This document shows, one piece after another, positions 1 through 64,000 of a stretch of 64,000 nt of DNA (position 1 is the stretch's first letter; each line of letters opens with the position of its first letter). The stretch spans positions 124,001 through 188,000 of the forward strand of contig JBAMDO010000579.1 of the NCBI GenBank assembly GCA_037074765.1, in the 5' to 3' direction. The notes below the pieces were generated by a model. That model did not search any database. It saw nothing but the letters and a program-made list of their open reading frames with translations, and was not told the DNA's origin. The position numbers and the translations under genes were made by a program. The DNA is from Mansonella perstans. Lineage: Eukaryota; Nematoda; Chromadorea; Rhabditida; Onchocercidae.

Positions 1-231
1 ATATCTTCTCAGAACCACAGAATTTCATTTTTCAAACGTCCATGATAACGAATAACGAGAAAGTGAATGTGAAAGTGAAAAAAAGTCCAACTAATTTATT
101 ATTTTCATTGCTTTTTCAATATCCTTAATGATCCGACGTAATGATTTCTAAACAGCTTAAGCAATCCAAATTGCATGCAGATTTTTTTGAAGAAATCAAA
201 TTTGTCATACTCATGATTTCAAAACTTTCAG

Positions 232-434
232 GAGTACAAGTTTTTTATGTGCAGGAAAGTATGGATACTCAGGAAATTTTGGGTCGTATGGCAGCACCAA
301 TACGCTCACCGCATGTTTATACTAGGTCATCAAAACGAGAAGTACGTGTCATTAGAGGTGATCTGGTGAAACCAATACCGCTGTCAAGCCTAGGAATGGA
401 AAGTGATTATGAAATAAGTGATTGGGAAGACTGA
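232..434 (+). CDS. C-terminal exon of an unidentified gene (partial)
   Basis: The last exon of a gene that starts before the window. A splice acceptor (ACTTTCAG) ends at 231. A second possible acceptor (ATGTGCAG) ends at 254 and keeps the same frame only if the upstream phase differs. The open frame ends at TGA 432-434 and closes with an acidic tail, MESDYEISDWED. AATAAA signals follow at 460-465 and 482-487, which fits a true 3' end. The visible part contains a basic patch (SSKREVRVIRGD) and no domain I can name. The frame also stays open upstream of the acceptors to an ATG at 141, but the acceptors and the missing 5' half argue for an internal start elsewhere. The function is unknown. Confidence 0.5.
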
Positions 435-2332
435 AACTGAATTTATTACAAATAGTCAGAATAAATACAGCTAACAAATGAAATAAAAATAAGCGAATGA
501 TAAACAAAATGGATCGGAAAATGGGAAATTCACTAAGAATTAAATTGTAACTAGCCGGGATTACTTATCGCTTACCGATTGTAAATAAATTCATCGAAAA
601 TTTCCGAGCTAGTCGGAAAATATCTTTGGTTTTTAAGGATTGCATTTGTTAATTGTTTACATTTATATATCTTTTAATCTAACATTAGCTCTAATATCCG
701 AAAAAACGCTGGCATGCAAATACAATGTCTTTTTAAGTGAAATAAGTTTTGATGGTACAAGAAGTTCAATGGGTCAAAGAATGAAGAGAACTGCGCTTGA
801 ATAACTTTATTGTTGCGCTATGTAATTGAGACAGTAGAAGAAATTGAGTAAATTTTGTAAGTATTAACTTATCGCAGCATGCAGAAATTCATGCAATTTA
901 ATTTTAATTGTATGCTAATTAGTAGCTATAAATTTCAATAACAAAACTACAGAGATCAAGTATTGTAATAGTTGCACAAAACCGATTACTGGTCAATATT
1001 ACTATATCTGAAATGTTAATAGTATCAGTCATTTCTATCGTCGCACTGATATACAAGGATACAATAATGTATGAAAGCATCAAATTATCATCCATTTAAA
1101 ATATTACGGCTATTCGAAGTTCTGGAAATGAACAAGCAGTTTAAGAAAAGCGAAGAAAACAATAAATGGAATGAACTGCGACTAAAGTAAGTTTACGAAA
1201 TTTCGGTCGCAATGAATAAAATAATCAGAAATCACATCTTTGAATAGTAGAAAAGTTTTAGGGAAGGTCATGCTAATTTCATTTAATAAATTGATTTCTA
1301 ATTCGAACTGTTCTCACTAAACAAAACAAAATGTCATCCATATCTATAATCAATAGCAATCTCTCAGCAACCTATGAATCAATCAGATATCAATCGCTTG
1401 CTGTCATTAAAAAGTTCTGCTGAAGATATGTTGACATTCATAAAAAAATAATGAAAGACAAACATAAATGATTCAATGATGACATCAACTTAACAAAATT
1501 GTCCAATTGTCATCTTTCATCTTCATCTGTTGTTACTGACAGCTCTTCCACTTAATTTCATATACGCAGTATGCTTTTGCTTTCGCGCCGTAACATTCAT
1601 CGAATACAAGTGAAATTAAAATTTCAACAGTTTCTCTAGAAAAAATACGGACGCAATTCGAAATTTTAATGTTGTTATAATTTTCTCTGCAAAGAAAGTA
1701 TTTAATTCGTTGCGTTAGCCATACTTTCAAATGCGAAGTCTATCGCATTTAGCGAAAAAAAGATTTGAAAAGAAAGCTAAAATCGAATTTTTTACCTTTT
1801 ATCGTTTGTCGGCGATAGCGTCTATTCAGTTATAATATTCTATTCAGAATATTACTAGTTCGCAGCAGTAGGAAGGAAAAAGGTACAAAGCATGTAGTAA
1901 ATTGTGAGTAGTAACAAAAATGAGCTGTACAATGTGAAGACAATATCACTTTCCATAGGTAATTATGATTGTCGTTCATGGAATTTTTTTCACATATAAA
2001 TCTGGAATAGAAGATGTAGCTTTGGTAAGCTTTTCCGAGGTCCCATGGAGGTTAAGCTGATACTTCGCATTGTGTGATTATCAAGCACTTTTCTTATCTG
2101 TAGCCAAGCATAAGAACGAAAATCTTTTTCTGACATCGCCCCTATTGTTGACTTATATTCTTTTCATCGCTTTTACTTACAAAATTTCATCATTTTGATA
2201 AGAGAGTTAATTACTATATCACATTGTTTTGATAGAAAAAATTCGATAAATGTATGAGAAAATAGTTATTTTCCAAAACACAAATCATTATCGCTGTGCA
2301 GTAAAATAATTGAACAGCAAAAACAATTTATA
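435..2332. other. AT-rich intergenic stretch
   Basis: It contains the polyadenylation signals of the upstream gene near its left edge. No open frame with family resemblance and no recognisable RNA gene was found. A short - strand frame at 1533-1730 has no supporting features. Confidence 0.6.
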
Positions 2333-2337
2333 TTGCT
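2333..2337 (+). repeat. Target-site duplication, left copy
   Basis: TTGCT lies immediately before the LTR start TGTCGCGG and is repeated immediately after the other end of the element (6613-6617). Flanks further out do not match. A length of five bases is usual for BEL/Pao-type integration. Confidence 0.8.
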
Positions 2338-2745
2338 TGTCGCGGACAATCATTTCGCGAAACCGCCAATGAACCGATAATTCAAATTGTAGATAAACGT
2401 TAATGACATTATGAAGCATTCAATTAATTCCTATGACTTTGTTGTGGTCTAAAGCTACATTCTTTTATATACATGTAAATCCTATTCTGTTACCGTATCG
2501 CTTCAAAAATGCCGCTGTTGTAAATCTTCTATTTTCCACCATATTGACCTTATGATCCATCTATTAAGCCATTATTTCCTCCTCTTCTACTACTATATAT
2601 ATTGTCAATCCTCCAACTGAGGATTCATTTGTTTCTTTATTTATTTACTCACTTATGTCCTTATCCAATTTTTTCCTTCTACATTAAATATTTACGTCCG
2701 CATTTGTTTTTAATTACGTTCGCGTTTGTTAATATTTTTAATAAA

Positions 2746-2767
2746 GGTTTAATTACCTATGTTTGAG
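2746..2767 (+). other. SL1-like sequence in left LTR, unit 1
   Basis: Matches the 22-nt nematode SL1 leader at 20 of 22 positions; the differences are at leader positions 13 and 15. It is preceded by AATAAA and followed by GTGCTC. The bases after it are not the SL RNA donor and intron, so this is not an SL RNA gene. Confidence 0.75.
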
Positions 2768-2884
2768 GTGCTCACACAACTCAACTCAACGCAGCTTAAC
2801 TGAACAACAATCAACCAACCAACCAATCAATCAATCAACCAACCAACCAACCAACCAACCAATCAACCTAATCAACTGTACTCA

Positions 2885-2918
2885 ACCCAAGTTTGAGATT
2901 TAATTACTCAAGTTTGAG
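2885..2918 (+). other. Tandem partial and full SL1-like sequence in left LTR, unit 2
   Basis: A 13-nt SL1 3' part (ACCCAAGTTTGAG, 2885-2897) runs straight into a near-complete SL1 (2897-2918, 20 of 22 matches), sharing one G. GTGCTC follows, as in unit 1. Confidence 0.75.
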
Positions 2919-3058
2919 GTGCTCCTGCAACTCAGTTCAACCACACACGCTCAATTCAACACAGCAATCCCTGGTGTAAACGTTGGAGAGTATTGGCTAA
3001 CCATCGACCTCTCACAAGAAGTTCACGACAGAATTTTGGTGCCTGAGGTGAGGTAACG

Positions 3059-4628
3059 ATGTCAAGCAACATTATAGCCAGTATCCAACCAACAAAAACC
3101 AGGTTAGTTCTTCTTCTTCAAGAAATAAATTCCCTGGAGCAAGTATATCGGGATCCAAATGCGCCACTGGAACAACAGGGAAACGTCTATACCACGAGGA
3201 GAAAGGTTCTCGCGGATAAAATCGATAGAATACAATAATGTGTTGATTCACTTGAAAAGGTAAACGACAAGTGGTTCAATTACATTCAAACAATCACCGC
3301 AACGAAAAGAAGGGAAGAAGAAAAAATTTATGAAACAATCGGAGGGTGAACACGGATTATTCTGAATAATGCATGAGGGAAAGAAGCGCTAATAACGCTA
3401 GCAAGGGACAAGGAGGAAACCGAGCAAAAATTGGAACAGCTATTAAAGGGAAAGAGTAAGGAACAGGAGAAATTAATTCCTCCTTCAAACCTTACTGTCA
3501 ATCTTCCTCAATTATCCTTATCTACCTTCAATGGTGACCCAAGACAATGGACAATTTTGGAGCAGCTTCGATGCAGCAATCCATTCACCACCAATTCCGG
3601 AAATTCAAAAACTAAATTATTTGCATTTGTGTTTAAAGGTAATGCCTTACAAGCCGTATCAGGATGCGATATAGCTCCAGAAAATTATGGAGTAATCAGG
3701 CAACTACTCAAAGAAAAATATGGCGATCCCTCGACAATATCGACAATACACTACAACGAACTCCAATCTATCAAAAGAAGTGGAAGGGATTGGATTACCA
3801 TCATCGAGAATATCGAACGGGTGTTACGCCAACTAGAAGCTTTGGGAGAAAGCCTGGAGCACTCAAGTGTTGCAGTGATGGTAGAAAGTAAGTTACCATT
3901 ATTGATTTTCAATAAGGTGTATGATCAAAAGAGAATAGATACCCCTTGATCAATTGCAAAACTCAGAAACTTTCTATCAGATATGGTCAATAGAGCTCAA
4001 CAAGCCAGGAATTGTCAACATTCTCCCACATATGCTGATACGAAACTCACTATCAACAAGTTGGAGCAAAAATAAAAATACAATTCCGGAGGAATTTCAG
4101 CATTAGCAACGATACGTAACAATCAGAAACTCCCACCATTCACAATTCAAAGCAATCACAACTCGCTACAACCTACGATAAGAAAAAAGACTATGCGTTT
4201 TCTGCACTCGGGATCATTGCGATAGTGATTACGACGTCTACCCAACCGCTAATATTAGAACGCATCGCCTCAAGATACTAAAGAAATGTTCGATCTGCTT
4301 CAAAGACAGTCGCAACGGAGAAAAATGTAAAGTGAAAAAACAATGCTTTTACTGCAAAGCCTCTCACAACAGTGCTTTGTGCGATAAAAGAAGTACAACT
4401 TCGTCAAACAGCTTGGTCCATTCCAGAGACAAGGATGAACACGAAAATCCTAGAAATTCCAACAAAAAGGATCCTGCAGCTTCCTTTCATAATTCAACCT
4501 ACACCACACAAACAAATGCAACAAAGGAAACTTTACTCTTATGCAAAGAAATAAAGGTATTTAACCCAACTCAACCTCAACGACAACGACAACAACAGTG
4601 CACGACAACGACAACGACAATGATATGA
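3059..4628 (+). pseudogene. BEL/Pao gag pseudogene
   Basis: Starts at ATG 3059, just inside the LTR. It codes in order for a short N-terminal region, a Glu/Lys-rich coiled segment, the gag core typical of Pao elements (LPQLSLSTFNGDPRQW near 3505-3550, continuing to about 3950), and two retroviral-type zinc knuckles (one with CVFCTRDHC near 4200, one with CFYCKASHNSALC at about 4344-4382). It is broken by in-frame stops in the first 300 bp, a TGA at about 3947, further stops and at least one frame change before the knuckles. It ends in a low-complexity CAACGA-rich run. No protease, reverse transcriptase or integrase follows. It cannot make a working protein. Confidence 0.85.
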
Positions 4629-4641
4629 AGGTGTACTCGTT

Positions 4642-4663
4642 TGTTTAATCACCCAAGTTTGAG
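4642..4663 (+). other. SL1 spliced leader at the 5' end of the captured gene
   Basis: Matches SL1 at 20 of 22 positions and lies 16 nt before the ATG (4680) of the SPATA20-like pseudogene. It falls exactly where a trans-spliced leader would sit on a nematode mRNA. The following bases (GTCTACC) are not the GTGCTC that follows the LTR copies, so this is a separate SL1 copy tied to the gene. Confidence 0.82.
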
Positions 4664-4679
4664 GTCTACCATACATCTT

Positions 4680-5966
4680 ATGGAGAAAAATCATCTCGGC
4701 AATGAAAAATCATTACATCTACTCCAGCATTCCTATAGCCCTATTCACTGGTACCCTTAGGGTCAAGAGGCTTTCGATAAGGCTAAAACAACAAATCATT
4801 TAATACTTTTATCAATTGGCTATTCGACGTGTCACTGGTGCCGCGCAGTAAGTCATGAATCATTTGAAAATGAAGTTGTTAGAGTTCTAAACAATAGATA
4901 TGTGAACATAAAAGTAGATCGTGAAGAACGTCCTGATGTTGATAGGGTTTACGCGGCCTATGTATAGAAAATATCAGGTGTAAGGGGTTGACCACTGAAC
5001 GTCTTTTTGACGTCTGATTTGAAAACGATTATGGCGGTACATTTGTTTCATCTCATAATGAGGATATTCGACATGGTTTCGTGACATTACTCAACATTAT
5101 TGCAGATCAGTGGTTCAGCGATGATAAAACAACAGCAGAGATTGCGGAATCATTTCTTAGTTCGTTGAAATGTTCAGTAGAACCGAAACGGGACGTGTTT
5201 TTACTTCGTTCATTTGAAGAAATCGAATGGAAGTGTTATAATGATTTGAGAAGTGCATTTAATAAGCCATTTGAAGAATTCGGTTGTGCACCCAAATTTG
5301 TCAAGTATGCATATCTTGATTTTCTGCTTTGTTTCTATTATATTTATGCAAATAGCAAAGCTGGTAAAACGGCATTAAAAATTGTTGGTGAAAAACTTAT
5401 GGCATTCGATCGCGCAGGAATTCATAATCACATCGGCAAGGGTTTTCACCATTCTTCGGTAGACTCGGATTGGCACGCGCGTCATTTTGAAAAGATGCTA
5501 TATGACCAAGCTCAGTTATTGGCATTGTATGCAGTTTATCGTGCAATTACTGATGAATTCACTGATGTTATTGAGGATATTGCAGATTAAATTAACAGTA
5601 ATCTTACACACGCATATAGCGGTTTCTATAATGCTGAAGATACTCTTCGGTAAAGAAACGCGAAGGAGCATATTATACTTGGAGGAAAAAGAAATCGATG
5701 AAATACTTAGCAATAAGCCAATTAACGGCATTGAAGGGCTTACTTATGCCAAAGTTTTCAAAATGTATTATAACATTAAACCTAGCAGAAATGTCGCGCA
5801 CGATGATGATGCACATGGCGTTGAAATCACAAAATATATTAATTATGGAAGATTCGCACGATGTTTGTGCAAAAAAATGTGAGCTTAGTGCGGATAAATT
5901 ACGAGATGTGATCAACGAAGCAAAAATCTCACTTCGAGAGATACAGAAAAAAAGACCAAGACCTCA
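4680..5966 (+). pseudogene. SPATA20-like (DUF255 thioredoxin-domain) processed pseudogene, 3'-truncated
   Basis: A retrocopy of a gene for a SPATA20/YyaL-type protein, a family with an N-terminal thioredoxin-like DUF255 domain and a glycosidase-like helical region. Matches run in order: [22 protein letters not shown] (the CxxC motif), [62 protein letters not shown] and KKRPRPH. It is intronless over 1.3 kb. It is broken by TAG 4758-4760 and TGA 4989-4991, both at places where the family has Trp, and by TAG 4965-4967 and TAA 5588-5590. Frame shifts lie near 5035, 5650 and 5850. It ends abruptly at the reversed LTR leader, so the C-terminal half is missing. The intact parent gene is not in this window. 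Confidence 0.88.
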
Positions 5967-6096
5967 CTTCGGGCACCAAGATTCTGTCGTGAACTTCTTG
6001 TGAGAGTTCGATGGTTAGCCAATATTCTCCAACGTTTACACCAGGGATTGTTGTGTTGAATTGAGTGTGTGTGGTTGAATTGAGTTGCGGGAGCAC

Positions 6097-6130
6097 CTCA
6101 AACTTGGGTAACTAAACCTCAAACTTGGGT
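6097..6130 (-). other. Tandem SL1-like sequences in right LTR, unit 2
   Basis: On the - strand, a near-perfect SL1 (6097-6118, 21 of 22) is preceded directly by a 13-nt SL1 3' part (6118-6130). This is the same tandem arrangement as in the left LTR at 2885-2918. Confidence 0.78.
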
Positions 6131-6179
6131 GGTTGGTTGGTGTTCAGTTGAGCTGCGTTGAATTGAGTTGTGTGAGCAC

Positions 6180-6201
6180 CTCAAACTTGGGTAATTAAAT
6201 T
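6180..6201 (-). other. SL1-like sequence in right LTR, unit 1
   Basis: On the - strand it matches SL1 at 20 of 22 positions; only the first two bases differ, so the core TTTAATTACCCAAGTTTGAG is perfect. It is followed by GTGCTCACAC, as in the left LTR. Confidence 0.8.
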
Positions 6202-6612
6202 TTTATTAAAAGTATTAACAAACGCGAACGCAATTAAAAGCATTGACAAACGCGGACGTAAATATTTAATGTAGAAGGAAAAAATTGGATAAGGACATAA
6301 GTGAGTAAATAAATAAAGAAATAAATGAATCCTCAGTTGGAGGATTGACAATATATATAGTAGTAGAAGAGGAGGAAATAATGGCTTAATAGATGGATCA
6401 TAAGGTCAATATGGTGGAAAATAGATTTGCAACAGCGGCATTTTTGAAGCGATGCGGTAACAGAATAGGATTTACATGTATACAAAAGAATGTAACTTTA
6501 GACCACAACAAAGACATAGAAATTAATTGAATGCTTCATAATGTCATTAACGTTTATCTACAATTTGAATTATCGGTTCGTTGGCGGTTTCGCGATATGA
6601 TCGTTCGCGACA

Positions 6613-6617
6613 TTGCT
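6613..6617 (+). repeat. Target-site duplication, right copy
   Basis: TTGCT directly follows the terminal TTCGCGACA of the reversed LTR. It is identical to the five bases before the left LTR. Confidence 0.8.
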
Positions 6618-9600
6618 TTCCCATTTATCTCCAGAAATACAGAAAGCAATGAAATCAAAGAACGAAAATAGAATTATTTGAACTCGTTCATAATGTGTGA
6701 CAGGTTATGCTCAAAGATTTTCCTGCCGAAAAGCGCTATCCCTTAAATATCCTTTGAATTTGATTCTTTCATTGATTTTTCATTATTAATTTTTTCGTGT
6801 TTAAATCTGGAAAAGTAATTTAAAGCCTTCTGAATTAAATTTCACTCTCTATAACTCGACATTATTTATTTTCAAAACAATAAATGTCAGTGAGTGTTTC
6901 ATTTATTTGTGTTATCAATTTATTTATTGAATTTACCAATGAATAAGACGCAGTCTTTGAGAAAGTCAGCGGCTAATTCATAAAAATTTTTCTTCCCTAT
7001 TTCTTAGAATTGTGCACATTTTTTCATATTTTTGTGCAGTAGAAGCTTAGCAGTTGAAAGCCAAAATTTAAAATTTAAAACAAATTACAGAACTGTAATA
7101 TTAAACAAAGTCATTCGTTATTTTTTTACGACCTTTCATGTTATGAGGAAATTCATTCCGATTCAAAAACTTATATAAATATAGAAAAATGAAAAAAAAT
7201 TCAAAAAAAGCAACAATAAGGAAGAAAACATGTAAAAGTCAGTCAGTCAACAAGAAAATAAAGTGGGTAAAATTATCAAAATAGTTTGGAGTAGATAAAT
7301 TTAGCAAAAAATATATCGATATACAAGTAAAGTTGTCAAAAGGCATGGGATAATATGCTTGCAATAAGTAAAAATCCAAATCAGTGGTAGGAAAATGTCC
7401 ATTGTAAGTTAAAGTCAAAAAAATGACAAGTAAAAGGTAGGTAAGTTGCAAAATTCGTGCAGTAAATGTAAAGACAAAAGCAACAATGACGCAAAGTAAA
7501 ATTGTGACCAAGAAGTGTCGAGAGTGAATTCAAAAGTGAAAAAGGTATGCACAAACATTAGGCGATAAAAAGTATGAAAAAGTTAAGTTAAATGAGGCAT
7601 AGAAAAGTCAGTAAGAAATAAAACAATAAATGAAAATAGTGAACAGTAATGCAAAATGAGCAGAACCAACGAAAAGGCATGGAAAGGTTGGAATAGAATG
7701 ACAAAATGTGATGGAAGTTGTCAAAAAATAAAAAATGAAAGAAAAAAAGAAAACATTTTTGCAATATTAAGAACAACTGAGAAGACAGCAAATAAACAGA
7801 AATGAACAGATAAATGCTAAAATAATTGAATAGCAAACCGCGCAATGATATCTATCAGAAATTTCCATTCTAAAAAGGTAATCAAAGCAGAAGAATTTGC
7901 TTACAAATTATCATAATGCTGTCAAGAAGTGAATCGACCAAATTTATGAAACTATTTTACATTGTCACTTATTGAAATTGCATCACGAAATATTTGTGAA
8001 TGGAAAATAGTATAATTCAATTTTTTCTCAAAAAATTAAATTTAAATAAGTTTCTTTATGACTGTAGTATTATTCTTTTTTTAAGTGTTATTACTATTCT
8101 TCAAAAGGCAGTAAGCATAAAACTGCAGAGCGATAATGCTTATCGTCATCATAGTTTTAGTTGAACTGAAGTGCAAATTAATGAAGGGACTTTCAACCTT
8201 ACATCATTTTCTTTTCGTCAGTAAAATGTGTCTCAAACATTGTCACACAATTACTACTTAAACCTTTGAATAAATGATAAAAAGGGAAGGAAAAACATTA
8301 AAGAAAGAGATCTGTGACAATGTTGAAATGTTGCCAATTGTAAATGCAGTTAGCGTGTCGCCATCATCTTTCCCTTCAACTTTTTGAAAAGAAGGAATTT
8401 TAATAAGAAACTTAAATTGGAATTTCACAAAAGGAAATTTTGACGGATTTATGTGAAAATAATTTATGTTTATTTGTGTATAACCATTGAATTTGTTCCG
8501 ATTTGGAAGATTTTAATGCTATTTTTCAAGATTTATCATTATCAAAGAATAGAATCCGAATGCGAAAAATTTCGAGAATTTTTTATTTATGACTTAATGA
8601 GGAAATTTTTATGTGAGAAGAGCAGCTCTTTTGCCATAATTAATTAGAATAGAACCTGGAACGTATTCTGCTGAATAAAATATTTTGTGATTCATATCTT
8701 TCAGATGCTTTGAATAAATTAATTTTAAATTGACCGAGCTGTTAATGAATATTCTAAAGAGATTGAAAGACATGTAGTGCGATTTCACTCGTCAAGAACG
8801 AATGTAACATCTCAATTAATGAGCTATATATTGACATAATTGTAAACGTTCCCATTAGAAAATTTTTCGTTTTTCTTCTAACTGCTGTCAGAAAGTGATA
8901 TCTAATTACCCTAGTGAAAAATAGCTTTTGCATAGAAAACCAGTAATATTTTTTCCTATAACATTAAAATTATTATGCAGGACAACTGAAAATCGAGAAT
9001 CTCAAACTACTATTTATTTAAGTGGTAATTAACTGAGGTTCAAGGTGCAATTACATTATTTCTGAAGTTAGAACTTAATTTATTTCTGCTGAGGTATTTA
9101 ATATGATTGATCAATCACACTGTACTCTGTTAAAATTAAATTAGAATATTCTGTTCGTTTTATCTGACGGAAAAAAATTCTGTCATGATATCAACGGATG
9201 GAAGGCTAGTGACCCCTCCCAAATATTTTTTTACTGTGTTAATGATGGCATCAAGTATTTCAAAGTTCCTTCTTCACTGAATTGTTTTCAAGTAAACAAT
9301 TACAAATTTATCATAACTCTTCAATTCCGTAATTCAATCGATATGTTTCATTTTTACACTTCATTTTATGATATCATTAGATGAAATCCAATGTGTTTTA
9401 CTTCTTTAAAGTTTTAGAATTTCTATTAACATATTTTAGTAAAGAGCCATTACTAAATTGGTTTGTTTTCAACATGAATCACAAATCTTTTCAAATGGAT
9501 TTTTCGAATTAGGTTTGCGTATTAAGTTTGCGCATTCGTATTATTTAAATAACTTGAAATGGAAATGAAAATTGAATCATGGTTTAAAAGGCATAGTAAT

Positions 9601-10683
9601 CTAACTGCATATAAACTCTAACATGTATGTGAAAATTATTCATCCACTTTTTTTATGACTTCATGGGAGTTCCAAACCTGCATCACATCTTTCCCGAAGC
9701 TTTGCGCACATTTTCATTCTGGAATTGGATGTCTAGTGGCACTTCACAATTAGCACACCCCTTAATCATCTCTTTTTTTCTTGAAGTTAAATTTATTAAG
9801 ATGATATAGAAAGTGATCTTGATCTTAATCATAAAATTTAAGAAACTGGATAACAATGAAGTGGGAGTCTGAACCGGGAATCTAGACATGAATTTCATCC
9901 CGCACATCGAATGCTCATGAAAATCGTTCTACAATGCTTTTAAACTTTAACATTAAATTTTATTGTATTGCCTTCGCTTCCCACATCCCGAAAAATATTA
10001 ACTTGTGCATCATTTGCCAACAGGTTTAAAAAAAAAAAAAAAAAAAAAACCGAGTCATGTTGTCGATATTTTGAATCAGTTTTTGAACTTGTTGAAAGAT
10101 TTAAAAAAATGATGTTAGCAAGAAACAATAAAAAAGTTGTTTTTCTAAAGATTTTTGAAAAACTTTTGATATTTAACGGTAGAGTTTAGAAAGCAGTGAA
10201 CAAGACAATGAGAAGCACATCAGAATGGCTCTACCCATTTTAATTTCTACAAAATTTTCTGCAAAGACTTTTAGTCTTTTTCAAAATATCCAACGGGAAA
10301 AAATTTCAATTTATATAGTAGAAAAGCTGAATCTCAACAAACATGTAGGATTCAATAATATGTTTTTACAGGAAAAGAATTTGGCCTCATTTGTGTAGCC
10401 AAGAAAATTGGTCTTATCAAATTTCTACTTGCTTGGATTGAAGATGGATGAAACGGTGATGATGCATCAATAAATGATAGAAGATATCTTAAAAAAGGAG
10501 AACGAATTGTAGTAACGTGGATATGCAAACGTGAGCGTAGCTATAGCAACAAACTTACAGTTGTCATTATAAACTTTTTTTCATAGCATAGAAAATCATA
10601 TAGCCGGAGGAGCAGTTAATATCCGCGCCATCTGAAAACCTTAAAAATTTATGTGACCTCTACGACAAATAGAATGGAAGCGT

Positions 10684-10790
10684 TTTTGGAAATTGAAAAT
10701 GGGTTTCCCTTTGGAAATTGAGATAAGATTTGGAAATTGGGATCCCTTTAGAAATTGGGATAAGATTTAGAAATTGGGATAAGAATGCCG
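10684..10790 (+). repeat. Short imperfect tandem repeat (about 20-bp unit)
   Basis: About five imperfect copies of a unit resembling TTTGGAAATTGGGATAAGA. Some copies carry CCCTTT in place of GATAAGA. No coding role is visible. Confidence 0.7.
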
Positions 10791-13776
10791 ATAAGTACAC
10801 AAGTGTGGAGAATGAAAGCAAAGGAGTATGGGCAAATATACCATAGAGGGTATGAAATCCCGTCACTCTGAGAAAGGAGCAAATCATTAAAACAATCAGA
10901 GAAATTTCAGATCACTAGATGTTTTTTAAGACCTGTGAATTGCTTAAGTTTAATTGCATGAATAGAGCAAAAAATATTATGTTTGTGCCTGTTTGTGTAA
11001 TCATAAATAAATTACTAAATAGAACAAGATGGATTAAGCATTTTCACAATCACATGAAATTGAATGTTTTTCACTTACTGTTGAAATTTATTTACCTATA
11101 ATCCTTAGCAATCGTTCTATTTTGATCCTAAAATTGGACTTGGGAAATAATTGAAAAGAAAAGCGAATGCTGTTAGAAACATGGTCACTGTTAGTGAATA
11201 GAATTACTCGTTTAACAAGTTAAATCTTCGTCGACCATAAGTAATTTGCAAAGCTTACGCTACAGTTCCAAACTTTACATTTTCACTACTTTATTTAAAT
11301 TTTACATGTAGTTCTTGAATGTTCTGCTTATTCGCAATTTTATATTTGCAATCAATGATCACATGGCAGTCATTTCGAAAAACTGACAAAGTTTGCTATT
11401 TTTCGTTCAACTTATGGCTATTGGTTAAAAATTTAATTCAAAAAACGCAAGAGATTGGTCATATAAAATGGAACTCTTAATACTTCATCTGGCCTCATAC
11501 AAAATTTATTAGTTCGAAAAGTCGCAAATATAATGTTTGCGCTTCCTAACAGTACTAAAAAACTTAGCAGTTGCGACAACAAACATTTTTTCATGTTAGC
11601 AATTATTGGTCATATTGTTTAATTTGCATAATTGGAAAATAGCTGTATATTTTTTTCTTGGAAATTATCAAAAAAAAAAAAAAAATTAGTGTTAAATTGA
11701 TTTCATTTTTCAGCAATCTTCTTAGATTTCCTGATTAGCTTTCATCCAAAATTAGAATTGAAAGAATCAAATTTAAATTTAAACTGGAATCAAAGGTATT
11801 GTAAAACTAAATGATTTTTTCGTCTCAATTTTAAAATGATGGTAAAGTGGAAATTATTAGCAAAATGGGTAGAATGAAATGAAATTTGAGCGCCCTATTT
11901 TAATTTTTTTGACAAAAGAGCAGAAATAGAAACTGTAAATCCCAAATTGCAAATTACTTGAAAATGAAAAGAATAATTTAGAGTAGTAAATTCATTTCTA
12001 CTTTGAGTTAGTTTGAAAAAATTGTCACAAAAGCAGAACAAAAAAAAATGAAAAATCAAGTCAAGATTACTTCTCATTTCTCATTCACATTTTTTTCACA
12101 CTCTTCTAATAATTTAATTAAATTCAGTTTAAATTTTTTACATTTTTTAGACTGTTATAAAATCATAATCCTTAAGATTGTTAGCAAATATCAAAAAAGA
12201 AGAAAGTTATTTTCAACATTTAGTAGTGTAAATTGATCGTAAACATTGAACAAATTGACATTTTAATAGTGATGATTCATCTTCAATAATGCTTTCTGCA
12301 ACTTTTGACATTTGAATACTTTTTGTTTACTGCATTCTCTACTCGAACACAGAGCTTTCAAATATTTTTGGATAAAAAGTTTGCTTGTGACCTTTTTAGT
12401 ACTTCAATTTCAAAAAAAAGAAAGGAAAAATGGAACGTTTTCGAATGACGGTGTCATTCATTGTTTGCTTCATATGTCTTCAAAGAATACCGAGAAGTTG
12501 AATGTCACATCTGGCCTTGAAAAAAAATAGACACAAAATAGCCCTTCTTTTCTCTTCGAAACTTTCTAATTCAAAGCTCAAAACTATTTCTGGGATTATC
12601 AACAGGATAACTGCGACAAATCCTGAAATTGGCCATGAATATTAGGAATATAATTGTTTCTTAAATCGTACTTCCGTTTCTTTTTAAAATAAGTTATTTT
12701 AGGATTGTTTCATTCTCTCGTATCAACGGAAACCGATTTCAGTACAACTTTTTTAAGTTTAGTTGAGTAATTTTTTTCTTTTTCCGAAAAATTAGCTTCC
12801 TTATTTTTATAAGATTGTTGAATTTAATATTTCTTTAAGATATAATTGACAGAGAAAAGTCTCTTTGATAATTTCAAAATAGCCATATCATTATTCTTAA
12901 AATCAAAATTAATCGATTTTCTCGGTCAAATTTAGGACACTGTCAAGATGAAACTCATTTACATGTTCTACTTTAAAATCTGGTAAGCTATCAGAATGTA
13001 ACGGTTCGCCAAACATTTGTGATAAATTGTTTGCCCTAGATTTGGGTTCAGTCCTCATTATTTATTGAAACTATTATCCATCATTCAAATGCATGCACAA
13101 ACAGATGATGAAAATTTTGATTGTCGAATTAGTGCCAAAGATTGTTTGTGCGTTTAGATACTGTACTATAAACCATTGCCAATAGGGTCACATTTTTAGG
13201 CTACAGAAGATGTGGCAGATGATGTATTTATTGGCTACGATGATTGTATGCATTCAAGTAATTTTAAAAAAAATGCGAAATTTATACTATCAAGATGGTT
13301 GAGTATCGCAATAGCGGAAATGTTGCAGCAGGAATACACATCATTTTTGTTATGCAAAACCTCTGACCTGAGAAAGAGGTAAACTTGGATACTTCATAAG
13401 CAAATTTCATTCATTAGAAATACTTGCCACTTCACGTATCATTATCCATTGTAGTAACACTTTATTTAATTGTATTTTTAGCAGTTGATGACATCAATTT
13501 ACTTAATTATAATACTTAATATCCTGAATAAGTGATAGTAGTGGTTGTTCCATTTTGTGTTCGGATTCAGTTTAATGATTCTTTCTAATTGTCCACTTTT
13601 ATCGCCACTCCTTCTTCACCTTCACTTTTAGAAAGGAACGAAAAACTGTATATATTGCATAATAAAAAAAACGAGGAAGTGGAAATAAGCGAAGAATGGA
13701 CAATCGCGAAACACTAATAGAGGTCCTCCACCAGTTGATTGTCACATTATCATATTGATAACAATGACAACATTTG

Positions 13777-13809
13777 TTTTTCCTTTTTTTTTAAAAAAAA
13801 AAAGGAAAA
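13777..13809. repeat. T/A hairpin palindrome
   Basis: A TTTTTCC arm and a T9 run meet an A11 run and GGAAAA, giving a near-perfect short inverted repeat with almost no loop. It is probably low-complexity drift. Confidence 0.6.
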
Positions 13810-15763
13810 GGATTACCGATAAAAGTTGGAGCGAAAAGAGTGCAAGAAGTTTGGGAGGAAAAATTACAGAAATAAAAAAAAGGGTTTTTTGATCCGTAAA
13901 CTGGACATCATAATTATCTTTTTATAGCTTGTCACTAATAAGTTTTTCCACATTACAGAAGCGTCTTTTTTGAACCATTCTAAAACAATTTGTTTGTTAA
14001 ATATATAACAAGTGCCATACAGTAGCATAAGAAATTATAAGCGAAAAATTGTTAAGAAGTCCCGAAATTTGATAAATTCATCGATTCTTGAGGACTGCTG
14101 CAATAATCGTATGATACTGAACAGATTCAGGTAAAACCAGCAAAATTCTAAGCTAAATTTTATATTATCCTGAATTTTTCTATTTATTTCATACCATCAT
14201 TTTTTTGGTTTGTCATTTATAATGAATATGAATAAACTGCAATATTTTCTCAAATTTAGAAATGATTTAGCGATATATTTTGTTTGAGAATGGAGTCACA
14301 GGGCAAACGGGTTCGATTTAACATGTCATATTTATGAAGTGCTAAAAAAACTAAACTACACAGAACAGTTCCTGAAGCAGAAGATTTATTCACATTATTG
14401 CATTGAAGGATATTTCTATCACATCAAATCAAGCTATGGAATATTGCAAACAGAAAAGGTTGTAGAAAAGTTTCCATTTAGACTAATGTCTAAGGCGACT
14501 CATTAGTCAGAATATCTAAACGCTAATTAATAATTATGTTTGCAGAATCGATTGTGATTCCTGGTATGAAATGTTTCAGGATTAGAATAATCAAGATTGG
14601 CATAAAATGAGATGGTTGGTCGCTAGTTATGAAGTTTTCTCATAATGTGAATATTTCTTAATTTCTGGTCACTCTAGCTTTAATTATCAGTAATTTGTGA
14701 AAAGTCACACGAATTTATGGTCATTTCTCGCCTTTTCGGGCCACAATACAATCTCTTCCTGCCAAATAATGCAAAAATAAGAGAGCAATTTTGTGAAGTA
14801 TTTCAACAGTGGATGATAAAATGACGGGAAATTTGAAGAAAAAAAACAACTCAGAGCTAGAACAGAGTGGAAAAAGTGATACAAATGGGATAACAATACC
14901 GATGGGCAAAAACATTTGTAAGGTAGAAATTTATTTTTAAAAATGTATCAAATTTCGTAAACGTAAAAGACCGGAAAAAAGGTCTCAGATTTCTCGATTC
15001 TCCAATTTCGAATATTTGAATTTATGAGAGATCAACACCTTCTTTCAAAAAACCAAAGTTAGAATATCCATAAATGAAAAATGGAACGGAATCAAATGTC
15101 AAATTGAGAAAACCAAGGACAACTTATACCTGCATATGACCTGGATAAAAGAGAAAAGTACAACAATATCACTGATACAATATACAAATGGAATGTATCG
15201 TATGATTGCAATGGACGCTAAAGATCACAGGTTGGAATTTTCAGTTTGGAAAAGACCTGGTTTGATTACTATGCAACGATAAAAGAAAGAAATTTGAAAA
15301 ACAACGGTCAAACAAAGCATCAAACATAAACAAATAATTAAGTTAAAAAGAGGAAAAAGATCAAAATGTCCCAACAGTACCTTTTCGTTTGGGAAAAAAG
15401 ATCTTATTTAAAACAATGAAGCTTTGTGTCCACTGTCAATTCATTTCTGCTTTAAAACTTTTTGATAAATATTTCAAATTTAAAAGTGTTTGTCTAGAAA
15501 TGGTTCAGACTTCTAAAAAATGTTCGTAAACGACATGAATAAACTGGAACTGAAAGCAGTTAAATGTTACAAAATGTCGGAAATAAATGGAACAAGAAAA
15601 ATGATAGACATTTCATACGATTTGCACTTCCTGGATTGGAAACTCTCAGAATAACATCGCAAAGTAAAAATTATAAAAGAGATGGAGAAAAGACTGGAAA
15701 AACACAATATAGCGGAAATAAAATTTAAATTCTGACATAAAACTAAACATCAAAGTCCGGAAT

Positions 15764-17602
15764 TCAAAGCAAACATTGAGTTAACGGTGCGGGATACCAC
15801 ACAGACGCAGATGATGAGGGCACCATTGTATTACAAAACGCCGATTGCGGTAACGGTGTTGCCGATTGCGTATTTATTCCTTGTTCCTGAGAGTAATATT
15901 TCGCGAGGAACCAATTTTGAATCTGCAATATTGTGGTCAAATCTGTTACAGGTTTTGCTGCAGTACTGTTGATCGATGAGGTGGAATTTTTGTCATCGGT
16001 CAACGAAGAATCGCACTGAGAAGCAGTTGTGGATGATGAAATTTCTGAGATTCTTGAAGAATTGACAGAATTTCGATTCGTTTGTTTCAGTGTTACTCCA
16101 TAGCGCTTCTTGAAATTATGCAGCCAATGTTCAGAAAATAGGCAGCGGGCAGATTTTGTCGCTTCTTGTAATACCTCAGGGCAAATTTGAAGAGCCAGTT
16201 CTCGGGCTTGCTGCTGAAGCCAACGATTCGAAATTCGCTCCCCTTTGGATTGTTGCTCTTTCAATCTCTCAAACAAAATTTTTTCCACACCTGGAAACTG
16301 AACTTTGCGACCTCTTCGGCCTGGTTCTGTACCCGTTTGATTTTTGCGACATAACCATGGAAATCTTTCATAGAATGCTTGAATTGGCAGCTGCCCCGGT
16401 TTATTCAAGATTTCCTGAACATGTTCTTGAGCAGTTGGGAATGTTCCAGATGAAAGTATAGTCAGGGGGTTTTCAGGACTCAACTGATCCTCTACATCGA
16501 TGAGAGTTTCCAGACTATCGCTGAGAACACTATCAGCATCTGAATCTATGCTCTCATTTTCTGCCGCCTCATCGGATTTGGTAGGAGATTGCTGCATGGA
16601 ATCTGTAGCACTACTACCAGACCCGATAGATTCTCCTGAACCTAAGCTTCCGGAAGTACTATTACCGGAAGACCAGTCACGATTCAGGTTGATTTTGTAT
16701 CGTTTCTTGAAGTTACTTAACCATCGCTCACTAAATTGACACATCCCTGCCAGTTCTCGCTCTGAACATTGCTGCTGCGCAAGATTTCGTGCTGTTTCCC
16801 GAATCCACCGATTCCCAACCTTTTTCCCGGTTCCCAGATGTGCATGATAGAGATGAAATAATTGTTTCTCAATGTCGGGAAATTGTGGTTTTCGCCCGCT
16901 GCGACCGGATTTTAGCGAGCCAGGCCTAGATTGTCGAATTTTGTCAATTTTTTGCAGCCATCCATTAAGCATCGATTTTGTTATTTGGAACTCTTTACAA
17001 GTACGGTATTTGTTTTGCCCATTAGTATAATAATAATTAATAACCATAAGTTTAAATTCCCGTGGATAGGACATTCTATTTGGTCCTACAGTAGCACCTA
17101 ATTTAATTGCAATCCAGTTGGAATTTAAACTCGGACTAGTGCAAGTAGGCAAAAACTTTAATTGTTGCTGCTGCTGTGTCTTAATAAGAGATTTTTGACG
17201 AGCAGCTGTCGACTGACTGAGGTCTAATGGTACTTCTAGGCTAGTTTCCAATGCAGGGGTCTTTGTCGCCAAAGTGAATAAACGAGAAACAACAGGACGT
17301 ATTGGGGTCGGTCGATATAAAATCGTAGTTTTTGGGGAAGTCAACAATTGTACCAGGCTAGAAGCAGAATTCTTTTCCGCAGATAACTGAGAACCTTCTG
17401 GAACTAAGTCCTTACTAATTGCTGTAGAAGCTGAAGCAGAAGGGAGCATAGAACAGTGGCTAATGTTTATGTTATGTGAAGTCTGGCCCGTGTCTCCGGA
17501 AGTTAAGTCTGGCATTTGCGAGTCTAGATCTGGTTGTTTTTGTTGATGGTGGCGGTGCTGTTGCTGCAATACGCTGATGGCAGAATATTTGGTTATGTCC
17601 AT
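15764..17602 (-). CDS. Brinker/CENPB-type HTH DNA-binding protein, probable transcriptional repressor
   Basis: A single 612-aa open frame from ATG 17602 to TGA 15764. Residues about 177-222 (SYPREFKLMVINYYYTNG, then TCKEFQITKSMLNGWLQ) form a Brinker-type HTH. Two CENPB-like HTH blocks follow, at about 236-305 and 428-505. Each starts with a GRKxQFPxxEK motif and ends with F(S)xxWLxNFKKRY, so the block is duplicated. Residues 125-129 are PLDLS, a classical CtBP-binding motif. Long Ser/Gln-rich linkers separate the domains. Brinker proteins repress BMP-responsive genes with CtBP and Groucho; a repressor role here is inference. The frame stays open upstream of the ATG to an acceptor at 17719. 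A Gln-rich stretch at 17797-17929 could be joined in phase across a 78-bp intron, so the true N-terminus may be longer. A transposase origin of the HTHs is possible, but no transposase core is present. Confidence 0.85.
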   Translation of the reverse strand: MDITKYSAISVLQQQHRHHQQKQPDLDSQMPDLTSGDTGQTSHNINISHCSMLPSASASTAISKDLVPEGSQLSAEKNSASSLVQLLTSPKTTILYRPTPIRPVVSRLFTLATKTPALETSLEVPLDLSQSTAARQKSLIKTQQQQQLKFLPTCTSPSLNSNWIAIKLGATVGPNRMSYPREFKLMVINYYYTNGQNKYRTCKEFQITKSMLNGWLQKIDKIRQSRPGSLKSGRSGRKPQFPDIEKQLFHLYHAHLGTGKKVGNRWIRETARNLAQQQCSERELAGMCQFSERWLSNFKKRYKINLNRDWSSGNSTSGSLGSGESIGSGSSATDSMQQSPTKSDEAAENESIDSDADSVLSDSLETLIDVEDQLSPENPLTILSSGTFPTAQEHVQEILNKPGQLPIQAFYERFPWLCRKNQTGTEPGRRGRKVQFPGVEKILFERLKEQQSKGERISNRWLQQQARELALQICPEVLQEATKSARCLFSEHWLHNFKKRYGVTLKQTNRNSVNSSRISEISSSTTASQCDSSLTDDKNSTSSINSTAAKPVTDLTTILQIQNWFLAKYYSQEQGINTQSATPLPQSAFCNTMVPSSSASVWYPAPLTQCLL

Positions 17603-17718
17603 AGGATGGATTAATGGTAGGAGCAGTGGAAATACTAGTAAAAATAAGTGGTGACGTTCTAAGAAGGCGAAAGTGTAATAGGAACACTTGGAGTCGTTGT
17701 TGGAGCAGCATGGACGAA

Positions 17719-17740
17719 CTGAAATGAAATTTCATTTCAG
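17719..17740. repeat. 22-bp perfect palindrome
   Basis: CTGAAATGAAA followed by its exact reverse complement. It overlaps the possible - strand splice acceptor (TTTCATTTCAG) upstream of the Brinker-like gene, and because it is symmetric it makes the same acceptor on the + strand. Confidence 0.9.
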
Positions 17741-17929
17741 TTTAAAAGAGGGTGTGTATGCTTCGTAAAAGGGGGTACAAGAAGACATCATCAAACCTCC
17801 ACCCCGTTCTATCCCGCTCTTCGATGCGATGTTGACCAAAAGGTCATTGGCTGGTGGCCTTATTTTCTTCAAATATCCTTCACCTCCTTCTTGACTTTGC
17901 TGTTGCTGTTGTGGAAGAAATTCATACAA

Positions 17930-20363
17930 TTGAAAATGACGAGAAAATGGGATAGGCGGGGAGAGCTATAACCCCCGGGGTTGTCGCATGCCTCATTCTT
18001 ACCGAAAGAGAGAATATTTTGTTTATTTGAAGGTCAACCCCCGATATACTCGATTACTGCGTCCCATGTCTTAATATTCTGAAGGAGGAAAATAGAGGAA
18101 GCAAGTCCATATACACTACTTCACAAAAAGAATGGGTAGAAAGACGAAACATGTTGTAAAAATTTTCCGTTCCGTGACAACATTTGTCGTGTTCATAAAG
18201 GATCGTACGGTGATGCCACGATTTTCGCAAAACAAAATGGAACCCCGCCCCTTGACTACTTTTTATACCCCCTCCAAACCTCTCTTTCCGTTTAACCCCT
18301 TTCTTCTAAGGAGTGCAAGTTCACGGTCATACGATAAATGAACCAAGTATTCACGGATCCATCTAATCCATACTTCTATTCAACTTTCACCATCGCATAT
18401 ACCGTATAATGAAATTTCAACCTATCCATTCATTCACCTAATCCCTGTTATTGTATCAGAACTCATAGTCATTCCTTATCCTATGTTGGGTAGTTTGAAC
18501 TCAAATATTCTGCATAACCACAAAGATGAGTAGAAATTGAATTATGTACTTCAGAAAGTGAAGTGAGATCGGAATGCTTCAAGAATTTGGGAAGACCTAC
18601 CAAAAAAGGTCTGTCAAAAAAATCTTTCCAAAACTTTTTTCACAATTGAGCTTTTAACTATGTTACTTTTATGAAAAATACAAGTTTATGAGTAAACACT
18701 TAGGCGGAAAGTTGTGGATGCGATATTCATCACTAATCAAAACGATGATGAACCAAACCACTAACGCGGGAAGTTCAAAGATTTTACCGTAATTCATTTT
18801 GAGTGAAGGGAGTACAATTTAAACCAAAGAAGGTTAAGACATTCTTTTGGCAACCTGTGTCAGAGAATTGAAGTTAAAATGAAAACCTGATCAAACTAAA
18901 ATCATAAATTCTCCATCAGTTAAGTTTTAAAAGAAGTTCAATAGGGACAGGTAGGTCAATTAAATGGCAGTGAATTTGACCGTCGAAGTGGCCCGATTTC
19001 CAATTCTGTGAACAGCGATAGAACAATTTACATGATGGATGCATGACTGCGTACAATGTTCTCATGATCGTGGAGAAAAGAGGAGGATGCCCTCGACAAC
19101 GGTCAATGAACCTTTGGAAACTCTCTTTCCTCTCTATTCACTTTCCCTCCCGACATTTTCGCCAGTTTGTGCGTACCCCCTTGCACCTGGTACCTCCCGG
19201 GTCCTATCTCTTATTAGCTATACAAACGAACGCATTAGCGAAATTTCAACCCTATAAACAAAGAATAGTACCCATTTCGTAGAAAATGGGTCAATTTGTA
19301 GTATTTTGGAATGGAGGTACCAAGCGTAGCAAAACAAAACGCACTCTTCTCTGATGGCAGTTAAATTTCATCATTCCCGATCTTTCTCAGAGTATCTCAA
19401 TGAGAATGAAATTACTATTCATGATATTTTCTAGCTAATGATGTTTTATTTTATCACATAATAAAAATAATGTTACTCCTTTTTATGATTCGGGCCTTTT
19501 TGCCTTTTGGCTTGCTTTATACTCCCAAAAACAGTAGTATAATTTGATCAGTATGAACATAAAGATAGCATAATTAATTTTCCTATCAATTAGGCTTCCT
19601 TGTAATCAAACTTTTGGAAGAGAAAAAAAAAAAAAAAGAAGAAATAGTTGAACAAATGATAAATAAAATGATTAAAAGCATAAAGAAATGATTAAAATAT
19701 AAAAAGTAAATAGAAAATTAAGTGCACAACATGTAATATACACTATGAAATGTGATCTGTCGAATTATGATATTGCTACAGAAAATGTAAATAAACAAGT
19801 TTTAGTATTTTTAGCTTGAATAAAATTAAACCACTTGTTTGTTAATCTATGAGTGAACTGGACAACGGTCTGTTGGACAAATTAATATTGCTGGTCACTC
19901 TAGAATGATGCAATGCACGTGAACTTCTATTAATTGCGAGTTGTTTGTTATGTAGTATTTGTTTGAAAGACAGTAAAAGTTGGAATGATTGAATGATCAT
20001 TCAACTATCACAACTATCCCAGAAGTAAAAAAGCCCAGAAACATAGATGAATTCTATAGATGGAAACATATGTTGTCTAGTCTTTAGCTTCTGGCTAGTT
20101 GTTCCTTGACCGCTTTAATGAATCTTTTCGGAATAACCGTTGGTCAGTGGTGATAGTACTGACCTCTTCGATGAATCTATTTGATGTAACCTGATCAGTG
20201 ATGATAGTAATGAGTTTTCTTCAATCATAGATTGAATTTAAGGCACTTTCAATATTCTCTCTCTATCTGTCCTTCTGCGTCTCCTCCATCTCTAAGTCTT
20301 CATTCATCTTCACACTCAGTTACTAAATGATGTTGACATTTTGAGAGCGTAATTGTATAAGAA
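17930..20363. other. Intergenic region between divergent genes
   Basis: Lies between the - strand Brinker-like gene and the + strand apr-1 gene, so it should hold both promoters. The part from 17940 to about 19260 is noticeably richer in G and C than its surroundings, with CCCCGGGG-like and CCTCCCGGG stretches. That fits a promoter or 5' UTR exon of the - strand gene. Short open frames at 18132-18341 and 19039-19282 have no family resemblance. Confidence 0.5.
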
Positions 20364-23300
20364 ATGTTACAGGATTATATGCTTTCTGGTGAAATTAGTG
20401 AAAGCGCATCCTCATCATCTACAACTTACTATGACAGTTGTTTGAATATGGATCCAGACGTAGCTGGACGTATCGCATCACTTTTATCCTCTCTTCGGTA
20501 CAATTTCTTTTTTCATATTTGTTCATTAAATATTAATAAAATTAAAAGAAATTCCTCTTTATATTAAACAAATTTCAATTTTTTTCATTTCTTAGCAATG
20601 TATTTAATTTGAACTTTTATTAAGTATTGATAAAATTTCTAGGCTCACTTCACTTCGTAACAATATACCACAAGATGGAGAAGATGAGCGTTTGAAGAAA
20701 ATTCATCGACAGTTAGAATGGTTGATAAGTGAAGAACCTGATGATCACAGGTAAGTTTTAAGCATTGTTTACTACTTGAATGCTTCAACTATTAAATTAT
20801 GCATGAATTAATATCAGTAAAGTGTTATGTTCATTTCTTTCTACCTACTTATAATATATGTAAGATTTAGCTATAATTAATAGAGAAACATCACTTATAT
20901 ACTAGATGAACTTATCTGTTGCTATTTTTAGTTTGAATGGGAGTTTCGAGTTCAGTGATTGTTTAGAATTAGATCACACATACATAAATCCTATATATAT
21001 TTATAATTTCTGAAGAAAAATTATTTTCTTAATTATCAGCAAGAAATTTTAGTAAAATTATATATAATTGATATATAAATATATAATTAAATCATTTATT
21101 TTATGCGGTAATGTAGAAAAATTTTGATATTTGAAAATTACTTGTTAATGATTCTTACTACCTTGCTAAGATAAATTTTGTAATTTTCTAGGCGACGGCG
21201 ACTTCGACACATATTGCCAGCAGCTAACTGTGTGCGAGAACAAGTTTTTGCGCTACGACGATATATGCATAGTGTTAATAGTGCTTCAAGTACAAATTAT
21301 GCAACACATATACATGGCGCATTAACAGCTATCATGAAGGAATCATTTGAGGAAGAATATCGTAAATTGGCAACCGTAGTTGGTTAGTTTAAATTGTCAT
21401 AAAAGTTTCGCGATTTATTTTGAGATTCGGGAATTATAATATTTGCAACTTATTGTTGTACTCATTTATATCATTTATACTTCTTTTTCTAATAGGTGTC
21501 TTGGATGCGGTCGCGGAGCTACTGATATTTGAAATAGATGCTTTTGATATCGATTGTCCAGTGGAAAATCGTACGATTAGGAAGTTGATAGCGAGTACAT
21601 TAACTAATTTAACTTTTGGAAATGCGCAAAGCAAACGCCGTTTGTGTTCGCATCCGAATCTTATAGAATATACCATTAGAATTATAGACAGCTCTCATGG
21701 GCTTGCTCAGGTTTTCAATTTTTATGCATAATTTTACAATTTTTTACAACGCGTGGATGTTCGTGCCTATTTGCACATCATGAAATTTGCTTTTATCACT
21801 CTTTACTTTTATCAGCTGTGCTCTGATAAAGTCAATTTTTATTTAGGTTTATGCTGGTTTGTTGCGAAATTTGTCTTGGATGGCAGATGCACAGATGAGT
21901 GCAACATTAGCTCCATCAGTTCCTGCACTTGTGAGAGCATCGTTACGCGCATATCGCACAACCGAATTGAAATGTCTATGCGCTACACTTTCTGCACTGT
22001 GGAATTTAGCATCGCATTCACGAGACAATAAAAAAGCTCTTTGCGAAGAGCCAAGATTTTTAGAAATACTCATCGAATTGTCAACAAATGATGCGCAGCA
22101 TACGGTACGTCAGAATTTTCTGAATTGATAAAATAGAAATCAGAAGGTCAATTTCTTTTTTCCAATGTTAATTAGTTTTCAACATTTTATATCCAGCTTA
22201 CGGGTTAGAATTAAATATCCTTAACGATACTGTTCGCATAGTACTATGTAGATAGCTCCGTAGAATATTTAATGAGCAGTAATTATACTTAAACACATAT
22301 CTGAACGTTATATATTAACTTTAGTTAGAAGGAGTAGTTACCACATTAAACTTAGGTTAATTAGATTAGCATAAATTTAGTTGTGGATAAATTGTCGAAT
22401 TGCTGTATGTTGTCATGCTAGCTTAAAATCCCCGATACTTATATTTAAAAATATTGCTAATATGCTGCTAAAATATTGCTTATAGACATTGGTTGAACCA
22501 GCGACTGGTGTTTTAAAGTACGCATCAATGTACTTAGCAGTGGTGGGAGCAGACCAATATTTATCCACAAATGCCATTCATATGATGATGTTTCGTCTTA
22601 TTGACTTGTTGAATAGTCCATCGTTCACCGTGATAGGAAATGCTTTAGGAATACTATCGCAATTGCTTGCTAAAGGCAGTCAGTTGCGGTCTCATATTGT
22701 GTAAGCGTTTTTCAAACATTTGTTTAAAATTTTATAGTTTCAGTTTGTAGTAACATCAGTTTCAGTTTTATAGTTACAGTTCGTATGCTCATCTGTTTAT
22801 TCATATATCTACGTTTCATTGCTGGTCGTTGTTGTTTTGATTCTCTGGAATTAATTTCTTTACAGTTGTAAAGTTTTTATTTTTTATTGTATGAGATAAC
22901 GTGGCAGTCAACAAACTAGTTTGCAGTGATTATTTGTTCAAAAAATATTTTTTGTTTTTAGATTGAATCATAAAGCCATGTTATTGTTGAATCATCTTCG
23001 GAATTCTACGCGCGACGATATTCGTAATCCTGTTAAAACTGTGTTGAATTACTTAAATTCATTTGATGTTTCTGAAGTTTATGTGCCAACGTCACCTCAC
23101 CCTTCAATACGCGGTATACCGTTATTTAGTCATCATTCGACAGTAATCATAAACTAGTCTTTATATTTTTTTGAAACTTATCATCATGTTAACTTTTTAA
23201 GTCACATTATGAAGTGATTTTATAGGTATGTCATCATCGTACGATGGGACACCTTCAGTTGCTCCTTCTTACGTAGATTCAACAAGGCTATTAAAATATC

Positions 23301-26300
23301 GTTCATCTGATTCCTACGCAGCCAGTGTACTAGCCACTAACATGAGCAGCACCTTGAACGCTGAATATTTTCCTTACTCGTCCCCATTATGTGCTTCCAC
23401 TACGCAGCAAAGTTTTGCTCCACGTCCAGGTGATCGTTCACATCACCAAGAACAGTTTGCTTCTCTTCCGCGGCAATTTTTTCAGAAAAGTGAAATATCG
23501 AATACATTATCTGTTGGAGGCGTTAGCAATACCTATCTTAAACAGATGCAAGCTGCCACACGGTTTTCTCCGTAAGCTTTTTTATTTTTGTTATAAAGTC
23601 ATAAAAGTTCCAAAAAAAAAATTATTTAGAAATCTTTTTTGCACTGCGTAACTTGAGTTTGTTCGTGCAGGACAATTTTCTTTTGCAGAGATTATTTAAA
23701 TCAGTTTAATAGGATCGATTTCCCAGACTTGTTTTTACTTTTGTTTTAGCGCCGCTATTGTGAAGAATATGAATGTTTCGACTACGATGAAAAGTGGCTG
23801 TGCTATTGGAAGTTCACAAGGTAATGGTGAAAACGGTGATGGTGATGAATTGAGGGTCTTGAGCAGGCCTGATGATCCATCTTTTGAAGTGGAGGATAGT
23901 GTACGATGTACACGTTGCACCAGCACGCAATCGCTTTCGTCATTATTTCCGGTGCATATTTTTCAGAAGCTTTAGACGAAAGTAATTTATGTCGGGTTCC
24001 AAAATCATCTGCAGTTTTGAAAGTTATTATAGGGAAAGGAATCTCATAAGTTGTTTTGAAGAAAAGGTGAAGAGATGGAAAGATCCTTCTTAATTCTCTT
24101 TCATATTTCAAATACTGATAAACACGTGCACATGCAAACTGCTTAAGTCATTAGAGAACAGTATATGCATTGTGTGACATTCTTTATACAATAAAACTTA
24201 AGTATTTCGCTAAAGGAATTCATTTAAAGGGTGAAAGAAGTACATGGAACAGTTGTAATAATTCAGCGGCTGACAGTAATCGTCTTTCTCCGGTTAGCAC
24301 TACTGAAATTCCTGATTCTCCTACTCAGTGTGCACCATTAACAGCGCTCTCTACGCAAGATTTCAATATAACTTCAAGCGCCGAAGGGAATGAAACACGA
24401 GATGAAGTGTGCACATCAAAGGAAGCGCTAATTGAAATCTCGAAGTCAAATACTGTGAAATCAGTTAATAGAGAAAATAATTCTATCAATAAAGATGATA
24501 GAAATATAAAAGGTTTGAATTCCATAAATTCATTTATTTGTAAGTTCCTCATCTTCTGAAACTGATTTTTTGCTAACATTTAACAGAAATTATGGCTAGA
24601 TTTATGTCATGTTATGGAGGACATCATTCATGAGAAGAGTGTTGTTTACTAATTTTTGAGCCGGGTAACATTTGATAACAGTGTGCAATTTCGTGCCAAA
24701 TTAGTTTTAAGCTATCATTTTTGTTAAAATTACAATTCATTTCATTGTTTTATTAACTAAAACTTTACCTGATAGTGATGAATGAATCTTCAAGCCCAGA
24801 CTTAGGTTTTCATTATTGCATGATTTTTTTTGTAGGCAACTCGGAGAGAGAGAATTCATTAGATGATGATTATGGGAGTTTCATAGGCCGCGCTGATTCC
24901 GAACTGCTAAATCAGTCGATTGAATCCGCAATGCCCAAGAGGTACCAGGGCTTTTGAAAATTCAGGTCTGAGAACAATAAAAAATATTGTCAGAAGGACT
25001 TCGAAATTTTGTTAAGAAAGTGACCGGCTTTGGATGTTTTCATTTTAGAGTGGAAATCAATGAAGATTTCTTAGCAGATATGATCGAACAGGCTCAACCA
25101 AAGCCATCTCCATTGAAACAACACGGCAATAATGAAGTACGCAATTTTTCTACAGCCAGAACATCGAATATGAAAAGTAAGTCTGGAGGTCTTAAAACTG
25201 TACTTATATTTCTCCAACATTTCAAATATTATTGAACATATTTTTGGCATTAAGCAAATTTCAGCAGACAACGACGATTTCTTGCTGCAGAGCATTGCTA
25301 GCGTACTACCGCAGAGCTCTATCCCTATACATGATGTATCAGGCGTAGGTTCACCGCCAAAAAAAGCGAGGGCCATGACGGGTGATACCGCGCGCACGTC
25401 AGGTGGCCCTAAGTGTGCTTCTCATGCGGTCCTTTCAAAATCTCGCAGTCTTATGCATGGTTGTTCCATTCTACGTACAAAGAAATCGAGGTCGAACGAA
25501 ATAAATTTGAAAACAAAGTTTGGAAACAGAGTGAACACATCAAATTCTTCTGCAATATTTGATGGGGCTCTACGAAATTCTTTTACAGAAAGCCAAAAAT
25601 CCACAGGGAGAGTTCAGGATGCTTCAATGTTGGTTCATCAAGATACTAACGAGGTAATCAAATTTGCAGATATTTTTTTTTCTACCTTTAATTTTCTCTC
25701 GAATGAAAAAATTTATTTAGGAGAGCGACACACTGAGTGAAGACAACTATAGTCCTTTGACGGATAATAATCTGATTGTTGATAAAAATATGCCCCAAGA
25801 TATTGATGAGGAATCTCAGGCGGAGCAGCTCGTAATAGATTGCAGCATCGTGTCAGAAACTGTCAAGCAAACTATCATAAAACCAGTGCAAAAAGAGAGG
25901 TTTTTTTTTTCGGGTTCAGTAAGATGATCGATTAGTGCGATTAGCTTTTGCTCAGTGATGGATATATTTCACATTTCACATGATCTTTTGAAAGCTGATT
26001 CTGGTAACGATAGCCATGATTTATCTCCTAAATTTAAGCTCACGATAAAATCTTTTTTTGAGTTTCTCTATATATGTTTAGTAGTCTTTAATGTTCTGAT
26101 TCGTTTAACTGTTTCTACTTTTGTTCAAATTCGATTTTATATTGTTTTTTGATTTATGGGTAAACTGAGCATACGGCAACAGAACTAATATCCATTTGTG
26201 TTTCTAAGAAATTTGAACCTCTAAATTCGTTTTTCAGTTATTTACAAGCTAGCTTGTCGAATCGTTTTGAATCACCTCAGAAAAATGTCGAAAAGCGATT

Positions 26301-27727
26301 ATCAGAACAAGACATTTTTGTCCTTCCGACACCGCTTAGCAACTGTAGTTCATTAAACAATTCTTCCTGTAATCCGATCACAATATCGACACCAATAAGT
26401 TCATCTTCTAAATTGTTGGCTAAATTTCCTGGTATTTTCTTCGTATAATTTTTTTCACTAAGGATTCTTAAGAGTGACTTTAAGAATTTGTTTGCTGCAA
26501 GTTTCCTAAAATCTCTTGCAGATTTTTAACTGTTGATTTTTCTCATAAGACCTGTATTCAGAATTGGTTTTATTTTATAGTATAATATTTTTCAGTATTC
26601 CTTTTCTTTTTTTAGCATTTTTTTTTCATTTTTTTTTCAGCTGACTCCACTACATAAAGTTTTTCGCGCAAATTATTTAAAAGTTCGAAGTCAAGTTTTG
26701 CTAACATCTCAGCTAGAAACTTTTTCAGCAAAATATAATGCTCCTACTTCAAAATCGATGCAAGGGGAAGTTTTTACTTCAAATACAATCGCCTCGAGAA
26801 CTCGGAATTCCTGTGTTGTTGCTGTGAAATCGTCAGAGGTAAGATTTCTTCGCTCTTAATCCAAAGTAAATAAAATTAAAATTTTGTTTTAGCTTGTAGT
26901 GTTGTTATTTTTATTCTTAATTTTTGTTTTAATTTCTGTAATATTTTCCGAATTTTGTTTTTAAATATTTCTGTCTTTTCAAAAAAAAATGTATATACAT
27001 ATATATTTATTTTTTCAAATATATATTCTATTTAAGAATTGTAAAGATGGAAGTTTACACAATGCACATTCTTTACCAAGACCTAAACAATCAGTCTTAC
27101 CGAAAGCTAGACCTGTTCCTTGTCCATCATCAAATTCAAAAATCAGCGTACCACGACTCCCAATTTCTCGACATCGAGCAGCTACTTCGATCACCGCTAA
27201 AATGTCGCATAACTGTTCTAGTTCAATTTATAAAACAATTAAACCTCCCGCTGTCCTTATTCAAAAATTGACTAAAAATCGATCCTCAAAAATATTGCCA
27301 TTGAATCATAGAAATGTGAATGAAAAGGTTCTCTTTTTATATTTCCTAGGATTAGATATTGATATCGGGATTTTAAGCATTTTTTAAAAAATGTTTTCTA
27401 GTTTACAATTTTGACAGATATGTTCAAAATACAGTTAAGCAAATAATATGATGAGACTTAAGTTGTCTATATTTTAGAAATGATTTCAAGAGTACTTAGT
27501 AATGTCACAGATTATCTTGATGAATGAAAGAATAAAAGACGGCTGATTAAAATTCTATTTCATAAAATTCCCATTTACAGGCCGTTATTATTGCTGCTGC
27601 ACCTGAAGATGATAGTAAGAAAAATAATGTTACAACAGATACCGATGACAGTGGGACGCAGTATGACAATCAGTTAACATCTGAAAGGAAGAAGATTATC
27701 AAACAGATGCTTGTTACCACTGTTTAA
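20364..27727 (+). CDS. apr-1: APC (adenomatous polyposis coli) homologue
   Basis: APC scaffold of the beta-catenin destruction complex and of cell polarity. Exons, joined in phase to 1248 codons plus stop: 20364-20497, 20643-20750, 21192-21382, 21496-21710, 21847-22104, 22486-22700, 22962-23113, 23226-23571, 23750-23951, 24230-24512, 24836-24941, 25049-25176, 25265-25653, 25721-25899, 26238-26442, 26641-26838, 27037-27327, 27581-27727. Residues about 145-425 are armadillo repeats (VYAGLLRNLSWMAD, LSALWNLASHSRDNK, GNALGILSQL). Near 584-605 is a 20-aa beta-catenin repeat (FEVEDSVRCTRC, then SLSSL). SAMP-type axin-binding repeats follow (SELLNQSIESAMPKR about 722-736; weaker ones about 741-755 and 780-796). 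A Lys/Arg/Pro-rich basic region covers about 1103-1200. The protein ends VTTV, a class I PDZ ligand like the VTSV of human APC. The 5' end is the least certain; an upstream exon is possible. Confidence 0.93.
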
Positions 27728-27938
27728 ATCAGGATTTCTATTTATTTATGGTGTCTTGATTTTTTTTTTTTTTTGTTACGTTTGGAACAATTATAATTTT
27801 TTTTGTTTTCTGAAAGTCTGGTTTTAATAGTCTTTCGGTCTCAGTGGTGGAAATTGTGCCGTGGTTTCTGGAAAAAGGAACTTTAAAAATTTCTCGGTAA
27901 ATTTCGCTTTATTTAAAACAAATTTTGTTTTAATGAAC

Positions 27939-27944
27939 AATAAA
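27939..27944 (+). terminator. Candidate polyadenylation signal of apr-1
   Basis: AATAAA 212 bases after the apr-1 stop codon, in a T/A-rich 3' UTR-like stretch. Confidence 0.5.
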
Positions 27945-29784
27945 ATTTGATTGAATTCATGGCCTAAATAAGCGCATAGAATTGGTATCAAACTTTTTGT
28001 AATAAATTTTCAGAGAAGTTATAAAATACAAATAGAGCCTACTATATTTAAATGAGCGTAAAATCTTATAAATTTTATGCTTGAAATTACGTGTTACTTA
28101 ATATTATAAGTCAGTGAGGGGCTGAAGTACCGTACTATGTTACTGTTCTTTTCCAATTTCCTCTAATGTCACATTTATTTCATGCATAATCGCGAAACTA
28201 CTACTCTGGTAATCGTATTTAGCTTGCGTGATAATCATGTTTAGCTTACGTTTTATTTGTATCGTTGCATTATGTGCCTTTTTATAGTGATTTTGTATAG
28301 TTGAAGTGATTTCAGTCAATTTTTAGGTCCATTTTTTTGTTCAGCTTATCAATTTTCAAGTTAGCCGCTATTTATCGCAGTTGTTATAGTATTACATTAA
28401 ACGACTGCTAAATTGAATTCTTATTTTGGAATCATTGTGTAGAAGTTTGATTTGTTGATATAGATATTTATTGATTGATTATGCGAAGTGTGGAGAAAAA
28501 ACTGAGTTGTTGCAGAACGGGAATATTTTCTGTTGTCACTTAGTAATTACATATGGAAAGATGGGAAAGTAGTTGGTCAAGATACAAGTTGAATGTTCGA
28601 AATTTTAAAAAAATTTGGAGTATTGCAATGAAGAAAGTTGGATTAAAAGCAAGTTTACAATGCAGGACAGTATTTCAACAGGCTAAATAAGTACTGCAAC
28701 AGGCTTAATGAATGAGTTATCTGTTTGTAGCGTAATCTTCAAAGATTTATTTGACAAATTTGAGATAGCATAATCTTTTAGACTTGATATTCAGATAGTC
28801 TCATAGTATTGAAAATTGCATTTGTGACTTTAAGAATTGGGAATTCAAATTTTCGCAATATTTACATCAGGTTATAAATTATCCACAAAAACATATTTAG
28901 GTAAGGTCAATAGCCTTTGGTACGCATTGCTGTTGTTTGTTGACCGATTCTATTCAATCTTCAATCTGTTGTTGTGTACGAGTAGGCATTGTGTAGAAAA
29001 TGAATACAGGGTCACTAGTGTTGACCCATTAGTGACAAAGCATTTAGTTTTTGAGTAACACTCAGTTTCGGATAACAAGAATGTATCTATTCTGATAGCT
29101 AAGTTAGATTCTGATTTCGAAATACTACTGCACATATTTTTCGATTCTTCATCCTGTTTTAGCTGATATCCTTTTTGAAATATCAATTTTGCTATTTTAA
29201 AATCTTTGTCAAAATACAAAAATGCTTGAGAAAATTTGGAATAAAATTTTCAATAAGTAAAAAGTTTCAAAATATTTTGCAATTTTGTTCAGGAATGATT
29301 ACTTTTCAAAAATTCAATCATGGATTTTTTCTAGTTCATTGAATACTTTCATCCATATGAAATGTGAGGCTTATGCTAGGCAATTATATAATTTTCAGTT
29401 ATGAAAAGCTCAAATTTTCAGTCCACGCATTTTGCAACTTTCAATTTATGTGAAGTAAGCAAGCTTCCTGCTTTCTTCCTTCAAATGAATGATACATTGG
29501 TTGATAGATCCAACTGAAAATATGGAAAAATATGTATTCAGTGTTAACAATAATCTCTTCTCATTTCATTTCATTTTACGGTATTCGGTATTCCTTTTTA
29601 TACGTTTTAGACGATATTTTTGTATTACTTTTTTTTTATTTTTAAACGGTATTATACGGTTATACGGAATTCCTTTTTACTCGGAAAATTACTCAAAGAA
29701 AGCACGATTTATATCCATTTTTCAGTACCAGTAATAAGTGTGTATGTTTCCATGCACAAAAAGCAAAATCAAATTTTAAGTATA

Positions 29785-29786
<2 letters not shown>

Positions 29787-29843
<57 letters not shown>
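29787..29843 (+). repeat. TG dinucleotide microsatellite
   Basis: An almost uninterrupted TG run of about 57 bp with one TATG interruption at each end. Confidence 0.95.
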
Positions 29844-29849
<6 letters not shown>

Positions 29850-31700
29850 ACAGTTCACTTCAAAAAAAATCCAGTTATGCTAAATGGTCCTCTCTGCTAA
29901 AGTTTTTTTTCATTTTTGTTGAAGTCTTTAAATAGTTAATACTACTATGCTTTCTCTGTTAAAAAGAATGGCACATTCCCTAAAACTTTTGTTAGTATTG
30001 TTTTGGGACAGACATAAGTTGATTTGCTAATTGAAATATATAAAGTTCTCTCTGTTCACTAGAATAGATTAATGCTATTTTCTCACCTAAATTCCATCAT
30101 TTTCTCTTACTTCTCTTGAATATTTTTAGGCCTATTACACTACTTGTCTTTTTGATCGTGCACTTCTGAAATATAATCATTCTGTTTTTTTTTTCGAACT
30201 GATATTATATCCAAGAATTTATAAATATTTATAAGTATTTGTTTATGTGTAGTTTCCAATATGTAATATACAGAACTTTACACAAAATATTTTGCAGGAT
30301 GTGTAAGAGAGAAAAAGAAAATATGAGTGCAATCATTCATTCATTCAATTTTCCACCTCAGAAGGCACGACATAACCGGGAACTGATTTCTCACTTCTTT
30401 TTACCAGTTTCTCAAATTTCTAGTATATAACCATGCATCAAATAATTTGACACTTCAATTCGTCTTTTTTTTATTTAGAAATATACAATTGATAACGCAG
30501 GGCATTAGCCAACAGCAGCATTTTTTTTTTCTCTCGAATAGAAAATTTCCAATACGGAATGAGTTCACTAATATATTTGTTGAATTCATTGATGAAAATT
30601 TTAAAAAAAAAAAAAAAAAAATATGAATTGAAACTGATAGTAAGGAGAATCATCAATAAATTTCGGTGATATTCTATAGAGAAAGAGATGGAATCATTCA
30701 CATTTGAAATGTGGAAAAAATATTAGGAAAAGGAGTCTATTGTGAAGTGTGCCATTATTTTACATTCAGCGTACTTTCTTAAATTTTTCTCAATTTGTAT
30801 CTGTCCTATTGCTTGAACCTATGTAAATCTAGGAAAAGATTAATGAATGGATATGGAGTTAGATAAAATAAGTTTTCTGAAAGTTATAGCATTAATATTG
30901 TAAATGAAAGTACTTGTTTCATCTTTTTCATTCATTTTTCCTCTGTTCACCACCCAATTTTGTCAATTTAACCAACCAATTCTTGAAGTAAAAAAGCTAT
31001 ACTTTTCATTCAAGATATGGAGTTAGCCATTTCAAAATTGTCAAAGCAATAAGCTCGATTGAATTTGCAAATCTTTTTTCTTCGCTTTTCGTATAATTTC
31101 GTTTGAATATGAATTTTGTAAGATACATATTGTGAACAGCTTTCAACAATGGTGCAGTTTGCAGCGAAAGATAAAATTCTTTCTATCAAAAAATGACTTT
31201 CTTCCTTAACTGCATGAAATTTTAGTCAATTTTATCGAAGTATAGATAATCTGATTGGGTTAAATAGTGTAAAAAAAAAAGTTTTTGATACTTTGATAAA
31301 GGACAATTTTAATGTTAAACAATTTTATGAAAAATTAGATGTTAAGCAATTTTACCTTAGTATTACTTACAGTATTACTTCAGTATCATTATTACTTCTT
31401 CATGCTAAAAATGATGTCCATTCATTGTGATGTTAGTTTATAGATACTAACATTGTTAATATCACAGAGCGATACAGTTTCAATAGTACTGCGTTCACAA
31501 CATTATAGCTTGCAGAAAATTATCTATATCCTACAACATATTTAGAAATATGTTACGCTCAATTCCTTCATAAATGTCACATAGTCTACTTTGTGAGAAA
31601 TATTTATAAATCCTCCCTTTCTTCCTAATTCTGAATCACAAATGAATCAGAATAGATTAGCTGCTGATAATATCTATGGTAATGATGATGATGATGTGAT

Positions 31701-31836
31701 TGTGATTATTAGTGATGATGTGATTGGTTAATGATAAATATGATTGTTAATGATGCTAGTGAGAGGTTTGTGATTATTAGTGATGATGTGATTGGTTAAT
31801 GATAAATATGATTGTTAATGATGCTAGTGATAGGTA
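31701..31836 (+). repeat. 68-bp tandem duplication
   Basis: Two nearly identical copies, starting at 31701 and 31769, each beginning TGTGATTATTAGTGATGATG. They sit in a wider GATGATG/TGATAGGTGATA-rich stretch reaching to about 31900. Confidence 0.85.
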
Positions 31837-32419
31837 TGATACAGTGCTGCTAATAGGTGATATATGTGATAAGTGATACGATTTAATAGGTGATACGATC
31901 AATAAGGCTATGATATTTTATCTAGGCTAATTAGGCTTGTTGTATGTGATAGATTTAATATTTGACCTTCTTTGCTAATTTTGGCACAATATTACTGATT
32001 ATCACTAGAATATATATATATATCCCGAAAGAGAATTTATTCTTAGTAACACATACACACACATACACAAAAATACATCACAAAATCTTCCTATATAATA
32101 TTGCATCCTCAATCGCCAATTTTTACATATCTCTATATACATTTTGGTCATATAGCTTTTTCCATCTGATTGCTTACCAATTCATTCCTACCACTTGCAT
32201 ATATTGATTTCCACTTTCATCTATACAAATGTATATTTCTTTCTTACACATCTATTATCTATCTCTATATTAGCCTGCTTGCATGATGATAAATAAATGT
32301 ATGGTGGTTGTATATTCATTCAACCACTTTGTCTGTAAAGATGTTTGATAATAGTAGTATAGATCCTAGACATTCACTGAACTGACTAGTTTTCCTTTTT
32401 ATTCTAGACGTTTCAGACG

Positions 32420-32449
32420 TTTTTTTTTTTTTTTTTTTGTTTTTTTTTT
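32420..32449 (+). repeat. Poly(T) run
   Basis: About 18 T, one G and 10 or so T. No transposon tail or target duplication is visible around it. Confidence 0.9.
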
Positions 32450-33453
32450 CATCCATATGCCAATCACTTTAGTGAGATTTTCCTATAATAAAAGAAATCG
32501 TTTGTATTATTAAATTAAATACGTGATTTACGTGAGATTTAATAGTGTAAAAATTTTAACTTATAATTTGATTACTTGTCAAGAGAGATTTTGTTCAAAT
32601 TTAAATGAAGTTATAAATTAATTTATAAATTAAATGTGATATATTTACCAATAATATATTCCATTTGTGTTCACAAGAATTCTATTCATTGATTCGTAGA
32701 ATTTGCAAAGTTTACAAAAATGAAATTGTCGGCCGACCGCGAAATCCTAAATGTCACTGTAGGGAGTTATCCATGTTAGATTTTAGCCTTGTTTAGGTGA
32801 TTAATCATAAACAGTTCGTACGAACTAATTCTTCATTCTATTGGGAGAATCAATTTTGTTATTTCTCTATAGCAGTTAGAGAAATTTTAAATTAAAATTA
32901 ATTCTTTAAATTTTAAATTAAACGAAATTCATTTTCATAGCTTTCTATTCAACCATCAATAACAGAAGAGACTGCTGATTTGAGAATTATTCTCGTGGAT
33001 TTGTTTCAGTATCGATGAGATATATAACTGTTTATAGTTGTATATAACTGTATTTCTGTTGTTGTTTTCCGTAACACTTTTTGCAATCATTAAAGTTCGT
33101 AAATTTGTAAAACGATATTTAGAGCAATCTTTGCTTTTCTATAAGTTTCTTTAAAATTTAATTTTAAAAATTGCATTATGAGAATATTCGATGTTTTGTA
33201 TTATGGGTGAAGTGAACTTAAAAGTTGCGTCATTTTCATAAGTAAAAATTGCGACTGTAAAACTTTACACAGAAATGGACAAAAAAGGAGCTTACTTCTA
33301 AATGATTACATATATAGCAAGTTCGAGGAAATGAAGAGGTTTTTCTCAATCATTATGTATTCTTTTTCGAAATATCACTTTTGTTTTTTAGTTTGATTAA
33401 TCTTATATTTTACGTCGCATAATAGACTAATCGTTTGAATCAAAATTTAAAAT

Positions 33454-33463
33454 ATTTTTTCAG
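33454..33463 (+). promoter_or_regulatory. Candidate trans-splice acceptor upstream of rab-10
   Basis: ATTTTTTCAG ends 40 nt before the rab-10 ATG with no obvious upstream exon, the usual distance for SL addition in nematodes. A weaker acceptor (TTCCAG) ends at 33493. Confidence 0.5.
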
Positions 33464-33503
33464 ATGAGAAGTCAGTGACTTTGGTTAATTCCAGATAGTG
33501 ATA

Positions 33504-35542
33504 ATGGCAAAAAAGCAGTATGATTTATTATTCAAATTATTGCTTATTGGTGACAGCGGTGTTGGAAAGACATGTATTTTGTATAGGTTTAGCGATGACG
33601 CCTTTAATACAACTTTCATTTCTACTATAGGTTGGTTCTTTTTTTCTGAAACTTAGTTCGGCATGCAGAGTAACTTTCAAATGAGCTTGAATGCGAAATG
33701 ATTAGATTGGATAAAAATCTATTGCTTTGAAATTAGGGTTTTTAACATCGCTCAGGCAACTCAGTTAATACTGATATTTCAAAGATTCAGGTACGTTTTG
33801 TTAAATTTTTACACCTTAACGTTTTGATTTACGATAATCGCTGGAGATTCCAAGGTTGAGCAGTATTTTAATTTTCAGGCATCGACTTCAAAATTAAAAC
33901 AATAGAATTAAAAGGAAAGAAGATTAAACTGCAAATTTGGTAAATCTTTCTTCTTTAGTGGACGTTCTTCAAAATATGTATTTTGATGTTAATGTAAACC
34001 GAAAGTATTGTAGTTCATTGACAATGCCATTTCGTCAATATCAAACTTGTGGATACTTAGCACATGTGCTACATTGCTGTGTGCTTTATTTTTCATAAAC
34101 TTGCCGATATTTACACATCAAAAATATCATTGCAATGATGAAGGAGTCCCTGTTTTTAGTTCTTCTACATGCATTTTAACATACCACCTCGAAGTTGGAC
34201 GTCAGTTTTGTTGATAAGCTCATTTATAAGTTTGTTCTATTATGATTTTTTTGCAGGGATACTGCTGGCCAAGAACGATTTCATACCATAACTACGTCAT
34301 ACTATCGAGGTGCAATGGGTATCATGTTAGTTTATGATATAACTAACGCGAAAAGCTTCGATAATATTGCTAAATGGTTAAGGAATATTGACGAGGTAAT
34401 TTTTTTCCCTGACAGATATCTTTTTTCAAATAGCGAACTTTTCTAGTTACTTATTTGTTAGTTTTACGAGACAGCAAAGATACTCGTATTGGATATAAGA
34501 AAATGTTTTGTGTATAAATCTCTTTGTCATACTCAACAAACTGTTTCGTATTAGGGGAAGCAACTCCATATATCACCCTATTCATCCAATTTTAAAATTT
34601 TGTGCTTAGGAAAACACTCGATGAAACAAACAATTTTTTTTTTTAAAGTATGTAAATGTGAATAGAATTCCAGTGGATGAAACTTTCGTGGACAGAAGAT
34701 GATAAACAGTGAATTCATGAATCCATCTTTAGGTTGTGACAAGGCATTTTTTTAATAGTATGTTCCTACTGTCACAATTTAAAGTCATTTTACGAAATTT
34801 ATGGTGAAATTTATTTCAGCATGCATCAGAAGATGTGGAAAAGATGTTGCTGGGTAATAAATGTGACATGGCAGAGCGGCGAGTAGTTTCTCGTGAAAGA
34901 GGTGAAAAAATAGCCAGCGATCATGGTATTAGGTTTCTGGAAACATCTGCGAAGGCAAATATACAAATCGACAAAGCATTCTATGACCTCGCCGAAGCTA
35001 TTCTTGATAAGGTTAGCGTTTTGACCTATAATCTTGCTGGTATATGGACGGCATTTAAATAACCGTGAGCAGTGCACACGTATATTCGGTCGTGCTCCAA
35101 CATTGTCAGTAGATTAATGCACCGAACATTACAATAAAGTATCGCGAGCCAATAGTTGCGCTTACAGGATGCTGAATGATGTAAACAGTAAGTATATTTA
35201 TAAGTAGATATAATTCAAGGTTACTTGAATTTTCAAAAAACAAGGTTACGTTATCTAATGTTTCTTGTTTTATTTTGAACAATCTAAAGTCACTGGAGAG
35301 AAAATTTTTTTTTTTGCAAAATTGCGTCATTAATGTTTCGAAGACATTAAAAATTCGAACTAGTTATTCAGTTTGTCTTGTTTAATATTTTTTGATTTCA
35401 CTGAACAAAGCATAATAATTCTGTTGCATAATACTTTTAATCTTTTTAGATGCCAGTTAAGGACGATGGAATGAAGCAGCCAACAATACGGCCCGCAGAA
35501 CCACAGAGTAATGTAACATTAGGTAGATTATCATGCTGTTAA
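33504..35542 (+). CDS. rab-10: Rab10 small GTPase
   Basis: Rab10 controls endocytic recycling and polarised secretion. Exons 33504-33630, 33879-33939, 34257-34395, 34820-35011 and 35450-35542 join in phase to 203 aa. The start [19 protein letters not shown] is the Rab10 N-terminus. The P-loop GDSGVGKT, switch I ([17 protein letters not shown]), [13 protein letters not shown] and ETSAK nucleotide-binding motifs are all present. The C-terminus ends in LSCC, the double-cysteine geranylgeranylation signal. The length is normal for the family. Reading through the exon 4 donor would give a short form ending GIWTAFK without the lipid signal; this is most likely just intron. A candidate AATAAA lies far downstream at 36721-36726. 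Confidence 0.97.
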
Positions 35543-38500
35543 ATGTACTGTCACATAAGCATTTTTTGGCATACAGAGTTTATACAATGTTTCATTTAGT
35601 GAAGCATTTCATACCTTTGTTCTTTTTACCATTCGAGCGTATAAACAGAAAGAAGGATGCCAAAAAAAAATCTTCTTTGAACATTAATCTTTGAAATTTA
35701 ATGATAATTTTTGGTCCATGCAACGAAATTAATCATTCTATTTCTATTAAAGCTCATTGTTTCGTTCCCGTTGATTTCATCTGTTGCTCTATAATATTTT
35801 CATACTTTTTTTTTCATTCTTATGAGTTTCTTCAGAGTTTAAATACAGAATCGGAAAATAGAATAGTTGTTAGATGGAGTCAACCATTATGTGTTTTAGT
35901 TAGAAGAAACTTATTGATGACTAAAATGGTAGAATGAAATTTAGATCGAACATTCATGCTATCATATGAAAGATTTGAGAGAATCTGTCATCTTTAAAAT
36001 ACGTAAATGAAAAATTATTGCTGCAAATATTTCCTGTGCGAAATAACTGTACGATGAAAAAAGTAGCTTAATTAGACAGTACTAAAAATTGTTATCGTTT
36101 GCAAACTTACGAGAAATTATAGTGAACTGAAGAATTTTTTTGCATTTTTGATTAGATCATAGTTCCATCTATACCCAATTCTTCCTTTATTGTTCTCGAT
36201 ATGTCTTTTTTATATTCCATTATTTCAAACAAAAGTAGAATGTTTCGTTTGGCGCACTGTTCATATAAATTCGTTCAGGAATTTTTAACTTTTGACATTT
36301 CTAATATTTTTTTACCCACTCCATTCTTGCTCCGTTCTTGTTCGTAGCTTTGCTTTTAATATTTTTCTGCATTTGCAAGTATTAAGATGCTGCGCATCTT
36401 GTTGCGTATTTTTTATTTCATTGCTGTCATTTGTGAACTTTTCCCATTACGAAAAACTATGTTCAATTGAATTTTTGATTGATTGGGTTGCATTGATTGA
36501 TTAATAGAGTTTAGAGGTTGATGAATCCAGTTATGTCGAAGCGGAAAGTCTGCGGAAAGAATTATTTCACCTTGGCATTCATTGTTTACTTGTGTGTTTG
36601 TGTGCTCTTCTTTGTTTTTGTATGTATTTGAAAGAAAAGCTTTTGAAAGCTGCTTTCTTTCTGTTCATTTCCCATGCGCTTTTAAATAGCAACAAGAAAT
36701 TTGTGTCGTTTTGTAAATTGAATAAATTAACGTATTTCATCTTGATTCATTTTTAGTTGCGTAAATTTAAGTGATTGTCGTTTAATTGACCAGCTTAAAG
36801 TTTAAATGATTAAGTTTAAAATCTTTTTAAAATAGTTTAAAATAAGTAAACGATTCAAAGTACAAAACAAACAGGAAAGTGAAGGAATTGTAGAAATGGT
36901 CTATCGTTATTCTACTCTTCTATATGCTGGAATATGTACCAGGAAGTTCAATGCGTCACAGTAATGTTAGATGACACTTTGGCATTAGGTCGTTTGTGGT
37001 AGTATTAAACGATAACGAAAATTGTTTCGTTAATATTACCGTTAATGTAGAGGTCACTCCATTTACTGAAGTTTTGCATAAAAATATATCATTTTGTATA
37101 CAGTTGTTCCAAGGAGAGGTTGGCAACTTACATATCAGGAATTTTGTCCAATATCTTGAAGGCCTTGCAATCTCAGGCCTAAAAGGGAAATCCTTAATTC
37201 GAAAAAGGAAACTTTTAATCTTTACTGCATTTAATAAGCACATGCACCAAGTCATATTGTTGATGGTGAGAATGATGCTTCTTATGTTTCCATTGCCCTA
37301 ACTTTGACTGGTAAGAAGTCTTGAACACATTTGTTCAGACTGGATATTTCTGAATTTCGGCGTTACAAATATGTTCGCAGATACTATTTGAATATAATAT
37401 CAGTAGAGAGAAATCATAGCAATTGTTATTCTGCTAGTGGAATACATTGTTGACGAAAAATCTCGCTTGCCAGTATATTGAGTTTGTAAATGCATATCCA
37501 AGACAGCTTACCTGAATTGCTTCTGAATTTGAAAATTTATTTGGATTTATAATCATAAAGATAATCACAGATGTTCTTAATAAGAAAAATACGGAGATTT
37601 CATGAAGTTCAAATCGTATTGTCATTTAAAATTTAACTTTTTAATGTAAGCATCTTTTGAAGTTTTAATAGTTTGTTTAGGTATTTGATTGTAATTGAAA
37701 TTTAAATTAGTTAATCTCTCGAAGTTATAAACTACAAGATTACTGGATAGGATTTCTCATCATAAAATTTCTTTGAATGTTCATAAAACGTTGATTTCTA
37801 CTCAAATACCGAAGTAAAATTATTAAATGAAGTTGTCAAGTCAAGGTCGACGGATGCTTTCGAAATTAAAAAGCCTTTGAATAATAGCGATAAATCGAAG
37901 AATATCCAGCAATAAATGATTTCAATCAACTTAGTATCTTGATCAGTTCATCTCATTAATTAAAGTATAGTCTTCGAACTCCTACAAAAAACAAAAAAAA
38001 AAAGAAAAAAAAAACGGGATGAAAATAAATTTGTATGTGGAGGAGTTACAAGGCTATGAAATGCAATTATTCTAAATTTAATTCGATAAGTAAACTTTTT
38101 ATCTTATGATTTCATCTAACTGTATAAGTTGTTTTTACAAAGGATTTTAATTTCCGTATAGCTTTGCAGTCAGTGAGGGTGAATGAGTTATACTAAAGAA
38201 ATTGAACTGAAAGGTCGTTTAGACATTATCATGGCAATGACCATTGTATGACCAATTTCGAATTTGCATGACTTCTCGAGATCATTATTCTTGTTCCATC
38301 AAATTTGCTAATCTATCAAACTTCCAGTTTTCACTTTTAAAGTGAAATTTCATTTTGATTTTTTACAATTCTTTTTGCCTTTTTTCCAGTGTTGCTAACT
38401 ATCTGTAGTCAAGGCAATGGTTCGAAACAATTGTTCAATTATAAAATTTGAGAAATAGAATCTGTGGAAGTAAGCATTTATCAGTTATAATAAAGCTAGG

Positions 38501-39756
38501 TTCCCTATTCAGATAACACTTGATCAGCCGAATGAAAGTGCATTAAAATGATGACATTGCTACAATGTTTAACATATAAGCCAGGAATTTTGTTAGTCTG
38601 TCAGAAAAAGCAAGATTTGCAGATTTTAATTCAAATCACTTTAATCTATGCCAACAGTTATCACTGATATAAGCTTATTAACGAAGTTTTCGATTGCGTT
38701 AACTGCTTTAATTAGAAGTTTATTCAATCATATAGGTTTGTTTCTTGGGCGCTTGCTTCATTTATGTCTTTATCCAACTTTGTAATAGCCTTGCAATTTT
38801 AATTTTAGTTCTTAAAGCTATGAAAAGTGTATTGAGAATATTTTTTGAAGAGTACTGATTTCATTTAAAAACAGCGACAAATAATCAATTTGTATATTTG
38901 TTGTACTCCAATATAAACAGTTAGAATGAAAATTGAATAAATTCTATTTCATCAGTTGGAAGGAATAAAAAGTTATGTCATTGGTGTGTGGAAGCTTACT
39001 GATTTGATTGCTAATATGAGTTACGTGCCAAGAACTTGAGAACCCAATATTAGTAAAAGTTTCACAAGGACTATCAAGCAAAATTCTACTCTTACAATTC
39101 TACTCTCTTACGAAGTGAATTCTTACAATCAAAGTGCATGTATCGGAGGGCGATTTGAAATGGGAAGAATTAAAGCAATAAAACAAATTTCAATCGGATT
39201 TTTTGTTATAAATCATGTGCAGTTAATTCAAATGATTAATTCACTTCAACTTTTTAATTCAACTCTGCAACCAATTCTATCGATATTCGCAACCTTTCAT
39301 TATCTTCGCAAGTATACCTTACTTGTTTGTTCTATATGGAGTAATTATTTGTGCACTGTTTGGTAATTTTGTGTCACTTTTTTTGTCGCTTAATTACATC
39401 GCAAAATGAAGTATTGAGAAAGAAGAAGAGAGATAGTAAGGGAAAGATTGAATCGATGAAAAAGTTGAAACAGGTTTTTCTCGGGAAGTTTTGATAACGA
39501 AATGGGCAGAACATGTTGCTGTTATCAGATGTTTGTGGTGTCTATCTTTTGATAACTTAATTGTAATCTCAATAAACTTGTGATAACTTAACTGTAATCT
39601 CAATGTACATAATGAGTAATTAGTAGATGGAAGAGTAAAATTAAATACGTTTTTATTGTCAATGAATTTACGGAAGGCAAAAATTTTCATCCTTTTTGTT
39701 TTGACGAAAAAATACTGGCATACCTTATTTCCATATTTTTCTTCATTTCAAGACAA
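35543..39756. other. rab-10 3' region and intergenic sequence
   Basis: About 4.2 kb, AT-rich, with no supported gene. A 101-codon open frame at 36996-37301 has no recognisable motif and mirrors an open frame on the other strand, so it was not called. The right end probably holds the 5' region of the TRPM gene. Confidence 0.5.
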
Positions 39757-42700
39757 ATGCAAGATTGTGCTTCAAAATCCAACGCTGGATTTATTTTACC
39801 ACCTAATGGTTCAAATGACGACCTTAGCGCCGATGATTTTCAAAGGTTTGTTATCATTCTGACGAGAATTACTGCGTAACTGTTATGTGATTGTATACCA
39901 ATAAAATGAATTAAAGTTCTCTCTTGGCTCTTAGAATTAAAATTTGATAAACGAGTGCAAAGTGAGACTTACTTTGATTACTTTGACGATGTTCATGATG
40001 TATTACTTCTGAACCAAGAATTCATGCCTAGAAATGAATAAGTGATTGAACTTGAAGTCCTTTTCCAGACTTGGAAATAATTTAAATGATGTTGCTTTCA
40101 ATGCGATATTTCGAAATCGAAATGAAAATTTCTGAATAAATTTGCAGAACTAATTCGATAAATTCGTTCTGCTGCGCAGCACCACGTAATTCCTTAAATG
40201 AACAACAATTTTATTCGTTAGCTAATGTTTCAAACCATTATCGTGCCATGGAAAACGTCAAACAGAGAAGATCCTCAAAGCTACTCGATCGACCTGAGCT
40301 TTTCGTGCATGCATTAGTAGGTTTGTTTGATATAATGAAGATCTGAAATAATTTCGAGAAGTTTTTTTTTTTCAATTCAATTTGCTGAGAAAGTTACTAC
40401 CAATCTAAAGAATTGAGATATGTAAAATCTATTCTATAGGAATCAAATAAATGAGTAATAAATTTTTTTATCAAAAATCTTGTGAATTATTTCAAGCCAA
40501 CATGATTAATCAATAATAGCTTTCTAAATTATCTTCACATTTGAATCGTTGAGTTATAAAATGTTTGAACCATCATTTCTCATCGTAATCCGACATGAAC
40601 TGCCTTTGAGAGGAAAAATTAAGTCATTATTTGTAAGATCGACTAGTTGATATCGAATCTTTTATATTTCTGAAGGAAAGATTCAATGATAGCTACGATC
40701 ACTTTTTTACATATTTGCCAAATGAAGAGAGTAAGTGTACACTTATTTCAGACCGAAAAATTGAAAGGACCATGGATTGAGCAGGTGTTTCTGAAAAGGG
40801 AATGCATTAAATACATTCCAGCTATGGGGATGAACAAGTAAGTAATCGAAACACTTCACTACTTTATCAAATTAACAGTATTAAAACTATAACAATGTTT
40901 ATTGTTGCAAAGGATGACGATTTAAGAGATTAAGTGCTAATCGATTGAGGAATGAAAAAAGTTCTTGAGAAAGTTTTCTTCCTTCAGACTGCTCAAAGAT
41001 TTTCAGAGCAATAAAATCGCTTCTAGGATTGATTATGGCAAGAGTTTACAATCTGTAATTAATTTTTTTTAATTGCATTTATTAAAAAAACAATTAATAG
41101 AGGAGCATCAACATAGGAAAATCTGATTTTGAGTAACATGATTATAGATAAGATAAAACTATATAGACATTCCATCAGATCAAAATACACAACAAAAACG
41201 CCTGTTTGGCTATTGCAAATCAACGAAGATCTGCTACAATTACTGCTACACAGTAATTGGCAGAGGTGCCAAAAAAAGTGGACGAAGAAAATCAGTACAA
41301 TATTGAACTTTCTAGTCATAAGAAAATTTAATAAAAAAATTAGTTAAGCAAGAATCGTTAACTCTATTTAGATATAGCGTTATAGAGCAAATTATTTTAG
41401 ATTTGTAACACTTTTTATTAGTAATCTGAAGTCACTGATTCAATTTATAAAAGAAACAATTTTAAATAAAAAGTTAACGTTTCAGATGCGGCTGTGGATT
41501 GCCTCTAAATGCACATAGTATGGCAGTAATTTCACAATTTCGAGCGACAATGTTGGAAGATGAAGCAGCACGATCATCAAATCAGCCGATACGTTGGAGC
41601 GTTGCCGAGCATACAAAAACCGCTCATACAGATGCCTTTGGAACATTGGAATTTTCGGTATTCTTTTGGGCAGATGAGAATTTTTTAAAATTCAGGTTTG
41701 AATATATGGGTATGATCTTTTCCTAATTATTGGCTTAATCTATGTTGTTCCGATTTCATTGTCCTTGTTTGCCTATTATTTTCTTCAAATTATTCAAGCT
41801 TATTCAGGGTGGCGCTCACGCGCACAAAGCGCACTATGTTCGTTTGGGCCACGATTCAGATCCATCTGATATAATGTATTTAATGGAGAAAATTTGGGGA
41901 CTGGAGCCTCCTCGTCTTGTTATCACAGTTCATGGTGGCATCACCAATTTTGAGTATTCTTTCATTTTTATTTTTTTTTTCCAAATTCATTTCAGTGAAA
42001 TTCTTAATCTAATAAAAGGCCTGAAATTTCGAAGGGTGCAAGAGAAACTTGGTCAGGTATTCCGAAAAGGTTTGCTAAAAGCAGCACAAACAACAGGAGC
42101 TTGGATTATAACTGCCGGAATAGATGCGGGTGTAGTACGACATGTCGCAACTGCTCTTGATGAAGCTGGCATTTCAGCAAGGTATTTTTCTTCATCTCTT
42201 AATTTTAATAACTTTTTGCCGTCTGAATAGAAAAGGACTTAGATTGGGAGAAATTGTTAATTAAAAAATATTTCTTTGGTATGATCCGTTAAATTACATT
42301 TCATAACTTGCTTTTTTAAAGCTTCTTTCTTCTCTTAACAATGTTAATAGAATTTCAGAATGCGATCAAAGGTAGTGACAATAGGGATTGCTCCGTGGGG
42401 TTTATTGAAGCGACACGAAAAACTGATTGGCAAAGATGTCGTTGTATCTTATGATCCGCATTCTTTTTCTTCCAAAAGTAAATATGCAACATTGAACGAT
42501 CGACATTCATATTTTCTACTTGTGGATAATGGGACAAACGGAAGGTTGCATTTGGTTATTGTTTATACCGACTTGCTCTATGTTTTCTTCATTTGTACAA
42601 GCGAAGCTTAATATTAACAAATATTGGACACAGATATGGCGCTGATATCATCTTGCGGAAACGTTTTGAAGAATTCATAGCTCGAAAACAAACGATTGGT

Positions 42701-45700
42701 TTGGGGACACGACATGTACCTGTCGTTTGCGCAGTGCTAGAAGGTGGTGCTTGCACTATACGGGCAATACTTCAATATTTAGCCAAGTATGTTATTTAAA
42801 AAAGCTTATTCATATAATGTTAAGTGATTGAATTGCATAATTCATATAATTTTCAAAGTTTCAGTCAACCGCCAGTTCCGGTGATTGTTTGTGATGGTAG
42901 TGGAAGAGCTTCAGATCTAATTGCATTTGCACATAGATTTGTTCAGGAAAATGGGTTAGATTTCAATAATCTGTTATTTGGCCTAACAGGCAACGTAACT
43001 TGGATTTTTATCATGATAAGTATCATTATCTTTTGAAAATTTGACATATGTACTATTTTTCTATTTCAAAATAAAACTAAACGATTGGTCGAGGAAATTA
43101 ATAAGTCGCAGTCAGTGCAAATGATTTACAAAAAATGAATCCTAAAGACTGTTTGCTGTTAAATCAATCCTGCTATAATTCAATCCTGTAGAATATTTTG
43201 AATACATTTAAAACAAATCTGAAATACAGTACCAATTAAATTTCAGCAATTTACCGCGAGAAATTCGTGCGCAACTTCTCACTCTTATTGCTTCAGTATT
43301 TCGTTACAGTACAACACCAGCAGAACAAATTCTTGAAGAAATATTGTGTTGCGCGAAACATCGTGATTTGGTATGTTGTTTGTAACGCATATTTTTTAGT
43401 GACATTTTATTTGTTTCCGGAATCATTTCCCCTGTTTTTTTTATAGTTGACAGTTTTTCGTTTGAGTGGAAATAAGAAGCAAGACGTTGATCACGCTATT
43501 CTGAGTGCCATATTGAAGGGACAAAATCTGTCAGCAGCTGATCAGGTATTCTTGTTGCTGCAATTAATCTTATACTGTACCTGAAATTCATTAGATTCAA
43601 TTGGCCGAGACTTTTTTACACCCAGAGATGGATTGAAATGGACAATTATTCCAAAAACAATTTTTTTAAGTCCGAAATTTTAAAACAACTAATTGCGAAA
43701 AATAGCTAATTTTCAGCTTGCATTGACCCTTGTATGGAATCGAGTGGACATTGCACGCTCAGATATTTTCGTAGCCAATCAAGACTGGAACCCCCATTTA
43801 TTATATAATGCAATGATGGAAGCATTAGCATTAGATCGCGTTGATTTTGTTAAACTTCTACTGGAAAATGGAGTTTCGATGAAGAAATTTCTGACGATCA
43901 ATCGACTGGAACAACTTTACAATATGGTTATTGGCTTCTGCTTGTTCAATTCATCCGCTTTTCAATCCCTTCTTTTTTCCATACAAATCTGAAATGATAG
44001 TAACATAACTTGAAAGCATAATTTTATGCATGGCTTAAATCCAGTTGATTGTTATTTTTACGAAAATGATATTGAAGAAATTTTTGTCAATTTTTAGAAT
44101 TATTGATTTATTTTATGCTTAGGAGCAAGATTCAATTCTGCCTCTAATTAATGATAGCGTCTCAATAACTGATGGCCAGATTACACTGCCGAAAATTGGA
44201 GTGGTTATCGAACGATTAATAGGAAATGCTTATAAATGCCCATATACATCAAGAAAATTCAAAAATAAATATGAAAAATGCAGAAAGAGAGCACTGGTGA
44301 GTGGTAACTTGTCTAAAATAGGATCATGAGAACTGATGTGTTTTTTGGTCAGAAAAAACCGAACTTGTATCGTTTCAGATCTCCAGGATTCCAAGTTTTC
44401 GGGGCCTTTGTGCAACATATTCAAAAACAAAGAAAATGGCTGAAGTAATATTTTACTTTGATTTCGCATAATAGCTTGTAGATTTTCGTTTAACAAAATT
44501 CAGACTTTCATACTCATCTTTATTTTGGAATAGTTCGGGGATTTCCGAATCGAGAATGATTTAATTTCATGAGGAGATAACTTGTTGTCAAATCTACCTA
44601 TCCCAGTCTACAAACGGAGACAAATGATTTTTTGTGCCCTGTGGGGTTCTATCATGGACATAAATGTTTATTTGGCTACTATTTGAATTGATGCTTGTTC
44701 AAAAGATTTTTGTAATTACAATTGTTTTAAGTCTGGAAAATTCTTCAAATATGCTTTGATTTACTATTACTGATTCAGGAAGCTAAAAATACGAAGAAAC
44801 GGTTGCGCAGGGAAAGCAAAGAGGGTCAGTTCTCATTACTTGTTTTGGAAAAAAATTTCGCATAGATAAGATTATCGGAGTTATTGAAACAGTACTCATT
44901 CATTACAATAATTTTAAAAGCTTACAATAATTGATCAATAGAGTAATTCCTATAATGTGGAAACCTTTTTCGGGAATAAAAGAAGATTAATCATCCTCAC
45001 ATCTGTAGGTGACGATTTTCAATTCCCATTCAACGATTTAATGTTGTGGGCAGTTCTGTCACGTCGGCAGAAGATGGCACTTTGCATGTGGATGTATGGA
45101 GAGGAGGCCATGGCCAAAGCATTAGCTGCGATAAGGCTTTACAAAAGTATGAGTAAAGAGGCCGCAGATGAGTACATCGAAGTTGAAGTATCGAATGAAC
45201 TTCTGGAATTTGCTGAGTTTGTTCTTTCCTTTCAACTCTTTCTGAATTAAAATAAAAGTTATCATCTATTCAAGAAAATATGTCATGCATTTTGGTGCGT
45301 CGATAGCTTTTGATTCCATTAAACTTTTCTTGGATGATAATATTTAGTTCGGTAATTTGATATTTATAGCATTCGAGTTGAGTTAGCATTAGCTTATAGA
45401 TGAACATGCACTTTTAATAAAAAACTGAAGCACACTTTCCACTTCAATTCTGAAATTAAACCAGCTCATATTTTGCAGAGAATTCAAAAAAGAAAGCTTA
45501 AGTTTGCTTAATCATTGCTACTTGCAAAATGATGCAGGAACTCTTCGATTGCTCACAGCTGAATTACCTAACTGGGGACATCACACTTGTCTTTCCTTAG
45601 CTGTAATTGCGAATCATCGAAGATTCTTAGCGCATCCGTGGTGATTATTTGCTTGTTTGAAATGACTGAATAACTGAACATTGTTCCTTTTGATTTCTTC

Positions 45701-48700
45701 AATTAAATGTTTCCAACTTCCTCGAAGGTTTGCTGGCGAACATTCTCTTAGATATGAGCATTAAAAAAATAGACTAGGAATTTTTTGAAACCGGTTCGGT
45801 CTCAGAAACAAAGAACTTTGAAATGCAATCGTAATTGAATTGATATTATTAACTGCTTTCCAAATAAGATGCACTGCTAAATATTCCACAGTTTCAGTGA
45901 GCTATTGCTATCAGAATCATTTACGATGCTTTTAAAAAATTTAACTTTCGAGCTTGAAATTTTCCGAAAACTTGTTGCTTCAGCAAAAAATTCGTTTCAG
46001 CTGTCAAATTTTGCTGGCAGACTTATGGCACGGTGGTCTCGGCATCAAAAGGTACTTTTTGAGAAGTTATCAGCTATTTCTTCCAGCTATTCAAACTTGA
46101 AAGTAATTTTAGCGCTGGCTTTTCCACCTAGCATTTTGTTGCTGGACGTGAAAGCACGAATTTCAAATCGTCGCATGGATTCCTACACCCGACATTCATT
46201 TGTGATCGAACGGAATGAGTTCAATAATGTAAGACTTTTCATTCCACAACTTCAGACTTGTTTCACTTATTCTTCCGATGTTAACTAATTTTAATGATAT
46301 CTAGTTATGACAGAAAACTTTCAATACATCATTTGTTAACTAACCGTTTTACAGGAGGAAGAAGATGACAATCGTAGTCAGAACAGTTCTTCTTCATCGT
46401 ATTATGCATCAGAAGTATAACATATTTCCCATTTTACATATGTTGCATGTTTTTTAAAAAACTTTAACTTTCAATTGTTCTAGCATTTAAAAATAAGACG
46501 AAAAACCAAATACAAGACAACCGCATTCTCCCAGCGTATGACAGATTTTTTCGAGACAGCCAATTTGATCGAAGAAACTTTACGGATCAAATCAGGAGTT
46601 AAAGACTCGCGGAAATCAGTTGGCGCAAGTTTGCAAGAGGTAGAAGAGGTTTTTCATTTAGTATTAGATAAATTACAAGGTCATGAAGTACTATTCCGAG
46701 TTCATGTCATCGAAGCCAGAAGCTATTACTAATACTAATAGTACTTCAAATTTCGCTTTTTCAGAAGCTTGAAGACAGCTTTGAAATTAGGAATAAAGAA
46801 AAGTTTATTTATAGACAACCAATAAACAAAGAAAGAAGATTATCATGTTTAACTAATTGGATTAAATAATATTTGAAAGCAACCTTAACAATACACCACG
46901 AAGTGACTTTACTATGCAAACTGGGCGCTATATTTCTTTCTTCGTGTTTTTTATTTTGTGTAATATTCAAACATCTATGGAAGTAATAATTTTTTTTATA
47001 GATGGCTCACAAAACATCTTGGACGACGAAATTTACTCTCTTCTACTCTGCGCCGATCACAACTTTCTGGGTTTGGCTTACGAGCTATTTTGTATTTCTA
47101 AGCGTCTATACGTACGTAATACTAATTGAATTCCCAATGACTCCAACTCAAGTGGAATGGTTTCTTCTTGCATATGTTGTCGCTTTTGTTATGGAACATT
47201 TTCGAAAAGTAACTTTCAAATACTCACATATATATACACTGATTGATTTGTTATTTAAATTTCTCTTTTATTTTTATCGTTGCACGATGCAGCATATAGT
47301 TAGTATTATTTTTTACGACTTTATTTCTTCTTAAATAACACAAGAGAATGACTTTTCTTTTTTCTTTGGATTTCAGTTGTTGGTACAAGAAGCGAGTACT
47401 ATTTTTGAAAAGATACGTGTCTATTTTGATCGTTGTTGGAATTATTTGACTTGCTTAGCAATTATAACATTTTTTATTGGTTTCGCATTTCGCTGTAATC
47501 AACTGACGCGTCATTCATATGGACGAATCATCTTATCATGCAATATTGTGTTCTGGTATATCAAACTTCTGGATTTTATGGGTGTTCATCCAAGGCTAGG
47601 ACCATATATACAGATGACAGGAAAGATGGTAGGTTTTGCTTGAAAATAATTCTAATAGAGCTGGGAAATAAGTGATGAATAATAATTAAATATTTTGCTC
47701 CGTAAAAATAATCCTTTGGCTAGTGCAGAGAGATTCAAATAAAATTCAGTTATGTCTCTTCTGAGTATTGTCAATGTCACTTGAGAAAATTTACGATCAA
47801 TTTATGAAGTAGGTTTATTTTTCCTTGATAACTTCTCATAAATCACTCTTTGTAGTTTACGCATTGTTTTTAGCCGATTTTAAAAATCAAATACACATTT
47901 TCGTAATTTTGTTCAAGACAAGCTGTCTTAGATTGTAAATATGTTGTATATTCTGGCTCTGTTATTGGTAACACTAATGTCTTTTGGAATATCACGACAA
48001 GCAATTACGTATCCTCACGAAAAATGGCAGTGGCTGTTGATAAGAAATATTTTTTACAAACCGTATTTCATGCTATACGGTGAAGTATATGCAGGAGAAA
48101 TTGATACATGTGGAGACGAAGGTAAGTTTTTTGTGAAATATTAGAGCTTCTATCTACTATCTGAGATAAGAGAAGCTTTGCAAATCACTTATTCCAATCC
48201 TAAAATATAGTGCACTAATTGATTTCGAACTTCATCAAAATTGCATATTTGTCGAATACTGTCGAATACTTATTGCAACCTAAAAAGAAATCAAAAAAAC
48301 ATAATGAATGACAAAAAGACAACGCAATGAATGCACTTCTATCTAAGTTTGTTTAAAGTGTCAATTTTGCTCGAACAATCATTGGAAGCACTTTGTTAGC
48401 ATATTTTTTTTTTAGGTATTAATTGCGTTCCTGGCGGTTGGATACCGCCAATCTTGATGACTATCTTTCTTTTAGTAGCAAATATTCTTCTGATCAATAT
48501 GCTAATCGCTATTTTCAAGTAAAATTTTTATAGTATTTATATTTGCAAAAATTTTCTTCTACAAAAAAGATAGCGCAGAAATTCATGAAAACGAACTCAA
48601 AAAGTATTTCAACTGTATGATAATTATATTGAAATTTGAGTTTAGTTTAAAGTTCTATTTCAATAAATTTGATGGTTGTGAAATAATTTGAAAATTATTT

Positions 48701-50917
48701 CAGTAATATTTTCAATGAAACAAATGCCATTGCACAGCAAGTTTGGCTTTTCCAGCGTTACGAACAAGTTATGGAATACGAAAATACACCATTTTTCCCT
48801 CCGCCTTTTACACCGATATCGCACTTAATGATTCTGCTTAAATATTTCTGGAAGGTTAGAAAAATATCAGCTTAGAAATTCTCATATGAGTATGCAACTT
48901 TTTCAGCAAATTTTATTTTTAGTTACATAAAAGGAGTGGACGAAAAAGGCAGGGAGCTAGCAAACGAGGAGGATTCTTCGATTTTTCAATGAGTAAGTCA
49001 GATGCATTTTTTTAATTTTCAAAATTTCAAACTTTTTTAAATGTAATCTTATTTTTAGAGCTAAGTTTAAGCGATGACGAATTATGTTTGTTGCGTGATT
49101 TTGAGGAAGATTGCATGGATGATTTGTCGAGGAAGAAGAATCTCTCGCAGCCGTTGCAGGTCGATTATAACTTAAAAACAGCTGTAGGAAGGTAAATTTT
49201 TCTTCCTGAACAATTCATTGAGATGAGAAGAAAAAATGGATTACATGGATTTGTTTGATACTTCTATTTTTCACACATATTTTGGTCGACTTGTGGCTAG
49301 AGCAGTATTACAATAATTTGTTAAAATTCCTGCAGACAATTCATTGTCCAAATACAAATTCGAGAAAGTTGTGCATTTCAGAAGTGGTAGTCTGCAAGTT
49401 CAGCTAAATGACATGATAAATGAACATTGTAATATAAAATCGTTTCTACGAGAAATCGAATCAAAACTTTGTGCTATTGAGACGAATCAGGAAGCGTTGC
49501 TCAAATTATTACAAAGCTCCATTGACAAAGAAGGAAATTCGAAGAAATTATTAAGCAGTACAGAAGCAGATAGAAGAAAGGATCTAAGCTTTATGGAAAA
49601 GAAATCTTTAACAGGAAAAATAAAATCAGATGAAAAATATGTAAATATTAATGGCAGTGATGATGAAGAAATCAAAAAACTGCACTATACGGACAAGTTT
49701 CTAGAGAAACGTAATATCTACCAAATTACGAAGAGGTAAGTTAGAAAACTTAGGTTTCCAGATGTTCCTTTTCAAATTCTCTAAAATTTTTTGACACATT
49801 GGTAGTAGGCCAAATTGCTTCTTTCACTATAGATATTTGTATATCATGCATGACCTGTCGATTAAAGTCTAGTGTTGCAATCTGTGTGGGAATTTGCTCG
49901 ACTTAAATAACTTGATATATTAAAAGTTTCAGCAAATTTGGGACTATAGATGATTTCTACGATCCTTTGCTTTTCAAAGAGTTTTTTGGTAAATAAATTT
50001 CACTGAATATTGCTAATGAAAATAGAATATTGAATAGAAATTTATTTTTTAGTTCCAGAAGATCATTCATTTTTCGGGATGAAGTCTATACATCCATAAC
50101 AGATACAATTGAAATGCCCAAAGTACTGTATGCTTCTAATGATTCAGTTCAACCTATTACTTTGCCCAGCAATCTTGCAACACAACTTAATGATACGACA
50201 TTCAGGAATTTTGAGGAGGTACAGTAAGTCCATTCCAGATAGTCTTAAATTGATGAATTCAATTTTTTAAATTTTCAAGACAAAAAGATAATAGTTTCCT
50301 TATCAAAACATCAATAATAGCTCTGCTAAGCTAATTGTTGGCAATCTAAAAGTTTTTGAAGGGATTTTTTTAAATTGTCCTGTCTATTAGTATACCCCAT
50401 TCTCAATGGCAGAATAAATATATCAATATGATCGAGACTTTTTTCGAAGATTCTGGAAATATAAAAAAAACCGTAGCATTAGCCTACGTACCACTGAGAC
50501 AATATGACTTTTTTTTTTGGTCGAGATTGCTCATATCTTATTTGTCTTAATTGCCAACTTTATCTAACAAAGCACACAATGATGATCTATTTAGTTTCTC
50601 TTTTATCGAATTCGTGGAAAGTTTTGAATTTGAAACTAATTTGAATTAGTTAATTAACTTGAATTAGTTAGTTAGTTAGTTAGTAAATTTGAATTAGTTA
50701 TTATTTGAATTATTAATTTGAATTAAATTATTTACTTTAGGTTTCCAGCTATATAATGGGAAGACGAATACATGAAAGAAACATACAACCATCAGCAGGG
50801 CCTATTGATTTTGAAGTTATGCGTCGAACATTCAATCGAGAATTATCAGAATCGGCAAATAGCGATACAAATGAAACTACTATCTGTACACCACCATATT
50901 TCGAACTTGATGATTGA
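39757..50917 (+). CDS. TRPM-family cation channel
   Basis: A melastatin-type TRP channel of the nematode gon-2/gtl group; it forms divalent-cation-permeable tetramers. Exons, in phase to 1490 aa: 39757-39845, 40148-40316, 40752-40837, 41486-41657, 41808-41953, 42035-42181, 42359-42544, 42634-42786, 42865-42954, 43247-43370, 43447-43545, 43717-43926, 44123-44296, 44779-44824, 45009-45216, 45479-45640, 46001-46051, 46087-46228, 46355-46414, 46484-46639, 47002-47208, 47377-47628, 47932-48121, 48416-48518, 48704-48854, 48923-48992, 49059-49191, 49382-49735, 50053-50218, 50741-50917. The N-terminal TRPM homology region includes [57 protein letters not shown] and [14 protein letters not shown]. The S1 helix begins near residue 891. 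The pore is [15 protein letters not shown] (1087-1101), with S6 [17 protein letters not shown]. The TRP helix (QQVWLFQRY) and a charged coiled-coil region follow. No alpha-kinase domain. The first exon and the exon 5/6 and 9/10 borders are the least certain. Confidence 0.94.
49933..49988 (+). other. Possible alternative 56-nt exon in the TRPM gene
   Basis: Flanked by AGTTTCAG and a GTAAAT donor and open in the incoming phase (reads [19 protein letters not shown]). Including it shifts the next exon into a frame ending at TAA 50097-50099, giving a shorter C-terminus. Skipping it keeps the long frame to 50917. Confidence 0.35.
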
Positions 50918-51159
50918 TTGATTAGAAATATTTTGAATATTGTAAGGATTATAATTTCATAATACAGTACTACTCCAATTATCAACATTCCAACAAATAA
51001 TGAGAGATTCCACATTCTCTACATCATTCCTTTTCTACATCTTCAACAAAATCGATATGTTCTGCTTCCCACAAAGGACCTGACATGGAATGCTTGACCA
51101 GCATATATCGTAATCTTTAATTTAAGCGTTTAAAAAAAATTTGATTGAAAATAGTACAT

Positions 51160-51165
51160 AATAAA
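51160..51165 (+). terminator. Candidate polyadenylation signal of the TRPM gene
   Basis: AATAAA 243 bases after the TRPM stop codon, within T/A-rich sequence. Confidence 0.5.
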
Positions 51166-52589
51166 ATTTGAAATTGCTACGATCAATTATCATTCGTAGA
51201 ATAGTTAAAAATTAAGGAAAAGCGGAAATATCCTGAATCGAAGGCGATATTTAACATTTTCGTAATGTCTGACAAATTAAGTCTATTCGAGGTAGTTATT
51301 TTTAAAATTTTGCAAATTTTAGGCTTATCTAATGAGAGTATATGTGTCCAATTTAAGGTTAGGCAAGTCTTCCATTGAAATTGGTCGTAATTCATATTAT
51401 TGTTTTGTGCAGTATTTACCCAATACTTTTATGTTATTTTTTTTCTGAAATTAATTGAATTACATGTATTGGAATAAAAAATTAAATATTAATTTATTTA
51501 TGAAAAGTTTGGTGACAAAATTATTTTACTTACGCAGAGCGATTTCAATTAGTAGTAAATTGAATTGGACTACGGTAATTAAGCTCGCTCGCGTTACCGT
51601 TTCCTAACTTCACAATGTATTGGAATTTTAAGCGCAATTTCAACATCTGTACATTTGTAAGGAAAGCTATTTGATGTACAAAATTTAAATTGTGATAGCT
51701 TGACTTCGCGATAACTTTAAAGAACTTTTAGATGTAGAAAATATGAAAATTCTTTCAAAATTCAAATAAAGTAAGTGGGAGAATATAAAAAAATAGCTTA
51801 CCATAGTTGTTAATTCCAAAAAAGATCGATTTAAAGTTTATTGTTATCGTTTGTCTGATCAATCGATAAAACTTTTAAGACATCGAATAAATTAAGATCA
51901 TAATTGTGAACACTGTTAAAGACGAAATTTTTTATTTAATTCAATTTAATTTAATTTAATTTCCGAATATATCGAAGATCAGAGAAATATTGATATTATT
52001 TGTTAGACTATAAGAGAGATTATCTGCGATCTGTAAAGTGATCTTATAAATACTGGAATTGATAAGAAACAGATATCTAATATACATAGCATATATACAA
52101 ACACAGATATCGAAAGAAAATAGTAGTGATAAGGAAGCGATGCAGAGTGTTCGATCAAAAAGAGAATCCGGTGAAAGACGCTGAGAGTAATCAGGAAGAA
52201 TATCGGAGCATACATCGGGATTTATTTATTCCTTTTCTCTCGGAGAATCGTGTATCCTAAAAGAACAGTGACATCATTTCCGTTCGTCTATCCTTTATAC
52301 TTCTTACTCTTACCTAAAGGGCAGTGGAGAGCATAGATGTATTTCATGGAGTCACTTCATAAGCTATTCTTTTTTCCACCAACGATAGTATCATTCGTTC
52401 CATAGTTGTTCTATTTTTAGTTAAAAATTTGAGCATTATCTATTGGATTAATTTAAATTTATGTTTTAACTAATTAAATTACAATTGAACTAATTAATTT
52501 TCAACTAATTGAATTTTACAGCAAGTTTAAAATTTTGCATGAAAATTGTGAGATGCAACTTTTGTGAGAAAAGAAAATTAGCAATAATG

Positions 52590-52690
52590 GGTGGAAAGCG
52601 TAATCAGCGTGTAGAAAGCGTAGTCAGCAGCCCGTAATCCGTAATATCAGCGTATGAAAATCAATGGTTGGAAAGCGTAATCAGCAGACC
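52590..52690 (+). repeat. GGAAAGCGTAATCAGC repeat cluster
   Basis: Three copies of (T)GGAAAGCGTAATCAGC(AG), one with small changes, plus a partial GTAATATCAGCG, all within 100 bp upstream of the last gene. Confidence 0.75.
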
Positions 52691-52913
52691 CAACTAAAAG
52701 AAAGACCAATTTTTTAAAAAAAAAAAAAAAGGAAAGAATAAAAAGTTCGGGAAGTACACGGATTGTTGGAGAATTTCAGGTTGCGTTTGACACAGGGAAT
52801 CATTTCAGTATATCAGGATTTCGGAAGATTGTTGTATAACGAGTGTGACTTCGTACAATATAAAAAGAAATATTATTATCGGTAAATTCTTTTTATTTCT
52901 TATTAATAAATCA

Positions 52914-52923
52914 TTTTGTGCAG
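52914..52923 (+). promoter_or_regulatory. Candidate trans-splice acceptor at the start of the last gene
   Basis: ATTTTGTGCAG ends directly at ATG 52924. An acceptor joined to the start codon with no clear upstream coding exon fits SL addition, though a 5' UTR exon is also possible. Confidence 0.4.
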
Positions 52924-55900
52924 ATGGTTCTAAATTTAAACAATAACGTTGTTCCAGTTACTACAAATAACGAAACGAAGGATAGCTTGACTTCGCATTA
53001 CAAATCATCTCCGAAAGGTATTTTTTTTTTATAATTGGCAGCTTTTTTTTATGGCTTTTTTTAATTTCCAGATAAACTACAATTTTTTCATGTAAATTTA
53101 ACTTGCTATGTCAACTTAATGTTGTTGCTGTACAGAAAAATAAGCGCATGGATGCAACAACAGTTCATACCCCATTCTGTGCACCTCTCAGGAAACGATC
53201 AAACTATGCAACAAAACCAGGGGTATTCATTTGTCTCTCTTGATCATGTGGCCTAAAATTTATTATTTGTCGAATGAACCAAAGGCATGCTATTCATTTG
53301 TTTCTCTTCGTCATCTATGGCCTAGAATTTATTATTTGTCGGATGAACAAATATTGTTCATATTAAATTTTTTTTTCTGACACATGATAGTATCAATAAG
53401 TCATCTGTAGAAATCGCAAAATTATGACTTATAGGACGAAGGAGGAATTCCACCTAGGCCGTTGTCATCATCACAGCTTCATTCTTTTCGGGTAGACAAT
53501 TCGGCTGAAGGTTGTAATTACAATAGTACAACGATGAATGTTGCTCCAACGAAAGTGGATACATCTGCTACATTCGTATCTCGCAAGTTTTATTTTCCCA
53601 AAAATTAATTTATTGTATAGATAGATACACTCATTGGTACTTTGACGAGAGATTAAAAATTTTATAGATATGTTCGGTTTAAAGAGTATATTTTAGATAT
53701 ATCAAATATAATTTTTATGCATAAATCTAAAAAGAGATAAAACTTTAAAGAAAAAACTTTGGGAGTTTTTCAGAATTCCCAACTTTTTTACAGTTTTAAA
53801 ACTCGGCTTTATTTTAAATCATACTTTATTTAGGGGCACCTCGGAGGATCGAATCTTTAAGTGATGATCAAACAAATTTAATGCAGGTTGCTCCAGTATC
53901 TACATCACAATCGATAGTGATTCCGTGTGACAGTTCAAAATCATTTTTGCTCAAAAGCGTTACTCCATACGCACAGCAGATGACGGCAGTACCGAAAACA
54001 CTGTCCGAACTTATTCAGCCACCAGTACCATTTCCAGCACATTTAATCAGTTCGCTGGCTGCCAATCAAACTTTACCTCTTCCGCACTATAATTTCTCCG
54101 TTCCTACGACGAATGTAACCACTGGTATACTACCACATGGTCCAAACTATGATCATGCATCAGATGATAACGTTTGCAGAAATCGAGATCCTCTATTAGT
54201 AAAGGAAATGCTCCACGAAGGTCACTGCTGTGAGAATCCTCCACGCGGATTAAGACTTAAAACAACGGATGGACCATCTCCTGGAATATGTTCCGCTTAT
54301 GCGCGATGTGAGTGGAATGATAGCTCGAGACAATCAATGCTACCCTACTCTGGCCCTGGAACATCACGATTTTTTCCAGTTGATCAGGCATATAGTCGAA
54401 GCGCACCCCGTCGTCTTATGTTGCACAAATTTCCAGAGTCAGATTAGTAGGTTTTCTGAAAATCTTGTCAATTAGTTGTTGCGTTTTGTAGAATATTGCT
54501 GTTTCATTTTCCTTTTTCAGCAAAGCTTTTTAGCTCATATAAGAGCGAAAACTCTCTTCAAATTATCTTTAGCCTTGCTTCGAAGAATGAAAGAAAAGAA
54601 AAGGAAAATCTTATTTGTGTTCTGTTGTACTTAAAATGAATTTTTTCCTTGACACTATCAGAGTTATTGCTATTCTGTCTAAACACTACTTATTAAGTTA
54701 CGAAGCGGAATCATTTGGTAAACCAAATGGATTCAGGAGCAATAAAGAAGGTTGGCCAGAATTTAGAATTTATATGTACATTTAATTTTTTAAATTGTGT
54801 GAAACTTGAATAGCTGAAAGCTCTGATCCATGCCATTAATTACTATTTGCAGTGCCGTTATTCTCGACTGCTTTTCATTTTTTAAGAGTCTAGTACTTAC
54901 ATTGTACAGGAAATGAGGAAGCTTATATATAAATCGTACTATGTAGGAAATGCGGGACCAACCTCATCAATCATGCACTCTACGTATAGCGGTGCAAACA
55001 TTACGTACACCGCAGCAGGCACTGCACCACCTCCGAAAACGTATATTTTTTGTTTTTTTTTTTTTTTTTTTTATATATTTTACAAAGTCTGTTTGTCCTA
55101 GTTACTTTCTTGTTCATGAATTAAGTGATGAAAAGGGAATCTTTCTGTGATAATTCATAAATTTGGATTAATATTTGTACTTGTTCAAATTCATTTTTCG
55201 CAAAACTAGCTGTAAGCTTTTCGTTATTTCTCGTTTTTTTCTTTTTTTTCCTAGGATCGAAAGAGGAGATATCAGTTAATGTCGTTATAATGAATATGTA
55301 CCACAATATTTGAAGAAAAAAATTTTGCATTTTCTCCATATTTGTTTGCTGAAAAAAAACTTTGAACTAGAAGCTTTAACAGATCCGGCTTTCAAAATAC
55401 TTTGGAAAATTTCCTAAATTGAAGAATTAAAAGAATTGCTTTTTTAGTCTCATGTTTTGCAGACAAAGTATGTAGGAATTTTCTGAATTAGAAAATTGTA
55501 AACTTCTAAAGTTTAGATTTAGAGGCGATCCAGATCAAGTCGTTATATGCTCTTCGACAACCAATGGCAGAACTGTGACCTATCCGTACTCATCAAAATC
55601 AACATATACATACAATGAATGTGACACAGATCACGTAAAAACATCACCAAGAGAAGAGAAATGCAAATTTTCAATGCATGGGTAATTCTTTCCGAAAACT
55701 TCTGTTTCAAAATCGCCTTCAAATATTTGTTTGAGAGCACTTATGGAATAGTATCATGACACAGTTTTGTTCCATTATTGTTGGAGTCTTGAAGTGAAGT
55801 GTACTTCATTTCCCAAAATTTTGAGGATCCTAATGAATATTGTTTGTTTTGTCATTAGTGCATAAATCACTTAATAAAACATGGAATATATATTTCGATG

Positions 55901-58900
55901 TGTTAAACTGCATGGTAATTCTGGAATTTTGATTTAAATAAACTGATGGAGCAATATTATATACTAACACTATTTACCGATTTCAGTTCTTATTAGCATA
56001 ACTTTCTTTTAGTAACGGCAAATACAGCAAGAGGATATATAACGCAAATCTTGCACATCCTCCGACGACCATCATTAGTAAGTTCTGAAAGCAATGTTTA
56101 TTTCTAGCGTAAACCTAATTGATGAATAAAGTGAAATGCAATATTTCTTTTTCGCTTTTTTGATAAAATACTGCTACTGAGGGAAGACGACGAAAACATT
56201 ACAAATTTCCACGTTGAGTATAGAGAGGGATTAGTTTCTAGAAAATAAAATTCAATGTTTATTACATACTTCGACTCTTTTGGATGCGTACCTAGCTTTT
56301 TTAAAACTGTTTCTACTGCAGTTTTTTTAAATATTTTGGTGATTCTCACTGAAGAAATTTGTGGCATTTCACAAAAGGAATATGAAGATAAATCCGATTG
56401 ATGTATGTAATAATTTCAGACCCTTCGCTGAAAAAGAACAATCAGATGATCCATAGTCAAATAAGTTCAGTAGAAGAATGCCAACAGAATTTCAAAGAGG
56501 ACAAAAACATTAGCAGATCAGCAAAATCGATGTCGATTTTTTCAAAGTTCTATTTTCTTTCTCCGAGTAAAACAAAACAGCTCTAAATTTAAAGTCCTGA
56601 TTCTGATGGCTGATTGGGATTAGAATTGTACAAACTAACTATTTTGATTTGGAAAATTAGAATCTAAATCCCTATATGTTGGATTCGCTAAAATTTAAAA
56701 CCTCAGCAAAATTCGAATCTATCTGGTACTGAACAGCGAACATTGCAAAACTGAAAAATTAAACCTGGTGTAGGAAACTACCCAGAAGATGAACGATTCT
56801 CTATGTGGTTGAAGCTGGAAAATGTTACTTTAGGATTGGGATAAACTAAATGATATGATGCTTCAAGGAACCATTCAGTAAAACTCATGGTCTTGTTTGA
56901 TCAAGATAAAAATATGGCTGAAATTATGAAAAACTGTATATGCATCAAAGTAGGAGGCGGTGGGACTTACGTTTTATTCTTCCATAATGTTTTGAAGGGA
57001 CAACAAATTTCGAGCATACTATTTACATTTAAATCGTAGATGAGCTATTTTCTAAGTATGTTATAAGTGAGATCATCTACCTGCTATATTTCGTTACGGA
57101 ATAATAAGGTAACTAAATATTAAATAGGCGCAAAAGGAAATTTTGATTTGTACCCAGCAATAAGTAAAAGAAAAAGATGAACTGGCAGAACTTTTCTCGG
57201 TCTTTGAATTGTTTCTCATTTTAAGTGAGGTATAATTTGTATCTTTAGAAGTCCAACCCTTCAATAATAGATGTATCATCTGTTAATCTGCGCAAGCTTG
57301 TACATGAGTTTAGATATAGTTTTGTATGTGGGTATATGTGTAATGAACGAGACACTATGAACTTCAATCATAGTTCCAGTCTCTGTGTTTCGGCTGTAAA
57401 ATTTCGCGAAGGATGTATTGAAAACACTAGGTAGTATGCACTGGAAATACCGCAATCAGATGGTGTCTTCACTTTGATAATGCATTGGCATATTGGTATG
57501 TGTGTTCTTCGTGTTACTCAAAGAGCGAAGTGTTTGCTTTTTTCTTCTACTTTTGGGCTGAGACAAAAAAAGACTTTAACTTTAATCTTAACACTTGTTC
57601 TAAAGGTTCTATTTGGTTTTTTTGGCTATTTCTCTTTTTTAGCTTTTATATAAATGAAATTAAGGGGCTAACAATATCGATCATTAATTTAAAATTAAAT
57701 TTAATGATATGATGATATGAGATGTGCGAAATTCCTCAAGCAGATTTTGGATGAAGGACAGCAAAAAAAAAAAAAAAAACAACGTCAGAAGTTAATTATG
57801 AGTGTATTTGTAACGGTAATGAATGAAGTGGATTTAAATAGCATTTGTAAACGGTTTTCCTATATCAGTTCTTACCTGTGATTTGACAAGTTAGATTTCG
57901 AGCGCATCTTTTTAATTTTCAATTAATTGTTATCTTTAATAAGATTCTTCAATAAGGAAGGGCAGAAAAGTATTTCTGAAATTTAAGAAAGCGATTTTCA
58001 TAAATTCATGTTTTCTAATTACTGCTTCAGAAGGGACTGTTAGAAGTAGGTAGTATCAATCAGCTCATGATTTATGATTATGACTTGAGGCATTCATATT
58101 TACTCTCATTTTATATTCAAATAAATATACGAAAATACTACACTGCTTTCAGTTATGACAAACACACTAGTTATATGTCGGCAGTTTTCTTCTAGTTTTA
58201 ACTTTGAAGTGAATATTTGCTGAATCTGTATTATTCAGATCCATTTTTTTTTTGTGTTTATGTATAGTAAGCTGTTTTACATCATTCACAAGTCTTAAAT
58301 TTGCTTTTATATATTCCAGCATTTCCAGAGTTTTGAATTTTCATAATAGAAATAAATAGAAGAGAAGTGATTTTGCTTATATCATTTTATCTCACATCGG
58401 ATGTATAATTCTTGTGTAATTTATGTAATTCAAACAAATGGTTGTTGATGTAACAATTTGTATGAGTTCATGCACATCCATTCTGAAGTTTCTAAGATCG
58501 CCATCTACGAAATTAAAGGAAAAGATCAAAGATGACTTAAAATATTTGTGGATGATGATAGATTAACACTGGTTTTTGAACTAGATGATATGCTGGAACT
58601 GGAGAAATCCTCATGATTATTAAAATTTTTCTTTTTGAAATACTCATGACGAGAAATATTTAACTGGTTTTTGTCAAAGCAGAAAATTATTTAACATAAT
58701 TTCTCTGTTCTGCTACTTTTAAAAGAATTTTTTAAGCATGAATAGATTAAAACGCTAAGAGGACCGTTCGCAAATTCAAGTTTGTGATTGAAGCTGATGT
58801 GTGTAATGTGAGAATTGAAAATAAAGAGACAGAGGGTGAGTATTCAAAGATTCTTGCTTTTTAGATTTCAAATATTTCATAATATAATGAGCTAAGGTTG

Positions 58901-61900
58901 GAAATGATTACTGTTAAGTGAAGTTTTAGGACTTCGTTTTGTGGCTTGAAGCTAACTTTGAAAAAGCATAGGTTAGTACTTAGACAAAGACGAACTATCC
59001 GGGATGGAGGGAAAAAAGTTTTTTTTTAATATAATTACTATATTTTTCATCTTAATAGTCACAACTTGCAGAGCTATTTTAAAAGTATTTCAATCTGATT
59101 GTTAGAATTGATGATTTATGATCGTGCAATAACAAGAACCATGAACATTTAATTATGCTCTGATATCGTTAATGGCTCTTTTTTTTGTAATATTTAATCA
59201 AGGTTGGGTTTATGCGAATTCTGAGTAATGGTGATGCATGCTGGTTGGATCAAAATAATCGCTTGCAAAAGCTTTAACGTTATAAATTAGATAATGGGCG
59301 CTAGTGGGAAGACTTGTGCAAATGTAGAGTTCGCAGATGGCTTACTTTGAAAGCAAGTATCTAGAGAATCGATATGGCTTTATTTATAATAAGTTAGAGA
59401 TCGTTTAATTCTTGAAAATTCTAATTTTCTGGATACGTACGTAATTTTTGTTTTTCCCTGGTGAAATAATTTTATCAGAAGCTTTTTCTTCTTTAACACT
59501 AGATTTCATTATTTTCAGATATTCTACTGAAGTATTAAAGTTTTACCTGTGCTGTTATATTGCTTGCTTCATATATTTTACTATGCATAATTTTAATTGA
59601 AATTTGGCGAATTCTAAAATTTTATTCACATTTCATTTCACCACTTTCACATTTCGCTTAATGAACATTTCTTTGATTGCCACAAAGAAACTTTAGCTGT
59701 ACTGAAGTCAGATCTCTTGAAATAGGCATCATAATAATTCGAATTTTCTATAGTTTGAAAAATTGGTTACTTTCACTTTAGTTTAATATATATAATTGCG
59801 TTTTCAAATGTCTCATGTGGTTCATGCTTTCAAAGTGCTATACAAAATAAATTAACTGAAAAGTTTTATCCAGGCTAAAACACATGTTTTTTTATCATAT
59901 ATCAGATTTCTTGTTGGACTTTTTTCGATCATCGAGAAGCAGTTTTCTATTTGTAAGTTTGGCAAACGTTTATTCCGATTAATTATTAAAAAATATTGTT
60001 GGAATGGCTTTAAGATGACTGAAAAAGTAATAATTTTCAGTTCCTTAATAGTGCATCATTGTTATCAGTTAACTGATTCTGTGTTAATTACTCTTTTTTC
60101 TCTCCTTTTCACATTTCTTCCAATCTCTTTCTCTCCATGCATTCGGACAGCTGTTCAAACCTTCCGGACTTTTTTGAGGCAAAATAAAATGACTTTTCTC
60201 TCTCTTTGAAAACATAGCAATGGGCCTAAAGCGACCTATCCAGTACTAAAGAAATATGCTGTTTTGGCTCATTAAAGGCTTAGAAAATTAAAATTAGTAG
60301 ATTTGGAAATTCAAATTAGAAAATTTATTTTTTGACCTATTTGTTCCTGCCTGGCACTTGCCGCTAAGATGTTTTTCCAATTTAATGCGTTTTTTAAAAA
60401 TTTTGAGATAATCATTAAAAGGAAAAATACACAACGTCTAATATATTAATTATTCGACAACTTTTTCGCAATTGGAATTTAGGATTGAAAACTGTAGTCG
60501 GGAATTTTCGAAATCTGTACTATTTTAAGACGGCACTGAGTTAATAAAAACGTTGAGTTCAGCCAACAATGCAAGTAGGATTTGACAAATGTTTGTCATG
60601 AGACTTTTATTCTGAATATCCTGACGCATTAATATAGGTTACTTATAATTATAATGCATAGTAACTTGTTTACCAATTCCTTAAAATATGGATAATTTAC
60701 ATCGAATTCATATCATTATCAGAATTTTTCAGTTTCTCTACGCAGCCGATACAAACACAAGTTCATCTAGTATCAGAATTTGAAAAAACTCGTTTCACCT
60801 CATCATCATGTCCCACAAATACAACAAAAAATGTTACAGTTGAAGCGCTAGATGCATGTGATAATATCCAAATAGGTGGTGAGGTACGTAGAATATATTG
60901 TTGATCAAATTTCATATGGTTAAAGCAGGATCATTTTTTAGCATGATCTTGCCATATTTTCGACAAGAAGAGTTTTCTTGATCTTCGCAATTATGTATAG
61001 AATTAAAATGAATCGATGTTTTCTTTCGGATTCACTTTGAATTCAAAAAACAATGCTTTCAGGATGCTAGCAGTATTTCACGTGGGATTGATTCCAGAGC
61101 ATCCAGTATTCCAGGTAGTGCTAACGATGGAAATGACTGTCTGATGTTATCAGCAGATAAGCCAAAAAAACTAATGCAAGGTAACAAAGTAGGAGTTTTG
61201 ATTCTTGAAGAAATGAGTCGCGAAGAAAGAAGAAAGAGCTCATATATTTTATTATCTCGATATTTTCATTAACTTATAAGGGGCAGAGTGCTAGCTGAAG
61301 TTCTTTCAATTATTATAACCTATACTTGTTACAATGTGTGTATGTCATTACCGGAATATTTCTTCATTGCAGTTTATTTTATTCCATTTTCAGATCATTT
61401 TTTGGATGAGGACTCTTTACTAGAAAATTTACCCAAATTTGAACACTCCAGTGCGAGCGGTTTGCCGTATGAATTAACACGCAACATAAATTGTCTGTTG
61501 TCAAAATCGCCAAATGCGAAACCAGATTTTGTGAGCTATGGTAATGATAGGTATATCTCAAGGCAAAAGAAACCAATTCTTCAGGCGAGAAGTATCCACC
61601 GAAATATTGGTATTTCGACTCGTAATATCAATGAAGGAAGGCCAAGAAGTAAGTAGCGTCCCAGTTGCAAGTTTAGCATCTTTCTATTCGGCTATTTGTC
61701 GTTTAGTACTCTGCATATCTCTCTGTGTATAACAATCCATGTCACCATTTATAACATTTTACCTGATATATTTTCTAGTTGCACTGAGTTACTCATTCTG
61801 ATCAGCTTACTTGATTCTAAGCAGCTTCATTTATTTCAAGTTTTTGTTACCTTTGCCCTGATACGATTCAATTTTCCATACTCATACTGATGAGATTAAA

Positions 61901-64000
61901 ATCGAATTGCTTGAAACGTTATATTCATTTTTTTAAAATTTCACTTGGGCTTTTGATTGATTTAGCAAAATAAAGATTGCAATGTACAAATAGATATCGG
62001 AAAAAAAATATCTGTTTTTCTCTTTTCACCCATTTTCATTCCCATAGTAAGAAAAATAGATAAGTGAGAAGAAGAGAAAGATTTTTAAAAATGCTCCGTA
62101 TTTCATCCATTTCAATTTCTTTGCAGCAAATCGGACTAAGTACTTATCGCTTTTTAAAGCAGTAAAATTGACTGGCGTCAAATATTGCCTGGAAATTCCT
62201 CAGTAATATCTGGAAACTTCAGGCAAGGCAAAAAACCAAAACATTATTTTAGACATTGGATTAGAATTAGTTCAGTGAGGCAGCACAAAATTTTGAAAAA
62301 AAAAACACCTTAAATTAATACGACTAACTTTTAGGAAGCTGATTATGTGTCCATGCAATGAAAAACGTACTGTATTGAATAAATAGATATGCATTACATG
62401 ATTTTCAGACTTATATCCAATGCCTCCAGCTCACCAGTCGAATGACAGTAATTGGTGCAGACATTCACAAAATGGTCCTTTATCAAAGAATTATTCCGCA
62501 CGTCCTTTTTCAACTAGTGATGGCTTTATTCGTAATCGTGACCGAAATAGTTATGACAAGTAGAATTTCATTAATTTGATAATTTGTTCTACTTACCAGA
62601 TCTAAATTAACTCTATGAATCAAAAACTCTTAGAGGAGTATTCTGTATTTTATAACATTAACTGGTGATATTCCTAATTTTTCTAAAATTTTGTGGAAAA
62701 AGACCTACAGCTGTCCTACTCTAGAAATCTCCAAATAGGTATTGCTAATTTTCTTTGAAATATCCTCTATGTTGCAAGTAATTGAAAAATTCAGTCACAG
62801 GGAATAGATCGGATGTTAGGTAAACTTCAAATAAGTCTTTAAGGAAGGGAGATGAGTTTCCAAGAACCATTTTATTGTAAGAGTGAGCGGTTTTTCTTTT
62901 GTTTTCACAGCTTTTTTGATTAACTGGATTAAGGCTGTATATGGGTAACATGGATCGTGGTCGTGATTGTCCTCAATGTAATGGTTCTGATAAGTGTTTC
63001 ATCCCAAGAATGACCAATATCTATAGATCTGCGAACAGATCATGTAAGTCTTTGGATTCTTAGCTTCTATTATGAAAGATTGGTATTCTAAAAATTTTCA
63101 ATAGATTAAGATGGTTCTTTTAAATGATACTTGTAGCGGTTTTTATGTTTTTATGTGAAACTCAAGATATGTTACGCTCGAAATCGGATATGTTCCTCTA
63201 TTAAATCCTGTGTAATCTTTCCAGCATTTATTTTGCATGATGAGGATGGTTTAACTTGCCGTAATGAAAACACCGAAAATTCGTTCAACTTGGTGGTATC
63301 CGATGACAAAAGAAGTCGTGGAGCTGCAATTCCTGATTATTCGTTGCATCGTAGTGTTAAACGTAATTGCTCAAACAAACCTCGTAATTCTCCACCGGTG
63401 TATTTAGCCCTGAAAAGTCATCGTGAGTTTTCTGATAGTACCGAGGTTCGTTTTCTTATTTTCTTGAAGACAGATTCTCCTAGAACTTCTGATAAAAGAC
63501 GAAAACGACATTGCTATTCAGAGAAGATTTCAAATTTCTAATCGAACTTTCTCCTTGAGCGGAGCGTAATTTATAAATATTCGTATTTAGGAACAGTTTA
63601 GTTTACAAATAGTTTCATACTTGTGGGAAGTAACATTAAATACAAGTAGAATATATTTTTAAAAATACTTACTTTATTTATAAATTTGAAGAACTAATTA
63701 ATAGTAAATTTGTTCCCTAAAATTGAACTTTTCAGTATCCAGACATATAGGTTATTGAAGAAAATATATGAGTTAATGAGCTTTGGGCTTTGCAAGCTTA
63801 GTTAAGTTCATTAGGAATTTTCTGGTCCTTAGAGATCTTAGCATTTCTGATTTTCACTAGGAAAAAAGTTTTGTTTGACAAAGCGTAGTAGAGATAAATA
63901 AAAATAGACTTCAACAGTGCATTTAGGATTATTAGCCTAGCTGTTTTTTTTTTTTTTTTTTTTTTTATTTTTTTTTCAGATGGAAGCAACTGATAACATG
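52924..64000 (+). CDS. Long multi-exon gene for a Ser/Asn-rich protein of unknown function (3' end outside window)
   Basis: I do not recognise this protein. Exons consistent in phase: 52924-53017, 53072-53091 (20 nt), 53136-53222, 53435-53510, then a long exon from 53834 whose end is unresolved (a strong GTGAGT donor after 54307; the frame is open to 54447). A second in-phase chain is 54910-55040, 55523-55681, 56013-56077, 56420-56546, 60733-60883, 61063-61180, 61394-61648, 62409-62559, 62934-63043, 63225-63445, and 63980 onward. The join between the two chains is not settled, so they could be two genes. The protein is rich in Ser, Asn, Thr and Pro and looks disordered. It has proline patches (GGIPPRPLSSS, IQPPVPFPAHL), an RGRDCPQCNGSDKC cysteine cluster and basic stretches, and no membrane segment or enzyme motif. 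It is likely a scaffold or regulatory protein, but that is a guess. Confidence 0.6.
56547..60732 (+). other. Probable 4.2-kb intron of the last gene
   Basis: The exon ending at 56546 and the exon starting at 60733 join in phase (AA plus T gives Asn). Nothing coding was found between. If the AAAGTTCTA donor is not used, the frame runs on to TAA 56584-56586 and the upstream part would be a shorter protein. Confidence 0.45.
63943..63979 (+). repeat. Poly(T) tract forming a splice acceptor
   Basis: A run of more than 30 T with one A, ending in TTTTTTCAG at 63979. An in-phase exon starting ATGGAAGCAACTG follows at the window edge. Confidence 0.7.

Follow-up and report, generated by a model that had tools for sequence, protein, structure and literature searches.

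A BEL/Pao element with inverted LTRs and a spliced host gene copy in Mansonella perstans, a likely product of aberrant reverse transcription

The window, a stretch of 64,000 nucleotides from contig JBAMDO010000579.1 of Mansonella perstans, contains at 2338-6612 a BEL/Pao LTR element whose two LTRs are mutually inverted. The left LTR (U3-R-U5, TGTCGCG...CACGACA) lies on the plus strand at 2338-3030 and includes SL1-like copies at 2746 and 2897 (20/22 each), the first of which is immediately preceded by AATAAA. It is followed on the same strand by a 6-nt U5-PBS spacer (3031-3036), a primer-binding site (PBS, 3037-3054) and a gag leader with a broken gag (3055-4587), which carries DUF1759 and, by eye, CCHC-like cysteines, and matches a direct-LTR copy on contig C183 at 88%. 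Then come, also on the plus strand, a segment resembling the 5' flank of an SL RNA gene (4588-4641), an SL1 spliced-leader exon (4642-4663, 20/22 to GGTTTAATTACCCAAGTTTGAG) and a spliced, broken copy of a host gene (4664-5960) whose source is on C106. The right arm, on the minus strand, consists of the PBS (5961-5978), the U5-PBS spacer (5979-5984) and the inverted LTR (5985-6612), whose outer end is U3 (CGCGACA). The first four bases of this arm, ACCT (5961-5964), are shared by the host mRNA and the end of strong-stop DNA. No pol was found in the window copy, and of the family's Pfam domains it has only DUF1759.

Flank reading placed the copies of the target site duplication at 2333-2337 and 6613-6617. 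The outer ends read TTGCT-TGTCGCG on the left and CGCGACA-TTGCT on the right, so that the 5-bp duplication is exact; for two 5-mers drawn at random from the window, the rate of agreement is 0.002. The initial annotation had described opposite LTRs with the same terminus on both outer sides and a matching TTGCT, and all three points were confirmed by the arm alignment and the reading of both ends. The alignment of the arms (LTR plus PBS) shows 34 differences in 646 aligned bases (5.3%) and three gap openings, and the joints are therefore blurred by old mutations. The homology of the arms does not stop at the LTR but also covers the 6-nt spacer and the 18-nt PBS, breaking off precisely at the PBS end, at 3054 on the left and 5961 on the right. 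The right internal junction, first put near 5966, is thus corrected to 5961, and the cargo starts at 4664, after the SL exon, instead of around 4640. The primer is tRNA-Met(CAU): the PBS is complementary to its 3' end at 17 of 18 positions on both arms, including the CCA, which the tRNA genes do not encode. The 18-nt PBS end, where the right arm terminates, is the stop of plus-strand strong-stop DNA.

These edges bear on two simple explanations. A normal direct-LTR insertion might have been partly inverted later, or two insertions fused by a deletion, and broken, rearranged family copies do exist in this genome, for example on C142 and C39. However, a fusion predicts no matching duplication, and one is present; an inner edge at the exact end of the 18-nt PBS is not predicted either, and a second inverted-LTR insertion, on C535, has a duplication of its own (AATTC). 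The earlier argument against a later inversion is upheld by these points, and we regard this origin as very unlikely. Inverted repeats are prone to misassembly, and a fold-back read or a false join could in principle mimic the structure. The probability of such an artefact is close to negligible, because the arms have diverged (differences of 5.3% in the window and 5.0% were found across the cases), the flanks are unrelated, the duplications match, and related cases are found on other contigs as well (C535, C274 and C143).

The element shares its LTR, PBS and gag family with ordinary BEL/Pao copies on C183 and C131, both of which have direct LTRs. The C131 copy matched Peptidase_A17 (2.4e-45), RVT_1, Integrase_H2C2, DUF1758, DUF1759 and DUF5641 in Pfam, and rve scored below the cut-off. 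A tRNA PBS after the 5' LTR, a 5-bp duplication and the pol domains of the family (Pao peptidase, reverse transcriptase and integrase in a relative) all point to BEL/Pao membership. In contrast to the ordinary copies with their direct LTRs, the window copy has inverted LTRs, no detected pol and a host gene inside. Five-base-pair duplications also flank the ordinary direct-LTR copy on C183 (TCTTC) and copies on C533 (AAAGG) and C53 (GTATG), that is, three of eight among the copies with flanks listed.

Other classes of element were considered and rejected. A TIR DNA transposon does not agree with terminal repeats that are LTRs with a PBS or with a cargo of spliced mRNA, and no transposase was among the Pfam matches of the pieces searched. 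Autointegration was also rejected: its products are circular, unlike the linear ends flanked by a duplication seen here. DIRS elements are not known to make a target duplication. A DIRS or other tyrosine recombinase element was rejected on the integrase domains of the relative and the 5-bp duplications, and no tyrosine recombinase was found among the Pfam matches of the pieces searched. DIRS-1 resembles the element in having inverted LTRs around its genes, but it uses a tyrosine recombinase and circular intermediates (PMC5633606) in place of the integrase domains and 5-bp duplications seen here.

The cargo consists of nine exon blocks of the C106 host gene, from which the introns are absent. 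The host gene has a Thioredox_DsbH/DUF255 domain, and we take it and its copy to be SPATA20-like. On its 5' side, the SL exon directly abuts the host acceptor (TTTTAG/GTCTACC), that is, the first coding exon of the host, and positions 4618-4643 match C128:121238-121263 with one mismatch. The joint between gag and cargo thus comprises an SL exon with the 5' flank of its gene, spliced to a host exon; it is most simply an RNA splice, so that a chimeric RNA made by trans-splicing probably served as the template. The exact position of the joint between gag and the SL flank is uncertain because it falls within the CAACGACAAC repeat. Among the matches listed, the genome has no gag-SL locus that could be the proposed donor. 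In Echinococcus, similarly, an LTR-started transcript is spliced to an acceptor that the SL normally uses (PMC4558846); there splicing occurs in cis, whereas here it would have occurred in trans, via the SL exon, before reverse transcription.

A host gene copy that lacks the introns of its multi-exon source and sits inside an LTR element is a feature of LTR-mediated retroposition, in which reverse transcriptase switches between element RNA and mRNA and LTRs flank the copy (Tan et al., 2016, as outlined in PMC5408686 and PMC8232201). The element at 2338-6612 resembles this system in its intron-less host mRNA copy within LTRs and in the microsimilarity at its joints; it differs in its inverted LTRs, since retroposition as described in those two sources involves neither inverted LTRs nor strong-stop priming. 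Reverse transcriptase might accordingly have switched several times among element RNA, an SL-containing RNA, host mRNA and strong-stop DNA, with no trans-spliced chimera. Switching among several templates at microsimilarities is part of the route described (PMC5408686, in the passage on it), and the joint of gag and SL flank lies within a shared repeat. However, the joint of SL exon and host exon is exactly a splice joint, and the upstream SL flank is absent from mature SL-capped mRNA. We consider several switches somewhat unlikely; this reading departs from the preferred one, a chimeric template, in the first step only, and their probabilities overlap. In C. elegans, the spliced 2.4-kb RNA of Cer1 is trans-spliced to SL1 and the 8-kb full-length RNA is not, according to the section on these transcripts in PMC3315495, an observation that counts against the chimeric-RNA step and in favor of repeated switching.

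The initial annotation had proposed a search for further inverted-LTR copies; one, with its own duplication, was found on C535, and the same kind of joint, with a different cargo, on C274. In the window, the strong-stop end joins the spliced host mRNA copy with the 4-nt overlap ACCT. On C274, the left arm stops at 18 nt of PBS and is followed by a spliced copy from C531 with a 6-nt overlap (ACCTCA). Both cargoes are antisense, continuing the strong-stop strand, which fits the prediction of priming on mRNA. The C274 insertion is truncated on its right side, and the duplication was assessed for the window and C535; the 5-bp flanks match in both (2/2) of these inverted insertions with a PBS joint and both ends read.

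On C535, C143 (22 kb) and C175, the PBS continues into the tRNA body. All three overruns are altered at A58, which would carry the m1A58 modification in this species. The overruns end just before G26 in two of the three and before U20a in one. Against this reading, the overruns also depart from the tRNA at other positions: four of the six mismatches of the C535 overrun lie outside A58 and G26; the C175 overrun has 6 mismatches in 50, one of them A58; and the C143 overrun has one more mismatch and one inserted base besides the change at A58. No LTR was found in the 137 nt past the C175 overrun, and Rfam at the gathering threshold gave no match in five loci, one of them searched with its tRNA piece included. 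The overruns are similar to HIV-1 strong-stop DNA, which halts at m1A58 after 18 nt with minor products that run into the tRNA; the HIV-1 products in that part of PMC13191261 are intermediates of reverse transcription, whereas those here are fixed chromosomal insertions.

Several other loci were not counted. On C39, an LTR on the plus strand and a U3 on the minus strand lie 1.3 kb apart, with mismatched outer 5-mers (AAGAT and ATAGC), and the sequence between them matches an internal stretch of C183 at 85%; the absence of a matching duplication at this inverted pair of U3 ends counts against the reading preferred below. C142 carries three U3 ends, with both orientations represented, but its inverted repeat continues for about 1 kb past the LTR and represents a segmental duplication. 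The palindrome on C505 is truncated at both outer ends, and that at C143:3.2-5.1 kb, with its twin in C521, is a gag palindrome truncated on the left side.

Taken together, aberrant reverse transcription by a BEL/Pao element, in a nematode that uses SL1 trans-splicing, is the likely origin of this insertion. First, an LTR-started transcript with gag and an SL RNA gene exon would have been trans-spliced onto a SPATA20-like pre-mRNA and packaged. Plus-strand strong-stop DNA from another genomic RNA would then have missed the PBS complement at the minus-strand end, a failed second strand transfer; its 3' end (AGGT-3') may have annealed to ACCU in the host segment, from where an antisense strand would have been extended across the cargo, the SL exon, gag, the PBS, U5 and R. 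U3 would have been added by an ordinary first strand transfer, and a PPT-primed plus strand extended to the end of the antisense strand. Both cDNA ends would thus be PPT-defined U3, which integrase could have joined to the target site in the normal way, with a 5-bp stagger. On C535 and C143 (22 kb), strong-stop DNA may have been extended into the modified tRNA and then linked to another strong-stop DNA, so that an LTR palindrome resulted.

Alternatively, host microhomology end-joining might have fused the inner ends of a pair of incomplete cDNAs, each having a single good U3 end, before the composite was integrated. This would likewise yield two U3 ends and a duplication, and the short joint overlaps (4 and 6 nt) and the short fillers at joints in C274 and C143 fit it. 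However, both in the window and on C274 the strong-stop 3' end is intact to the final base and shows no resection; the orientation is that predicted by RNA priming in 2/2 cargo cases (1 in 4 by chance); and copies of the tRNA body indicate RNA that was still being copied. We therefore consider end-joining improbable and prefer strong-stop priming. The earlier proposal of a template switch stands as far as aberrant reverse transcription is concerned, with a failed second strand transfer fitting better than a generic switch, and the suggestion that integrase accepted a cDNA with two identical termini is supported, C535 being a second case. The gene-carrying inverted-LTR form is likewise retained. 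The proposed repeated family is not, since the cases observed differ in their centres or cargo; they look like repeated independent accidents and not a propagating family.

More generally, in BEL/Pao particles plus-strand strong-stop DNA might repeatedly act as an illegitimate primer and also dimerise. The resulting cDNAs, with U3 at both ends, would be competent for integration, would capture host mRNAs and would deposit copies of modified tRNA in chromosomes, and SL trans-splicing would supply this route with element-host chimeric RNAs; we see the case for and against this broader proposal as evenly balanced. If it is true, these insertions would be fixed snapshots of second strand transfer, an otherwise short-lived step of reverse transcription, and the integrase of an LTR element would accept two U3 ends in vivo. 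LTR elements would also have a distinct route to the capture of host genes, and the insertions may preserve fossil footprints of tRNA modification.

The BEL/Pao insertion at 2338-6612 is bounded by LTRs in opposite orientation, the left at 2338-3030 (+) and the right at 5985-6612 (-), with U3 at both outer ends (TGTCGCG and CGCGACA) and TTGCT on either side. This structure was seen directly, and it bears out the initial annotation, which had claimed inverted LTRs, shared outer termini and a matching target duplication; any two 5-mers drawn at random from the window agree with a frequency of 0.002. Aligned over 646 positions, the two arms show 34 differences, of which 29 are transitions and 5 transversions, together with 3 gap openings. 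The window occupies C538:124001-188000 of an assembly of 75.7 Mb in 539 contigs. In two direct-LTR relatives elsewhere in this assembly, on contigs C183 and C131, the LTRs differ at 42 of 575 and 3 of 484 positions, respectively. Among ordinary copies, 5-bp duplications were present at three of the eight with flanks examined (C183 TCTTC, C533 AAAGG, C53 GTATG); the flanks of the other five were unmatched, and at least one of these, C205, has gag after a 5' LTR, a structure in which no duplication is expected. Between its LTR and gag, C205 also carries a 41-bp gag-leader piece that is inverted in situ (L038 7095-7135). The window gag, which extends to 4587 and is 88% identical to that of C183, contains DUF1759, and no pol was seen in the window copy. 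In the C131 copy, Pfam identified DUF1759, DUF1758, the Pao peptidase (2.4e-45), RVT_1, the H2C2 integrase zinc-binding domain and DUF5641, with rve below the cut-off. The family of the window element is BEL/Pao.

The homology between the arms continues beyond the LTR through a 6-nt spacer and the primer-binding site (PBS), and ends exactly after 18 nt of the PBS. The primer is tRNA-Met(CAU): in each arm, 17 of 18 PBS positions match its 3' 18 nt including the CCA, which is absent from the two encoded tRNA-Met genes (C67 and C416, found by pattern search and confirmed with ARAGORN). In HIV-1, plus-strand strong-stop DNA ends at 18 nt, before m1A58, and minor products extend further into the tRNA, according to a 2026 review (PMC13191261). 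The right arm therefore resembles a full-length plus-strand strong-stop DNA. Between the arms lies an intron-less copy (4664-5960) of a nine-block gene on C106 with a Thioredox_DsbH/DUF255 domain. We take this gene to be SPATA20-like. The copy is interrupted by stops and shows 92 differences from the exons over 1280 aligned positions (nine blocks summed, with overlaps of up to 18 nt). The right joint reads CAAAACCTTATG in the host and CAAGACCTCACTT in the insert, and the overlap, ACCT, which starts at 14 of 6000 positions in the C106 locus, lies at the extreme 3' end of the strong-stop strand.

A second joint of this kind was found on C274 (L039 3181-4644). Its left arm stops at 18 nt of PBS (15/18 to tRNA-Met) and is followed by a copy of the C531 gene that lacks a GT-AG intron of roughly 1 kb. 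The base after the PBS, A, is compatible with both leader and host; the overlap, ACCTCA (6 nt), likewise sits where the strong-stop strand has its 3' end, and starts at 3 of 3595 positions in the C531 locus. The right arm is truncated. In both insertions the cargo is antisense when followed onward from the strong-stop strand, the orientation predicted for strong-stop DNA that has primed on mRNA.

At the left joint of the window element, an SL1 spliced-leader copy (4642-4663, 20/22) abuts the host acceptor exactly (TTTTAG/GTCTACC), ahead of the first ATG exon. The 54 nt before 4642 do not align to gag and resemble the 5' flank of an SL RNA gene. Positions 4618-4643 match C128:121238-121263 with one mismatch, the sole match outside the window in a pattern search allowing up to three, and C128 reads on through an SL-like exon, GTAATTG and GATTTTGGAACG. 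This region (C128:121240-121400) is a dispersed variant SL RNA-like gene, not in the C518 array. On C518, SL1 RNA genes are arrayed in tandem, from which the genome is taken to be that of a nematode; their flank is similar to that upstream of the window SL exon. All 50 scored candidates (of 29150) were above the family cut-off, which none of 14 control genomes exceeded. A mature SL-capped mRNA would lack an SL gene 5' flank. The simplest reading is that an LTR-gag copy situated 5' of an SL gene was transcribed and that its RNA, the template, was joined through the SL exon to the host pre-mRNA by trans-splicing; such a copy was not found in this genome among the matches listed. In Echinococcus, cis-splicing joins an LTR transcript to a trans-splice acceptor (PMC4558846). 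For Cer1 of C. elegans, PMC3315495 reports a spliced 2.4-kb mRNA with and without SL1 and an 8-kb full-length RNA that is not trans-spliced, which lends no support to general trans-splicing of genomic RNA. In addition, SL1 stands immediately 3' of AATAAA in BEL-group LTRs, in the window (2740-2768) and in L034, L037, L039, L042, L043 and L048, being perfect (22/22) in these six loci; one L039 arm has GATAAA. Use or mimicry of the spliced leader by the LTR R region is a possibility, and it could favour strand transfer where the RNA bears SL1.

Copies of the primer tRNA were found at three sites, two of them palindromes. The C535 insertion (L036 3331-4565), flanked by AATTC on both sides, consists of LTR(+), PBS, 38 nt complementary to the tRNA-Met body, and LTR(-), with 28 differences between its arms over 565 positions. 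Its PBS and body match tRNA-Met at 50 of 56 positions and stop after A21 (conventional tRNA numbering, assigned in this analysis). A genome search with this joint gave five matches: C535 itself, the two tRNA-Met genes, and sites on C143 (at 22 kb) and C175. The C143 site (minus strand, 101 nt read) runs through U5, PBS, tRNA body and a short filler into 22 nt that repeat this U5 end in inverted orientation; it is a further palindrome centre, and its U5 is a different one. At C175:112511-112735 (L063, L065), a U5-like end stands before PBS and tRNA body, which match the tRNA at 44 of 50 positions, and 137 nt of unassigned sequence come after. A58 is altered in all three copies, twice from T to A and once by a 2-nt gap spanning A58 and G57. 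The copies in C143 and C175 stop just before G26, and that in C535 passes G26, with a mismatch there, and stops before U20a; presumably G26 is m2,2G26 and position 20a is modified in the primer. The copies differ from the tRNA elsewhere too: four of the six C535 mismatches fall outside A58 and G26, and C143 has a single additional mismatch and a single inserted base. What is seen at A58 is thus suggestive rather than proof. The shorter arm stops 2 nt into the PBS in C535, C143 and C274, as if all but two tRNA bases had been removed.

Among U3 ends (the best 40 of 54 candidates were scored, which is not an unbiased rate), four came from inverted insertions with duplications (window and C535) and two from an inverted pair on C39 that lacks a matching duplication; C274 has one, and the three of C142 lie inside a larger inverted duplication. 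At C39:283524-284810, LTR(+) is directly followed by a piece matching the C183 element interior, with the inverted U3 end further on. C143 (L045 3559-4567) and C521 (L046) contain a left-truncated gag palindrome, gag 1-268 followed by inverted gag 65-1, PBS and inverted LTR. C505 (L042 3266-3934) is an LTR palindrome with a U5-PBS-like centre and missing outer ends.

The initial annotation, which proposed a template switch in reverse transcription, identified the right kind of cause; end-joining of two cDNAs before integration seems rather unlikely. The structure, the duplications, the exact edges, the tRNA copies, the spliced cargo and the SL splice joint were all seen directly. In the probable course of events, strong-stop DNA primed on the chimeric RNA and was extended to its 5' end, and U3 was gained through the first strand transfer. 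PPT-primed synthesis would then have completed a linear DNA with U3 at each end, which integrase would have used. C535 and C143 would represent the union of two strong-stop DNAs.

LTR-mediated gene capture and strong-stop over-extension are of an already known kind. PMC5408686 and PMC8232201 describe LTR-mediated retroposition, and PMC9278108 proposes asymmetric HIV-1 LTRs through strong-stop switching between genomes. In the open-access literature, inverted LTRs among LTR retrotransposons were met in Dictyostelium, concerning DIRS-1 (PMC5633606). Among the matches listed, mostly titles and the starts of abstracts, no description of integrated inverted-LTR strong-stop products was recognised, and an earlier one may exist elsewhere. 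What makes this case a new variant is that the inverted-LTR form is integrated, that its edges match those of strong-stop DNA, and that copies of the tRNA occur.
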